Positions 1 through 49,383 are shown, numbered from the stretch's first letter. The stretch is 49,383 nt of DNA from Eubacteriales Family XIII. Incertae Sedis bacterium (GCA_031266025.1 JAISBV010000145.1:1-49383), one strand, 5' to 3'. The notes: generated by a model from the letters alone, not told the origin. Numbers and translations: made by a program.

Positions 1-752
1 GCGTAGCTCAGCAGTCTGAACAGCATGGACGCGACTTCCGCGCGCGTCACGCCGCCGTCCGGCCTGACAGAACCGTCGGGATATCCGTTGATGTACGCGA
101 TACGGTCAATGAGGAAGCCCGCGAGAGGGGTGGCGCCCTCGTCTATATCAACGGTGAGACTTGTGCCTGTCACAGCCCCGCCTCCCGCGCCGCCGCCGGG
201 GCTGCCCGAGTTGCCCGTGTTATCCGGATCGGCCGTCGTTCCGTCGGCGCGTCCCACGTTTATCACAAAGTGCTCGCCTTCCCGCAGATCGCCTTCCACG
301 GTTTCACCGTCTTCCGCCAAACGCGCTATCTTCATACGAGAAAGCGTGAGCGTGCTCGGCGCGTCGCCCTCATAGCTGAATGTCAGCGTACCGACGTTCA
401 TGCTGCCCGAATAGTTGTTTAAAACACTCGCAAAACCGAACAGATACATCCCGTTTGCATAACGGACGCCGCCCTCGTCGGGCATCTCGCTCACAGAAGC
501 GCCAAGTTCGGCGCTTTTCTCATATTTCAGAAGCTTGACGTCGGCGCCGCCGTCTATATCAAGGCCGAACTCCGCGCTCGCAAACGGCGCATCCTCGTTC
601 ACGCGGATTTCAACCGTAAATTCCTTCGCATCCGCGGGTACATTAAGGCTTGAGGTCGCCGCAAACGCGGGGCACGCCGCCGCCGTAAGCCCGACAAGGG
701 CGAAAGCCGCGCACAGCGCGGCTCGCAATATCCCGTTTACGATTTTAATCAT
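1..752 (-). CDS. Secreted cohesin-like / SLH-domain protein, partial (runs off left edge)
   Basis: Seen: the frame opens with ATG at 752 and stays open to base 1, so the C-terminus is missing. Residues 1-31 form a signal peptide ending CPAFA. About residues 33-150 read as a beta-sandwich of cohesin type (FTVEIRVNEDAPFASAEFGL). A Gly/Pro-rich linker follows (GNSGSPGGGAGG), then the start of an SLH domain (AYINGYPDGSVRPDGGVTRA). Known: SLH domains hold proteins to secondary cell-wall polymers, and cohesins bind dockerins. Context: its ATG overlaps the TGA of the upstream dockerin protein by 4 bp (ATGA), so the two are translationally coupled. Inferred: a wall-bound receptor that could dock the neighbour. 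Function of the cohesin-like fold is uncertain because sequence similarity is weak. Confidence 0.75.
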   Translation of the reverse strand, partial: MIKIVNGILRAALCAAFALVGLTAAACPAFAATSSLNVPADAKEFTVEIRVNEDAPFASAEFGLDIDGGADVKLLKYEKSAELGASVSEMPDEGGVRYANGMYLFGFASVLNNYSGSMNVGTLTFSYEGDAPSTLTLSRMKIARLAEDGETVEGDLREGEHFVINVGRADGTTADPDNTGNSGSPGGGAGGGAVTGTSLTVDIDEGATPLAGFLIDRIAYINGYPDGSVRPDGGVTRAEVASMLFRLLSY

Positions 753-3700
753 ATATTCGCCCTTACGTACACCAGTATCTGCATGAGATCGGCTATATCT
801 ATGGCGCTGTCGTCGTCCGCGATGTCCATATGGCTCACGGCGCTCCAATCGGCGCTTTCACTGTTCTTGCCCAAATGTCTCTGCAGCTCCGCAATGTCGC
901 CGTAATCCACGCTGCCGTTCAGGTCGAAGTCATAGCCGTGGAACACGTCGGTTTCCGACGGGGTGGGGCTTTCTATCCTGAGATTTACAGAATTGCCTTC
1001 GGCGTTGTAGCCGCCGGCGCCTATGTAACCGATTTCCGCAGAGACCGCTGCTCCGGGCGCCGCAGCGTTAAACGTCAGGTTCAGGATGTTCGTGAGATTT
1101 TGAACGCTCACGCCCACGCCGTCGTTTTTCATCATGCTGACGAAGAGGACGCCGTCGCGTTCGTTACCTTTTCTGTCCTTGCCGTCGCTTACTTCGAACA
1201 GCTCGAAGCCTGCGGAGGGCGTCGCCGATTTGAATTGCAGCTTGTCGCTGTCGTAAGCAAACTCTATGTCTATGAGACTGATCTTGTTGCTGTCCGCATC
1301 GACCGAGAGGGCGTACTCAAGATCGCGTCCCGCCACGGTTTTTTCACTGACGGTGATACGCGCGAATCCGTCATAACCGTCCGGTACGCTCGGGTCGTTC
1401 GGATCGCCGGGATTGCCGGGATCGCCGGGGTCGCCGGGATCGCCGGGATCCTCGGAAAGCAGAGCTATGCGGCGCGAGAATTCCGTTTCATTTCCTGAGG
1501 GATCGACGGCCTTCAGCGTAAATATTATCTCGCTGACGCCCATACCCGCGGCAATCTCAAGCTCCGACGCGCCGAACGATGTGGCGAGAGCTTCCGCGTT
1601 CGGAATCTCGTATTCCGGTATCAGGTTGACCTCGGCGTCGCCCATTGCCGCGATCACTCCGTCGATCTTCGCCGTGAGCGTCACGGATGAGCTGTTATCG
1701 GCGGCCTTTATAGCAGGCAGGGTCGCGCCTTCGCCTATAAGAATGTATTCGGGAAGTTCCCCGTCTATACGAATGACGGGATCAGTCTTGTCTATCGAAG
1801 GCAGTTCGCGGTTGGCCAATACATCTATCTGCGTATCGCTCAATGGCTCACTGTATACGCGGGCCGTCGATACGGAGCCGCGCATAGCCGCTTCTATGCC
1901 GCCGCTGCCGCTCGAGTCGCCGCCGATCACGAGACTGCGAGATTGCGCTCCCGGCTTCGAAATGTCGCCGCTCGCGGGAAAACCGGCTTTGAGTACGCCG
2001 TTAATGTAGAGCTTCACCATGCCTTCTTCTTTGTCGTATACTCCCGCGACGTGATACCATTTACTGAAATCAAGTCCCGTAACCTTGGGAATTTTGTAGC
2101 TGCCGCCCACGTGACACCAAAATTCAAGAGAAAATGTTTCGGCGCCTTCGGAGCTGATTTCAAGACCGTAACCGGCGCTCTGCATATTGCCGATGAGATC
2201 CACATAACTCCCCGTGAACGGATCAACCTTGAATACGGATTCGAGTGTCAGACCGTCCAGAGTCTTTTCGTAGTCGGCCGCGCTCCAGGCGGTCATCCAA
2301 GCCTGCGACGTACTGCCTGTAAAGTTCGCGGCGTACTTGCCGAGCTCATCGTCGAACGTTATATTGCCGGCCGATCCGCCGCTGAATGAACGGTTCATCG
2401 CGTGATCCGATATAAGGCCGTCCGCGAAGTCGACGTTCAGCATGTCCGCCGGGGCCACGCCTTGCCTGTATACGTCAAAGCTGTCCTCTGTTTCAGGCGC
2501 CGTGCCCTGCGTCGTGAAGACGGCCGTCAAAGGAACGCTTTCCGCTCCGCCGCCTTCCCAGCCGCCCTGATAGCCCTGAGCCGCTCCCATGGCGTCATAG
2601 GCGTAGACGCGCACCTCGTACTCGGCGCCTCTTTTCAGTCCGGCTACGTTGCTGCTTATCGTTCCGGGCGTCGGAAGGAAGTAAAACTCAGAGAACGTCT
2701 TGAAGCTTACGTCCGTCAGACCCGTGGACTTGTTGATGAAATCATATTTGTATGACTGAACAACGTCGTCCTTATGTCCGCCTGCGGGGATATGCGCCTG
2801 CGGGAAGCTCACGTTGGCGACGGTTTCGCCTATCTGCGTCACGCTGATCTCGGCGTCCTCGTCGAACTCGGGCGCTACGGCCTGCGAGACGCGCTTTGCC
2901 GCCGTATAGGGACGCTCGGCGCCCGGGGCCGCGTCAAAGCTCCACGTCTGCTCTATCCACTCGTGGGATATAAAGTCGTAGTTTCTGACGGTCACATCGC
3001 TGCCGTCGGCCGTTACGAGCAGACCCTGTGCGGCGTTACCGGAATTCGGAGGAACGCTGCCGTAGATCATGCCCGTTTCCATCTCGAAGTATTTCAGCGT
3101 AACAGTGTTTATGGCCGTGTATCCGCCGTCCTTCTGCCATATGCTCTTCGGGTGGTTGTTCGGCGAATGGATGTGTCCCGCGAACGTTACGGCTCTCGGA
3201 TGATTGTCGAATACCGTCTCGAAGCCAAAACCGTACCATTCGTGCGACGCGTAAAACGTGTTCTTGATCGGATGATGGAAAAATACAAATACGGGCTTGT
3301 CCGGCGAAGCCGCTTCGGCGATCTGAAGCTGCTCTTCGAGCCAATTTACGGCATAGCCGTATGTGCTCGTATTGCTTTGGCTCGCGCGTCCCGTTTCGGC
3401 GTCAAGCGTACCGGCGCCGGGGCTGACCGTGATGAAATAGTAGCCGTTCACGATTTTAACGTCGTTCGCCTTGTTGCCCGTCGCGCTCTCGAAGTTCGCC
3501 CATTTGTTTTCCTCGTGATTGCCCATAGAGGCTATGAGCAACACATCGTCGGACTTGCCGGCCTGCATGGCGGCCTTCCAAGCGTTGAGCTGTCCGATGT
3601 TGCCGTTGTCCGTCAGATCGCCCGCGACGACGACGGCGTCCGTACCGAGATTGCTGTAAAACTCGAAGGCTTCGGTCGTGCGCGCCTGCGTCGTGTAATT

Positions 3701-5524
3701 TGTCTCCGTGATATGCGTATCGGAGATAACGCCGAATGTTACCGTATCACCTTCCGGCGGCTCTTCATTGCCCTTGGACATATCGCGTTTCGAAAGTTCT
3801 CCCACCTCGTATTCGCTCAGCTGCCGGCTGTAGATGCGAAGAGAAGCTATCGCGCCCGTGAACGCGCTTTCCGCTTCGCCGTTCCCGTCGACGTCGCCGC
3901 CTATAACGAAGAAACGCGACGCGGCCGCCGGCAAGGGAAGATCGTTCCACTGGCGCACGGTTCCGCGAAGCACACCGTTCAGATACAGGGCCATCTCATA
4001 GCCGTCGTAGACCGCCGTCGCCTGATACCACTCGCCGTATGTAACGGCGCCCGTCAGTTCGATGTAGGGGCCGTTCGTATAAGGGGTCTTCATATAAAGC
4101 TTCAGGTTGGCTGTATTCGCGTCATTGGGTTCGATATCGAGACCTATGCCCTCGGCGTCGGTCATATTGCCAAAAACGCTCGCCTTGCCGTCCGCGCGCT
4201 CCGCTTTGAATGTTACGGCCGCAGTCATCCCGTCGCCGCCCGTGTCGACGCCGTCGCCGTCGAATTTGGCGTCGTGTATCTTGGCGTAGTCCTGCTCGCT
4301 CCAAGGCGTCAGGTAGGTCTTGGACGCGTCGCCGCCTATGTTCGCGACGTATCTGCCGAGCGTTTCATCCGCGGAGATATTTTCGGCGCCCGTATTTCCC
4401 GAAAAGACGCGCGCGTAAGAGGACGAATCCGCGATTCCGCTCTCGCCGAATTCCGCGCTGAGCATGTCGCCGTTTCCGGCGTTGTCGCTCCACTCACCGG
4501 AGTTGACCAAGAGCTCCTTGCCTTTGAGAAACAGCCCCGATATATCGCTTTGCGAGAACGTTTCGTTCTTCATAACGAAGTCGTCAAGCAGCATATCGAC
4601 GTCATAGCCTTTATCTTTGCCGTTGTAGAATGTAGCGTTTTCCGAATTGTCGTAGCTCTGCCCTATAAGCGTGTGCAGCAGATTCCCGGGAACGCCGCCC
4701 GTGAGATCCATGTCCACATCCAAACGCTTCACGCCGTTGCAGTAGGAATATATCTTGTTATTGTCCACGTCAAATACGACTGCCACGTGCTGCCATCCCG
4801 TGACGCCCGGATCGGTGCGCGCCACAACCTGGTCATAGCGTCCGCCCTGCTCCGTCTTGACATTCAACTTTATTTCCTTCCATCGCGTCGCTATATGCAG
4901 CAGAAAGCCCGGGTTGTTGCCGCTGCTCCAACCTTTGTTGCTGAATATCACGGGATCCCCGCCGCGCGCGCCTTGGACGTTCACCCAGAACGCGAGCGAA
5001 AAGTTTCCGCTGTAGTCGAGCGCCGCCGATTCGGGGCCCTCAAGTTCGATATAGTTGTATCCGTCAAGGCGGATCGCCTTTCCTTCCACGCCGTCTTCGT
5101 AGTGTTCCTCGGCGTCGTAGCCGTTGATGTAAACAGCGGCGGGGTCGCCCGTTTCGTTCGCCAAATTCCCTTCGAAATTCAGGTTGAAGTCCATCTTTGT
5201 CTCGGCCGCGCCACCGGCCGCAGACATAGGCATCATATTGAATTCTTCCTCGACCGGGGCTTCAGTTTCCGAGGCTTCAGTTTCCGGAACTTCGGAAATC
5301 TCTTCCCCGTTCGGCGCGGGCTCTTCACTCTGCGGAGGCGTCTCTTCCTCTGCGAGCTCTTCCGCCGGAGCTTCACCGATTTCGTTCTGCTGCGCTTCGT
5401 TCACGGGTTCTTCGCCGTCGGCAAAAACAGCCCCGAATCCCGCGAAGGCCGATGCGACCGAAAACAGCATCAGCACGGCCAAGAGCGCCGCAGTCCTTCT
5501 GTACAACGCGTAATTTGCTTTCAT
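749..5524 (-). CDS. Large secreted metallophosphatase with LamG, cohesin-like and dockerin domains
   Basis: About 1590 residues. Order seen: signal peptide (ends VFADG); acidic Glu/Pro stretch to about 110; LamG-like domains near 115-330 and 355-580; calcineurin-like phosphoesterase near 595-860 with VISDTHI, VVAGDLTDNG, SMGNHE, FFHHP and FAGHIHS, so every metal-ligand motif of the family is present; a fibronectin-III-like stretch near 890-1010; a third LamG-like domain near 1030-1250; a GDP repeat linker; a cohesin-like domain near 1400-1530; and a type I-like dockerin at the end with two calcium loops (DFDLNGSVDYGD and DIADDDSAIDIAD). Start: ATG at 5524 is 10 nt from AGGAGG; an in-frame TTG at 5533 lies too close to it. 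Inferred: an extracellular phosphoesterase or nuclease-like enzyme acting on glycan or envelope substrates, assembled on the surface through cohesin-dockerin contacts. Substrate unknown. Confidence 0.85.
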   Translation of the reverse strand: MKANYALYRRTAALLAVLMLFSVASAFAGFGAVFADGEEPVNEAQQNEIGEAPAEELAEEETPPQSEEPAPNGEEISEVPETEASETEAPVEEEFNMMPMSAAGGAAETKMDFNLNFEGNLANETGDPAAVYINGYDAEEHYEDGVEGKAIRLDGYNYIELEGPESAALDYSGNFSLAFWVNVQGARGGDPVIFSNKGWSSGNNPGFLLHIATRWKEIKLNVKTEQGGRYDQVVARTDPGVTGWQHVAVVFDVDNNKIYSYCNGVKRLDVDMDLTGGVPGNLLHTLIGQSYDNSENATFYNGKDKGYDVDMLLDDFVMKNETFSQSDISGLFLKGKELLVNSGEWSDNAGNGDMLSAEFGESGIADSSSYARVFSGNTGAENISADETLGRYVANIGGDASKTYLTPWSEQDYAKIHDAKFDGDGVDTGGDGMTAAVTFKAERADGKASVFGNMTDAEGIGLDIEPNDANTANLKLYMKTPYTNGPYIELTGAVTYGEWYQATAVYDGYEMALYLNGVLRGTVRQWNDLPLPAAASRFFVIGGDVDGNGEAESAFTGAIASLRIYSRQLSEYEVGELSKRDMSKGNEEPPEGDTVTFGVISDTHITETNYTTQARTTEAFEFYSNLGTDAVVVAGDLTDNGNIGQLNAWKAAMQAGKSDDVLLIASMGNHEENKWANFESATGNKANDVKIVNGYYFITVSPGAGTLDAETGRASQSNTSTYGYAVNWLEEQLQIAEAASPDKPVFVFFHHPIKNTFYASHEWYGFGFETVFDNHPRAVTFAGHIHSPNNHPKSIWQKDGGYTAINTVTLKYFEMETGMIYGSVPPNSGNAAQGLLVTADGSDVTVRNYDFISHEWIEQTWSFDAAPGAERPYTAAKRVSQAVAPEFDEDAEISVTQIGETVANVSFPQAHIPAGGHKDDVVQSYKYDFINKSTGLTDVSFKTFSEFYFLPTPGTISSNVAGLKRGAEYEVRVYAYDAMGAAQGYQGGWEGGGAESVPLTAVFTTQGTAPETEDSFDVYRQGVAPADMLNVDFADGLISDHAMNRSFSGGSAGNITFDDELGKYAANFTGSTSQAWMTAWSAADYEKTLDGLTLESVFKVDPFTGSYVDLIGNMQSAGYGLEISSEGAETFSLEFWCHVGGSYKIPKVTGLDFSKWYHVAGVYDKEEGMVKLYINGVLKAGFPASGDISKPGAQSRSLVIGGDSSGSGGIEAAMRGSVSTARVYSEPLSDTQIDVLANRELPSIDKTDPVIRIDGELPEYILIGEGATLPAIKAADNSSSVTLTAKIDGVIAAMGDAEVNLIPEYEIPNAEALATSFGASELEIAAGMGVSEIIFTLKAVDPSGNETEFSRRIALLSEDPGDPGDPGDPGNPGDPNDPSVPDGYDGFARITVSEKTVAGRDLEYALSVDADSNKISLIDIEFAYDSDKLQFKSATPSAGFELFEVSDGKDRKGNERDGVLFVSMMKNDGVGVSVQNLTNILNLTFNAAAPGAAVSAEIGYIGAGGYNAEGNSVNLRIESPTPSETDVFHGYDFDLNGSVDYGDIAELQRHLGKNSESADWSAVSHMDIADDDSAIDIADLMQILVYVRANI
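1401..1452 (-). repeat. Short tandem coding repeat (Gly-Asp-Pro linker)
   Basis: Near-identical 9-bp units on the minus strand encode a run of Gly-Asp-Pro triplets with one Asn substitution. It is a flexible linker between the Ig-like and cohesin-like parts of the large metallophosphatase. Such repeats may change copy number by slippage in multiples of three residues. Confidence 0.7.
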
Positions 5525-5878
5525 TTCGTTCAAATCCTCCTCTGTTTGTTACTCTTGCGCTTAGGGACTGTAGCCAAATAATGTGGGCAGGCGACAGTTC
5601 CTTACTTGTATTTATGGGATCAAGCCCGGTCATGCATAGGGGGATTTAACGGCGTTCTCCCCCGGCGCAGCCCGGCATTGTTGTCACGCACGGACAAAAG
5701 CCCGTCTACATTTACAGTATCCGCCGCGCGTGTTAAATCCAAAACGGTGTTTGTGTAAAATCCTCGGTAATTCGCAAATTTTCGGAGCCTGCGGGCTGTT
5801 CCGGGTTTGGCGCGGACTTTACACGGAGCTAAAGTCTTCTTTACATACACGGGATATACTTTGAACAGGAGGTGACAT
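5525..5878. other. Divergent intergenic region with hairpins in the minus-strand leader
   Basis: 354 bp between the metallophosphatase (minus) and the YibE/F gene (plus). Seen: an inverted repeat with arms 5564-5571 (GGGACTGT) and 5594-5601 (ACAGTTCC), and another with arms GGGGGA at 5639-5644 and TCCCCC at 5658-5663. Both would fold in the 5' leader of the minus gene. I do not recognise a known riboswitch class. No clear promoter was found for either direction. Confidence 0.4.
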
Positions 5879-7069
5879 ATGAGAACTGATACGTTAAGAA
5901 CCGGTACGGCAAGAAAGGTGAAGACGCCGGTCGGAGAAATTCTGACATTCGCGGCCGTCGCCGCGCTCACGGTAATATTTCTTATAACGGGCGCCCGCGC
6001 CATAACGGGATTTGTCAGCGTGGCCGACCCGAATCTGCGCTACTATAAGGCGGTAGTGACGGAAACAGACGATTCGCTGTTGGCGCTTCCGGACTACGGC
6101 GGCGAACGCGAATTCGGTTTGCAGATCGTGAATTTGCGGTTGACGGAAGGCCCGTTCGAAGGCAGGAACACAGTCGCGCGAAATTCCGTTATGCCGGACA
6201 GCTATGTCAAGCCGTCCGTTGGGGACGAGATGATCGTCAGCGTCGACGTCCGCGATAACGGCGAGATTTATACCATGCTCATAAGCCATTATCGTGTGCC
6301 GGGGCTGCTGTTCGCTATAGCGGTGTTCGTACTTCTGCTCATAGTTACGTGCAAGGGCAAGGGGCTCCGCGCGCTGTTCGGCCTTGTTTTCACATTGGTT
6401 ACGATATTCTTTTTCACGATACCGCGCATATACGAGGGCGATTCGCCGGTATTTTGCGCCATATTCACGTCTATGCTCACAGCCGGCGTTTCGCTTCTGC
6501 TGCTCAACGGCTACACGAAAAAAACGCTCGCGTCCGTGTTGGCGACGTTCGCGGGCTTCTGTGCGGCGGGTCTTATTTTCGGCGTGTTTTCCGCCTTGTC
6601 GAATCTGTCGGGATATAACGCGCAGCAGCTCGGAATGCTGTCGTATTTCGCCGCCAATTCGGGTATGCGCCTTAAGTATCTGCTGTTCGCGGGCGTGTTG
6701 ATCGCGTCGATAGGCGCGGTTATGGATGTGAGCATGTCTGTCGCGTCTGCGGTCTACGAGGTGCGTACGGCGGACGCGAGCCTTGGCGTGAACGCTTTGT
6801 TCAAGTCGGGCATGGAGGTCGCGAAGGACGCGATAGGAACGATGAGCAATACGCTGATTTTGGCGTTTACGGGCGGAGCGCTCGCGAATCTCATGGCGCT
6901 CATGGGTTACGGCATACAGTTCAACCGCTTTATCAATTCAAATTATATAGCCTTGGAAATAGGGCAGGGTCTGTCCGCGAGCGCGGCGCTTATCGTTACG
7001 GCGCCGCTGACGTCGCTCTTCGCCGCAGTTATATACAGCGGGCGTTTCGTGAAGAGAGACGTAAGGTGA
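5879..7069 (+). CDS. YibE/F family integral membrane protein
   Basis: 396 residues. Seen: an N-terminal membrane segment near 22-44, an extracytoplasmic domain of about 100 residues, then about seven hydrophobic segments from residue 140 on (for example LLFAIAVFVLLLIVTC) with the stretch GAVMDVSMSVASAVYEV typical of YibE/F proteins. Start: AGGAGG lies 6 nt before the ATG. Known: the family is widespread in Gram-positive bacteria and its function is unsettled; a transport role has been suggested. It is a single-gene unit here, followed by a strong inverted repeat. Length matches full-size members of the family. Confidence 0.85.
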   Translation: MRTDTLRTGTARKVKTPVGEILTFAAVAALTVIFLITGARAITGFVSVADPNLRYYKAVVTETDDSLLALPDYGGEREFGLQIVNLRLTEGPFEGRNTVARNSVMPDSYVKPSVGDEMIVSVDVRDNGEIYTMLISHYRVPGLLFAIAVFVLLLIVTCKGKGLRALFGLVFTLVTIFFFTIPRIYEGDSPVFCAIFTSMLTAGVSLLLLNGYTKKTLASVLATFAGFCAAGLIFGVFSALSNLSGYNAQQLGMLSYFAANSGMRLKYLLFAGVLIASIGAVMDVSMSVASAVYEVRTADASLGVNALFKSGMEVAKDAIGTMSNTLILAFTGGALANLMALMGYGIQFNRFINSNYIALEIGQGLSASAALIVTAPLTSLFAAVIYSGRFVKRDVR

Positions 7070-7086
7070 TACGCCGGTAACGAGGA

Positions 7087-7116
7087 GGGATCGCCGGTCT
7101 AATGAACGGCGATCCC
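7087..7116 (+). terminator. Inverted repeat after YibE/F gene, probable terminator
   Basis: Perfect 10-bp arms (GGGATCGCCG at 7087-7096, CGGCGATCCC at 7107-7116) start 17 bp after the stop codon. There is no T-run behind it, so termination efficiency is doubtful; it could equally protect the mRNA end. Confidence 0.5.
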
Positions 7117-7341
7117 CGATGTGCTCACTGCGGCGGACGGCGCGGCTTCCCCTTTTTGACGCCGCGCTTTCCGTCTCGCGTACGGGAAATCCTCCCGCCT
7201 TTAACAATACCGACCCTTTGACTGTTGCATTATACCCCGAGTTCCGGGCGCACAGCCATAGATATACCTTTCGGCAAGCTTACATTTTTGTAAGGGGAAG
7301 CCGCCGTTCTTCGCGCCGATATTGCTTTTCGCCTTTGGTTT
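7117..7341. other. Intergenic stretch without a recognised gene
   Basis: Contains only short arms such as GCGCGGC/GCCGCGC near 7139-7170. No coding pattern or RNA gene was recognised before the interspersed repeat that begins at 7342. Confidence 0.4.
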
Positions 7342-7484
7342 ATTACGCAAACGGGTTCAATACCCTGTAGCTTGCTATGTCTCTTCATTCATAACGTAGG
7401 GTATTGAACCCACTCCTAATAACTTCCTATCGTATCAAACTGCCCGGCTCTCTGATCCCCCGTAGTCTTGCCGGGGGCAGTTTA
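7342..7484. repeat. Interspersed double-hairpin repeat, copy A (143 bp)
   Basis: Nearly identical to 22099-22268. Two stem-loops are seen: GGGTTCAATACCC pairs with GGGTATTGAACCC, and AAACTGCCC pairs with GGGCAGTTT at the right end. It lies about 130 bp upstream of the MFS gene. Copy B carries an extra 27 bp after the first arm. A 29-bp piece of the right end recurs at 15575-15603. It has no coding capacity and looks like a MITE or a bacterial palindromic unit. Confidence 0.8.
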
Positions 7485-7560
7485 TCTTCGCGAAACTCCG
7501 CAATAAAAGCAATTTTTTTTGCAAAGAATGGTAAGGACTCGAAAAAATAAAAATGATATC

Positions 7561-7588
7561 CTCTCTTTGTTGACAGCGACAAAGAGAG
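7561..7588. promoter_or_regulatory. Inverted repeat upstream of the MFS gene
   Basis: Arms CTCTCTTTG (7561-7569) and CAAAGAGAG (7580-7588) are a perfect 9-bp match around a 10-nt loop holding TTGACA. It ends 13 bp before the AAAAGGAGG ribosome-binding site. It could be an operator, perhaps for the AraC-type regulator at 10004-10900, or a leader hairpin. Treating TTGACA as a -35 box would put the transcription start inside the ribosome-binding site, so I do not call a promoter. Confidence 0.45.
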
Positions 7589-7615
7589 TTCAATATTTTT
7601 GAAAAGGAGGTAAAT

Positions 7616-8932
7616 ATGTCAAGTGAGATCGAATCGGGCAAATACGAGCGAAAGAAAATGAGTTTTATGATCGGGTACAGTTTTATCATCCATTCATTCT
7701 TGATGTATTGGATACAAGGTATTATGACAACAAGCGGCAATAATATCTTCATTCCGTATTTCGTGAACAATTTCGGCTGGGAAAGAACAACTATTCTGAA
7801 CTGGTTGACCGTAGCCGCGTTTACAGCTGTTTTCGGCGCCACCTTTTTTGCGCAGATGGTCAAGAAATTCGGCCCTCGGAAGGTTACGGTCATCACGCTG
7901 CTTGTAGGCGGTGTTTTTACTGTATTGTTCGGGCGTGTTTCGGTGTTGGGCATTTTTATAGGGGTATCTGTCGTCATCTTTATTTTTGCCCAAGGTTGGG
8001 CCGGCGTTACGACGAACACGTTGATTACCAACTGGTATCCGCGCAGAAAAGCGATAATACTGGGGATTACTACAATGGGGCTTCCTTTCGCATCCATAGC
8101 GTTTGTGCCTACGTTGAATTATCTGGTCAACAACATAAGTTTCCCGTTCGCATATCTCTGTGTCGGCATCCTTATGATCATTATTGGAATTGCGAGTATC
8201 TTTTGGGTAAAAGATAATCCCGAAGATGTGGGATTGTCTCCTGACAATGATGATTTGACCGAAGCGCAGATGAAAAACGCCGTAGCCAAACTGAAAAACT
8301 TTCAAAGTCAATGGTCGCTCGGCAAGTTGCTTCGCGACCGCAACGCATGGTTATTGGTGATTGCTTTCGGCGTGATGTTCATGTGTAACAAAGGTATGAT
8401 TGGCCAAATGGTCTATTACTTTATTGACAAAGGTTTTGATCAACCGCAGGCAATCCTGTTTATTTCGCGTATTTCGTTCTGCGGCCTTGCCGGCAGTTAT
8501 ATTTGGGGATTTATAGATGACAGAATAGGAACAAAACAAGCTTCCGTACTGTACGGTTTTATTTACGGCTTGGGGTTTTTCCTCATGTTCCTCGGGCAGG
8601 CCAACGCAGTCATGTGGATAGGGGTCATTATTTTCGAATTTTGCATGGGCGGCATCGGCAACCTCATTCCGTCAATGATAGTGACCTGTTACGGCCGGTA
8701 TGAATTTCCCACAGTCAACAGGCTGCTCAATCCTATTATTGCGACAATATATGCGTTGGCCAACTGGTCTATAGGCTTTTCCGCGGATATTATGGGCGGA
8801 ACGGGCCGGGCGCCCGTCGTGTACGCCGCCTTGGTGGTAATATGCGCGCTGCTCATTATCGCAATCAAACCGAACCCGAGAAAAGATTTGGACTATAATA
8901 CGCCTGTCGCAACGGAAGGCGATAAACGGTAA
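7616..8932 (+). CDS. MFS transporter, oxalate/formate antiporter (OFA)-like
   Basis: 438 residues with about 12 hydrophobic segments split by a polar central loop near 195-240, as in the major facilitator superfamily. The N-terminal half resembles the OFA group (GWAGVTTNTLITNWYPRRKA). Start: AAAAGGAGG is 5 nt upstream of the ATG. Neighbours: it is followed after 94 bp by an ACMSD-like amidohydrolase with no terminator between, then by a convergent AraC-type gene. Known: OFA members include carboxylate exchangers and monocarboxylate carriers. Inferred: import of an organic acid, or exchange of acid for its product, for the enzyme next door. The substrate cannot be told from sequence. Confidence 0.85.
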   Translation: MSSEIESGKYERKKMSFMIGYSFIIHSFLMYWIQGIMTTSGNNIFIPYFVNNFGWERTTILNWLTVAAFTAVFGATFFAQMVKKFGPRKVTVITLLVGGVFTVLFGRVSVLGIFIGVSVVIFIFAQGWAGVTTNTLITNWYPRRKAIILGITTMGLPFASIAFVPTLNYLVNNISFPFAYLCVGILMIIIGIASIFWVKDNPEDVGLSPDNDDLTEAQMKNAVAKLKNFQSQWSLGKLLRDRNAWLLVIAFGVMFMCNKGMIGQMVYYFIDKGFDQPQAILFISRISFCGLAGSYIWGFIDDRIGTKQASVLYGFIYGLGFFLMFLGQANAVMWIGVIIFEFCMGGIGNLIPSMIVTCYGRYEFPTVNRLLNPIIATIYALANWSIGFSADIMGGTGRAPVVYAALVVICALLIIAIKPNPRKDLDYNTPVATEGDKR

Positions 8933-8984
8933 ACATTGACTTTGCCGAGTGCGGCGATTCGTAAACTATTGTTGAAGTTTTGCG

Positions 8985-9029
8985 AAAAGGAGGAGGTATA
9001 AACACAGCTGTGTTATACAAAATGAAATG
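8985..9029 (+). promoter_or_regulatory. Ribosome-binding site separated from start codon by a palindrome
   Basis: AAAAGGAGGAGG (8985-8996) is about 30 nt from the ATG at 9027, too far for normal initiation. Between them AACACAGCTGTGTT (9001-9014) is a perfect palindrome, extended by GTAT/ATAC (8996-8999 and 9015-9018) with one bulged base. If it folds in mRNA, about 23 nt are looped out and the effective spacing becomes about 10 nt. A two-codon frame (ATG AAA TGA at 9022) overlaps the true start. Confidence 0.5.
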
Positions 9030-10007
9030 ATGATAATCGATGCACAAAACCACATTTTGCCTTTGGAGTATTCGAGATTTTTCGAAAAGCATTCTAAATA
9101 CCCGACCGTTACAATGAACGGGAATGACGCGGTCATAGACTATGCGGGCACTCAGAAATTCGTTTGTAAGCAGTCGGATTATTCGCCTGAGGCTTCCGTT
9201 GAAATGATGGACAAGAACGAAATTGATTTGGCGTTGATCAGTCCGCAAATCCCCTGCTGCACATTGCTTCCGGGAGAGCTTGCCGCAGAGGGCGCGCGTA
9301 TCGTGAACGACGCGATCCAAGATGCGATCGAAAAATACCCGGGGAGATTCAAAGGAATAGGTTTTCTTCCTTGGAATCTCCCGGATCGGGCGATCCGGGA
9401 GACGCATAGGCTGAAAAAGCTCGGTTTTGTCGGGGTGATGCTTTGCTCGCAAATTGGCGATAATCCGGCGGATCTTCCCGTATATCATCCTATTTACAGC
9501 GAACTTGCGAAACTGGGGCTTGTGATATTTTTGCACCCCATGGTTCCGCCTTGGGGAAAATACATCAGTGATTATTCCATGATACCGATGATGGGATTTA
9601 TGGTCAATGAAAGCTTCTGTCTCATGCGTCTGATTTTGTCGGGCATCGTCGAACAAAACCCTTCACTTCGTATTGTGATGCCTCATTGCGGCGGCATCCT
9701 GCCCGCACTTTCCGGACGCATTTGGAACCAGACTGTAAACATGCATCGCGGGATGGAACAAATTACCGTGCCGCCGGTTGACGTCTTGAAAAGTGATCGG
9801 ATATGGTATGATCTGGTGAGCCCCGATCCCGGAAGCATGAAATTTATTACGGACTTCTTGGGCGGCGCGGACAGGTTGATGTTTTCGACAGATTTCCCTT
9901 GGGTTGACACGCCGATCCTTTTGCGTCAAGTCAAGGAAGCTTTCCCCGACGAGTCGGATCAAAAACGCGTCTTCAGCGGAACGGTCAAAGCGCTTTTGGG
10001 AATTTAG
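9027..10007 (+). CDS. ACMSD-like amidohydrolase (amidohydrolase family 2)
   Basis: 326 residues, full length for the family that includes aminocarboxymuconate-semialdehyde decarboxylase and resorcylate decarboxylases (TIM-barrel, one divalent metal). Seen: IIDAQNHILP at the N-terminus, FLHP with His170, MPHCGG with His220 (position of the catalytic His) and MFSTDFPW with Asp289. The usual HxH reads Gln7-Asn8-His9, so the first metal ligand is replaced by Gln; some decarboxylases of the family have Glu there. Neighbours: probably cotranscribed with the OFA-like carrier. Inferred: decarboxylation or C-C/C-N hydrolysis of a small carboxylic acid brought in by that carrier. The start could also be the next ATG, at 9030; translation may be governed by the hairpin just upstream. 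Confidence 0.8.
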   Translation: MMIIDAQNHILPLEYSRFFEKHSKYPTVTMNGNDAVIDYAGTQKFVCKQSDYSPEASVEMMDKNEIDLALISPQIPCCTLLPGELAAEGARIVNDAIQDAIEKYPGRFKGIGFLPWNLPDRAIRETHRLKKLGFVGVMLCSQIGDNPADLPVYHPIYSELAKLGLVIFLHPMVPPWGKYISDYSMIPMMGFMVNESFCLMRLILSGIVEQNPSLRIVMPHCGGILPALSGRIWNQTVNMHRGMEQITVPPVDVLKSDRIWYDLVSPDPGSMKFITDFLGGADRLMFSTDFPWVDTPILLRQVKEAFPDESDQKRVFSGTVKALLGI

Positions 10008-10900
10008 CGGTTAAACATTGTTGCCGCCGAGGGTATATTCTTGGAAAATTTGCCGGGTGAAATTCCGTAATGCTTTTTAAACGCCCGTATAAAATTTGTA
10101 TAGCTGACAAATCCGCAATTAAAGCAGATTTCCGTTATAGTCGATTTGCCCTCGGCGAGCAAATTTTCAGCCAACAACAGCCGTTTTATCAAAATATATT
10201 GATGAACGGTATACCCGATGCATTTTTTGAATTCTCGCAGCAGATGGTATTTGCTCACAAAAAGATTTTTACTGATTGTATCCAAGCCCAAGTCTTCGGA
10301 AATGTTTTCATTGATGTATTTTAAAGCGGCGTCAACCAACGGATTGCTTGTGATATCGCTTTCGTCGATCTCATTGTGCGGGTTCCGGCAATACCTGTTG
10401 ATGCAAACCAAGAGTTCGGTCAAGTAAGAGCACATCAGCAAATCGCCGCCGTAAGAATCGCTCGCGTACGCCGCTTCGATTTTCAGGAATATATTGCGGA
10501 TTTTGACGGCGCAGATAGGATTCAGTCTCAACAAATTTTTATTTCGCGTTGCTTCAATGTTTTCAAAGCATCGGCACAGATTTGTTGTGGGGGTGCTTAT
10601 TCTTTTCAGATATGACGGAATGATCCACAGCATGAGCCGATCATAATTATGACCCAAGGAGACCGCGCGGTGAACCGTCTCGCTGTTTATGATCAGAATG
10701 TCATTGGCTTGTAATTTGAATGTTCGCCCATCTATGCTGTATTCAACGAATTCGCTTGAAAAAAGGAAGAAAATTTCATAAAAGTCGTGGAAATGTTCCT
10801 CGACTTCTATCTTTTCGTCGCGATGCCTGTAATGCTGCAATTTGTAATTATTTTGTGCCAAATACTGTTTGTCATTGAATACTTCCGATAAATTCGGCAT
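10004..10900 (-). CDS. AraC family transcriptional regulator
   Basis: 298 residues. Seen: an N-terminal cupin-like ligand domain (HFHDFYEIFFLFS, then NSETVHRA) and two C-terminal helix-turn-helix motifs near 195-290 (DTISKNLFVSKYHLLREFKK and ITEICFNCGFVSYTNFIRAF). Length is typical. It faces the amidohydrolase and the two genes overlap by 4 bp at their stop codons. Inferred: it senses the substrate of the carrier/amidohydrolase pair and controls them. The inverted repeat at 7561-7588 is a candidate site, not proven. Confidence 0.9.
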   Translation of the reverse strand: MPNLSEVFNDKQYLAQNNYKLQHYRHRDEKIEVEEHFHDFYEIFFLFSSEFVEYSIDGRTFKLQANDILIINSETVHRAVSLGHNYDRLMLWIIPSYLKRISTPTTNLCRCFENIEATRNKNLLRLNPICAVKIRNIFLKIEAAYASDSYGGDLLMCSYLTELLVCINRYCRNPHNEIDESDITSNPLVDAALKYINENISEDLGLDTISKNLFVSKYHLLREFKKCIGYTVHQYILIKRLLLAENLLAEGKSTITEICFNCGFVSYTNFIRAFKKHYGISPGKFSKNIPSAATMFNR

Positions 10901-11191
10901 ATTTTTGTACTCTTAAACCATCGTCCGATCCGTTACGCGTGATTTGAGTTTGATTGTATTTTACACGACAAAACCGGTTGCAACTATACTATTTTTGCCG
11001 GATTTATAACAAAAATTGAGGAAAAATTGAGGAAAAGGCGAGAAAAAGACAAGTTTTATCAAGGCGGCGGATAATTTTTTCTTATGCCCGAATAAATTTT
11101 CACGATTATACAAGCCGCAATATGCTGTGCTATGCTATCCTTGCTTGACTGTTGTGTAAAAACCCAAGTTCCCGTTAAAAATGAACATATA

Positions 11192-11382
11192 GGAAAAATG
11201 TTACTACTCAAGCCCCACGCCACTTTTGCCCATCTCGGAACCTGCCGTCGGTTATTGTCCTCCTCACGTAGCTCTAAGTACGTTCCGGGGGCCAAAACCG
11301 TCGGCAGAACCCGATCTGAACAAAACTGACGCGGCGTTTGAGTAGTCTTGATTGAACCTTTGAGTAGTAACGGAAAAATGTT
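11192..11382. repeat. MITE-like palindromic element with flanking direct repeats
   Basis: Terminal arms TTACTACTCAA (11201-11211) and TTGAGTAGTAA (11360-11370) are perfect inverted repeats. An 11-bp direct repeat GGAAAAATGTT overlaps each end (11192-11202 and 11372-11382), like a target duplication. An inner copy of the right end (GGCGTTTGAGTAGT) ends at 11346, and the interior is itself palindromic (CTGCCGTCGG against CCGTCGGCAG). The ends match the 63-bp palindrome at 16937-16999. It fills the space between the AraC-type and LysR-type genes. Confidence 0.6.
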
Positions 11383-11525
11383 GGAAAACCGCAAAAGCCG
11401 TTTATTTGTGCTTGATATCTTTGAAAAAATGCGCTGTAATGTAATTTTCGGGAGCTTAGGATAAAAAGGACAGCGCAGAGCCGCTTAGGGTCTTTGACGG
11501 GCGAAAGGCTGTCATGGAGGCGGAC

Positions 11526-12395
11526 ATGAACAACATCAACCACCTGCGCTATTTCTTGACAGTCTGCAAATTGAAAAGCTTCACCGGGGCATCGGAGGTT
11601 CTCCACGTGTCACAGCCCGCGATAACGGCGGCCATAAAAGAGTTGGAGCGAGAACTCGGGTTCAGGTTGTTTGACAGGATAAACAATCGCATCTCCATTA
11701 CAGCCAAGGGTCTGCGTCTGTTTTTTATGACAGAGCGCTTACTGGACACATTCGACAATTTTTACAGTGAGGCTATTGATTTCGGCTCGAACCGGAGCTC
11801 CGCCGTCAGGATCGGCGTTCCCGCCATACTGAGCACATTCTTTCTGAAGAAATTCGTTCCCGGATTCAGGCAAAAAAACCCCAACATTCAGCTTGAAATA
11901 TTCGAAGTGCCGACCTTTACCGGCCTTGACATGATAGACAAGGCCGCGCTTGACTTGACGATAGGCGTCATCGACGGGCGTTCGTCCGCCTACGGGCATG
12001 AACGGATATTCGACACGGATCTCGTCCTGTTCTTGAACGCGGACAACCCATTGGCGAAAGAAAGCCGCATTTCTATGGAAATGCTCACAAAGCAGCCGTT
12101 CATAATGGTACCCAAGGGCTCCGCCCAGTACAATCTCATCATATCGAAGTTCAGCAGTCTGCCGCCGGACATAGTGCTTCATTCAACTCAGATATCCACA
12201 ATACGATATATGCTGCAGAACGACTTGGCCGTGATGATACTGTACAAACAGGTGTTTGAGGACGATGAGAGCATCTGCAGCCGTCCGCTGCAGGAGCCTT
12301 TGTCCGCTAAGATCGGGGTGTTCTGGAAAAAGGGCATATACATAACATCTGCTATGAAGAGGTTTATATCCTTCATCAGAGCGATAGGCGTATAA
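11526..12395 (+). CDS. LysR family transcriptional regulator
   Basis: 289 residues from the chosen ATG. Seen: winged helix-turn-helix at the N-terminus (LRYFLTVCKLKSFTGASEVL, then VSQPAITAAIKELE) and a periplasmic-binding-fold effector domain from about residue 90. Start: ATG at 11526 sits 5 nt after GGAGG; an upstream in-frame ATG at 11514 overlaps that GGAGG and is less likely. Neighbours: it converges on the TRAP/nitrilase operon, ending 6 bp from its last gene. Inferred: regulator of that operon, of the AspT-type carrier, or of both. The AT-rich dyad ATAAT-N5-ATTAT near 17027-17041 fits a LysR site loosely. Confidence 0.9.
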   Translation: MNNINHLRYFLTVCKLKSFTGASEVLHVSQPAITAAIKELERELGFRLFDRINNRISITAKGLRLFFMTERLLDTFDNFYSEAIDFGSNRSSAVRIGVPAILSTFFLKKFVPGFRQKNPNIQLEIFEVPTFTGLDMIDKAALDLTIGVIDGRSSAYGHERIFDTDLVLFLNADNPLAKESRISMEMLTKQPFIMVPKGSAQYNLIISKFSSLPPDIVLHSTQISTIRYMLQNDLAVMILYKQVFEDDESICSRPLQEPLSAKIGVFWKKGIYITSAMKRFISFIRAIGV

Positions 12396-12401
12396 GGCAG
12401 G

Positions 12402-12926
12402 TTATAGGCTTATGGCGTTTATGCTTTCCTGCGCGTCCCCGTCGCCTCGAACGGCAAGGATGCAACGCGCGATATCAAGCGCCAAAGTAAGCACGAACAC
12501 AGCCATAAGCACGGCGTTCGCTATGTAAAGGGGCGCGTATGGCAGGGATATCACGGTCGTGGCTTTGTTCATCAGCAGCGCGTTCTTCGCCACAAGCCAA
12601 AGGGCGTATACCGTTATACAGCCCATTACGGCGCATAGGACGTAGCCGGCGCCGTATACGGAATATTTGAGCTTGGGCGGAAACAGCCTTGTCAGAAAGC
12701 CAACCTGTATATGCCCTCGAACCGTCTGTGTGTATCCGTACGAGCCGAAGGTCATTATACACAGCACGAACTGTGCCATTTCGAATGTTCCCTTGATCTG
12801 TCTGCCGAAAATGAATCTGCCTGTCACGTCGGTCACGTACATGGCCATGAGCGCGACGAGCAGGACGACGCAGATCCACGCGCATATTACAGATGTTTTA
12901 TTTATTATGGCGGCAGTTTTTTTCAT
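12402..12926 (-). CDS. TRAP transporter small permease (DctQ-like)
   Basis: 174 residues with four hydrophobic segments, as in DctQ subunits (ICAWICVVLLVALMAMYVTD near the N-terminus). It is the last gene of the minus-strand operon nitrilase, large permease, binding protein, small permease. A strong hairpin at 12960-12993 separates it from the binding-protein gene. Its ribosome-binding site (AGGT) is weak. Known: DctQ pairs with the large permease DctM in TRAP carriers driven by a sodium or proton gradient. Confidence 0.85.
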   Translation of the reverse strand: MKKTAAIINKTSVICAWICVVLLVALMAMYVTDVTGRFIFGRQIKGTFEMAQFVLCIMTFGSYGYTQTVRGHIQVGFLTRLFPPKLKYSVYGAGYVLCAVMGCITVYALWLVAKNALLMNKATTVISLPYAPLYIANAVLMAVFVLTLALDIARCILAVRGDGDAQESINAISL

Positions 12927-12959
12927 GTCGCTTACCTACTCAAAGAGTTGTCTTTTAAG

Positions 12960-12993
12960 GGCAGACAGACCGAGGAAACTCGGCCTGTCTGCC
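12960..12993 (-). terminator. Intercistronic hairpin between TRAP binding protein and small permease
   Basis: Arms GGCAGACAG and CTGTCTGCC, extended inside by CCGAG/CTCGG, make a stem of 14 or more pairs with a short GAAA-type loop. There is no U-run after it on the minus strand. Inferred: partial termination or 3'-end protection that keeps binding-protein mRNA in excess over the small permease. Confidence 0.55.
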
Positions 12994-13014
12994 GCGAATA
13001 AACGCGTCAAAGGA

Positions 13015-14166
13015 CTAATGTATGCTCTTGAACCAGTCGTACTCACTGCCGTACTTCGCCTTGCCTTCCTGTATGTATTTCTCGAAACCGTCGTATATCT
13101 TTTGCCCGTCGTACCTGCCTTCATCCGCCATCATTTTCAGGTATGGCGCCTTTATCACGGTGTCGAGCATGATATTGCTCCTGTCGGTCATGTCCGCGTC
13201 AAAGTCGTAGAGCTCAACGTTGTTCTCGGGCAGCACGGTCTCCACGAAGTTGATGAAGTAGTCGTTGGTAGCCGTGGCCATGGATAGCGATATCTCGTCA
13301 AATGTGCCGTCGATCAGCGCCCTCAGGTCATCGGGGAGACTGTTGTATTTGTCAAGATTCATGGCAAGGAAGGCTATGGACGAGTTGTAGTTGAACGTGT
13401 TCAGGTAGTCCATTTCCTCGTAAAGCCGGGTCTCGCTGTAGAGGTTCGCGTCGATCAAGGCGGCCTTGCAGACGTTTTTAGAGAAATTCTCATACAGATC
13501 GCCCACGCCCACGCCTATGGGAGAGGCGCCCCAACCCTCGTCGATGGCGATGGTGTTTTTGCTGATGGACTGTATCGAAAGACCGTTCCAGCCGGCCGGC
13601 GTCTTTACGGGAGCACCCTTGCCCCCGAGAGTGGAGGGCGTCTGAGTCATTATGGCGAGACATTTGAGACCTGCGGCATCGAACTCCGACTTTATGGCCG
13701 GCTCGTTCTCATACATCGCCATGACGGCGTGGGTTCCTATCATGGTGTTCGTCACCTGTTCGCCGAAGGCGGCGATGATGCCGCCGTACTTGAACAAGGA
13801 CGCCGACAGGGAATTGGTGTTGAAGGTTATGTCGGCGCCGCCCGTCTGCACGAGACCGACCTCGTCAAGGGAGCTTGCGAGGGTGCCGCCTTGGTGTATT
13901 TCGATGTTGATCCTGCCGCCGCTGTCATCCTTCAGCTTTTCCGCCCATTCGATGATGGGCGGCACATAGGCGTGGGACTCCGTGCCGTGCAGGGCCATTA
14001 CAAGCGTGAACGTCTCTTGGGAGACGGCGGCTTCCTCACCGGCGCCGTTCCCGCCGTCCTCGCCGGCGCCGCTGTCGGCGGGCTGTCCGCCCCCTCCGCA
14101 GGCCGCCGCAGCCAAAAGCGCGAACAGCAGCACGGGCGCGATGAGCAAACGTGAACATTTTTTCAT
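13015..14166 (-). CDS. TRAP transporter solute-binding lipoprotein (DctP-like)
   Basis: 383 residues. Seen: lipoprotein signal peptide MKKCSRLLIAPVLL with lipobox AAAAC, a Gly/Glu-rich spacer, then a DctP-type binding fold (HGTESHAYVPPIIEWAEKLK near the start of the mature protein, and AGWNGLSIQSISKNTIAIDE in the middle, close to the usual ligand-arginine region but without a clear match to it). Start: ATG at 14166 follows GGAGG at normal spacing; a longer frame from 14214 lacks a site and spoils the signal peptide. Encoded 40 bp after the large permease. Inferred: captures a small organic acid or amide that the nitrilase-like enzyme of the same operon then hydrolyses. Confidence 0.85.
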   Translation of the reverse strand: MKKCSRLLIAPVLLFALLAAAACGGGGQPADSGAGEDGGNGAGEEAAVSQETFTLVMALHGTESHAYVPPIIEWAEKLKDDSGGRINIEIHQGGTLASSLDEVGLVQTGGADITFNTNSLSASLFKYGGIIAAFGEQVTNTMIGTHAVMAMYENEPAIKSEFDAAGLKCLAIMTQTPSTLGGKGAPVKTPAGWNGLSIQSISKNTIAIDEGWGASPIGVGVGDLYENFSKNVCKAALIDANLYSETRLYEEMDYLNTFNYNSSIAFLAMNLDKYNSLPDDLRALIDGTFDEISLSMATATNDYFINFVETVLPENNVELYDFDADMTDRSNIMLDTVIKAPYLKMMADEGRYDGQKIYDGFEKYIQEGKAKYGSEYDWFKSIH

Positions 14167-14206
14167 GACTTTTTTCCTCCTTTTGTGTTTTTCCTTGCCG
14201 CGCCGT

Positions 14207-15511
14207 TCATCCACCGCGCACTATGCTCGGCAGAAAGAGCGCTGTCTGCGGAAAGGCTATGACAATCACGAGCGACGCCACGAACGCGATCAGAAACGGC
14301 ACAACGCCTCTGAAAACCGTTCCGAGAGGGATTTTCATGACGCCGCTTGCGACATAGCAGCTCAGGCCGACGGGCGGCGTGACCGCTCCCATGTTCATTA
14401 TCATGACTATTATTACCCCGAACCATACAACATCGTAACCGAGGGCGACGATGATGGGAACGAATATGGGCGTGCTGAGAATCATGAGCGCGAGCGTGTC
14501 CATGACGCATCCGAGCACCGCATAGACGACAATGATGATTATGATCACGAATACGGACGGGACGTCAAGAGAATTGATCCATTTGGCGAGATTTGTAGGC
14601 AGGTTCGTGACGGTCAGGAATGTTCCGAACATGTTCGCGCCCACGAGGGTTATCATGACCATTCCGAGGGTTTTTATCGTGTCGAACAGGCTTTCCCTCA
14701 CATTTCCCTTTGTGAACATCCTTTTTGCTATCAGGATTATCAGCGAGACCGCGGCCCCGATGGCGGCTGCTTCGGTCACGGACGTCGCGCCGGTGAATAT
14801 GCCGCCCAACACAAGAAGGAAGAGAATGAACATCCCGAGGTATCCCTTCAGCGAAAATATCTTCTCTTTGACCGAATATCTTTGCCCCGAAGGGAAGGCG
14901 TTGCTGTCCGCTTTGCCGAGGATGAACACGCAGACGCAGAAACAGGCCGCCATGACGATGCCGGGGAAGATGCCCGCCGCAAAGAGTTTGCCGATAGACG
15001 TCTCGGTCATTATGCCGAATATGATGAAAGGCGTGCTGGGGGGTATAAGTGTGCCGAGGGTGCCGGAACAGGCCAGGACGCCGCCTATTATCTCGGGCTT
15101 GTAGCCGTGCTCCGCCATGACGGGCTTCGCCACCCTCGACATCGTCGCCGTGGTCGCCGCTAACGAACCGCAGATGGAGCCGAACAGGGCGCAGGCGACG
15201 ATGCCCGCGTAGGCCAAGCTGCCGCGCGCCCTGCCCATAAGCACGCGCGACGTCGTGAACAGTCCGTTGCTTATACCGGAATAGAAAGCAAAGTTGCCCA
15301 TAAGCACGAACAGCGGGATGACAGTCATCGTGTACGTCATAGAGCTTGACGTCGAATACGTGCCCAAGACCGAAAGCGCCGCGTTGGGGTTCAAAACGTA
15401 CGCATAGCCGACAAAGCCGATTATGAACATGCTCAGCCCTATGTTGACGCCCAGAAATATAAGCGCCAACATGACGACAATGCCGATAACAGCCGTTATA
15501 TTCCCGTCCAT
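14207..15511 (-). CDS. TRAP transporter large permease (DctM-like)
   Basis: 434 residues with about 12 hydrophobic segments and the family motif region GTLIPPSTPFIIFGIMTETS. Length is typical for DctM. Start: GAGGAG lies 7 nt upstream of the ATG. It sits between the nitrilase-like gene (90 bp upstream) and the binding-protein gene. It forms the ion-coupled channel for solute delivered by DctP. Confidence 0.9.
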   Translation of the reverse strand: MDGNITAVIGIVVMLALIFLGVNIGLSMFIIGFVGYAYVLNPNAALSVLGTYSTSSSMTYTMTVIPLFVLMGNFAFYSGISNGLFTTSRVLMGRARGSLAYAGIVACALFGSICGSLAATTATMSRVAKPVMAEHGYKPEIIGGVLACSGTLGTLIPPSTPFIIFGIMTETSIGKLFAAGIFPGIVMAACFCVCVFILGKADSNAFPSGQRYSVKEKIFSLKGYLGMFILFLLVLGGIFTGATSVTEAAAIGAAVSLIILIAKRMFTKGNVRESLFDTIKTLGMVMITLVGANMFGTFLTVTNLPTNLAKWINSLDVPSVFVIIIIIVVYAVLGCVMDTLALMILSTPIFVPIIVALGYDVVWFGVIIVMIMNMGAVTPPVGLSCYVASGVMKIPLGTVFRGVVPFLIAFVASLVIVIAFPQTALFLPSIVRGG

Positions 15512-15574
15512 GCAATATCTCCTCGACCGTCTGCCGCCGCCGAACCGTTACGGCGCGGACGTCTGATGCAGCCA

Positions 15575-15603
15575 AACCCCATAGTCTTGCCGCGGGCAGT
15601 TTA
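15575..15603. repeat. Partial copy of the interspersed repeat (right end only)
   Basis: About 27 of 28 bases match the right end of copies A and B (ATAGTCTTGCCGCGGGCAG core followed by TTTA). It overlaps the stop codon of the nitrilase-like gene, whose TAA lies inside the repeat. The left two thirds of the repeat are absent. The element may have supplied the gene's present end. Confidence 0.65.
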
Positions 15604-16695
15604 TTTGAACCGGTCGGGCAGCTTTTCCGGCAGGACGTATATGCCCTCGTCGACCCATTTCTTGATGACGTGAACGGACTCCCGCTCCTTCCTCGTGGTT
15701 GGAACGCGGTCAAGGAACAGGTTGGGCGGATATATTTCCTTCTCATATATTAGGCGATAGGTATCCGTCGGCAGCTGCGTCGGGAAATTCCTCGATGGGT
15801 CTAATCTGCGCCTGCGGAGCTCTTCAAGATTTATTGTCGCCGTTACCAGACCCTCCCCCGGATAGTCCGCGAGAGCCTGCACGACGCCGTTGTAGTCAAC
15901 TATCATCGCCTGACCCGGGGCAAATGTTCTCTGTCTGTTCCCGTGTATGTCTCCCCAAGAAGCGCCTACGACATAGCAGATGTTTTCCCATGCCCGCGCC
16001 CTGTTGAGCGTCTGCCATATGTCGAGCGGCTTTGCCATCAGCGGCGAGGCAAAGAGGGGATGCAGTATGATCTCGGCCCCTTGGACGCCAAGCGCCCGCG
16101 CGTTCTCGGGGAAATGCCCGTCCATGCACGTGATGGCGCCTATCTTGCCTATTTCGGTTTCGGTCACGGGGAAATAGGTGGAGAGCTTATCGCCACCGTA
16201 TTTTTCGGCGTACTTGTCCTTTATGTCATGCGGGCTGATGTTCAGTTCGAAATGTATGGCGTTCGTGAACTTGCGGTATTTATGTATGATTTCACCTTTT
16301 GGATCTATTATGAATTGCGTGTTCCAGATTATGCCCATGTCGAACTCATGATCCCGTTCCAACACGCAGCCCGCGAAATATATGCCGTATTCCTTGCATT
16401 TTTTCGCTATCTGTTCTGTTTCGGGCCCCGGAAGATCAACGACGACGTTCTTCATGTAGTGCTCGTACGTCCATCCGCCGTCATGCCCCTGTATGAAAAA
16501 TTCTGCGGCGGATATAAGCTTGATCGGCGCCCAGCTGCCCTCGTACCTCCCCCGCGCCGCGACTTGGCTCTGGGGAGCGTAGTCTATCAGTTTGAGCACC
16601 CTGTCCAAGTTTTTTTGGAGGTCGGAACGCTCCTCTATAACCTTGATTTCGTTTTGGAGCGCGACAGCGGTGTAGATGTCGTACTGTTGTTTCAT
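15601..16695 (-). CDS. Nitrilase/amidase-type carbon-nitrogen hydrolase
   Basis: 364 residues, close in length to aliphatic amidases and formamidases. Seen: the Glu-Lys-Cys triad of the nitrilase superfamily as Glu65 (SAAEFFIQG), Lys142 (HKYRK) and Cys190 (TCMDGHFPE). The CxDGxxPE form around the Cys is closest to the AmiE/AmiF amidase branch. No signal peptide, so cytoplasmic. Start: AAAGGA lies 9 nt before the ATG. First gene of the operon with the TRAP carrier. Inferred: hydrolyses an amide or nitrile imported by that carrier, releasing ammonia. Its last codons run into a fragment of an interspersed repeat. Confidence 0.85.
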   Translation of the reverse strand: MKQQYDIYTAVALQNEIKVIEERSDLQKNLDRVLKLIDYAPQSQVAARGRYEGSWAPIKLISAAEFFIQGHDGGWTYEHYMKNVVVDLPGPETEQIAKKCKEYGIYFAGCVLERDHEFDMGIIWNTQFIIDPKGEIIHKYRKFTNAIHFELNISPHDIKDKYAEKYGGDKLSTYFPVTETEIGKIGAITCMDGHFPENARALGVQGAEIILHPLFASPLMAKPLDIWQTLNRARAWENICYVVGASWGDIHGNRQRTFAPGQAMIVDYNGVVQALADYPGEGLVTATINLEELRRRRLDPSRNFPTQLPTDTYRLIYEKEIYPPNLFLDRVPTTRKERESVHVIKKWVDEGIYVLPEKLPDRFK

Positions 16696-17109
16696 GGCAT
16701 GTCATCCTTTCCCCATTGCGCCCTTGCGGACGCTGCAGACGATCAAATCAGAGGGCCTGCGGCCCCCGGCCGGATCTATGACGGGCGGAGCAAAATCATT
16801 GCCAAGCACACTGTCAGCGTAGCACAACGCGGCAGACTTGTAAAATAAGAAAATATTATCCACGCATAAGCATTTCTAATGCCTTGCGCCCATTCAACGG
16901 CCGCGATAAAAGCTACCGCTCAAAGGTACAATCCATACTACTCGAACGCCGCGCCGGTTTTGTTGCGAACGGATAAAACCGGCGTGGGGTTCGAGTAGTT
17001 ACCTATAAACAAATGTTATAAGATGATAATAATTTGCGATTATACAATCCCAAAGCGATATGTTAGTCTTAGAATCGTATGATTTATCGCTGCGGAATGG
17101 AGGACTGTA
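16696..17109. other. Divergent control region between nitrilase and AspT-type genes
   Basis: 414 bp. It holds the 63-bp palindrome described separately, and an AT-rich dyad ATAAT-N5-ATTAT near 17027-17041 that could be a LysR-type site (T-N11-A pattern). No convincing -35/-10 pair could be picked for either gene. Confidence 0.4.
16937..16999. repeat. 63-bp palindromic element
   Basis: ACTACTCGAAC pairs with GTTCGAGTAGT at the ends and GCCGGTTTT pairs with AAAACCGGC inside, leaving a 13-nt loop. The ends and inner arms match the element at 11192-11382 (there CGCCACTTTT and AAAACTGACGCGGCG). Two copies flanking one catabolic locus suggest a mobile palindromic unit or a shared operator for it. 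Confidence 0.65.
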
Positions 17110-18480
17110 ATGGGCGTCGACATTATTGCTTTCCTTATGAACCCTTTCGTCCTGATGTTCGCCGTCGTCGTTTCGGGCGCGCTTTTCGGCAGTATAAGAT
17201 TTGGCAGATTCAGCTTCGGCGTTTCGGGAACGCTGTTCACGGGTCTGCTTGCGGGTTGGCTTGTCTACAGCCAAGGCGGCGGCGCGCCGTCATATGAGAC
17301 CGTCGGAAAGGCCGCGGACGGCGGTCTCGTGCCGAACGACTTCTTTGAGCTTTTCTTAATCATCTTCATGGCTTCCGTGGGTCTGCTCGCGTCAAAGGAT
17401 GTACCCGCCGTAATGAAAAGGTACGGCTTCCGTTTCATCGTGATGGGCATGGCTACCACGTTCGTCGGCTTCCTCATGACTTACGGGCTGACGCTGGCGC
17501 TCGCGTCGAATCTCGAAAACGTCTCGCCGTACGAGGTTTCGGGCGTATATACAGGGGCGCTTACCAGCTCTCCGGGGCTGGCCGCGGCCCTTGAGACGGC
17601 TAAAAAGGAGTCAGCAAAGGTGTACGACGAATACATCGAGGCCGGCTATTTGCAAAAACAGAAAATACTTGAGACGATATCGCCCGGCGGCGGACTCAAT
17701 CCCGTGGATTTTCCTCGGCTGTCGCAGGAACAGGTCGATGCCTATTCCGAGCGCGCGGAAGCAGAAGTCGGGATAGGCCATGCGGTGGCCTATCCCTTTG
17801 GCGTGTTGATAGTTATACTGAGCATGAACTTCTTTCCGAAGATATTCCGTATAGACATAGAAGAGGAATGGGTGCGCTATGAGAGGGAGATTGGTTCTGA
17901 GCGCGGCAGCCCGGAGACGCGGCGGGCCCAAGACGGAGATTTCGATCCGGCGGCTTTTTTCCTCGTCTGCATACTGGGATTTTTTGTGGGCAGCGTCTCG
18001 TTTCCGATAGGCTCACCGGGGAATTTTGCCTTGGGAACGACGGGCGGCGTGTTGACAGTGTCGCTCATCCTCGGCTGCATCGCCAAGATAGGACCTTTGA
18101 GCTTTTGCATGAACGAACATATCCTCGTGACACTGCGCCTGATAAGCATAAGCTTTTTCCTCGGCATAGTTGGGCTTCGCTACGGCGGAGAAGTAGTTGC
18201 GTCCATTTCCCGATCCGGCGCCGTGTTGGTGGCGACCGCCGTGATAATATGCATAGTTGCGGCGACGTTCAGTTTCGTCCTGGGGCGCTATGTGTTCGGG
18301 ATGAACTGGATAATACTCTCGGGCGCCGTCTGCGGCGGCATGACGTCGACGCCGGGTCTTGGCGCCGCCGTAGACACTCTCGGAAGCGACAAGCCGGCGG
18401 GCGGCTACGGCGCGGCCTATCCCTTCGCGCTGCTGACAAAGGTAGTACTTGTCATCATCCTGCACAAGCTGCCGATGTGA
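17110..18480 (+). CDS. AspT/YidE-type transporter (aspartate:alanine exchanger family) without RCK domains
   Basis: 456 residues. Seen: two copies of the family repeat, one with GALTSSPGLAAALE near 141-154 and one with GGMTSTPGLGAAVD near the C-terminus, and about ten hydrophobic segments. Between the halves is a polar stretch of about 60 residues but no TrkA-C (RCK) domain, which AspT itself carries. Start: GGAGG is 7 nt upstream. It is divergent from the nitrilase/TRAP operon. Inferred: exports a product, or exchanges an amino or organic acid linked to that operon. The last codon is 7 bp from the convergent lipoprotein gene. Confidence 0.8.
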   Translation: MGVDIIAFLMNPFVLMFAVVVSGALFGSIRFGRFSFGVSGTLFTGLLAGWLVYSQGGGAPSYETVGKAADGGLVPNDFFELFLIIFMASVGLLASKDVPAVMKRYGFRFIVMGMATTFVGFLMTYGLTLALASNLENVSPYEVSGVYTGALTSSPGLAAALETAKKESAKVYDEYIEAGYLQKQKILETISPGGGLNPVDFPRLSQEQVDAYSERAEAEVGIGHAVAYPFGVLIVILSMNFFPKIFRIDIEEEWVRYEREIGSERGSPETRRAQDGDFDPAAFFLVCILGFFVGSVSFPIGSPGNFALGTTGGVLTVSLILGCIAKIGPLSFCMNEHILVTLRLISISFFLGIVGLRYGGEVVASISRSGAVLVATAVIICIVAATFSFVLGRYVFGMNWIILSGAVCGGMTSTPGLGAAVDTLGSDKPAGGYGAAYPFALLTKVVLVIILHKLPM

Positions 18481-18487
18481 AGGACAT

Positions 18488-20596
18488 TTAGGGCGATGTT
18501 TCTCTTTCGGACGGAACCCGGCCTTCGGGCGGCGTTCGGCCTTCGGGCGGCATTCCTCCTTCGGGCGAAGTCCACTCCTCCGGCGGCATTCCTCCTTCGG
18601 GCGGAGTCCACCCCTCCGGCGGAGCTTCTCCGCCCGCAGGCCTGCCCCTGCCGGCCGGGTTGTCTCCGTCCGGCGGCATACTCCCGTCGGGAGGACTCCA
18701 ACCGTCGGCCGGCATTCCTTCTTCCGGCGGAGTCAGACCGTCCGGCGGCGTTCTTTCCGGACGATTGTCACCGTTCGAACGATTGTCCTCTCCGAACGGC
18801 ATTTCGCCGCCGGGGTTGCCGCGCCCGAAGCCCCTGCCGCCGTTGTACGCGCTTCCGTCGTCGGCCGTGCTCGTTATAAGGCTTTCAAGTTTTATATCCG
18901 TCTTTTTCTCTCCGCCTATGAACAGCGAATACATTTCGCCGATCTTGAACAACGGGGATGTGAAGCCCGACATCGTATAATCTGTTTTGCTCGTGTATTC
19001 AAGCAGGATTTCCCCGGCCGCGTCCTTGATTTCGATCACGCTGCCCGAAGCTTGCCGAGCGCCGTAGGAAACGAGGATAACGGCCTGCGTGGATTCTTGC
19101 GAAATATTCATTACGCTGCCCGCCGTTATGAGTTCTCCCCCGCTGACGAGCATTGCGCCGTCCAAGTCGATCGCGCCTTCCATGCCCTGCGACGGGCCGC
19201 TGATCTTGACCGCGCCGCCCTCAAAGAATATATCGCCGTTCGAGTCGATACCGTCGCGCGAAGCGAGCAGATCAAGCGTTCCGCCTGTGATACGCACAAA
19301 TATATCCCCGTTTGACGAAAAGCGATCCCGACCCATCGGGCCGCTCCTATCAGACGCGCTGTCCGCGCCTCCGGCGGCGTTAACGGCGTCGTCGCTTGCG
19401 GCGATAACTGTGTCGCCGCCGCCGATTGTGACGGAAAGCCCTTCGATTCCTTCGTAACAGACCGGTATATTGATCACCCCGCCCAATATCTCAAGCGCGG
19501 CGTCGGCGTGAAAGCCGTCGTCGCCGGTTTGCGCTGAAAGCTTGCCCGCAGTCATGATCAAATCGCCGTTTGAATGCACTGCGTCGTCTTCGGCGTCAAT
19601 GACGATATCCCCGCCCGCGATGTACATCAATTTTCCGGCCTTCAGAGCCTTCATGCTTGCGGATTCCTCTTCCGCCGCGCCGGCGTCGGCGGCGTTCGCG
19701 CTTCCGCCGCCCGTCGTAATTTGAATATTGCCGTCCGTAACGGTCAGCGCGCTCTGCGCCTGTATGCCGTCACTGCCGGCCCGGATGATATACTCGCCGC
19801 CGTTTATGATCACAAAGCCCTTCGCGCCGTCCTCGTCATTGTTCGATTGTATGCCGTCGCCCCCGGCGTTCAGCGTGAAGTCGCCGCCTTGAATCGCAAC
19901 GCCGTCGCGTCCGCGAAGCGCATCCCCGGCGGTGCTTATATCGAATACGCCGGCGCTTATCGCGAGAACGTCTTGGCTTCGAATCCCATGCTTGCCGGCG
20001 CTGTTAACGACAAGCCTTCCTTCTCCGGTAACGCTCAAATCGTCTTGCGCGAATATCGCCGCGTCCGGTTCGTCGGCGTTATTTCCGTATCCCGCTCCGT
20101 CCGATACAGTGTTTTCGGTTCCTCTTTCGAGTATGAGCACCGTCTTGTCCGCCGTCGGCGCGTAGATCGCGGGGCCTTCTTCATTGTGCAGAGAAACGCC
20201 GCTTAACACCAAACGAACTATATCGTTTTCCCCGGCGTCCACCAGAACTTGGCCGCCCGTGAGCGTTCCGGACAATACATATGTCCCCGCTTGCCCTATT
20301 ATAAGCGTCGCGTCCGCGAACGATGCGCCGGAACCGGAAATTTGCGCCGCGTCGTCGTCGAATACGACGGCCGTCGCAGTCGCCTTATCCCACTCGGCGT
20401 CCGTATCTTCCAAAGCGTAATCGTATACGCAGGTAAATTCGCCTGTGTTTATAAGGGCGTTTGACTTTTCGCTCTCGGCGACGGACGCACCGGGCGTCTG
20501 CGAAGCGTTTCCGTCGGCGCCGCATCCGGCCGATACCGCGATCAAAACCGATAATACGACTGTACACATAAGTCTTTTGCTTTTCCTTCGATACAT
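18488..20596 (-). CDS. Cthe_2159-like carbohydrate-binding lipoprotein with Pro/Gly-rich tail
   Basis: 702 residues. Seen: N-terminal signal with lipobox-like SAGC at about residues 22-25; residues about 50-560 form a beta-helix-like repeat pattern rich in DGI and SNGD turns (AGGDGIQSNNDEDG, SRDGIDSNGDIFF), as in the carbohydrate-binding family typified by Cthe_2159 (DUF4353); then a C-terminal tail of about 110 residues built of PPEGG and PPDG units. Known: Cthe_2159 is reported to bind acidic and cellulose-type polysaccharides. Context: 3 bp behind a DUF4956 gene and in one operon with a VTC-type gene, a grouping often seen in Gram-positive genomes. It may sit on the cell surface and interact with a polyanion. 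The role of the operon is not established. Confidence 0.8.
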   Translation of the reverse strand: MYRRKSKRLMCTVVLSVLIAVSAGCGADGNASQTPGASVAESEKSNALINTGEFTCVYDYALEDTDAEWDKATATAVVFDDDAAQISGSGASFADATLIIGQAGTYVLSGTLTGGQVLVDAGENDIVRLVLSGVSLHNEEGPAIYAPTADKTVLILERGTENTVSDGAGYGNNADEPDAAIFAQDDLSVTGEGRLVVNSAGKHGIRSQDVLAISAGVFDISTAGDALRGRDGVAIQGGDFTLNAGGDGIQSNNDEDGAKGFVIINGGEYIIRAGSDGIQAQSALTVTDGNIQITTGGGSANAADAGAAEEESASMKALKAGKLMYIAGGDIVIDAEDDAVHSNGDLIMTAGKLSAQTGDDGFHADAALEILGGVINIPVCYEGIEGLSVTIGGGDTVIAASDDAVNAAGGADSASDRSGPMGRDRFSSNGDIFVRITGGTLDLLASRDGIDSNGDIFFEGGAVKISGPSQGMEGAIDLDGAMLVSGGELITAGSVMNISQESTQAVILVSYGARQASGSVIEIKDAAGEILLEYTSKTDYTMSGFTSPLFKIGEMYSLFIGGEKKTDIKLESLITSTADDGSAYNGGRGFGRGNPGGEMPFGEDNRSNGDNRPERTPPDGLTPPEEGMPADGWSPPDGSMPPDGDNPAGRGRPAGGEAPPEGWTPPEGGMPPEEWTSPEGGMPPEGRTPPEGRVPSERETSP

Positions 20597-20599
20597 AAC

Positions 20600-21277
20600 T
20601 TAAAGCTCCTCCCTGCCAATCTGCTCCCTGCCGAGCATTATATTTAAATTACCGTTCCTGCAGCGCAGTTCGTCTACGAAAGCCCTCGGTATAGCGGCGG
20701 ATTTTAACCGCACGGAATACGTCAATTCATACAGGCTTCCCATATTGGTGGTTTTGACCCTTTCAAGCTCCGCGTTATTTGTATATTTCTCAAGGACGTC
20801 GTCAAACAGACCGTCATAATCAAGGTTTTCGGGGATTGTTATTCGCAAGACGCGGGCATCCGATACACCTTGCCCAAAACGGAAGCACGTCAATAACAGG
20901 CTTGCGCCGCCTATAAGCAACAGGAAAACGAACGCGTAGAATATGTAGCCCATACCCATGACAAATCCGAGAGCCATCGCGAAAAACAAACTGCATATAT
21001 CCCTCGCGTTTCCCGGTATTGATCGAAACCGCACCAAGCTGAACGCACCGGCCACCGCGATACCGGCGCCGATATTGCCGTTGACGAGCATGACTATAAT
21101 TTGTACTGTTGCGGGGAGCAATACCAAGGTCACGGCCAAGCTCTTGCTGTATTTGTTGCGAAACATATACGAAGCGGCCACGATAAACCCGAACACCAGA
21201 GAACATACCGTACATATAAGCAATCCGCCGAAACTCGGGGCGCCGTTTGTCAGACTTCCCGTTATGATGTCAAGCAA
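20600..21277 (-). CDS. DUF4956 membrane protein
   Basis: 225 residues. Seen: four hydrophobic segments in the first 135 residues, with the conserved stretch AGAFSLVRFRSIPGNARDIC, then a soluble C-terminal domain. Known: DUF4956 proteins commonly lie beside VTC-domain polyphosphate polymerase-like proteins; their function is unknown. Here the gene overlaps the VTC-type gene by 8 bp and ends 3 bp before the Cthe_2159-like gene, so the three are coupled. Confidence 0.85.
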   Translation of the reverse strand: MLDIITGSLTNGAPSFGGLLICTVCSLVFGFIVAASYMFRNKYSKSLAVTLVLLPATVQIIVMLVNGNIGAGIAVAGAFSLVRFRSIPGNARDICSLFFAMALGFVMGMGYIFYAFVFLLLIGGASLLLTCFRFGQGVSDARVLRITIPENLDYDGLFDDVLEKYTNNAELERVKTTNMGSLYELTYSVRLKSAAIPRAFVDELRCRNGNLNIMLGREQIGREEL

Positions 21278-21989
21278 TGATTTTTACCGTCCTTTCCTCA
21301 ATAATTCTCTTCAAAATACAATCGGTATAGCATACGCCGTATTTGGAGAACGCCCTTGGGAAAATCCCGTTTTCACCGAGAACACGGGTCAGCCACACAG
21401 GTATTCCCCCAAGGGTTTTGATTTCCATCAGCAGACTGCCCTGAGGAATTATGATTTGTCCGTCGTCGGGGCGTTCGAAGCTCAAGTTATTCGACCGAAA
21501 GCGAACATCTTTGTCGAATGTAACGCGCAGCCCCTCGTCCTCCGTTCCGGCGAGGGCAATTCGCCGGTAAGAAATGTATATTTTTTTGAAAACAGGGTTT
21601 ATTTTCAAATAGAAATCAAACTCCCTCGATATCTGCGAGGATTCGCCCGAAACGATCTCGCGTATGGGTTTGATCAGGAAGTCCTCATGAGAAACAGGAA
21701 TCCTGCGCTTGTACACAAGCCCTTTGTACTTTTTCTTAAGCTCAAGGAAAAGTTTGCTTTCTCTATTCGCCGCGCCGTAACAGCGCAGACGCATTTTCTC
21801 CTTATATAAGGGTTTTTCTGCGGATGCGCGTATGATATCCCAATTTTCGGTGTCAAAATACAGGTTTTGCACCGTATACTCGCCGAAGCGATCCGGCTCC
21901 GTGCGCCGCGAAAGAATATCTCGGAGCGCGGCGCCCTGTTCCCTCGTTATAAGGTACTTTTTCTCGTATCGTTCAAAGAAGCTCTGCAT
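21270..21989 (-). CDS. VTC-domain protein (polyphosphate polymerase-like)
   Basis: 239 residues, a stand-alone VTC domain of the triphosphate tunnel superfamily. Seen: FERYEKKYLI at the N-terminus, QNLYFDTE, KMRLRCY, LELKKKYKGLVYKRR and MEIKTLGG near the end, that is the alternating Lys/Arg and Glu residues lining the tunnel. Start: GGAGGAG lies about 11 nt upstream. Known: yeast Vtc4 with this domain makes polyphosphate from ATP; bacterial stand-alone forms are poorly studied. Inferred: a cytoplasmic enzyme making or handling polyphosphate, working with the adjacent DUF4956 membrane protein. Confidence 0.85.
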   Translation of the reverse strand: MQSFFERYEKKYLITREQGAALRDILSRRTEPDRFGEYTVQNLYFDTENWDIIRASAEKPLYKEKMRLRCYGAANRESKLFLELKKKYKGLVYKRRIPVSHEDFLIKPIREIVSGESSQISREFDFYLKINPVFKKIYISYRRIALAGTEDEGLRVTFDKDVRFRSNNLSFERPDDGQIIIPQGSLLMEIKTLGGIPVWLTRVLGENGIFPRAFSKYGVCYTDCILKRIIEERTVKIIA

Positions 21990-22098
21990 AAATGATTATC
22001 TCCTCCGTTGACGCCCGGCATGGGCGCTATTGCCTTGTGCACGGCCTAACATTACCGGGTTAAGCTTGAAAATTTATTGAAAGCCCTAAAAATATTTC

Positions 22099-22268
22099 AT
22101 TACGCAAACGGGTTCAATACCCGTTCGCAAGCTCCGGGCACGCGTACCCCGTAGCTTGCTATGCTTCTTCATTCATAACGTAGGGTATTGAACCCACTCC
22201 CAATAACTTCCTATCGTATCAAACTGCCCGGCTCTCCGATACCCCGTAGTCTTGCCGCGGGCAGTTTA
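22099..22268. repeat. Interspersed double-hairpin repeat, copy B (170 bp)
   Basis: Same unit as 7342-7484, with about 95 percent identity by eye over the shared part plus a 27-bp insertion that lengthens the first hairpin. It lies between the divergent VTC operon and the two-component genes and ends 20 bp before the direct repeats of the latter's promoter. Confidence 0.8.
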
Positions 22269-22287
22269 CTTTCGTAATATTGCGTTT

Positions 22288-22319
22288 TTCAAGAAAAGTT
22301 CAAGATATTTTAGTATAAT
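22288..22319 (+). promoter_or_regulatory. Promoter of the two-component operon with 11-bp direct repeats
   Basis: TTCAAGA occurs at 22288-22294 and again at 22299-22305, an exact 11-bp period, followed by a perfect TATAAT at 22314-22319. Eleven-bp-spaced direct repeats over the -35 region are typical for OmpR/PhoB-type response regulators. Transcription would start near 22326, just before the AGAGGAGGA of the regulator gene. Inferred: autoregulation. Confidence 0.65.
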
Positions 22320-22343
22320 TATAGGAAAAAGAGGAGGATTTCG

Positions 22344-23021
22344 ATGAAAATCTTGGTGGTGGAAGACGAACGGCAGCTTTCCGAGGTGCTTACCGCACTG
22401 CTAAAACAGCATATGCACGACGTCGACGTCGTCCGCAACGGACTTGACGGCGAAGATTACGCGATGACCGGCGTGTACGACGCGATCATTCTCGACATCA
22501 TGCTGCCCGGCAAAAATGGTATCGACGTATTATGCGCGCTGCGGCGACGGGGAAACGCCACGCCGGTGTTGATTTTGACGGCGAAATCCGAGATCGAGGA
22601 CAAGATAAAGGGCCTTGATATCGGCGCGGACGATTATCTTACAAAACCCTTCGTTTCCGGCGAATTGTTGGCGCGCTTGCGGGCGATTACCCGCCGCGGC
22701 AATGAATTTATCGGGGATGAATTGCACGCCGGGAACACCGTTTTGGACAAGAACACACATGAAATCAGAGGTGAAAAAGGCGCGTTGAAGCTCTCGGCGA
22801 AAGAGTACCAAATTATGGATATGCTGCTTTCAAACAGCCGCCAAATCATTCCGAAAGAACGCTTTGCGGAGAAGGTATGGGGATTTGACAACGATGCGGA
22901 ATATAACAACATCGAGGTTTATATCTCCTTTGTCCGAAAGAAGCTCGCCGCAATCGGTTCGGATTTGCAGATCAAGGCGGTACGCAATGTGGGCTACTCT
23001 TTGGAGGTTCCGGAATGTTAA
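22344..23021 (+). CDS. OmpR/PhoB-family response regulator
   Basis: 225 residues. Seen: receiver domain with Asp51 as phosphoacceptor (AIILDIMLPG), acidic pocket VVEDE, conserved Lys in LTKPF, and a winged-helix DNA-binding domain from about 130 with the terminal motif IKAVRNVGYSLE. Start: AGAGGAGGA upstream of the ATG. It overlaps the kinase gene by 7 bp. Inferred target: its own promoter, the promoter at 24287-24319 and perhaps the divergent VTC operon. Confidence 0.95.
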   Translation: MKILVVEDERQLSEVLTALLKQHMHDVDVVRNGLDGEDYAMTGVYDAIILDIMLPGKNGIDVLCALRRRGNATPVLILTAKSEIEDKIKGLDIGADDYLTKPFVSGELLARLRAITRRGNEFIGDELHAGNTVLDKNTHEIRGEKGALKLSAKEYQIMDMLLSNSRQIIPKERFAEKVWGFDNDAEYNNIEVYISFVRKKLAAIGSDLQIKAVRNVGYSLEVPEC

Positions 23022-24244
23022 ACCGACTGAAAGTCAAAATTATCGTTGTGGTGTTGGGAACGCTGTTGATCGTATTTGCCGCCGTCCTGCTTGTCCTGAA
23101 CATTTCCGTGTATCAGACCTCTGACAAAAGGGTGGATGATTTCATGACGTCCGTTGTGGAAAACGACGGATTTCGCTTCCCTCCGAGAGTCGGATCCGGT
23201 CCGCGGCGCTCAGGAGGGCGTGATCCGCTCGGCAATCAGGAAATGATGAGGGCGGGCCGTTTCTTCTACGCTAAGGTAGACGGCGACGGCGACATACTTG
23301 AATTGAATCTCGAAATGATGTTTGATTTTTCCAAGGACGACGCGCAAGGATTCATTGCGTCCGCGTCAGATTCACGGCGGACAAAAGGCAATATCGAAAA
23401 TTACAGCTTCCTTACTGCGGAAAAACCATATGGACGTATACTCGTATTCGCCGAACGCAGCATTGAAATCAGCCTGTTGGAACAACTCACCGTAACGTCG
23501 TTAATGGCGGCCGGAATCGCCGGCTTGGTTTTGGCCTGTCTTTCCGTATTCTTTGCAAACCGGATGGTCGCCCCGGTAAAAACCGCGTTCGACAAGCAGC
23601 GAAGGTTCATAGCGGACGCGAGCCATGAGCTCAAAACGCCGCTTACGATTATAAGCGCCAACGCGGATGTACTCCAAAACGAAATCGGAGAAAATCAAAG
23701 GCTTGAACATATCAAAGCGCAGTCCGACAGGATGACGAGACTCGTTCGCGATCTTCTTACACTTGCAAAGACGGAGGAATGGCAGGCAAATCTCATCCGA
23801 AGCGAATTCAATTTAAGCAACGCGATCCTGAACACCGCGCTTGAGTTTGAAAGTCTCGCTTTTGAAGAAGGCAAACGATACTCGTACGATATAAATGAAG
23901 ATGTAACATATATCGGCGACGAAAATCAAATCAAACAGCTCGCAGGCATTTTAATTGACAACGCCGTTCGTTATTCGGACGCGAACGGACAAATAAAAGT
24001 TTCGCTTTTCAAAGACGGCGTCCGTCCGCGTATTTCCGTCTTTAACACCGGCATCGGTATCTCGGGAGAAGAACGCGATAAGGTATTCGAACGGTTTTAT
24101 CGCTGCGACGAATCGCGCTCCCGCGAAACCGGCGGCTACGGCGTGGGACTCTCTGTAGCAAAGGCGATCACGGAGTCGCACAAAGGCAGGATAGCCGTAT
24201 CGGGCGAATACGGGAAATTCATACAATTCGACGTGACGCTGTGA
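23015..24244 (+). CDS. Sensor histidine kinase
   Basis: 409 residues. Seen: membrane segments near 9-31 and 160-182 around an extracytoplasmic domain of about 125 residues; HisKA with FIADASHELKTPL (His near 205); HATPase with NAVRYS (N box), FNTGIGI (G1 box) and GYGVGLSVAKAI (G2 box). No separate HAMP domain is obvious in the short link after the second segment. It overlaps the regulator gene. Signal unknown; the position beside the VTC/DUF4956/Cthe_2159 operon suggests an envelope or phosphate cue. Confidence 0.95.
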   Translation: MLNRLKVKIIVVVLGTLLIVFAAVLLVLNISVYQTSDKRVDDFMTSVVENDGFRFPPRVGSGPRRSGGRDPLGNQEMMRAGRFFYAKVDGDGDILELNLEMMFDFSKDDAQGFIASASDSRRTKGNIENYSFLTAEKPYGRILVFAERSIEISLLEQLTVTSLMAAGIAGLVLACLSVFFANRMVAPVKTAFDKQRRFIADASHELKTPLTIISANADVLQNEIGENQRLEHIKAQSDRMTRLVRDLLTLAKTEEWQANLIRSEFNLSNAILNTALEFESLAFEEGKRYSYDINEDVTYIGDENQIKQLAGILIDNAVRYSDANGQIKVSLFKDGVRPRISVFNTGIGISGEERDKVFERFYRCDESRSRETGGYGVGLSVAKAITESHKGRIAVSGEYGKFIQFDVTL

Positions 24245-24286
24245 GTTCGTTTCCGGTTCTCAAAAAACATCAAAAAATTTCGAAAA

Positions 24287-24319
24287 TGTGACCGATTTGT
24301 GACCGCCAAGGCGTATAAT
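24287..24319 (+). promoter_or_regulatory. Promoter with 11-bp direct repeats of TGTGACCG
   Basis: TGTGACCG stands at 24287-24294 and 24298-24305, an exact 11-bp period, and a perfect TATAAT follows at 24314-24319. The geometry (second repeat about 15 bp before the -10) copies that of the promoter at 22288-22319. No gene with a ribosome-binding site follows before the terminator at 24430. Confidence 0.55.
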
Positions 24320-24325
24320 ACACAT

Positions 24326-24473
24326 AAAAGCGGGTGTGATTTCGACGAACGTCAAAATACCCTGTTTACGATATCGCTCTGTTCCGGTATGATATACGTG
24401 GCTTAAACAAGTTTTCTGTATATACTGCTGCTTATGTAACATTTTTTATAATCTGTTACGTAGGCATTTTTTT
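24326..24473 (+). ncRNA. Candidate small RNA between a regulated promoter and a terminator
   Basis: About 148 nt would be made from the promoter at 24287-24319 to the terminator at 24430-24473. No open frame with a credible ribosome-binding site lies within. It could be a small RNA controlled by the adjacent two-component system, or a leader left behind when the downstream gene was lost. Confidence 0.3.
24430..24473 (+). terminator. Rho-independent terminator
   Basis: Arms GCTTATGTAACA (24430-24441) and TGTTACGTAGGC (24454-24465) pair over 12 positions with two G-U pairs, then A and seven Ts follow (24467-24473). Confidence 0.75.
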
Positions 24474-24505
24474 GTTGAATTTTCAATGAAAATCCTGTTA
24501 ATTGA

Positions 24506-25916
24506 ACAGCGTCTCCTCCCGACGAACAAAACAACGCTTTCGGCGGCAGCGGCACGGTCAGCAAAATAGAAGATATGCTCAAACCGAACGAAGCCTACGT
24601 ATCGAGGTTTGCGATAGACGAATACGCAGACGGCAGCGCAAGCTTTGACGCGAATGATCTTCCCGGTAACGCGGGCGCTCCGAACAAGACGAGCGGCGCA
24701 GTAAACGGCAGGATATTCGGTTACGCGCTGCAGCTTCAGATGGTCAACGTGAACGGTACGGTAAAACATCTCAAGGGCGTGGAACTGCCTCAAGGGGAGA
24801 TAAACTTTGATATAAAGTTAGAAGTCACAAAGAGCGTCAACAGCGGCGCGTATAACGACATCACGGGTACGGGCCCCGGTCAGATAATGCCGCTGCTGTG
24901 GGATTTCAAGCCCAACAGCAGAGCGGCTAACGGGAACGGCGGCAGGAATATGGCTTTTGCGGGCGTTTCAAGTTATATAGGCGGGGGAATAGGCGCGCCG
25001 CTCAATTCCGGCGGGCCCGATACGATCAGAACGCTCTGCGTTAACGGCGGAACCTGGACCATGACGCAGACCGGTGATACCATAAGCGTCAGCGTTGACG
25101 CGTACGAATTTATAAAGAATAATATCTATGAATGGCCGTTGCGCAACGAAGGCGCCACAGCCGGATCCGCGATTTATTACGGCGAAGACAGGGGCATAGG
25201 AGTTTTCTCCGCCGGCTTTATGCAGGTCGTATTTCCGATACCGGACAGTGTTGACGCAAGCACCGCGTTCAGGCTTGAGGTAAGCGATACGAATCTTCGA
25301 ACGCGGACGCTGTCCGAGTCCTCCGCAGCGGCGAAAACGCAGCCTGTTACCAACGACGATAGCAGTACCGTACAGGTAGAGCTCGTACCCAGAGGCAGTT
25401 ACGATAAATACAGCTATCTCAGCAAAGAGAACGAGACGGGTTCGCCCTATTGGGCCGACAGCAACCTGTCGTCCATGAACGCGATGGGCCCCGACGCTTG
25501 GGCGCCCTACGGCTCGAATATATCTATCTTCGGCGCGGCGGTCACAGGCGCCGAGCGCTTCCTCAAATCTGACGTACAAGCTGTTGTACGTCGCCAAGGC
25601 GGACGGCACGAGCGGAACGCCCGACGGGCCCACGCCCACGCCGGGCCACAGCATTGTTCCGGGTGACGGCGGCTCATATGTCGAGCTTGACGAGAACGGT
25701 ACGCCGCTCGGCGAGTGGCGTTACGATCCCGACACGGGCGAATGGATATTTGACGAATACCCGCCCCTTGCGGACACTCTGCCGCAAACGGGCAATATAT
25801 GGGAGAGAAACGAATCTCGGATGTGGATGATGTTCTTCTTCTGGCTCATCGTGCTCACAGGACTGATGCTTTTAAACAGGAGCAAGATTCGCGTGAACAG
25901 GGAATACTATTTCTGA
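24506..25916 (+). pseudogene. Remnant of an LPXTG-anchored surface protein (5'-truncated, frameshifted)
   Basis: An open frame runs from just after a stop at 24503 to 25666, and a second frame holds the true C-terminus to 25916. The first part is a beta-rich extracellular stretch with no signal peptide, start codon context or ribosome-binding site. Near 25568 one extra T shifts the frame: reading FLK then LTYKLLYVAKADG restores continuity. The second frame ends LADTLPQTGN, a hydrophobic segment (MMFFFWLIVLTGLMLL) and a basic tail, the sorting signal of sortase substrates. Inferred: the 3' end of a formerly long adhesin-like gene, now inactive. The frameshift could instead be a sequencing error, but the missing 5' end could not. 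Confidence 0.7.
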
Positions 25917-26136
25917 GCGAACGACAATTCGGAAACGGATTCCGAAATACGCGCGCAACGACCTATTGTTGAAAATGGAAACCCGCAGGATATTCCCCTG
26001 CGGGCTTTCTTGCGCTCTGACAAGCCCTGCCTTTTCGTCTTTTGGTCGAAATGCTCAAGCATATAAGCCACTATTTCGCGGACGCAGCCAAGAATCGCAA
26101 AGCTCCTCCCTGAGCCAAAATTGAATTCCTGTTATT
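25917..26136. other. Short intergenic region with a terminator
   Basis: Apart from the terminator at 25982-26011, nothing was recognised here. Confidence 0.4.
25982..26011 (+). terminator. Rho-independent terminator after the LPXTG remnant
   Basis: CCCGCAGG (25982-25989) pairs with CCTGCGGG (25997-26004) around a 7-nt loop, followed by CTTTCTT. It is intact although the gene before it is broken. Confidence 0.85.
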
Positions 26137-27088
26137 TCACGACAGTTTTCTTATCATTTCTCGGCTATACCATGTCGGCACAGGTTCGTCGGATTGGTAC
26201 GCCGACTCGAATAATGTATAGAGCTTATCGTAGTTGACTTCGCGGCAGAGTATCATTTGCAATTCTGCAGTTGCAAGCGGCAGAATCTTCAAACCCTCAA
26301 CAGCCGTCTCGTAGTTCTCACCGTAGTATGGGTACGTCTTGCGGTGGCGGAAGTCACTGATTACGTTGCGATGCAGGAATGTAGAAACAAACACGCAATA
26401 AGCGTTCCTATCGCCGCTCGACAAGATATATTCGCCGAGGTGACGGCTTACGGGTTCCATCTCCATTCTCCGCTGATTTGAATTGTCCGCAAGCGTTGCT
26501 TCAATCAAAAGCGTATGTGCCGGATATGCGGCGGTCTGCGGATAGACGTACTCAATATCGGCATTACCGCCTTGCGCGTGGGTTCGCGGAAGTAAATCTG
26601 CCTCAAGGGAAAGGTTCATATACGAAAGCACATCGCCCTTGCGGTCGCTTATCAGATACCACGCAATGCCAAGAACATACTCAAAAATAGTCGGCACGTC
26701 GGCATTATTTGTGACGGTTTGACGGATAGCATTATCTTCGCGCCGTTCAAATTTGCCAAACAAATCTATCAGCGCATTACGGTCAAATTGCGCTCACCGT
26801 CAATCAACCCTATATCCACAAGTCCGCTCGTTTTCTCACGGGCATCTTTCGCCGGATTCGGCGCGTTTCCTTTGACAAAGCCGCGTTCCTGTATAAAGTG
26901 ATAATAATCTTCCTGCGCAAGTGCCCATGCGCCACCGTTGACTTTGCGGAACTCAGAAAGGAGAGATAGCTGATGCTCAATCCGCACATTAAAATCCATC
27001 GTGCGGAAACTGGTCGTGCCGAGCGACCAACAGAAACTCTTGTAAGGAAAATTCGCCACTTTGGTTGCCCATCCTTAATAGTTGACAA
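26137..27088 (-). pseudogene. Decayed AlwI-family type II restriction endonuclease
   Basis: Two frames together show the family's ends. The N-terminal part (27059-26769) has YKSFCWSLGTTSFRT, and the C-terminal part (26763-26137) has NADIEYVYP, LLIEATLADN and RRMEMEPVSRHLG, the probable nuclease core. They join out of frame near 26775-26785, where one missing base would give LTRNALIDLFGKF. Another shift is likely near 27050: MSTIKDGQPKW in one frame continues as FPYKSF in another. At about 300 residues in total it is much shorter than full AlwI-type enzymes (about 550 as I recall), so an internal deletion is likely. Known: AlwI-type enzymes are type IIS nucleases. Inferred: inactive. Confidence 0.65.
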
Positions 27089-27284
27089 TCAGCACTTCAT
27101 CCGTCGATTTTGTCTTATCCTTTGCATGGTAATTGCTGTAAAGATTGTCGTTGGTGATAAGCCGCTTATCGGTAAATGCAGATGCGACAGATCCCGTTCC
27201 CGCGAAAATACCCGCGACGGAATTAACTTCCTCACAGTTTTCGGTAACTATTGACGTGATGAACGGCAGGAACTTGTATTGTTG
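27075..27284 (-). pseudogene. Internally deleted DNA adenine methyltransferase (D12/Dam-like), partner of the nuclease remnant
   Basis: Open from 27284 to TAA at 27075, 69 codons. The first part reads YKFLPFITSIV, then IFAGTGSVASAF and LITNDNLYSNY, which are the N-terminal AdoMet-binding motif FxGxG and the following acidic strand of D12-class adenine methylases. It then jumps to STDEVLIVNY and stop, the typical C-terminus. The DPPY catalytic motif and everything between are gone, and an in-frame TAG lies just upstream, so the start is lost too. Its stop lies next to the nuclease start, as in an operon. Too short to function. Confidence 0.65.
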
Positions 27285-27364
27285 CTAATATTATAATTGA
27301 TTAAAGTGACGCTTTCAAGCCGGTAAACGTTGATTTTTCAGAAAAACGAAAATCCCGCATGATC

Positions 27365-28261
27365 TCATACGTGCGGACGCAGCCAAGAGTCATAAAGCTC
27401 CTTCCTGAGAGCGGCCGCGTCGCGGACGACGGGCAGGTTGACGGAGCGCGCCGAGGGGTCGCGCCCCGTGCCGAGGTAGCCTCTTTCAAGATCGGCCCGC
27501 GTCGCGTCGCACGCGTGCGCGCGATCCGCGAACAGGGCCTTTTCGAGCATATACACGGCCGCCGTCGCATCCCAATTGTAGAATCCGTTCAGGCCGTACA
27601 ATTCGTTCTTCTTGCCGAACCAACTCTCCGTTTTGCGGTAAATATACCCGCCGAGGGGATTGTCCGCATTCATCAAACGGTCTCTGTACTCGCCGTGATC
27701 CATATATGAGTCGAGACAATTATTGCCCGTCATTATCGAAATATTCGCGCCCGCGGTCAGAACGCGATACGACGCCTCGGGGTCTAGTGATAAATTGAGC
27801 TCGTCCATCCCCACTCCGTTCAGAAAGAGCGCTTCTGTGACGCCGCCCATCAGCACGAGCTCTTTTATATTGTCGAAGAAAGAACGGTCGATTTCGTGGG
27901 CGGCATAAAGATTCGTGAGCGAGCCCGTGGCCAATACGCTGAGCTCGCCCTTGTGCGCGTTCGCCCGATCCGCCAAAAATTCCGCCGCTTCGGAGTCGCG
28001 GCGATTCCCGCGCGCCGCGCCCTTCAGAACCGGAATATCGCTTCTGCCGAGCTCTTTCAGCATCGCTTTCGTATTCCCGTAAACCTCGTCCACGCGGCCG
28101 TTGCCGTAGGTCGTCGTAAGACCGACGAGACGAGCACGGGGCTTGCCGAGCAAGTACAGCAGCGCAAGGCCGTCGTCCGCCGGGCGTCCCGGCATACCGA
28201 ACGTGTTGTCGCAGTCAAAAATCACATGAATCCGCTCGGATTCCGCCGCCGGCTCAGCCAT
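27365..28261 (-). CDS. Nucleoside hydrolase (IUNH family)
   Basis: 298 residues from the ATG at 28261, which overlaps the upstream gene by 8 bp; a longer start at 28282 lacks a ribosome-binding site. Seen: an aspartate-rich metal site FDCDNTFGMPGRPADDG, a variant of the usual DTDPGIDD with extra residues between the first and last aspartates; LATGSLTNLY, which carries the conserved Asn; and NWDATAAVYM near the C-terminus in place of the usual HD motif. Known: the family splits the N-glycosidic bond of ribonucleosides using calcium. Last gene of the ArsS operon. Inferred: it could remove adenine from a deoxyadenosyl product of the radical SAM enzymes. Confidence 0.8.
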   Translation of the reverse strand: MAEPAAESERIHVIFDCDNTFGMPGRPADDGLALLYLLGKPRARLVGLTTTYGNGRVDEVYGNTKAMLKELGRSDIPVLKGAARGNRRDSEAAEFLADRANAHKGELSVLATGSLTNLYAAHEIDRSFFDNIKELVLMGGVTEALFLNGVGMDELNLSLDPEASYRVLTAGANISIMTGNNCLDSYMDHGEYRDRLMNADNPLGGYIYRKTESWFGKKNELYGLNGFYNWDATAAVYMLEKALFADRAHACDATRADLERGYLGTGRDPSARSVNLPVVRDAAALRKELYDSWLRPHV

Positions 28262-29297
28262 GTTCTTCGATATAGCGTTCATCCAGGATTATCTTATCCT
28301 CATTGCCCCTGCGTATGTACTTAAATCCGCAGTCAAACAGCATCTTTCGACACGCGGCCATGTCCATACCCCTGTTATCGGAGGTGTCTGCGACGTGATC
28401 CCTCGGATTGGCGCCCGTTTCGGCGGTTACGACGTTCGCGCCCGATACGTAACCGATCTCCGTGGGCTCGTGTACGCCCATATACGTCATGCTCGGCATC
28501 GTAAATGTCGCGAGCGCGACGACGGCCACGATCTGCCCCAAACGGAGATTGGAAATCTGCCCGTATTTCGCGAGCGGCGTCCCGGGAACCGGCGCCCTGC
28601 GCATGGCGGCGTGCTGCGTACAGCCTTGGTCTATGCCTATAAACATATTGTCCACAAGTTGGTCGATACTGTGTTCGGGGCCGATCGGCTCAAGACAGCT
28701 GAATATTTGAAGGCCCGCGTCCAAGGCGTTTTGCATGGTCTTCATGCGGGTTTCGGGATTCAGCGCCGTCACGTCGCCTTCCCCAATGCGGCATACGTGA
28801 TATACCCCCGTAATGCCCGCCTTCTTCATCTCCTTGAACATGTCCGCGTCGGTGTCGCCCACGTTCGACAGAAGCTGCGTCGAGCCCTTGATAAGCTTCT
28901 TCGCAACGCGCGCCTTTTCGAGTAAGAATTCCGGATCGTATTCGTGCATGGACATAAGATATATGCCATACAGGTCGTCGTCCTTGCAGAATTCCGTAAG
29001 TTTGGTTACGAACTCCTCATCGTCGATCCGCTTTTTTTGAAAAGCGGTGTGGTCGCGGCCAAAGGAACAGAAACCGCAATTGCCGGGACAGGGCGCTGTT
29101 TCAAGGCCGATCTGGCCGAGAATGATGCCTGAATTGTCATTCCCGCTCCGAACGATATGCGACGCGACCGAACGCATCATATACGCCTCCGCGGAATTTT
29201 CGTCGAACGAAAGCAGGTATGCGCAGTCCTCACGCCCCGGCGACCGGTCGGCGTAGGCCCTGTCCAGTATGGCGGCCGCCCGACTGTCGAGTTTCAT
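28254..29297 (-). CDS. BioB/HydE-like radical SAM protein
   Basis: 347 residues. Seen: cluster motif Cys70-Pro-Gly-Asn-Cys74-Gly-Phe-Cys77 followed by SFG, and a TIM-barrel of biotin-synthase type (GITGVYHVCRIGEGD, FSCLEPIGPEHS, RRAPVPGTPLA). No second Cys set clear enough for an auxiliary cluster. Start: ATG at 29297 lies 8 nt after GGAGG; the upstream ATG at 29312 overlaps that site. It follows the ArsS-like gene by 28 bp and is coupled to the nucleoside hydrolase. Exact reaction unknown; sulfur insertion, methylation of a thiol site or a carbon-skeleton change are all possible in this branch. Confidence 0.8.
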   Translation of the reverse strand: MKLDSRAAAILDRAYADRSPGREDCAYLLSFDENSAEAYMMRSVASHIVRSGNDNSGIILGQIGLETAPCPGNCGFCSFGRDHTAFQKKRIDDEEFVTKLTEFCKDDDLYGIYLMSMHEYDPEFLLEKARVAKKLIKGSTQLLSNVGDTDADMFKEMKKAGITGVYHVCRIGEGDVTALNPETRMKTMQNALDAGLQIFSCLEPIGPEHSIDQLVDNMFIGIDQGCTQHAAMRRAPVPGTPLAKYGQISNLRLGQIVAVVALATFTMPSMTYMGVHEPTEIGYVSGANVVTAETGANPRDHVADTSDNRGMDMAACRKMLFDCGFKYIRRGNEDKIILDERYIEEHG

Positions 29298-29325
29298 CAC
29301 ATCAACCTCCATTCCCGCCTGAGCC

Positions 29326-30303
29326 TTAAGCCGTCGTTCCGCCGCAGCTCGAACCCGCGCCCGCCGTGCACGCGTAGCAGTGATTGCCGAAGACGATTTC
29401 GCGTTCCGTCAATTCGGCGTCGCCCAAATCCCGGATGTTATGCGGAATATTCGCGGCAAGACCCAGAGCCAGATTGAAATCGCAGTCGTAAATCGCGCCG
29501 TCAAAGTCCACGGAAATCTGATTGCGGCACATCATGTTTTCGACGGCCGCCGGATTGAAGGCCGCCGTCAGACGGGTCATATAGCCCGTCATATTACCGC
29601 TTCTTTCGAGGAATTTGCCGAAGCGCCCTATGGGATTGTTCGTGAGCGCATACAGGTTGTTGAATGAAAGACCGTATAATTCCGAGAGCTTTTTCCTGTA
29701 TTCCGTCGTCAGCGCCTCCTGATTCGGTGGAAGAAACGCGCCGCCGGGATTGTACACGAGATTCAGCGTCGGGCCCGCGGCCTTGCCGTAGCCCAAGGCG
29801 TTCAATTCGCGCAGCACCGATACGCAGGCCGCGAAAACGCCCGTTCCGCGCTGCCTGTCGGTGTCCTTTTCCGTATAATACGGCAAAGACGCCACCAATT
29901 CCACGCCGCTTTGCGCGTAAAACTCCGGCAAATCCCTGTAGCCTTCCTCGTTCAATATGACCAAATTCGTACGTACGAGGGTGTGAAATCCCCTTTCGGC
30001 CGCGTTCTCCGCAAACCAACGAAAATGCGGATTCATCTCGGGCGCGCCGCCGGTTATGTCCAATGTCTTGAAGCGGCGCCGCTCAAAGACGTCAAGGCAG
30101 GCCGCCATAACGTCCTTGCCCATCGTCTCGACGCGGTCGGGCCGCGCCTCGACGTGGCAGTGCTTGCAGGCCAGATTGCAGCGACGGCCAATGTTTGCCT
30201 GCATGATCTCAAGGCTCGGTAACGTCATGCGAAATCCGCGGCATTCCTCCCGTTCGCCGAACGGAGGAATCGCCGCCTGCCCCGCCGAATGATTATTCTC
30301 CAT
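29326..30303 (-). CDS. arsS: ArsS-like radical SAM protein (arsenosugar biosynthesis type)
   Basis: 325 residues. Seen: radical SAM motif Cys42-Asn-Leu-Ala-Cys46-Lys-His-Cys49, DITGGAPEMNPHF soon after, then a Cys-rich C-terminal half with MMCRNQISVDFDG, YDCDFN and HCYACTAGAGSSCGG, matching the ArsS/DUF3641 family. Known: in cyanobacteria ArsS adds the 5'-deoxyadenosyl group of SAM to dimethylarsenite, the step that begins arsenosugar synthesis. It follows the AhpD-like gene by 9 bp. An ArsM methyltransferase, which would supply methylated arsenic, is not in this window. A different substrate in this organism cannot be excluded. Confidence 0.8.
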   Translation of the reverse strand: MENNHSAGQAAIPPFGEREECRGFRMTLPSLEIMQANIGRRCNLACKHCHVEARPDRVETMGKDVMAACLDVFERRRFKTLDITGGAPEMNPHFRWFAENAAERGFHTLVRTNLVILNEEGYRDLPEFYAQSGVELVASLPYYTEKDTDRQRGTGVFAACVSVLRELNALGYGKAAGPTLNLVYNPGGAFLPPNQEALTTEYRKKLSELYGLSFNNLYALTNNPIGRFGKFLERSGNMTGYMTRLTAAFNPAAVENMMCRNQISVDFDGAIYDCDFNLALGLAANIPHNIRDLGDAELTEREIVFGNHCYACTAGAGSSCGGTTA

Positions 30304-30312
30304 GCCCCGGCC

Positions 30313-30645
30313 TTAAAGTTCCAACTTACTTATGACGTTCTTCGCTTGCATACCGTGGGCCAGGGTGGCGCCGCCGCGAATAGCGGCCGCCGCGTGAACG
30401 GCCTCTATCATCTGTTCACGGTTCACGCCCATCTCAAGCAGCGCCTGCGTGTACGAGTCTATGCAGTACGGACACTGAACGGCGTGGGCGACCGCAAAGG
30501 CAATCAACGCTTTCTCCCTTGCGCTCAAAGCGCCGTCCTCGAATACCTTGCCGTAATAGGCCATGAATTTTTCCCACAGATCGGGGGCGTCCTCCCCCAT
30601 ATTGCCGAATTGCGCCAAATCATCGGGATTGTAATAGGTCTTCAT
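30313..30645 (-). CDS. AhpD-like (carboxymuconolactone decarboxylase family) protein, ArsS-associated type
   Basis: 110 residues. Seen: the helical AhpD fold with redox pair Cys58-Pro-Tyr-Cys61 followed by IDSY, and AHGMQAKNV at the end. Start: ATG at 30645 follows GAGGAG at good spacing; a longer frame reaching 30840 would run through the promoter. Known: small proteins of this kind often accompany ArsS and are annotated as peroxidase-like. First gene of the operon behind a palindromic operator. Inferred: thiol-disulfide chemistry or reduction of arsenic or peroxide species. Confidence 0.8.
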   Translation of the reverse strand: MKTYYNPDDLAQFGNMGEDAPDLWEKFMAYYGKVFEDGALSAREKALIAFAVAHAVQCPYCIDSYTQALLEMGVNREQMIEAVHAAAAIRGGATLAHGMQAKNVISKLEL

Positions 30646-30733
30646 ATACTCCTCCTCGCTTCTCGCACACACTGTCTCGCGTGCCGCCGTATGGATCGCG
30701 TCGCCTCGCGCGGGCCCTCGCCCATCCGAGACT

Positions 30734-30774
30734 TTACATATAATGTAACACATATATTGAAATGTTTCAATATA
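30734..30774 (-). promoter_or_regulatory. Palindromic operator/promoter of the ArsS operon
   Basis: TATATTGAAA-TG-TTTCAATATA (30753-30774) is a perfect 10-2-10 palindrome, and TTACAT-ATA-ATGTAA (30734-30748) is a second perfect one beside it. On the minus strand TTGAAA within the operator and TACATT 17 nt later make a plausible -35/-10. AT-rich dyads of this form are typical of ArsR/SmtB repressors, but no such gene is in the window. Confidence 0.55.
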
Positions 30775-30823
30775 AAAGTTGTCACAGTCCCGGAAAAACG
30801 GAAATCTTCTAAGTTGACATTGT

Positions 30824-30858
30824 AAACGCAACCTGCACACAGTATACCGGTTGCGTTT
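30824..30858. repeat. Inverted repeat AAACGCAACC / GGTTGCGTTT
   Basis: Perfect 10-bp arms around a 15-nt loop, about 50 bp upstream of the operator. No T-run follows on either strand. It may end transcription of the lost regulator gene downstream on the minus strand or bind a protein. Confidence 0.4.
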
Positions 30859-30904
30859 AATCCGACAAGTATACTGATGGCATTTTATGTTACAAAAACA
30901 TACT

Positions 30905-31060
30905 TTACCTTAAACCCGCGAGGTTATATCCCAAACCGGGAACGGTAAGCACATAGGCCGGACTCTTTGAATCGCCCTCAGGCTTTCGATTTAGCCGAAT
31001 GATTTGCAGAAGTTGCGGAGATGAAATACTTTCCGCGAATATATTTGAGCGGCAACAGTG
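30905..31060 (-). pseudogene. Remnant of an OmpR-family response regulator (C-terminal part)
   Basis: On the minus strand a frame ends LNRKPEGDSKSP then AYVLTVPGLGYNLAGLR and stop at 30905. This is the end of a winged-helix DNA-binding domain (pattern RLRRKxEPDPKNPRYIxTVRGVGY). Before it comes SNIFAESISSPQLLQIIRLN, where about 20 residues of the recognition region seem deleted, and there is no receiver domain. Inferred: residue of a deleted gene; not functional. Confidence 0.55.
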
Positions 31061-31097
31061 AAATTCAAAAAAATGTAACATTTAGAAAAAAACAGTA

Positions 31098-31125
31098 TTG
31101 TAATTAAATAAATTTAATGTATAAT
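31098..31125 (+). promoter_or_regulatory. Promoter of the SLH/giant-protein operon
   Basis: TTGTAA (31098-31103), 16-bp spacer, TATAAT (31120-31125). The region is very AT-rich. Transcription would start near 31132, leaving a leader of about 80 nt that contains the ribosome-binding-site hairpin. Confidence 0.6.
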
Positions 31126-31156
31126 ATTAACAATAAGGTATCCCCGCTTATTTATG

Positions 31157-31213
31157 AAAGGAGGACGCGCGGAAATTCCCGGGCGCTGTACGCCCGCCGC
31201 GCAAAAGATCATG
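31157..31213 (+). promoter_or_regulatory. Shine-Dalgarno sequence separated from ATG by a GC-rich hairpin
   Basis: AAAGGAGGA (31157-31165) is 45 nt from the ATG at 31211. Between them GCGCGG (31167-31172) pairs with CCGCGC (31197-31202) and CGGGCG (31180-31185) with CGCCCG (31191-31196), loop CTGTA, 7-nt bulge on one side. With the hairpin folded, the site and the ATG are about 10 nt apart. An ATG at 31154 in the same frame lies in front of the site and would spoil the signal peptide. Confidence 0.55.
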
Positions 31214-32269
31214 AGAAAAATACTTATTGCTATCGCGGTCGCCGCATCTGTTACAGCAGTGTCCGCCGCCGTCTTTGCCGCCGCGTTTCCGGATCTGCCC
31301 GCGAGTCACTGGGCTTACGACGCCGTTATGTCCATGGCCGAAGAGAACATTGTGAACGGTTATCCGACCGGCGATTTCAAGCCGTCGGATACCGTAACCT
31401 ACGGCGAGTTTATCAAGATGGCGCACATCGCCCGCGGCGGCGAAGAGCTTGTTTCGGACGGTGCTGCCGGCAGCGATTGGGCGCTGCCGTATCATGAAGC
31501 CGCCGTTCGGGACGGGCTGTACAGCGAACACGATATAACAAGACACGTACTTTCGCTGCCGATTCCGAGGGAGTATATGGCGCTCGTACTCTCGCGCGTT
31601 CTCGGGAACGCGGAAATAGCCGATTACGAAAAGGTGCAAGAGAAGCTTTCTGACATTACGGCGGACACGCCGCGCGAATACGACATTACGAAGGTCACGG
31701 CATACGGGCTTATCACAGGTTATCCCGACAGGACGTTCAAGCCCGCGGAGACGCTGACGAGAGCGGAGGCCGCCACCGTGATTTACAGGCTTATCAATCC
31801 GAATGAGAGACAATTGCCGGATCTTCGGCCCGCTGAGGAAAAGACGCCGCTCGAAAGACTTTCGGATGTGCCCGAATGGAATTTGAATCCTCTTCTGGTC
31901 GTTGTGCAAGCGTCGGCTTCCAAAAGACCAATCTCCGAAGTGATAGACGACGCGGTGTTCAATTCAATAGATGAACCCGTGCTTTATTACGAGATTTTCG
32001 ACGACTATCCGTACCAAATGAAAAAGGTTCTGAATTTTGTGGGAAGAGAAGTGATTGCCGTCGGGCAACAGGGCATGAAGGGTTTTTTAATCAGAAACCG
32101 CAAGGTAATAGCCAATATTGAGAGCGGGCGAACCGAAGACGGTACGGATACCGTATATGTATCGTACGGCGAAGGATACGGCTCTCAAACATATCCCGAA
32201 TTCGACTATATAGCCATAAAACCGGCAAATAAAGACGTTTTGCTTTTGATTCCGAACAATATGCGATAG
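31211..32269 (+). CDS. Secreted protein with three SLH domains
   Basis: 352 residues. Seen: signal peptide MRKILIAIAVAASV ending near VFAAAF; SLH-like repeats near 24-75 (FPDLPASHWAYDAV, NGYPTGDFKPSD), 85-135 (degenerate) and 150-205 (TGYPDRTFKPAETLTRAEA); then a C-terminal domain of about 150 residues I do not recognise, rich in acidic residues and ending with LLLIPNNMR. Known: three SLH units bind the pyruvylated wall polymer. It lies 64 bp before the giant secreted protein with no terminator between, probably in one operon. Inferred: wall anchor or scaffold for that protein. Start choice is explained under the hairpin entry. Confidence 0.8.
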   Translation: MRKILIAIAVAASVTAVSAAVFAAAFPDLPASHWAYDAVMSMAEENIVNGYPTGDFKPSDTVTYGEFIKMAHIARGGEELVSDGAAGSDWALPYHEAAVRDGLYSEHDITRHVLSLPIPREYMALVLSRVLGNAEIADYEKVQEKLSDITADTPREYDITKVTAYGLITGYPDRTFKPAETLTRAEAATVIYRLINPNERQLPDLRPAEEKTPLERLSDVPEWNLNPLLVVVQASASKRPISEVIDDAVFNSIDEPVLYYEIFDDYPYQMKKVLNFVGREVIAVGQQGMKGFLIRNRKVIANIESGRTEDGTDTVYVSYGEGYGSQTYPEFDYIAIKPANKDVLLLIPNNMR

Positions 32270-32283
32270 TTTACAGGTTTGCG

Positions 32284-32336
32284 AAAGGAGGATGACGCGG
32301 GCGCGCCGGAAGGCGCTTGCCGCGCGCAGTACAATG
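32284..32336 (+). promoter_or_regulatory. Second Shine-Dalgarno / hairpin / ATG arrangement
   Basis: AAAGGAGGA (32284-32292) touches an ATG at 32292 that is too close to be used. The next in-frame ATG, at 32334, is 41 nt away and starts a proper signal peptide. Between them GCGCC (32303-32307), a GGAA tetraloop and GGCGC (32312-32316) form a tight stem, with GCGG (32297-32300) and CCGC (32320-32323) outside. The layout repeats that at 31157-31213. Confidence 0.5.
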
Positions 32337-35300
32337 AGCATATCGTCAAACAAGGGCCGAATAATTTCGGCAATAATTATCCTGTCGCTTCTGTTCGCGC
32401 TTCCGATCAAAACGATGCCGGCCGCGGCGGCGACAAAGGAGATAAACACAACATATTACAGGCTTGACACGGGCGTTACCTTCCTCTGGAAAAACAGCGC
32501 GGGGGTCTGGCAGAAAGGTTGGGAGCCCGGCGGCGCGCAAGTCTACAGCGTGGCGTTCAGCATACCGAAGAACGCGAAAAACGTCAGGGTGGACAGGTAC
32601 AACAAAAGCAATTTTGTCTTCGGATCAGGCGGACAATATGCCGACGGCGAAGGCGATGGGCGCAAGGTCTATAATTGGAATCCGACAGCCTACGCATATA
32701 ATCAAAACAGTTATGACGATGCATACAATGACCACAGCGCAAGCCCGCTGTCCGTTTCGGGCGCGGACAGCTACAACCCCGCGAACGGCAGGCTGACCGT
32801 GACCTATACGGCGACATTTTCAAAGAGCAGGGGAATAGACGTCAAAGAAGCGCTTACGAATGAAAAAAAGGACTATATTTACGGACTGCTCGGCTCGCCG
32901 TCTCAAGAGCTTATCGACGCTATGAACCTGCTCGATCCGCACAGCCAAAGCTTCAGCCAAAACGTCGAGGGCTATCTGTGGTTTCTGCCTATTGTCATAC
33001 GCTACGATCTGACGGAGCAGACAGAGATTCCCGACGACGCGTTTGACGCCGCGCTCTCGCTTCCCGTGACCGCTATGGTCGGTGAAAGCTACACGGCCGC
33101 CGACGTTTCTGTCTTGGGCGGCGATGTATCCGTCAAAAACGCGGAGCTCAACAAGCATTACGGCGACGGTAAATGGGAACCGGTCGCGACGTGGCCCGGC
33201 AGAGGCGCCGGGCAAAACAGCGGCGGCAAGAAGAACGAAACCGCAAATTCGGACGGTGAGATCACATACCGGCTAATCGTAACGGCCTCTGACGGCAGAA
33301 GCGATACGGACACAAAAAAGATAAAGATATTGGCTGAAGGCGAAGAAGCGCCGAAGCCGGAGGAAAGCGAAAAGTCCGACGTCGGCATGACGGCGATACT
33401 CAATCTGCCTTCCTCCGTCTACGAAGGACATTCCGCGCGCGCCTCGGACATCAGTTCCTACGCTGTCGACGGCAAGGATTATTCTGCGGCGCGCATGTAT
33501 TCCGAAGGCAGGGCAAGGAATGAATTCAGGACGAGCTCCGAAGCCGGCGCATCGCAAACGGCGATAACGGCCACCGAAAGGGATATATCTTGGCCGAGAA
33601 TCGGCGAATACGACGTCACGCTCCGAATCAGCGCGAACGGCGATTCCGACACGGATACAAAACCGATAGAGGTGCTTTATACCCCCGCCGTCACAGGCAA
33701 TCTCAGCGGCGCGCAGAAGCAAAACAGAAAACAGACGCTCTCCGCTAATATAGCGACGAATCCGCAGTATCCCATCAGAACAGCGTGGATGGAGATCACG
33801 GAAAAGGCGAGCGGCGAAAGCGTAAAGCTTTATATGGACGGTAGTCTCCGGAACAGCGACAATATAAAGACACGCGCTATAAAAGACACGGATTCGGACG
33901 AGTTTTTCACGAACATTGAGCTTTCGTTTCTGACAAAATACGGCGAAACGAGAGAATTCAGCTACACTATATTCGCGGAAGACTCGCGCGGTCGTACGGA
34001 TACGATCACGAAGGACTTCACTGTTACTCCCGACCTGCCTCCCGTGCCCGAGATATTCCTTCCGACCGAGTTCCTGCGTGAAAAGGGCGGCAACGTCGCG
34101 AAGATAGAAGTGACCGACAAATCGAAGACGGACGGCGGCGACCAACTTGAGCGCACATGGTATGTATCGTATCCGGGCCCCGGCGGAACCGCCGGTTTCA
34201 CAGACGCGGCCGACGTCGCGGGCTATGAAGACATGTCGTTCGGCAGCGGGCAGAGCATAATTTTCGAGAAAACGGGCGTCGGCCCCGCGAGCGTCAAACT
34301 GCACGTCAAAGATGTGTGGACAGACGAAACGCTGCCCGAATACATAAGCGACGGCGAGTATCTGTCGGCGGAGTCGGAGATTTCAAGCACAGTCGTGCAA
34401 AACATAGCGCCCGTCGTTACTCTTTCGGCAAAACCGACGAAATCGGCGGATCTGCTGCTGATCGCCGCGTCGGACGCGGAGTACGACGCGCTTGTCTCAA
34501 GGAAGAACGAGATAGACCGCGCGCTTACAGAAAAGGGCGTCGACGCGACGCTGAACGTAAAAAAATTAGTCGGGCCTGCCGGTTACGGTTTTTATCCGCT
34601 TATGAACGCCGTGTACCCGCTCGGAGCGCATACGGTCTTGTCCGGTAAATATTTCTCACTTGACGACGACTTCCTGTACACCGTAAACGGCACATGGGAT
34701 GCGGCGAAAAGCAGACTTTCGGCGCCGTACTGTCTCACGGCGTACGACGCGCGCACAGGCGCGGCAGAATGGACGTACACGCTGAATGAAAGCGCCGACG
34801 GCTTATTCAAGACCGGCGAATTTGAAAACTCGTTTGTCGGCTACGGGCATGACGCAGACGGCAAATACTTATTCCTGCGCTTCAAAAGCAAAACGCTCAT
34901 ATTCGACAAGCGGACGGGCGCGTATCTGACAAAAACAGATCAGGTCTTCGGCGAGTACAATTACACGACGGCAAACGCGATATACACGCTGAGGAACGAC
35001 GGCGTTTACAAACTCAAACTCTCGGGCGGCACGGCGATAAGGGTATTTTCGGGCGGCGCTGCGGGAGAGTCGCGGCTCGTAGGCGGCAAGGCGAGGTTTT
35101 TCACGCAGACGGCGCCGAACGCGTACATCGCCGACTTCGATCCCGTTACAGAAAAAACGACGCTCATCAAACTCCCGGGCATAACAGCGAATGCGGCCAA
35201 TTTGGCCGCCGGCATCGATTCGGCGGGGAATATCCTTGTAAACTCCGCGACCGGCGCCAATTTCTTCGACAAGGCCGGGCGTTCCGTCAAGACGTTGCCG

Positions 35301-38300
35301 GGTGGCGTGTATCCGATCAGAAACGGCGCGGGCGAGATCACTTACGCCGCTTGCGGAAGTTGGCGTAACGGAAGCAGCGACAGCTACACCATGGCGTTGT
35401 ACGATCTTTATTCCGACAGGGTGTTCAGCCACACGCAGTCGGCCGGCGAACTCTCGTATATGCCGATAATCGCGGGCTTCGACGAAGGGCAGAATACAGT
35501 TTCCGTGCAGAGAGGACTTTTTGCAAACGACCTCGGTTCCGGCTACGGACTTTCCGAAGGAGCTTTCGGCAATTCGGCGCGGGCGGGCTCTTATGTAATA
35601 AACACCTCGACGGGCGACGTGAGATTCACATCCCGATCCGATTACCTCGCTTACGGCGACGGAAGGGCGGAGTACGCAAAGACGAGCGATGCGCTCTATG
35701 CGGTCGGTTGGGATTACAGCGGCTACGGCAATCCGCCGCCCGCGGACGACGCGAAGGTCAGAACGGCCGAGATTCCGAGGACGGAGGATCAGGTGCTTGC
35801 GCAGACGATCATGAGCCTTGCAACGGTCGACGCGAAGGATATCAGGGCAGCGATACTTCTTGACGATTCGGGAAACGTGTTCGGCGCGGACGGCGCAGGA
35901 GTCGGCTCGGCGCTCGGAAACGCAAGACTTATCAAGCTGTCGGGTTCCGGCTCCGCTTTGCTTGCGAACACTGTAGCCGAGCGCATAACGGCGCAGGGGA
36001 CCACAGAGCAAAAAACGGCCGTCTTAAAGAAATCCGCAGATGCCGAGACGGGACGCATAAGCAGAAGCTTTACGCTCGATCCTCAAAAAATTTACTATTA
36101 TGAGTATGAAACTTACGGCGGGAACGCGAAAGACGCTCAACCTTTGTCGGTCGCATTCGAATACGCGAAAACGGCGGCCGACGACAGAATTTTGCCCGGG
36201 AGACTCTATGTGCAAAAAACGTATTTTGAAGACTTTAACGGAGGCCCGCTGACAGGATTCTTCAGCGGATTTTCGAGCGACCGCGTATCGGACGGGGTAT
36301 ACAAAGCGTCTTACGGAACCGGCGCGGAAGCATTCACGTTCACTGTACCTGCGGGGATGCGAGGCATACTGTCGTTCGATTACGGCGCGGCGCAAAACAA
36401 ATCCGGGCATTTCGTTGTAGACAGCGATATATGGGACGTCGTCTCCGTCAACGGTCATTACACGCACAAATATCCGCTTGAGCCCGGCGCGCATACGCTT
36501 GAAAGCAGGCTCTATCACGCGCCTACAAACGATTCGAAAACATTCCGAAATATGCACATGAAGCTCGACAATCTGAAATTGGAACTCGTCAGCGCGTCCG
36601 AGCCCAATACAGAAGCGTGGGGAGGCAAGGCGGAAGACGCGGGAAACGGCCGGATGAAATATTCGGGCAGCTTCAACACGCCGAATTCCGTATTTTCCTA
36701 CGCGGCGCAACCACTTGAAGTTCGGGAAGGCCCTTACCAAAACAATCCTTATGTAACGGCCAACATCACTGACGGATATATGGGCGCGTCTACGCTTACG
36801 GTTAACATACCTTACGGCAGATACGCTCTCGATTCCGCCGTCGGTCTGTCCGCGTACGCCCGGCCGGGAGAAGGGTACTACAGTACGGCGGGGGCGTCGA
36901 TCTCATTCACGGTCGGTTACAGCGGCGCGGATCCGACGCGCGTGATCTACGGCATGCTGCCGATAGCAAACGGTTCCACAGGGCCCGTAAACGTAATGGG
37001 CTCGTGGGCCCACGCCAACGGCAACGGCAGACATATGTCCTATACAAACGTAAATCTCTACCTCGCCGACGAAATGAACGAATCTATAGCGCGCGGCGAT
37101 TTCACGCTCGACAGGGCGGCGGGCAGGGTATACTTTGTCAATGAAACTGTTTCCGGAGCAAAACTCACATTTTCTTCGGCGGCGGAAACCTTGAAGATAA
37201 AGAATTTCAACCTGTATTATCTCGAAAACGGCATAAAGACATACTTGACACGAGACAGTCTTGAATCAGCTTCCGAAGCGGCCGCTTGGACGAGCGAGAA
37301 CGCGGAGCTCGTCGTAGTGGATGAAAGGCCTGTGGGCGAAGAGAAGGAAAACGGCGCGCTGATATATAAGAAGGGGCAACTTGTGGCGTACAATATCGGT
37401 TACACGGATTATGAAAACGATCCGAGCAAGGCTGAGTTTTGGCGCTACACGCACACGCCATTCAACGACGGAGAGCATCCCGACGCGGCCGTTATCATGG
37501 ACAGAAACGGTGAAATCGTGACGGTTTCGAACAATGTACTGTCCGAAAGCATAGACCGTTTCTATACAGACGGAAAATACGTCGTCGAACATTGGCAGAC
37601 GGACAACACGGACAGGATGAACACGGGCGACGACGACGTAAATTATGAAGATTTTAACAGGTATTCGAACACGGAAACATTGACGTTTTATATAGAAGGC
37701 GGCGGCGAAGCGCCGTGGGTCACGGGGATAAGGACGAATCCCGACCCTGTGACGGAGGGCGGCGGCTACAGACTTGAAATCGGCGTTGACGATATTGAAA
37801 AGGACGATCTCACCGTACTTGTTGAGGTCTACTTCGAGGGTAAGGAAGTTTACAGATACAGAGAAGAAGGCGTAAAGGCAAACGGTCTCGGCGTTTACCC
37901 GTCGATTGTCACGGGACTCGCGCCCGGCGCCGCGCAGGGCGATTATACGGTCGTCGCGACGATTTGGGATGAGGACGGAACAGGACTCGGCAGCCACGTC
38001 TTCAGCGTGGAGTTTTTGGGCAGGATAACAGGCGCGGTTCGGCATACCGAGCAATGGGAAAAAAACCGAAGGATATATAACACCAAGCTGTTCGGCGACG
38101 CGTACGACGTACTTTCCGTCTTCGGCGAGTACAAGACCGAATCTCCGCCGAGAAAGCGCGGAACAAATGTATTCTGGTCGGGTGAACGTTTCATGCTTGA
38201 AGCTGCGGTCGGCGGCGAACCCGAGAGCGTCGCATGCCAAATCGAGTCTTATCCGGCATATGCCGCAAGCTTGACCGGAACGGGCAGAAAGAACGCGGAC

Positions 38301-38486
38301 GGCGACGAGATATACGAAGGACATATTTGGAGCGGCGACACAGTAAACAAATGGGGCCGAAGCGCGCCTGTCTCGCTCAAATTTGTCTTCACGGCTGTAT
38401 ATGCCGGCGACGTCACGAAAATATATGAAGAGACCGTGATTGCGGACACATACGAAGATTATCGGCAATTGCACAGAAATTTTTGA
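32334..38486 (+). CDS. Giant secreted protein (about 2050 residues) with Ig-like and propeller-like regions
   Basis: Seen: signal peptide MSISSNKGRIISAIIILSLL ending near AAAA. Residues about 30-230 form a unique domain. Then come Ig/PKD-like repeats whose last strands read SDTDTKKIKIL, SDTDTKPIEVL and TDTITKDFTV. About residues 750-1200 show a repeated pattern like a PQQ-type beta-propeller (LTAYDARTGAAEWTYT, TLIFDKRTGAYLTKTDQ). The C-terminal third has more beta-sandwich stretches. No SLH, LPXTG, dockerin or membrane segment is seen, so it is released or held by partners such as the SLH protein before it. I do not recognise a named family with confidence. Fairly even codon use suggests an intact gene. 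Confidence 0.8.
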   Translation: MSISSNKGRIISAIIILSLLFALPIKTMPAAAATKEINTTYYRLDTGVTFLWKNSAGVWQKGWEPGGAQVYSVAFSIPKNAKNVRVDRYNKSNFVFGSGGQYADGEGDGRKVYNWNPTAYAYNQNSYDDAYNDHSASPLSVSGADSYNPANGRLTVTYTATFSKSRGIDVKEALTNEKKDYIYGLLGSPSQELIDAMNLLDPHSQSFSQNVEGYLWFLPIVIRYDLTEQTEIPDDAFDAALSLPVTAMVGESYTAADVSVLGGDVSVKNAELNKHYGDGKWEPVATWPGRGAGQNSGGKKNETANSDGEITYRLIVTASDGRSDTDTKKIKILAEGEEAPKPEESEKSDVGMTAILNLPSSVYEGHSARASDISSYAVDGKDYSAARMYSEGRARNEFRTSSEAGASQTAITATERDISWPRIGEYDVTLRISANGDSDTDTKPIEVLYTPAVTGNLSGAQKQNRKQTLSANIATNPQYPIRTAWMEITEKASGESVKLYMDGSLRNSDNIKTRAIKDTDSDEFFTNIELSFLTKYGETREFSYTIFAEDSRGRTDTITKDFTVTPDLPPVPEIFLPTEFLREKGGNVAKIEVTDKSKTDGGDQLERTWYVSYPGPGGTAGFTDAADVAGYEDMSFGSGQSIIFEKTGVGPASVKLHVKDVWTDETLPEYISDGEYLSAESEISSTVVQNIAPVVTLSAKPTKSADLLLIAASDAEYDALVSRKNEIDRALTEKGVDATLNVKKLVGPAGYGFYPLMNAVYPLGAHTVLSGKYFSLDDDFLYTVNGTWDAAKSRLSAPYCLTAYDARTGAAEWTYTLNESADGLFKTGEFENSFVGYGHDADGKYLFLRFKSKTLIFDKRTGAYLTKTDQVFGEYNYTTANAIYTLRNDGVYKLKLSGGTAIRVFSGGAAGESRLVGGKARFFTQTAPNAYIADFDPVTEKTTLIKLPGITANAANLAAGIDSAGNILVNSATGANFFDKAGRSVKTLPGGVYPIRNGAGEITYAACGSWRNGSSDSYTMALYDLYSDRVFSHTQSAGELSYMPIIAGFDEGQNTVSVQRGLFANDLGSGYGLSEGAFGNSARAGSYVINTSTGDVRFTSRSDYLAYGDGRAEYAKTSDALYAVGWDYSGYGNPPPADDAKVRTAEIPRTEDQVLAQTIMSLATVDAKDIRAAILLDDSGNVFGADGAGVGSALGNARLIKLSGSGSALLANTVAERITAQGTTEQKTAVLKKSADAETGRISRSFTLDPQKIYYYEYETYGGNAKDAQPLSVAFEYAKTAADDRILPGRLYVQKTYFEDFNGGPLTGFFSGFSSDRVSDGVYKASYGTGAEAFTFTVPAGMRGILSFDYGAAQNKSGHFVVDSDIWDVVSVNGHYTHKYPLEPGAHTLESRLYHAPTNDSKTFRNMHMKLDNLKLELVSASEPNTEAWGGKAEDAGNGRMKYSGSFNTPNSVFSYAAQPLEVREGPYQNNPYVTANITDGYMGASTLTVNIPYGRYALDSAVGLSAYARPGEGYYSTAGASISFTVGYSGADPTRVIYGMLPIANGSTGPVNVMGSWAHANGNGRHMSYTNVNLYLADEMNESIARGDFTLDRAAGRVYFVNETVSGAKLTFSSAAETLKIKNFNLYYLENGIKTYLTRDSLESASEAAAWTSENAELVVVDERPVGEEKENGALIYKKGQLVAYNIGYTDYENDPSKAEFWRYTHTPFNDGEHPDAAVIMDRNGEIVTVSNNVLSESIDRFYTDGKYVVEHWQTDNTDRMNTGDDDVNYEDFNRYSNTETLTFYIEGGGEAPWVTGIRTNPDPVTEGGGYRLEIGVDDIEKDDLTVLVEVYFEGKEVYRYREEGVKANGLGVYPSIVTGLAPGAAQGDYTVVATIWDEDGTGLGSHVFSVEFLGRITGAVRHTEQWEKNRRIYNTKLFGDAYDVLSVFGEYKTESPPRKRGTNVFWSGERFMLEAAVGGEPESVACQIESYPAYAASLTGTGRKNADGDEIYEGHIWSGDTVNKWGRSAPVSLKFVFTAVYAGDVTKIYEETVIADTYEDYRQLHRNF

Positions 38487-38505
38487 TCGGCGGCGAAAAA
38501 GAGCG

Positions 38506-38534
38506 TTGCGCAGATACGTTTAAGCTTGTATACT
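38506..38534 (+). promoter_or_regulatory. Probable promoter of the SGNH/DUF4358/DHHW genes
   Basis: TTGCGC, a 17-bp spacer and TATACT (38529-38534), 78 bp before the start codon. The -35 box is weak. Confidence 0.45.
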
Positions 38535-38611
38535 GTATCTTAGATAACGCCGCCGACGGCCGGTCGGGAACGGCGCACCGATAGTAGTATACGCATGTGA
38601 GGCGGCAATAT

Positions 38612-39640
38612 ATGTACCCCGGGCTCGATTACGAATACAACAAGAAAGAGCGGTCAAAATTGAGCAGATTCATCCCATTCTTTGCTTTCGTCCTGATAGT
38701 TATCGGCTTGTCGCTGACGCTGTGCGCCGACATGGTGGATGAGCCCGCCAAGCGTTCGCTCATCGCCAAAATATCAGCGCCGGCGGCCGAGGAAATCGGC
38801 GAGCCGTCCGTTCCCGATGAAATGAGCGATGCGGACGCGACCGATACTCCGCCCGCAGTCGCGACCGATCTTTCGTCCGCGACCGCGCGGACAGACGGCG
38901 CGGAGCAAGAGTATGACGATGAATCCGCCGAGGAAGACGCCCTCGGCGCGCAGCCGCCCGGCCCGGGCGATATATCCGCCACTGTAGCGGCATCGGCTTC
39001 ATCTGCGGAAAAGGTATCGGAAGAAGATAATTCATATGTCGAGTTGCCGGCGTCTGTCGACGTTACCGAAACCGACGATTATTTTTCAGACGCTTTGTTC
39101 ATAGGAGATTCAAGAACCCAAGGTCTTTTGCTTTATTCCAATCTTGGCAACGCCAGCTATTACGCGGCAAGAGGATTGACGGTGGAGCAGGTCTTTAAGA
39201 AGGCGGTCGTTGATTCCGGCGGGGGAAAGCTTACGGTCAGCGACGCGCTTTCGCGGCGCGCGTTCGGCAAGGTGTATCTGATGTTCGGCCTGAACGAGCT
39301 CGGTTGGAACAGCGCCGACAAATTCATAGAGCAGTACGGTCTTGTACTTGACAGAGTCAGGGAAACCCAACCTGACGCGATCATCTATGTGCAGGGTATA
39401 ATGCCTGTCAGCGCGTGGAAATCAGCTAAAGATCCCGTACACAACAATCCCAACATCGCGCGTTTCAACGAGATGATACAGGGCTTGACCTCAGAAAAAA
39501 ACGCCATATATCTGAACGTGAGCGACGGGGTGGCCGATGAAAGCGGGGTATTGCCGGATGAGGCTTCGTCGGACGGGATACACTTGAACAAGAAATACTG
39601 TATCAAATGGGAAGAATATCTGAGAGCGCATGAAATGTAA
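38612..39640 (+). CDS. Membrane-anchored SGNH/GDSL-type hydrolase
   Basis: 342 residues from the ATG at 38612, which follows GAGGCGG. Seen: an N-terminal membrane segment (FIPFFAFVLIVIGLSLTLCA), an acidic Ser/Ala/Glu-rich linker to about residue 160, then an SGNH domain with FIGDSRTQG (block I Ser), GLNELGW (block III in place of GxND) and DGIHLN (Asp and His of the triad). Extracytoplasmic. Known: such proteins with DUF4358 and DHHW partners occur in Gram-positive surface-polymer loci and are linked to acyl transfer. Inferred: O-acyl esterase or transferase acting on an envelope glycan. Confidence 0.85.
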   Translation: MYPGLDYEYNKKERSKLSRFIPFFAFVLIVIGLSLTLCADMVDEPAKRSLIAKISAPAAEEIGEPSVPDEMSDADATDTPPAVATDLSSATARTDGAEQEYDDESAEEDALGAQPPGPGDISATVAASASSAEKVSEEDNSYVELPASVDVTETDDYFSDALFIGDSRTQGLLLYSNLGNASYYAARGLTVEQVFKKAVVDSGGGKLTVSDALSRRAFGKVYLMFGLNELGWNSADKFIEQYGLVLDRVRETQPDAIIYVQGIMPVSAWKSAKDPVHNNPNIARFNEMIQGLTSEKNAIYLNVSDGVADESGVLPDEASSDGIHLNKKYCIKWEEYLRAHEM

Positions 39641-39662
39641 GGAGTCGGAGGCAATCAAAATC

Positions 39663-40151
39663 ATGAACAAATCCAACATCTCGGCCGCTATTGTTTTGCT
39701 TGTTCTTTTTTTCGCGCTTGCGGCTTGCGGCGGCGCGGAAGAGCGGAACTCGGAAGAGCTTGATATGCTCGCTTTGGCGGAGGCGTTGGTCGACGGTATA
39801 GCGTTTGACGACCAGATGGAGGTTGCTTCCGACGAGGCCTTTCGCGCGCTCTACGCCGTGGATTCGGCGGACGACTCGGTGGCGGATTTCGTGCTGTTCA
39901 CAAGTACGGGCGCGACGGCCGAGGAGGTGTCGGTCATAGAAGCGCGGGACGGGCAAAGCGCGTCCGGTGTTTTAGAATTCGCGTTGGGCCGCGTCGCGTC
40001 GCAAAAATCCGAATTCGAAAACTACGCGCCCGAGGAAATGGCAAAATTGAATGATCCCGTGCTTGTGCGCTCGGGCAAATATATCATATTGTGCCTGTCG
40101 AACGATAACGCGACGGCAAAGGATATCATCGAGGATTTCATGGGATCATGA
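39663..40151 (+). CDS. DUF4358 lipoprotein
   Basis: 162 residues from ATG 39663, 11 nt after GGAGG. Seen: lipoprotein signal with lipobox LAAC (near residue 22), then one domain with KSEFENYAPEEMAKLND and YIILCLSNDN, as in DUF4358. Function unknown. Its stop overlaps the DHHW gene by 4 bp, and it begins 22 bp after the SGNH gene, so all three are one operon. Confidence 0.8.
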   Translation: MNKSNISAAIVLLVLFFALAACGGAEERNSEELDMLALAEALVDGIAFDDQMEVASDEAFRALYAVDSADDSVADFVLFTSTGATAEEVSVIEARDGQSASGVLEFALGRVASQKSEFENYAPEEMAKLNDPVLVRSGKYIILCLSNDNATAKDIIEDFMGS

Positions 40152-41299
40152 GAGACGCGACGGCAGCTGCGGTATTTGCCGCCGTGTTGTTTGCGGGCGT
40201 GCTCGGACTTCTGCTCGCTCCGCAAAAATTCGTATCCGTTGTTGAAAACAGGGAGCTTGCGGCGGCGCCCTCGCTTTCGGTCGAATCCGTTGTTTCCGGG
40301 CGATTCGCGGCCGAATCGGAAATTTATCTGCTTGACCGTTTCCCGCTCCGTGACATGTGGGCGGGTCTCGGAAGCGCGGCGGCCGCCGCGTCCGGACAAA
40401 GGGACAACGGGCGCGTGGATTTCGGCGACGACGGTTGGCTTTTTTCAATGGACGCCATAGACCTGCGGCAGCTTGACGTCAACCTCGGCTATATACGCGA
40501 GTTCATAGCGGACGCGTCGCGCGAATATCCCGGCGTCGTGTTTTCCGTGCTGCCGGCGCCGGCATCGTGGACTGTTGCCGGCGATATGCTGCCGCCGCTC
40601 GCTCCCGTTGACGACGAGACCGGCGCGATGTTCGCGATACAGGAGACTCTCGGCGGCGATGCGCTCGTATGCGATCCGACGGAGGCCCTTTCTGAGGCCT
40701 TTGGCTCCGGTGTTCCGGTATACTACCGCACGGATCATCATTGGACTTCGCGGGGCGCGTATACAGCGTATCGCGTTTGGGCGAAGTCGCGCGGTCTGAC
40801 GCCGCTCGATGAGAGCGATTTCAATGTGAGTACAGTATCGGAAACCTTTTTCGGAACGAACGCGTCCAAAGCCGGGTTGCCGTGGACGGCGCCCGATATC
40901 ATAGAGGTCTTCGCGCGAAAGGACGCGCCGCCGCTCACAATGACGACCGAATCCGAAAAAGCCGGCGAAGCGGTTCGCGTTTCGCACAGCCTTTATGATG
41001 TAAAATTTCTTGCGGAACGGGATCAGTACGCGTATTTCTTGGGCGGTAACAATCCCGTCGTCACTGTCGATACGGGCGCGCCGGGCGGCGGAACATTGCT
41101 GCTCGTCAAGGACTCGTTCGCGCATTGTTTCGCGCCATTTTTGACGGCGCATTTTTCACGTATCATTTTGGTGGATCCGCGTTATCACAGGAACGGTTTC
41201 ACACGCTTTTTCGAAGAAAACGACGTTACGGACGTGTTGTTTTTGTACAGCGCGACGCAGATAGCAAGCGACCGAAACCTGTTCTATTTGCAGCTGTGA
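40148..41299 (+). CDS. DHHW family protein (AlgX/DltD-like fold)
   Basis: 383 residues. Seen: N-terminal signal anchor ([19 protein letters not shown]), then an SGNH-like fold with [17 protein letters not shown] (the DHHW motif) and [15 protein letters not shown] (Ser of the catalytic set). Known: related AlgX/AlgJ-type proteins move acetyl groups to exported polysaccharides. The usual partner, an MBOAT acyltransferase, is not in this window. Inferred: O-acetylation of a cell-surface glycan together with the SGNH protein. Confidence 0.85.
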
Positions 41300-41342
41300 C
41301 TCACGGAAATTTCGGCGAAAGGGGGGAACTGTTACGGAAGAT

Positions 41343-43328
41343 TTGCTGAATCCCTATTTTTACGCCTATAACCCTGAACTGTTGGCGTTCGAAAACGCTT
41401 GGGTCAGCTTTATGAAAGGGGGCGCGGTCAAGAACGCCGTCATAAAGGCGCCCGTGGCCGATTCTTGGAACCGGTGCAGAGCTTGCGGGCTTGACCCCAT
41501 GCTGAACGAAATCCTGCCTATGCTGACCGCCGAACAAGTGGAAGCGCGTCTGAAAGAGAATGCCGAAATACTGGAAATAGTTACGCCGTATATGGACTCG
41601 CTGTACGAAATTGTGAAAGATTCAGGATTTATCATTCACTATGCGGATGCGGGCGGATTCATCCTGAAGAGCGTAGGCGACGACGACACCCTGAAGATTG
41701 CGGAAAAAACCATGTCGCTGCCCGGCGCTAACCGTTTGGAGGAAACGGCCGGCACGAACAGCATCGCCTCCGCAATCATAACGAAGGCGCCCATACAGAT
41801 CGCCGGGGCCGAGCATTACGCGCACATGCTGCATCGTTGGACGTGTTCCGCCGCGCCGGTTTTGGACAGCGCGGACAATGTGATCTGCGTCATAAGCGTA
41901 GCCGGCCGTTATGAGCTGATACACAGGCATACGCTCGGCATGGTTTCATCCGTTGCGCGAGCAATAGAAAACGAGATGCGCATTCGGGATATCAACGCGC
42001 GTCTCGTTGAGAACAACAGCCAACTCCAAGCGACTGTAGAAATGGTGCTTGAAGGCGTGGTCTATATCAATGACGGCAAAATCATTCAAATAAACAGGCG
42101 CATGTGCGGCCTTATGGGCGAGGAGCTCGAAAACATCATCGGCAGGGACGCGGCGGACACGATAGTCACTACGCCCGACCTCAGCTATTTTCTGGGCAAC
42201 GCGACACAGGCATATGAAAACGAAGAGGTAATCATAAGCGGCGGCGGCCAGAAATACAGCTGTTTCCTTGATGTAAGACCCGTTAGAGGCGAATCGGGAA
42301 ACGAAATAGGCAAGGTCGTCATATTCAAAAGCATAAACGAGATAAAGGTGTTGGCCGGCAGGATAAAGAATCAAGCCAAGTATGAGTTTTCGGATATAAT
42401 AGGCGCGTCAAAGGCCATACGCGAGAGCAAGGCTTTGGCGTTGAAAGCTGCGGAACACAATATCCGCGTAGTGCTCGAAGGTGAAAGCGGTACGGGAAAG
42501 GAGATGTTCGCGCAGGCCATACACAACAGGAGCGCGCGCAAGGATTATCCGTTCGTTGCGGTCGATTGCGGCGCCGTTCCCATTGAGTTGCTCGAAAGCG
42601 AGCTTTTCGGCTATGAAGGGGGAGCGTTCACGGGCGCGAAAAAGGAAGGGAAGCCCGGCGTTTTTGAATTGGCCAACGGCGGAACGATATTCTTCGACGA
42701 GATAGGCAATATGTCGGGCGAGATGCAGCAAAAACTTTTGCGCGTCCTTCAGGAGAGCGTCGTGACCCGTATAGGGGGAACGAAGCAAATTCCCGTAGAC
42801 GTTCGCGTCATAGCCGCCACGAACGTAAAACTTGAGAATCTTATAGCGGAAGGCCTGTTCCGTCACGATCTGTATTACAGGCTGAACGTCGCGCATATAA
42901 ATACCCCGGCCCTGTGCGAAAGGAGCGAGGACATTCCTTTGCTCATAGAGGCGTTCCTGTCCAAAATGTCGCTGACAAAGCGAAAGCGCGTCGATAAGCG
43001 CGCTATGTCCGCGCTTGTGTCCTACGATTGGCCCGGCAACATCAGACAGTTGCAAAACGCTATCGAATACGCCGCGATTATGTGCAGAAACGACACGATA
43101 TTCGCCGAGGATTTGCCGCTTGAATTGCAGAAGGGTCGCGCCCTGCGGCTTATAGGGGGCGCCGGAAACGAAAAACAGCCGAGTTTGGATGAAGCTATGG
43201 GCGAGTACGTTCGTCATGTGGTCGGCTCGAACAACGACAATATAAGCCGAGCGGCCAAGGCGCTCAACGTTTCGCGATCCACAGTCTACAAGTTCATGCG
43301 TAAAGGACGCGGTGAAAATGGCGAATGA
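41343..43328 (+). CDS. Sigma-54-dependent transcriptional activator (AcoR-like: GAF, PAS, AAA+, Fis HTH)
   Basis: 661 residues. Seen: an AcoR-type N-terminus ([15 protein letters not shown]), a GAF-like region to about 220, a PAS region near 230-340, AAA+ domain with GESGTGKE (Walker A), GAFTGA (sigma-54 contact loop) and TIFFDEIG (Walker B), and a Fis-type helix-turn-helix at the end ([20 protein letters not shown]). Start is TTG with a purine-rich site (AAAGGGGGG) about 16 nt upstream; no better start was found. It overlaps the amidohydrolase gene. Inferred: senses a small metabolite and opens the sigma-54 promoter at 44958-44974. Confidence 0.9.
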
Positions 43329-44691
43329 ACGCTATGATCTTGTGATCGAGGGAGGAACGGTGATCCGCTTTTCTCCTGACAGCGTTGAAAAGGCCAATAT
43401 AGGGATCATAGGACGAAGTATCGCGGCGGTGTCGCGGACGCCCATGGCCGGCGCGCGTACCATAGACGCGACGGGTCTCTGTATTGCCCCGGGCTTTATA
43501 GACTTTCATTCCCATGTAAGCGGCAAACAATTTTCCGCCGAATGCATACTCAGACAGGGCGCAACCACAACGATAGGAGGCGAACGCAATTTCGACGGCA
43601 AGCTCGTACGCCGGATAGCGGAACAGGGTTTCCTGATCAATCACGGATTCTACATTTCTCAGTCGTTCACACTGCGCCGCGCGGTAGGTATGCGTGACGT
43701 TTACGGCGCGCCCACCGCGTCGGAAATAGCCGAAATGAAGATGCTTGCGGAGCAGTTTCTGAAAAACGGCGCTTTTGGCATACATTTCGGCCTTGAATAC
43801 GTGCCCGGAACATCGGAGGACGAATTGGCCGGGATAGCCGAAACGGCAAAGGCGTATGATCGCGTTATCTTGGTGCATATGCGCGGCGACGGACATAACG
43901 CGCTCAAGCACTTTGACGAGGTGGAGCGCATTATGAGACGGACGGGAGTGTCCATTCATCTTGTGCATTTGGCCTATATGACGGGCTACAGCGGCGTCAT
44001 GCGCGAGGCTTTGGGTATCATTCGCCGTATGCGAGAAAAGGGTTTTGACATCACGGCGGACACAGGTCTTTACGCCGCTTTTCCGAACTGCATGGGTTCT
44101 CCCCTGCTCAAAGGCGACTGGATGAACCGATACGACGACTTCTCCGCCAATAAAGTGATGATATCCTCAGGCATATACGCGGGTGAATTTTGCACGCAGG
44201 AAAAATTCGAATATATGCGTGAAAATTTCCCCGCTACGCTCGTGGCGGTATTCGCCTGTGACGAGTCGGAAATCGCGCCCGCCGTCAGAGAACCGTATAT
44301 GCTTATCTCATCCAACGCGGCGGACGGCCCGCATTACGAGAACATCGGACATCCTGAAACCGCCGGAACTTTCCCGCGTCTCATAGGGCGTTATGCGCGC
44401 GACGCAGGGCATCTTTCCCTGTCGGAAGCGATACGCAAGATCACTTATGGGCCGGCGCAGCGTTTTCGCATTCCGAATAAAGGCAACATAGCCGAGGGCT
44501 TTGACGCGGACATCGTGATTTTCAACTATGAAAGCATCATCGACCGGGCGGACTATGTGGGATTCGGCGACCCCAACGCGTCTCCGGACGGCATAGAATA
44601 TGTAATAGTGAACGGAGAGATCGTCTGCTGCGGTTCAGAGGTGTACAGCGACAGAAAACCCGGAATATATCTCAAATACCCCGGAGCGTAG
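43318..44691 (+). CDS. D-aminoacylase-like amidohydrolase
   Basis: 457 residues from ATG 43318, 10 nt after AAAGGA and inside the end of the activator gene. Seen: metal pair His64-Ser-His66 (FIDFHSH), GLEYVPGT with Glu160, VHMRG with His187, HLVHLAY with His217, and [14 protein letters not shown] near the end, as in N-acyl-D-amino-acid deacylases. The conserved Cys motif of classical D-aminoacylases (GNCG) is replaced by GGER at 88-91, and the Asp motif reads SSNAADG. Inferred: hydrolyses an N-acyl or cyclic amide; substrate probably not a classical N-acyl-D-amino acid. Feeds the pathway of the sigma-54 operon downstream. Confidence 0.75.
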
Positions 44692-44694
44692 AAC

Positions 44695-44727
44695 GTCGCG
44701 TACGGATCGGAACCGATACGCCGCGAC
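44695..44727 (+). terminator. Hairpin after the amidohydrolase gene
   Basis: GTCGCG pairs with CGCGAC and, inside, ATCGG with CCGAT. There is no strong T-run. Possible weak terminator or mRNA end protection. Confidence 0.4.
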
Positions 44728-44731
44728 CGAG

Positions 44732-44830
44732 CGTATAAATTTTGTACACCAAGACATGATTGTATAAAATTAATACAATGGTGGATATATTTTTTGTTTA
44801 AAACAATAAAACATGTATGAATTTAATACA
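44732..44830 (+). promoter_or_regulatory. Three palindromic sites, probable enhancer for the sigma-54 activator
   Basis: TGTAT-N7-ATACA occurs exactly at 44761-44777 and at 44814-44830, and a degenerate copy CGTAT-N7-GTACA lies at 44732-44748. The N7 is AT-rich. The two exact sites are 53 bp apart, five helical turns. They lie 130-225 bp upstream of the -24/-12 promoter, a usual place for an enhancer. Confidence 0.6.
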
Positions 44831-44917
44831 GTTTTATCGCCACTACTTGCAAAACAGACCTAAAAACCGACTCTCGGGGGTGTTATATCCGAGACCGCAC
44901 GTGTTTATAAATCTTGA

Positions 44918-44942
44918 GAAAAGTTGCCTTGGCAACTTTTTC
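44918..44942 (+). terminator. Rho-independent terminator
   Basis: GAAAAGTTGCC and GGCAACTTTTTC pair perfectly with a TT loop, then ATTTTG follows. It lies between the enhancer sites and the sigma-54 promoter and would isolate the downstream operon from readthrough. Confidence 0.8.
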
Positions 44943-44957
44943 ATTTTGTCGGGTATG

Positions 44958-44974
44958 TTGGCTCAATACTTGCT
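44958..44974 (+). promoter_or_regulatory. Sigma-54 promoter (-24/-12)
   Basis: TTGGCTCAATACTTGCT fits TTGGCAC-N5-TTGCW with one mismatch and the required 12-bp step between GG (44960) and GC (44972). Start of transcription would be near 44985, about 87 nt before the permease ATG. An activator gene of the right class lies 1.6 kb upstream. Confidence 0.75.
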
Positions 44975-45071
44975 TTTTCAAAATCACGTGACTCCGCGGA
45001 AGTCATAAAATGTTATCGGACTTATCGAATTTATAAGTAAAAGTAAGTAGGTGCGTGAAAGGAGGAGTTAT

Positions 45072-46457
45072 ATGGATTCATCGGGCGGCCAAGTACAGCT
45101 TAGACGCGTACTTGGGTTTTGGCAGGCATACGCCATTGCCGTCGGGCTTATCGTTGCCGGTACGTCTATGGTATCGCTGGCCAATTATTTCGGCAACGTC
45201 GGGCCGGCGTTTATCATCTCTGCGGCGGTTGCCGGGTTCGCTTGCATATGCATAGCGATGTCTTACGCCGAATTGGCGGCCGCGATTCCGGGCGCGGGCA
45301 TGGTGGCCGACTATACTCTCCCCGCGATGGGCAGAAGTATGGCGATTTTCGGCGTTCTTATCGGTTATATCGTAATGGTTACTTTTGCGGGGTCTTGCGA
45401 GACGTTTATCGCGGGTCTTTGCGTGGAACAGGTATGGGGCATCCCCTACAAATTGGTCGCCGCTGTGCTTCTAATACTGTTTCTTGTTTTAAACCTCATA
45501 GGCGTGGAGTTTTTTGCAAACTGCCAATTGATTCTCGACGCCATAAAGGTTCCGGCCCTGGTCATTCTTGGCATATTGGGTCTGCTTGAAATAGGTTCGG
45601 TAAACCCGACTGCCCCTATCGAGTTCGCGCCGAACGGTTGGGGCGTGGTCGCCACGTCCATGGTCGGGGGCATATGGCTTTATATCGGTCTCGAATACGT
45701 ATGTCCCATGGCCGAGGAAATCAAAGACCCCGGAAAAAACGTTCCGCGGGCCATGATTGCCGGCGTGGCGACGGTTTTTGCCAGCAACATGCTTTTCGGA
45801 GAAGCCATTATCCGTTATGTACCGCTTGAGATTTTGGCCACATCCGATGTGCCGCAGCTTATAGGCGCGGAAGCCATGTTCGGACGCGCGGGCATGATCA
45901 TTATTGCGATCGCTACGATAGTGGCCGGCGCCAGCGCTGCCGACTCGCATATGGCGGCCCTCCCGCGTATGCTCTACGGCTTGGCGAGAGACGGTATGCT
46001 GCCCAAGATATTCGCGTATTTGCATCCGAAATTCCGTACGCCTTGGGTGGGCATTTTCTTTGCTTTCATATGCCTGTCCATGCCGTTTTTGATCAACCTG
46101 AATATAGATTATATAATGAGTTTTATCGGCATGGCCTGTGCTTCTTGGCTTGTTTCGTATATCATCGTTCAGGTGGATCTGATCATTTTGCGAAAGAAGC
46201 ATCCGAGGATGCGTCGTCCGTTCAAGAGTCCTTTATACCCTGTGCCTCAAGTCATAGGCATTGTTCTTTGCCTGTACATCATCGCCACATCAGGTACAGA
46301 GGCTTTGATCGGCATGGCTGTTTGCGTAATCATATTCTTGGCGTATTCCATATTGTGGGTGAAATTTAAAATGAAGAAGCCGTGCTTTACACCGCTCAAA
46401 TTTGAGGAAATGGGCGAAATCAATATTATAGTGGATAAGGAGGGTGAAAGTGCTTAA
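45072..46457 (+). CDS. APC-family amino acid/amine permease
   Basis: 461 residues from ATG 45072, 7 nt after AAAGGAGG. Seen: about 12 hydrophobic segments, the family's first-helix pattern (YAIAVGLIVAGTSMVSLANY), and EEIKDPGKNVPRAM in the cytoplasmic loop. Cytoplasmic C-terminus rich in Lys/Glu. First gene after the sigma-54 promoter; it overlaps the dehydrogenase gene by 8 bp. Inferred: imports the amino acid, amine or amino alcohol that the following oxidative enzymes use. Confidence 0.85.
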   Translation: MDSSGGQVQLRRVLGFWQAYAIAVGLIVAGTSMVSLANYFGNVGPAFIISAAVAGFACICIAMSYAELAAAIPGAGMVADYTLPAMGRSMAIFGVLIGYIVMVTFAGSCETFIAGLCVEQVWGIPYKLVAAVLLILFLVLNLIGVEFFANCQLILDAIKVPALVILGILGLLEIGSVNPTAPIEFAPNGWGVVATSMVGGIWLYIGLEYVCPMAEEIKDPGKNVPRAMIAGVATVFASNMLFGEAIIRYVPLEILATSDVPQLIGAEAMFGRAGMIIIAIATIVAGASAADSHMAALPRMLYGLARDGMLPKIFAYLHPKFRTPWVGIFFAFICLSMPFLINLNIDYIMSFIGMACASWLVSYIIVQVDLIILRKKHPRMRRPFKSPLYPVPQVIGIVLCLYIIATSGTEALIGMAVCVIIFLAYSILWVKFKMKKPCFTPLKFEEMGEINIIVDKEGESA

Positions 46458-47613
46458 TAATTTTGAATTCATGCTGCCGACGACAATTCGCTACGGGGTG
46501 GGCATCCGAAAGGAAATAGGACAGGCGCTCGTCGACGCGGGCAAGAAAAATGTGATGCTTGTAACGGATAAGGGTTTGATCGCGGCGGGAATTGCGGAAA
46601 AGATATCTTCGGTTTTGACGGAAACAGGCAGTCTTGCGGTTACGCTGTTTGATCAAGTCGAGCCCAATCCGAGGGATACGACCGTTCAGAAAGGATACGA
46701 AATCGCAAAGAGCAAAGGCATTGACGCTTTGGTCGCCGTGGGCGGAGGCAGCTCCATGGATACGGCCAAAGGCATAGGCGTATTGCTCGTCGGCGGAGGC
46801 GTTATCAAGGATTACGAAGGCCTTGGAAAGGTTCCCGCTAAGATACCTACCTTGATCGCGGTGCCGACGACAGTCGGAACGGGAAGTGAAGTAACGTTTT
46901 GGGCCGTCATAAAGGACACGAAAGAAAACTATAAGCTTAGTGTCGGCAGTCCTTTCATAGCGCCCGAATTCGCTTATCTTGATCCCGAATTGGTAGCGAC
47001 CCTGCCTCCGTCCATCATTGCCGCTACGGGAATGGACGCGCTTACACACGCTATAGAAGGCTACACCGCCACATTGGCGGAGCCTATCACGGACGCCTGC
47101 GGCCTTTACGCTATAGAGCTGATCAGCAAGAATCTTCGAAACGCGGTTTATTCGGACGATTTGACCGCCAGAGGAAATTTGCTCTTGGGCAGCATGATCG
47201 CGGGTATCTGCTTCGGAAACTCCGACGTCGGCGGAGGCCACTGCATGTCCGAATCACTCGGAGGCCTGTACGATATGCCGCATGGAATAGCAAACGCCAT
47301 TATGCTTCCCTACATAATGGAATACAATTACCCTGCTTGCATGGAGAAATTCGCCAGAATAGCGGCGGCTCTCGGCGAACGTGTTGAGAGAATGTCAGAA
47401 AGAGAAGCGGCCTACGCGGCTGTGGAGAACGTCAGGAAGCTGAACAAGGATCTTGAGATACAGTCGCTCAAGGAAGTCGGCGCCAAACTTGAGGATTTGG
47501 ATGAATTGGCGGAACGTTCGGCTAAAAATGTTTCCGTTGACAGCAATCCGCGCAAGGCGGGCAAGGACGACTTTTACGCGATGTTTATGAAAGCGATGAA
47601 CGACGCCCGATAA
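46450..47613 (+). CDS. Iron-type (group III) alcohol dehydrogenase
   Basis: 387 residues, full length. Start: GTG at 46450 is 6 nt after AAGGAGG; the GTG at 46444 overlaps it. Seen: NAD-binding GGGSSMD (98-104), GMDALTHAIEG with metal ligands Asp196 and His200, GGGHCMSESLGG with His264, and MPHGIANA with His278. Spacing matches FucO (196, 200, 263, 277), so all four iron ligands are kept. The second conserved His of the AHPLGG motif (His267 in FucO) is Glu268 here. Known: NAD(P)-dependent interconversion of alcohols and aldehydes. Inferred: makes the aldehyde for the Mop-type enzyme or works in the reverse direction. Confidence 0.9.
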   Translation: MLNNFEFMLPTTIRYGVGIRKEIGQALVDAGKKNVMLVTDKGLIAAGIAEKISSVLTETGSLAVTLFDQVEPNPRDTTVQKGYEIAKSKGIDALVAVGGGSSMDTAKGIGVLLVGGGVIKDYEGLGKVPAKIPTLIAVPTTVGTGSEVTFWAVIKDTKENYKLSVGSPFIAPEFAYLDPELVATLPPSIIAATGMDALTHAIEGYTATLAEPITDACGLYAIELISKNLRNAVYSDDLTARGNLLLGSMIAGICFGNSDVGGGHCMSESLGGLYDMPHGIANAIMLPYIMEYNYPACMEKFARIAAALGERVERMSEREAAYAAVENVRKLNKDLEIQSLKEVGAKLEDLDELAERSAKNVSVDSNPRKAGKDDFYAMFMKAMNDAR

Positions 47614-47652
47614 AACGAACCCTGATTAAATGGTACGCAACGGAGAATCCTT

Positions 47653-48252
47653 ATGAATTTTGCTTCTGAAAATGTACGTAAAAAAGCGGAAAAACTGCTT
47701 TTACGGCTTGAACCGGATCTGCGCGGCGCAGGGTTTTTCCCCGAATGGACGCAGGGCTCGTGGCGTTTGAGCAAAGAAGGTTCTCCTTGGCGAATCAGCT
47801 GCGGCTTTGAGATCGGCAACAAATTCTTAACAAAAATGTACTGTCTGTATTTTCGTTTGACATTGGACGAATGCGAATTTGCCGACGATTTTGAAGCGCG
47901 CTGCGAATTTTTGGGAGGCATAAACATCAAGGGCGTCATTTTCAGACGCCGCAAAGGAAATTTGCCGGAGATAGAGACCTTGTGCGACGATCCGGCTCTT
48001 GCCGACAGCATATGCGGGGCGGCGGGAAAGTTCGATATAGAAACCATATATGTTCGCTGCAATCGTGCGCTTGGAACGCTTTCCATAGAAATCAAGCCGT
48101 ATGCGGGCGCGTTTGTATGGGTCAAATTCCCGCCGCTCACCAGGCAAATTCCTTTACGTCCGGATGAAACCGCCGCCCTTTGCGACTTGGCGAATTTCAT
48201 GAAAAAGCACTTTTCCGAATATAGGCGACCGGTCTCGGTCACCGAACAGTGA
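47653..48252 (+). CDS. Protein of unknown function in the sigma-54 operon
   Basis: 199 residues, not recognised. Seen: no signal peptide or membrane segment; alternating basic helix at the N-terminus (ENVRKKAEKLLLRLEPDLR), a central beta-rich part with Cys residues (ISCGFEIGN, EARCEFLGG) and a C-terminal helical part. Start: CGGAG 7 nt before ATG. It lies 39 bp after the dehydrogenase and 58 bp before the molybdoenzyme, so it is probably part of the same transcript. It could be an accessory protein for the molybdoenzyme, but nothing in the sequence shows this. Confidence 0.65.
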   Translation: MNFASENVRKKAEKLLLRLEPDLRGAGFFPEWTQGSWRLSKEGSPWRISCGFEIGNKFLTKMYCLYFRLTLDECEFADDFEARCEFLGGINIKGVIFRRRKGNLPEIETLCDDPALADSICGAAGKFDIETIYVRCNRALGTLSIEIKPYAGAFVWVKFPPLTRQIPLRPDETAALCDLANFMKKHFSEYRRPVSVTEQ

Positions 48253-48310
48253 CAGACTATACAAACATGCGTTGTTTGAAGAGATACGTTCAGGAGAGGA
48301 GATTATTTGT

Positions 48311-49383
48311 ATGAAGTTCAAAAAGATGACGCTCAACATCAACGGAGCCGACAGGACGTTCGTCTGCGATCCGGAGAAAGACACGCTCGCCTCGGCGATA
48401 CGCAGACTCGGGCTGACGGGAACAAAAGTAGGCTGCGGCACGGGGGTCTGCGGCGCCTGTTCCGTAATACTGAACGGAAAGGTGGTTCGTTCGTGCACGC
48501 GCAAGATCACGGGCATCGAGGAATACAGCAAAGTCGTCACAATAGAAGGGATCGGCGCGCCGAACCGGCTGCATCCCCTGCAGGTTGCGTGGATGAACAG
48601 CGGCGCCGTGCAGTGCGGCTTCTGTACGCCGGGATTCATCGTTTCGGCGTATCAATTGCTTGAGGAGAACGCGAATCCGTCAAGGGAAGACGTGAGGGAC
48701 CACTTCCAAAAGCACAGGAACATCTGCCGCTGCACGGGCTACAAGCAGATAGTGGACGCGGTCATGGCGGCCGCGAAAGTGCTGAGAGGGGAATGCGGGG
48801 AGGAAGACATAAAAGTCAAGCTGCCCGAGAACAAAGAATACTACGGTCTGCCGCTCGTGCGGCCGGCGGCGCTCGCCAAAGTATGCGGACTCGCGGACTA
48901 CGGCGACGACATAGAGCTCAAGATGCCCGACGGAACCCTGCACGCGGTCATGGTGCAGCCCAAGCTCACCCATCACGCGAAGATACTCAAAATACACACG
49001 GAAGAAGCCGAGAAATCTCCCGGCGTATACAAAATAGTGACGAGCAAAGACGTGGTAGGCTCAAACAGGCTTAACATGTTTCAATTCCTGCCGCGCACGC
49101 TCACAAGCGAACAGAGTCACATCCTGCTTGCGGAAGACAAGATATTCAACTACGGCGACATCATAGCGCTCGCGGTGGCCGACACGAAAACGCACGCGAG
49201 GGAAGCCGCGGCAAAAGTGAGACTCGAATACGAGCAACTGCCCGAGCTTCTCAACTACCTTGACGCGGCCATGCCCGACGCCGTGCGCGTACACGAAGAA
49301 CATCCGAACGTCTGGTCGTGCCAACCCACGGTAAAAGGCGCGGGGCACGACACGCCCGCGCTGTTCGAAAACGCGGCCCATGT
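48311..49383 (+). CDS. mop: Mop-type molybdenum aldehyde oxidoreductase, partial (runs off right edge)
   Basis: The first 357 residues are present. Seen: N-terminal plant-type [2Fe-2S] ligands Cys42, Cys47, Cys50 and Cys62 and the second [2Fe-2S] set Cys102, Cys105, Cys139 and Cys141, spaced as in Desulfovibrio gigas Mop with a constant offset of two; then RPAALAKVCGLADYGDDIEL, the start of the molybdopterin subunit, fused in one chain. It resembles Mop along its whole visible length (GVCGACSVILNGKVVRSC, PSREDVRDHFQKHRNICRCT). Start: GGAGAGGAG about 10 nt before ATG. Known: oxidises aldehydes to acids with a Mo-cytosine-dinucleotide cofactor, without FAD. Probable partner of the alcohol dehydrogenase in the same operon. 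Confidence 0.9.
   Translation, partial: MKFKKMTLNINGADRTFVCDPEKDTLASAIRRLGLTGTKVGCGTGVCGACSVILNGKVVRSCTRKITGIEEYSKVVTIEGIGAPNRLHPLQVAWMNSGAVQCGFCTPGFIVSAYQLLEENANPSREDVRDHFQKHRNICRCTGYKQIVDAVMAAAKVLRGECGEEDIKVKLPENKEYYGLPLVRPAALAKVCGLADYGDDIELKMPDGTLHAVMVQPKLTHHAKILKIHTEEAEKSPGVYKIVTSKDVVGSNRLNMFQFLPRTLTSEQSHILLAEDKIFNYGDIIALAVADTKTHAREAAAKVRLEYEQLPELLNYLDAAMPDAVRVHEEHPNVWSCQPTVKGAGHDTPALFENAAH

What the first reader, a model, noticed from the sequence alone, without database searches (positions are those of the whole stretch)
27365..30774. Four-gene ArsS operon with a second radical SAM enzyme and a nucleoside hydrolase
Seen: AhpD-like, ArsS-like, BioB-like radical SAM and IUNH-family genes are packed with gaps of 9 bp, 28 bp and an 8-bp overlap. 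Known: ArsS builds a 5'-deoxyadenosyl organoarsenical, and adenine must be removed to make arsenosugars. Inferred: the nucleoside hydrolase performs that removal and the BioB-like enzyme adds a further radical step, giving an organoarsenic pathway in an anaerobic Gram-positive. The IUNH metal motif is an unusual variant (DCDNTFGMPGRPADD), which may suit a modified nucleoside. ArsM is not nearby, so the substrate may be different.
Basis: partly seen in the sequence, partly recalled or inferred. Interest (0 to 1): 0.75.

Follow-up and report, generated by a model that had tools for sequence, protein, structure and literature searches.

The report
Arsenic-controlled operon with two radical enzymes
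A bacterial operon pairs the known arsenosugar enzyme ArsS with an unnamed second radical enzyme and a nucleoside-cutting enzyme, and relatives elsewhere suggest that this second radical enzyme is a recurrent, previously unnamed part of gene clusters that build organic arsenic compounds.

Summary
The four genes are real and tightly packed. ArsS (TIGR04167, 420 bits, cut-off 300) and the AhpD-like protein (TIGR04169) pass curated arsenosugar models. The true operon is 27365-30645; just upstream lies a perfect inverted repeat (30753-30774) that matches the promoter-operator in front of an As(III)-type arsR in three orthologous cassettes: Sporobacter termitidis and two MAGs. There the order is arsR-ahpD-arsS-rSAM2 (4/4 with the window, arsR apart), with a C_GCAxxG_C_C gene in two and the hydrolase in two including the window. 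ArsS and rSAM2 trees agree, so the cassette travels as a unit. rSAM2 is neither BioB nor PylB (far below cut-offs; only the three SAM-cluster cysteines invariant). Its wider family sits beside 'arsenosugar' glycosyltransferase-type genes in 10 ArsS-less genomes, where it takes the place of ArsS. The IUNH subfamily also sits in such loci, beside an APH-type kinase that occurs in an ArsS locus. No ArsM was found in this genome (82% complete), but many ArsS genomes lack it. Most likely: organoarsenic nucleoside/sugar formation, ArsS adenosylating arsenic, hydrolase removing adenine, rSAM2 doing a second radical step. The arsenic link is well supported; the two added steps are inference.

The parts
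30753..30774 (-). Probable ArsR-type operator: perfect inverted repeat TATATTGAAA-ca-TTTCAATATA overlapping the -35 box
   Evidence: core 30755-30772 exact; 0.25 matches expected at up to 3 mismatches in the whole window; aligned with sequence upstream of arsR in L002, L003, L004
30742..30770 (-). Promoter-like site TTGAAA-17-TACATT with TG before the second hexamer
   Evidence: consensus match only, but in register with the orthologous promoters
30313..30645 (-). AhpD-like arsenosugar-associated peroxidase-like protein, 110 aa, CxxC
   Evidence: TIGR04169 182.7 bits over cut-off 120; 88-93% identical in orthologous cassettes
29326..30303 (-). ArsS, radical SAM arsenosugar enzyme with C-terminal DUF3641, Cys version, 325 aa
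   Evidence: TIGR04167 420 bits over cut-off 300; PF12345 175.7 bits; tree
28254..29297 (-). rSAM2: unnamed radical SAM family, distantly BioB/PylB-like, CxxxCxxC
   Evidence: PF04055 31.9 bits; TIGR00433 25.2 vs 225; TIGR03910 30.3 vs 348; family alignment A3; tree
27365..28261 (-). IUNH-family nucleoside hydrolase of the DCDN[TS]-insert subfamily
   Evidence: PF01156 133.9 bits over cut-off 34.2; subfamily neighbourhoods; tree

Best explanation
The operon is an arsenic-responsive organoarsenic (arsenosugar-type) biosynthesis cassette that moves as a unit between anaerobic bacteria. Shown: gene content, order, a shared promoter-operator, ArsR in the orthologues, co-inheritance of ArsS and rSAM2, and recurrence of rSAM2 and the IUNH subfamily in loci with arsenosugar-type glycosyltransferases. 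Inferred: As(III) releases an ArsR repressor. ArsS places a 5'-deoxyadenosyl group on a (methylated) trivalent arsenical. The hydrolase cuts adenine off, leaving the arseno-5-deoxyribose. rSAM2 performs a second radical step on the same arsenical, most likely a further radical alkylation or C-As bond formation. The AhpD-like (and elsewhere C_GCAxxG_C_C) proteins keep the arsenical in the reduced, thiol-bound state. Without ArsM in the genome, the methylated precursor would come from the surroundings, or rSAM2 supplies the extra carbon ligand.
For: ArsS and AhpD-like pass curated arsenosugar models. arsR-ahpD-arsS-rSAM2 in Sporobacter and two MAGs, with ArsR carrying a QCACVLL-type motif as in As(III)-sensing ArsR (own knowledge). 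Promoter-operator conserved in all four loci. Cassette ArsS clade 100/98 and rSAM2 clade 100/96. A second, separate ArsS linkage: G725 has ArsM-ArsS fusion, ArsS, AhpD and four rSAM2 paralogues within about 24 kb. Ten ArsS-less genomes have rSAM2 beside TIGR04282-like GT1, several also with GT2, TVP38 or C_GCAxxG_C_C (NCBIfam names for L070). IUNH beside GT1/GT2/kinase/TVP38 in L118, and the same kinase in an ArsS locus, L151. rSAM2 and IUNH co-occur by genome more than expected (4 vs 0.8, p 0.006; 3 vs 0.7, p 0.03 without the window).
Against: ArsS and rSAM2 do not co-occur across genomes more than chance (p 0.45 without the window). Other rSAM2 clades sit beside sulfonate/NMT1-type importers, PadR or MtaA-type methyltransferases with no arsenic gene, so the family is not arsenic-specific. 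G917, a close rSAM2 relative, has neither ArsS nor the hydrolase. The hydrolase is missing from L003. Most IUNH-subfamily members lie beside a YnjB-type importer, which suggests nucleoside salvage. The name 'arsenosugar glycosyltransferase' rests on neighbourhood. No ArsM found.
Confidence: 0.5

Rival explanations
1. Only ArsS and the AhpD-like protein handle arsenic; the hydrolase cleans up 5'-deoxyadenosine, the by-product of radical SAM enzymes, and rSAM2 makes an unrelated or accessory modification.
For: rSAM2 would release 5'-deoxyadenosine if it is a typical radical SAM enzyme (general knowledge). The IUNH subfamily often lies with a YnjB-type importer and an APH-fold kinase, as in a salvage route. 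G725 has a 5'-deoxyadenosine/MTA deaminase-like amidohydrolase near its rSAM2 copies.
Against: ArsS itself should not need such clean-up if the adenosyl group stays on arsenic. rSAM2 is kept with ArsS in 4/4 cassettes, under an As-type regulator in three, and is better conserved (70-84%) than ArsS (68-72%).
Confidence: 0.22
2. The cassette breaks down organoarsenicals: rSAM2 cleaves a C-As bond or removes methyl groups without oxygen, and the hydrolase opens imported arseno-nucleosides.
For: rSAM2 relatives lie next to ABC importers (SsuA/NMT1 type and YnjB type) or MtaA/CmuA-family methyltransferases. ArsM is missing in the window genome and in Sporobacter. The known C-As lyase ArsI needs oxygen (own knowledge).
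Against: ArsS is known to make, not break, the C-As bond (Cheng et al. 2021, cited in PMC12159101). The window cassette has no importer. Glycosyltransferase-type genes in sister loci point to synthesis.
Confidence: 0.15
3. rSAM2 replaces ArsS in function: it is an independent C-As bond-forming radical SAM family, and the window keeps both enzymes for two successive ligands. (A sharper form of the best explanation; the confidences overlap.)
For: Ten genomes without ArsS keep the glycosyltransferase-type set with rSAM2 in the place of ArsS; L070 CGC-GT2-GT1-rSAM2-TVP38 mirrors L107 CGC-GT2-GT1-AhpD-ArsS-TVP38.
Against: The window clade and the ArsS-less clade are separate branches. No chemistry known. 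Those genomes were not tested for ArsM.
Confidence: 0.25

Closest known systems
Arsenosugar pathway ArsM-ArsS of Synechocystis (ArsS, TIGR04167)
   Same: ArsS-family protein with radical SAM and DUF3641 domains; AhpD-like partner TIGR04169
   Different: No ArsM found in the genome, operon has a second radical SAM enzyme and a nucleoside hydrolase, As-type operator in front
arsQML arsinothricin operon (ArsL radical SAM)
   Same: Arsenic-induced operon in which a radical SAM enzyme other than ArsS forms a C-As bond (PMC8552651)
   Different: ArsL transfers an aminocarboxypropyl group; no ArsM or ArsQ in the window operon; ArsL was not compared by sequence here
BioB / PylB branch of radical SAM enzymes
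   Same: CxxxCxxC and a weak, nearly full-length profile match
   Different: Far below both curated cut-offs; no further invariant cysteine to hold a BioB-type [2Fe-2S] cluster
IUNH nucleoside hydrolases (RihA/RihC, UriH)
   Same: PF01156 domain over cut-off; core motifs kept (LTNL, DPEA, WD)
   Different: Insert between the two halves of the metal motif; 49-63 bits vs equivalog cut-offs of 382-459

Membership tests
ArsS (TIGR04167) | Score over the curated cut-off | tested here: met
   420 bits vs 300
ArsS (TIGR04167) | C-terminal DUF3641 domain | tested here: met
   PF12345 175.7 bits vs 24.9, residues 191-323
ArsS (TIGR04167) | Groups with other ArsS proteins by tree | tested here: met
   25-row ArsS tree, cassette clade 100/98; no functionally tested ArsS was in the tree
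ArsS (TIGR04167) | Adenosylation of DMA(III) | not testable with these tools
   Needs enzyme assay
ArsM-ArsS arsenosugar pathway | ArsM in the same genome | tested here: not met
   No ArsM in G000 (82% complete) or Sporobacter; G355 control rings
TIGR04169 AhpD-like | Score over the curated cut-off | tested here: met
   182.7 vs 120
BioB (TIGR00433) | Score over cut-off | tested here: not met
   25.2 vs 225
BioB (TIGR00433) | Extra conserved cysteines for the [2Fe-2S] cluster | tested here: not met
   Only C75, C79, C82 invariant in 28 relatives
PylB (TIGR03910) | Score over cut-off | tested here: not met
   30.3 vs 348.2
IUNH (PF01156) | Pfam domain over cut-off | tested here: met
   133.9 vs 34.2
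IUNH (PF01156) | Nucleoside hydrolysis and substrate choice | not testable with these tools
   AlphaFold model from 2 sequences was weak, pLDDT 60
ArsR-regulated ars operon | ArsR gene with the operon | tested here: not met
   Absent in the window operon; present in L002, L003, L004
ArsR-regulated ars operon | ArsR-type operator at the promoter | tested here: inconclusive
   Conserved palindrome shared with arsR-led orthologues; binding not shown

The most novel reading that the evidence does not exclude
rSAM2 is a new family of radical SAM enzymes that forms C-As bonds: it stands in for ArsS in many anaerobes and, in this cassette, works with ArsS to build an arsenical with two radical-made carbon ligands without ArsM, with a dedicated hydrolase removing adenine.
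Probability: 0.25. Interest if true: 0.82.

Novelty: new variant of a known kind. Interest (0 to 1): 0.58.

Why it matters
How the adenine is removed and the sugar elaborated after ArsS is, as far as I know, enzymatically unassigned. This operon and its relatives name testable candidates for the later steps (hydrolase, APH-type kinase, TIGR04282/TIGR04283 transferases) and point to an unnamed radical SAM family that may make or alter C-As bonds in anaerobes.

Tried and rejected
Biotin or methylornithine synthase for rSAM2: rejected by cut-offs and missing cysteines. Thiamine-type salvage, suggested by NMT1-like importers and a weak thiamine-kinase match: no TPP riboswitch in 18 sources; only cobalamin, Moco, rRNA and L10-leader hits. 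The unusual IUNH motif as a sign of a modified substrate: rejected as a subfamily trait. Fold comparison: models from 4 and 2 sequences were too weak (pLDDT 48 and 60), so not searched. Plasmid spread: only one distant plasmid hit. A shuffle test of the inverted repeat in my own script crashed; the pattern-search expectation is given instead. Papers: no report found of this operon or of the rSAM2 family in the open-access library; subscription papers were not searchable.

Full report
OBSERVATION. The four genes exist on the - strand as described. Gaps are 9 bp, 28 bp and an 8-bp overlap when the starts supported by orthologues are used (30645, 30303, 29297, 28261). The AhpD-like gene does not begin at 30774; that position is the edge of an inverted repeat at the promoter.

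IDENTITY OF THE GENES. ArsS scores 420 bits against the curated arsenosugar model TIGR04167 (cut-off 300) and has the DUF3641 domain. The AhpD-like protein passes TIGR04169 (182.7 vs 120). The third gene, here called rSAM2, has only the general radical SAM domain in Pfam and lies far below BioB (25 vs 225) and PylB (30 vs 348). The fourth is an IUNH-family hydrolase far below the cut-offs of the named hydrolases.

ORTHOLOGOUS CASSETTES. A scan of 84,980 species genomes with rSAM2 found three close loci: Sporobacter termitidis (L002), a Family XIII MAG (L003) and a Deltaproteobacteria MAG (L004, short contig, binning not verified). The orders are arsR-ahpD-arsS-rSAM2-CGC-IUNH in L002, arsR-ahpD-arsS-rSAM2 in L003, and arsR-ahpD-arsS-rSAM2-CGC (contig ends) in L004 (CGC = PF09719 C_GCAxxG_C_C). 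The peptide patterns of that scan were strict, so the number of close relatives is a lower bound. ArsS and rSAM2 of the four cassettes each form a supported clade (100/98 and 100/96), so they travel together. rSAM2 is the better conserved of the two (70-84% vs 68-72%).

REGULATION. The window operon lacks an adjacent arsR, but its promoter region carries TATATTGAAA-ca-TTTCAATATA (30753-30774). The same element lies at the same place before arsR in the three orthologues, overlapping a TTGAAA -35-like hexamer. The core is found once in the window, with 0.25 expected at up to three mismatches. The ArsR proteins carry QCAC[VI]LL, like As(III)-sensing ArsR (own knowledge). A distant arsR in this genome was not sought.

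WIDER rSAM2 FAMILY. In 398 genomes sampled from the phylum, 22 have rSAM2 relatives (E<=1e-30), 15 the IUNH subfamily and 12 true ArsS. Ten of the rSAM2 genomes, all without ArsS, keep a TIGR04282-like transferase (GT1) beside rSAM2, several also with GT2, TVP38, C_GCAxxG_C_C, Fe-S, MBL or DUF169 genes (L069-L077, L081). NCBIfam names TIGR04282 and TIGR04283 'arsenosugar biosynthesis glycosyltransferase'; this was checked directly for L070 and L118, elsewhere by homology to those. L070 (CGC-GT2-GT1-rSAM2-TVP38) mirrors the ArsS locus L107 (CGC-GT2-GT1-AhpD-ArsS-TVP38). G725 joins the two types: an ArsM-ArsS fusion, another ArsS with AhpD, and four rSAM2 paralogues in one region. Other rSAM2 clades sit with PadR regulators and SsuA/NMT1-type importers or with MtaA-type methyltransferases, so the family as a whole is not arsenic-specific. 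In the 28-row alignment only the three cluster cysteines are invariant among cysteines, with motifs EPxGxEH and GAN..AE.G.NPRD.

HYDROLASE. Members of the IUNH subfamily share the DCDN[TS]-insert. They lie beside a YnjB-type importer in many genomes (PRK11622, 535 bits for L095) and an APH-type kinase. L118 has IUNH, GT2, kinase, GT1, Fe-S and TVP38 together. The same kinase is in the ArsS locus L151. This suggests the order ArsS -> hydrolase -> sugar kinase -> CofC-like transferase -> glycosyltransferase, but only as inference from neighbourhood. rSAM2 and IUNH co-occur by genome (p 0.006; 0.03 without the window), ArsS and rSAM2 do not. These tests ignore relatedness.

ArsM. No match in the window genome with a protein query or with NF008823, nor in Sporobacter, while the G355 control rings. 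About half of the ArsS genomes tested also lack it, so the substrate may be imported DMA/MMA. Absence from an 82% complete MAG is weak.

MECHANISM. Shown: content, order, co-inheritance, shared operator, recurrent loci. Established elsewhere: a radical SAM enzyme (ArsS) adenosylates arsenic in arsenosugar biosynthesis, and another (ArsL) forms a C-As bond in arsinothricin biosynthesis (PMC12159101, PMC8552651). Inferred: adenine removal by the hydrolase (about 0.5) and a second radical step on the arsenical by rSAM2 (about 0.35).

VERDICT. The finding holds and is richer than stated: an arsR-type operator, orthologous cassettes, and an unnamed radical SAM family recurring in arsenosugar-type loci. 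The chemistry of the two added enzymes is untested.

Noticed in passing
window 26137-27059, - strand: Broken remnant of an AlwI-type restriction endonuclease (PF09491, profile positions 283-439 only) directly downstream of the operon.
   Followed up: no
L095 3668-3794 (G607): Moco/tungsten riboswitch (RF01055) upstream of a YnjB-type importer-kinase-IUNH run that is followed by a moaA-like gene; unexplained link between this IUNH subfamily and molybdenum cofactor.
   Followed up: partly
L042, L115 (G355, G725): ArsM and ArsS fused into one protein of about 680 aa.
   Followed up: partly
L064 (G725): Four rSAM2 paralogues around an ArsS-AhpD pair, with a CobW-like GTPase, importers and a 5'-deoxyadenosine/MTA deaminase-like amidohydrolase nearby.
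   Followed up: partly
L065 5263-5700, L066 623-1012, L079 5616-6038, L129 7183-7593: PadR-like regulators with an N-terminal cysteine motif (CPCxG or CxCxG) next to rSAM2; possible metal or metalloid sensors.
   Followed up: no
L152 (OY725850.1, Subdoligranulum variabile plasmid) 119-2569: rSAM2 relative on a plasmid directly after an MtaA-like methyltransferase gene, a pair also seen in L128 (there with a GTPase gene between).
   Followed up: partly
window 31154-38486, + strand: Large surface-type proteins (371 aa with S-layer-like repeats, and 2064 aa) upstream of the operon on the other strand.
   Followed up: no
L146 (Sporobacter, G952): A second IUNH of the same subfamily beside a YnjB-type importer, apart from the arsenic cassette.
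   Followed up: partly
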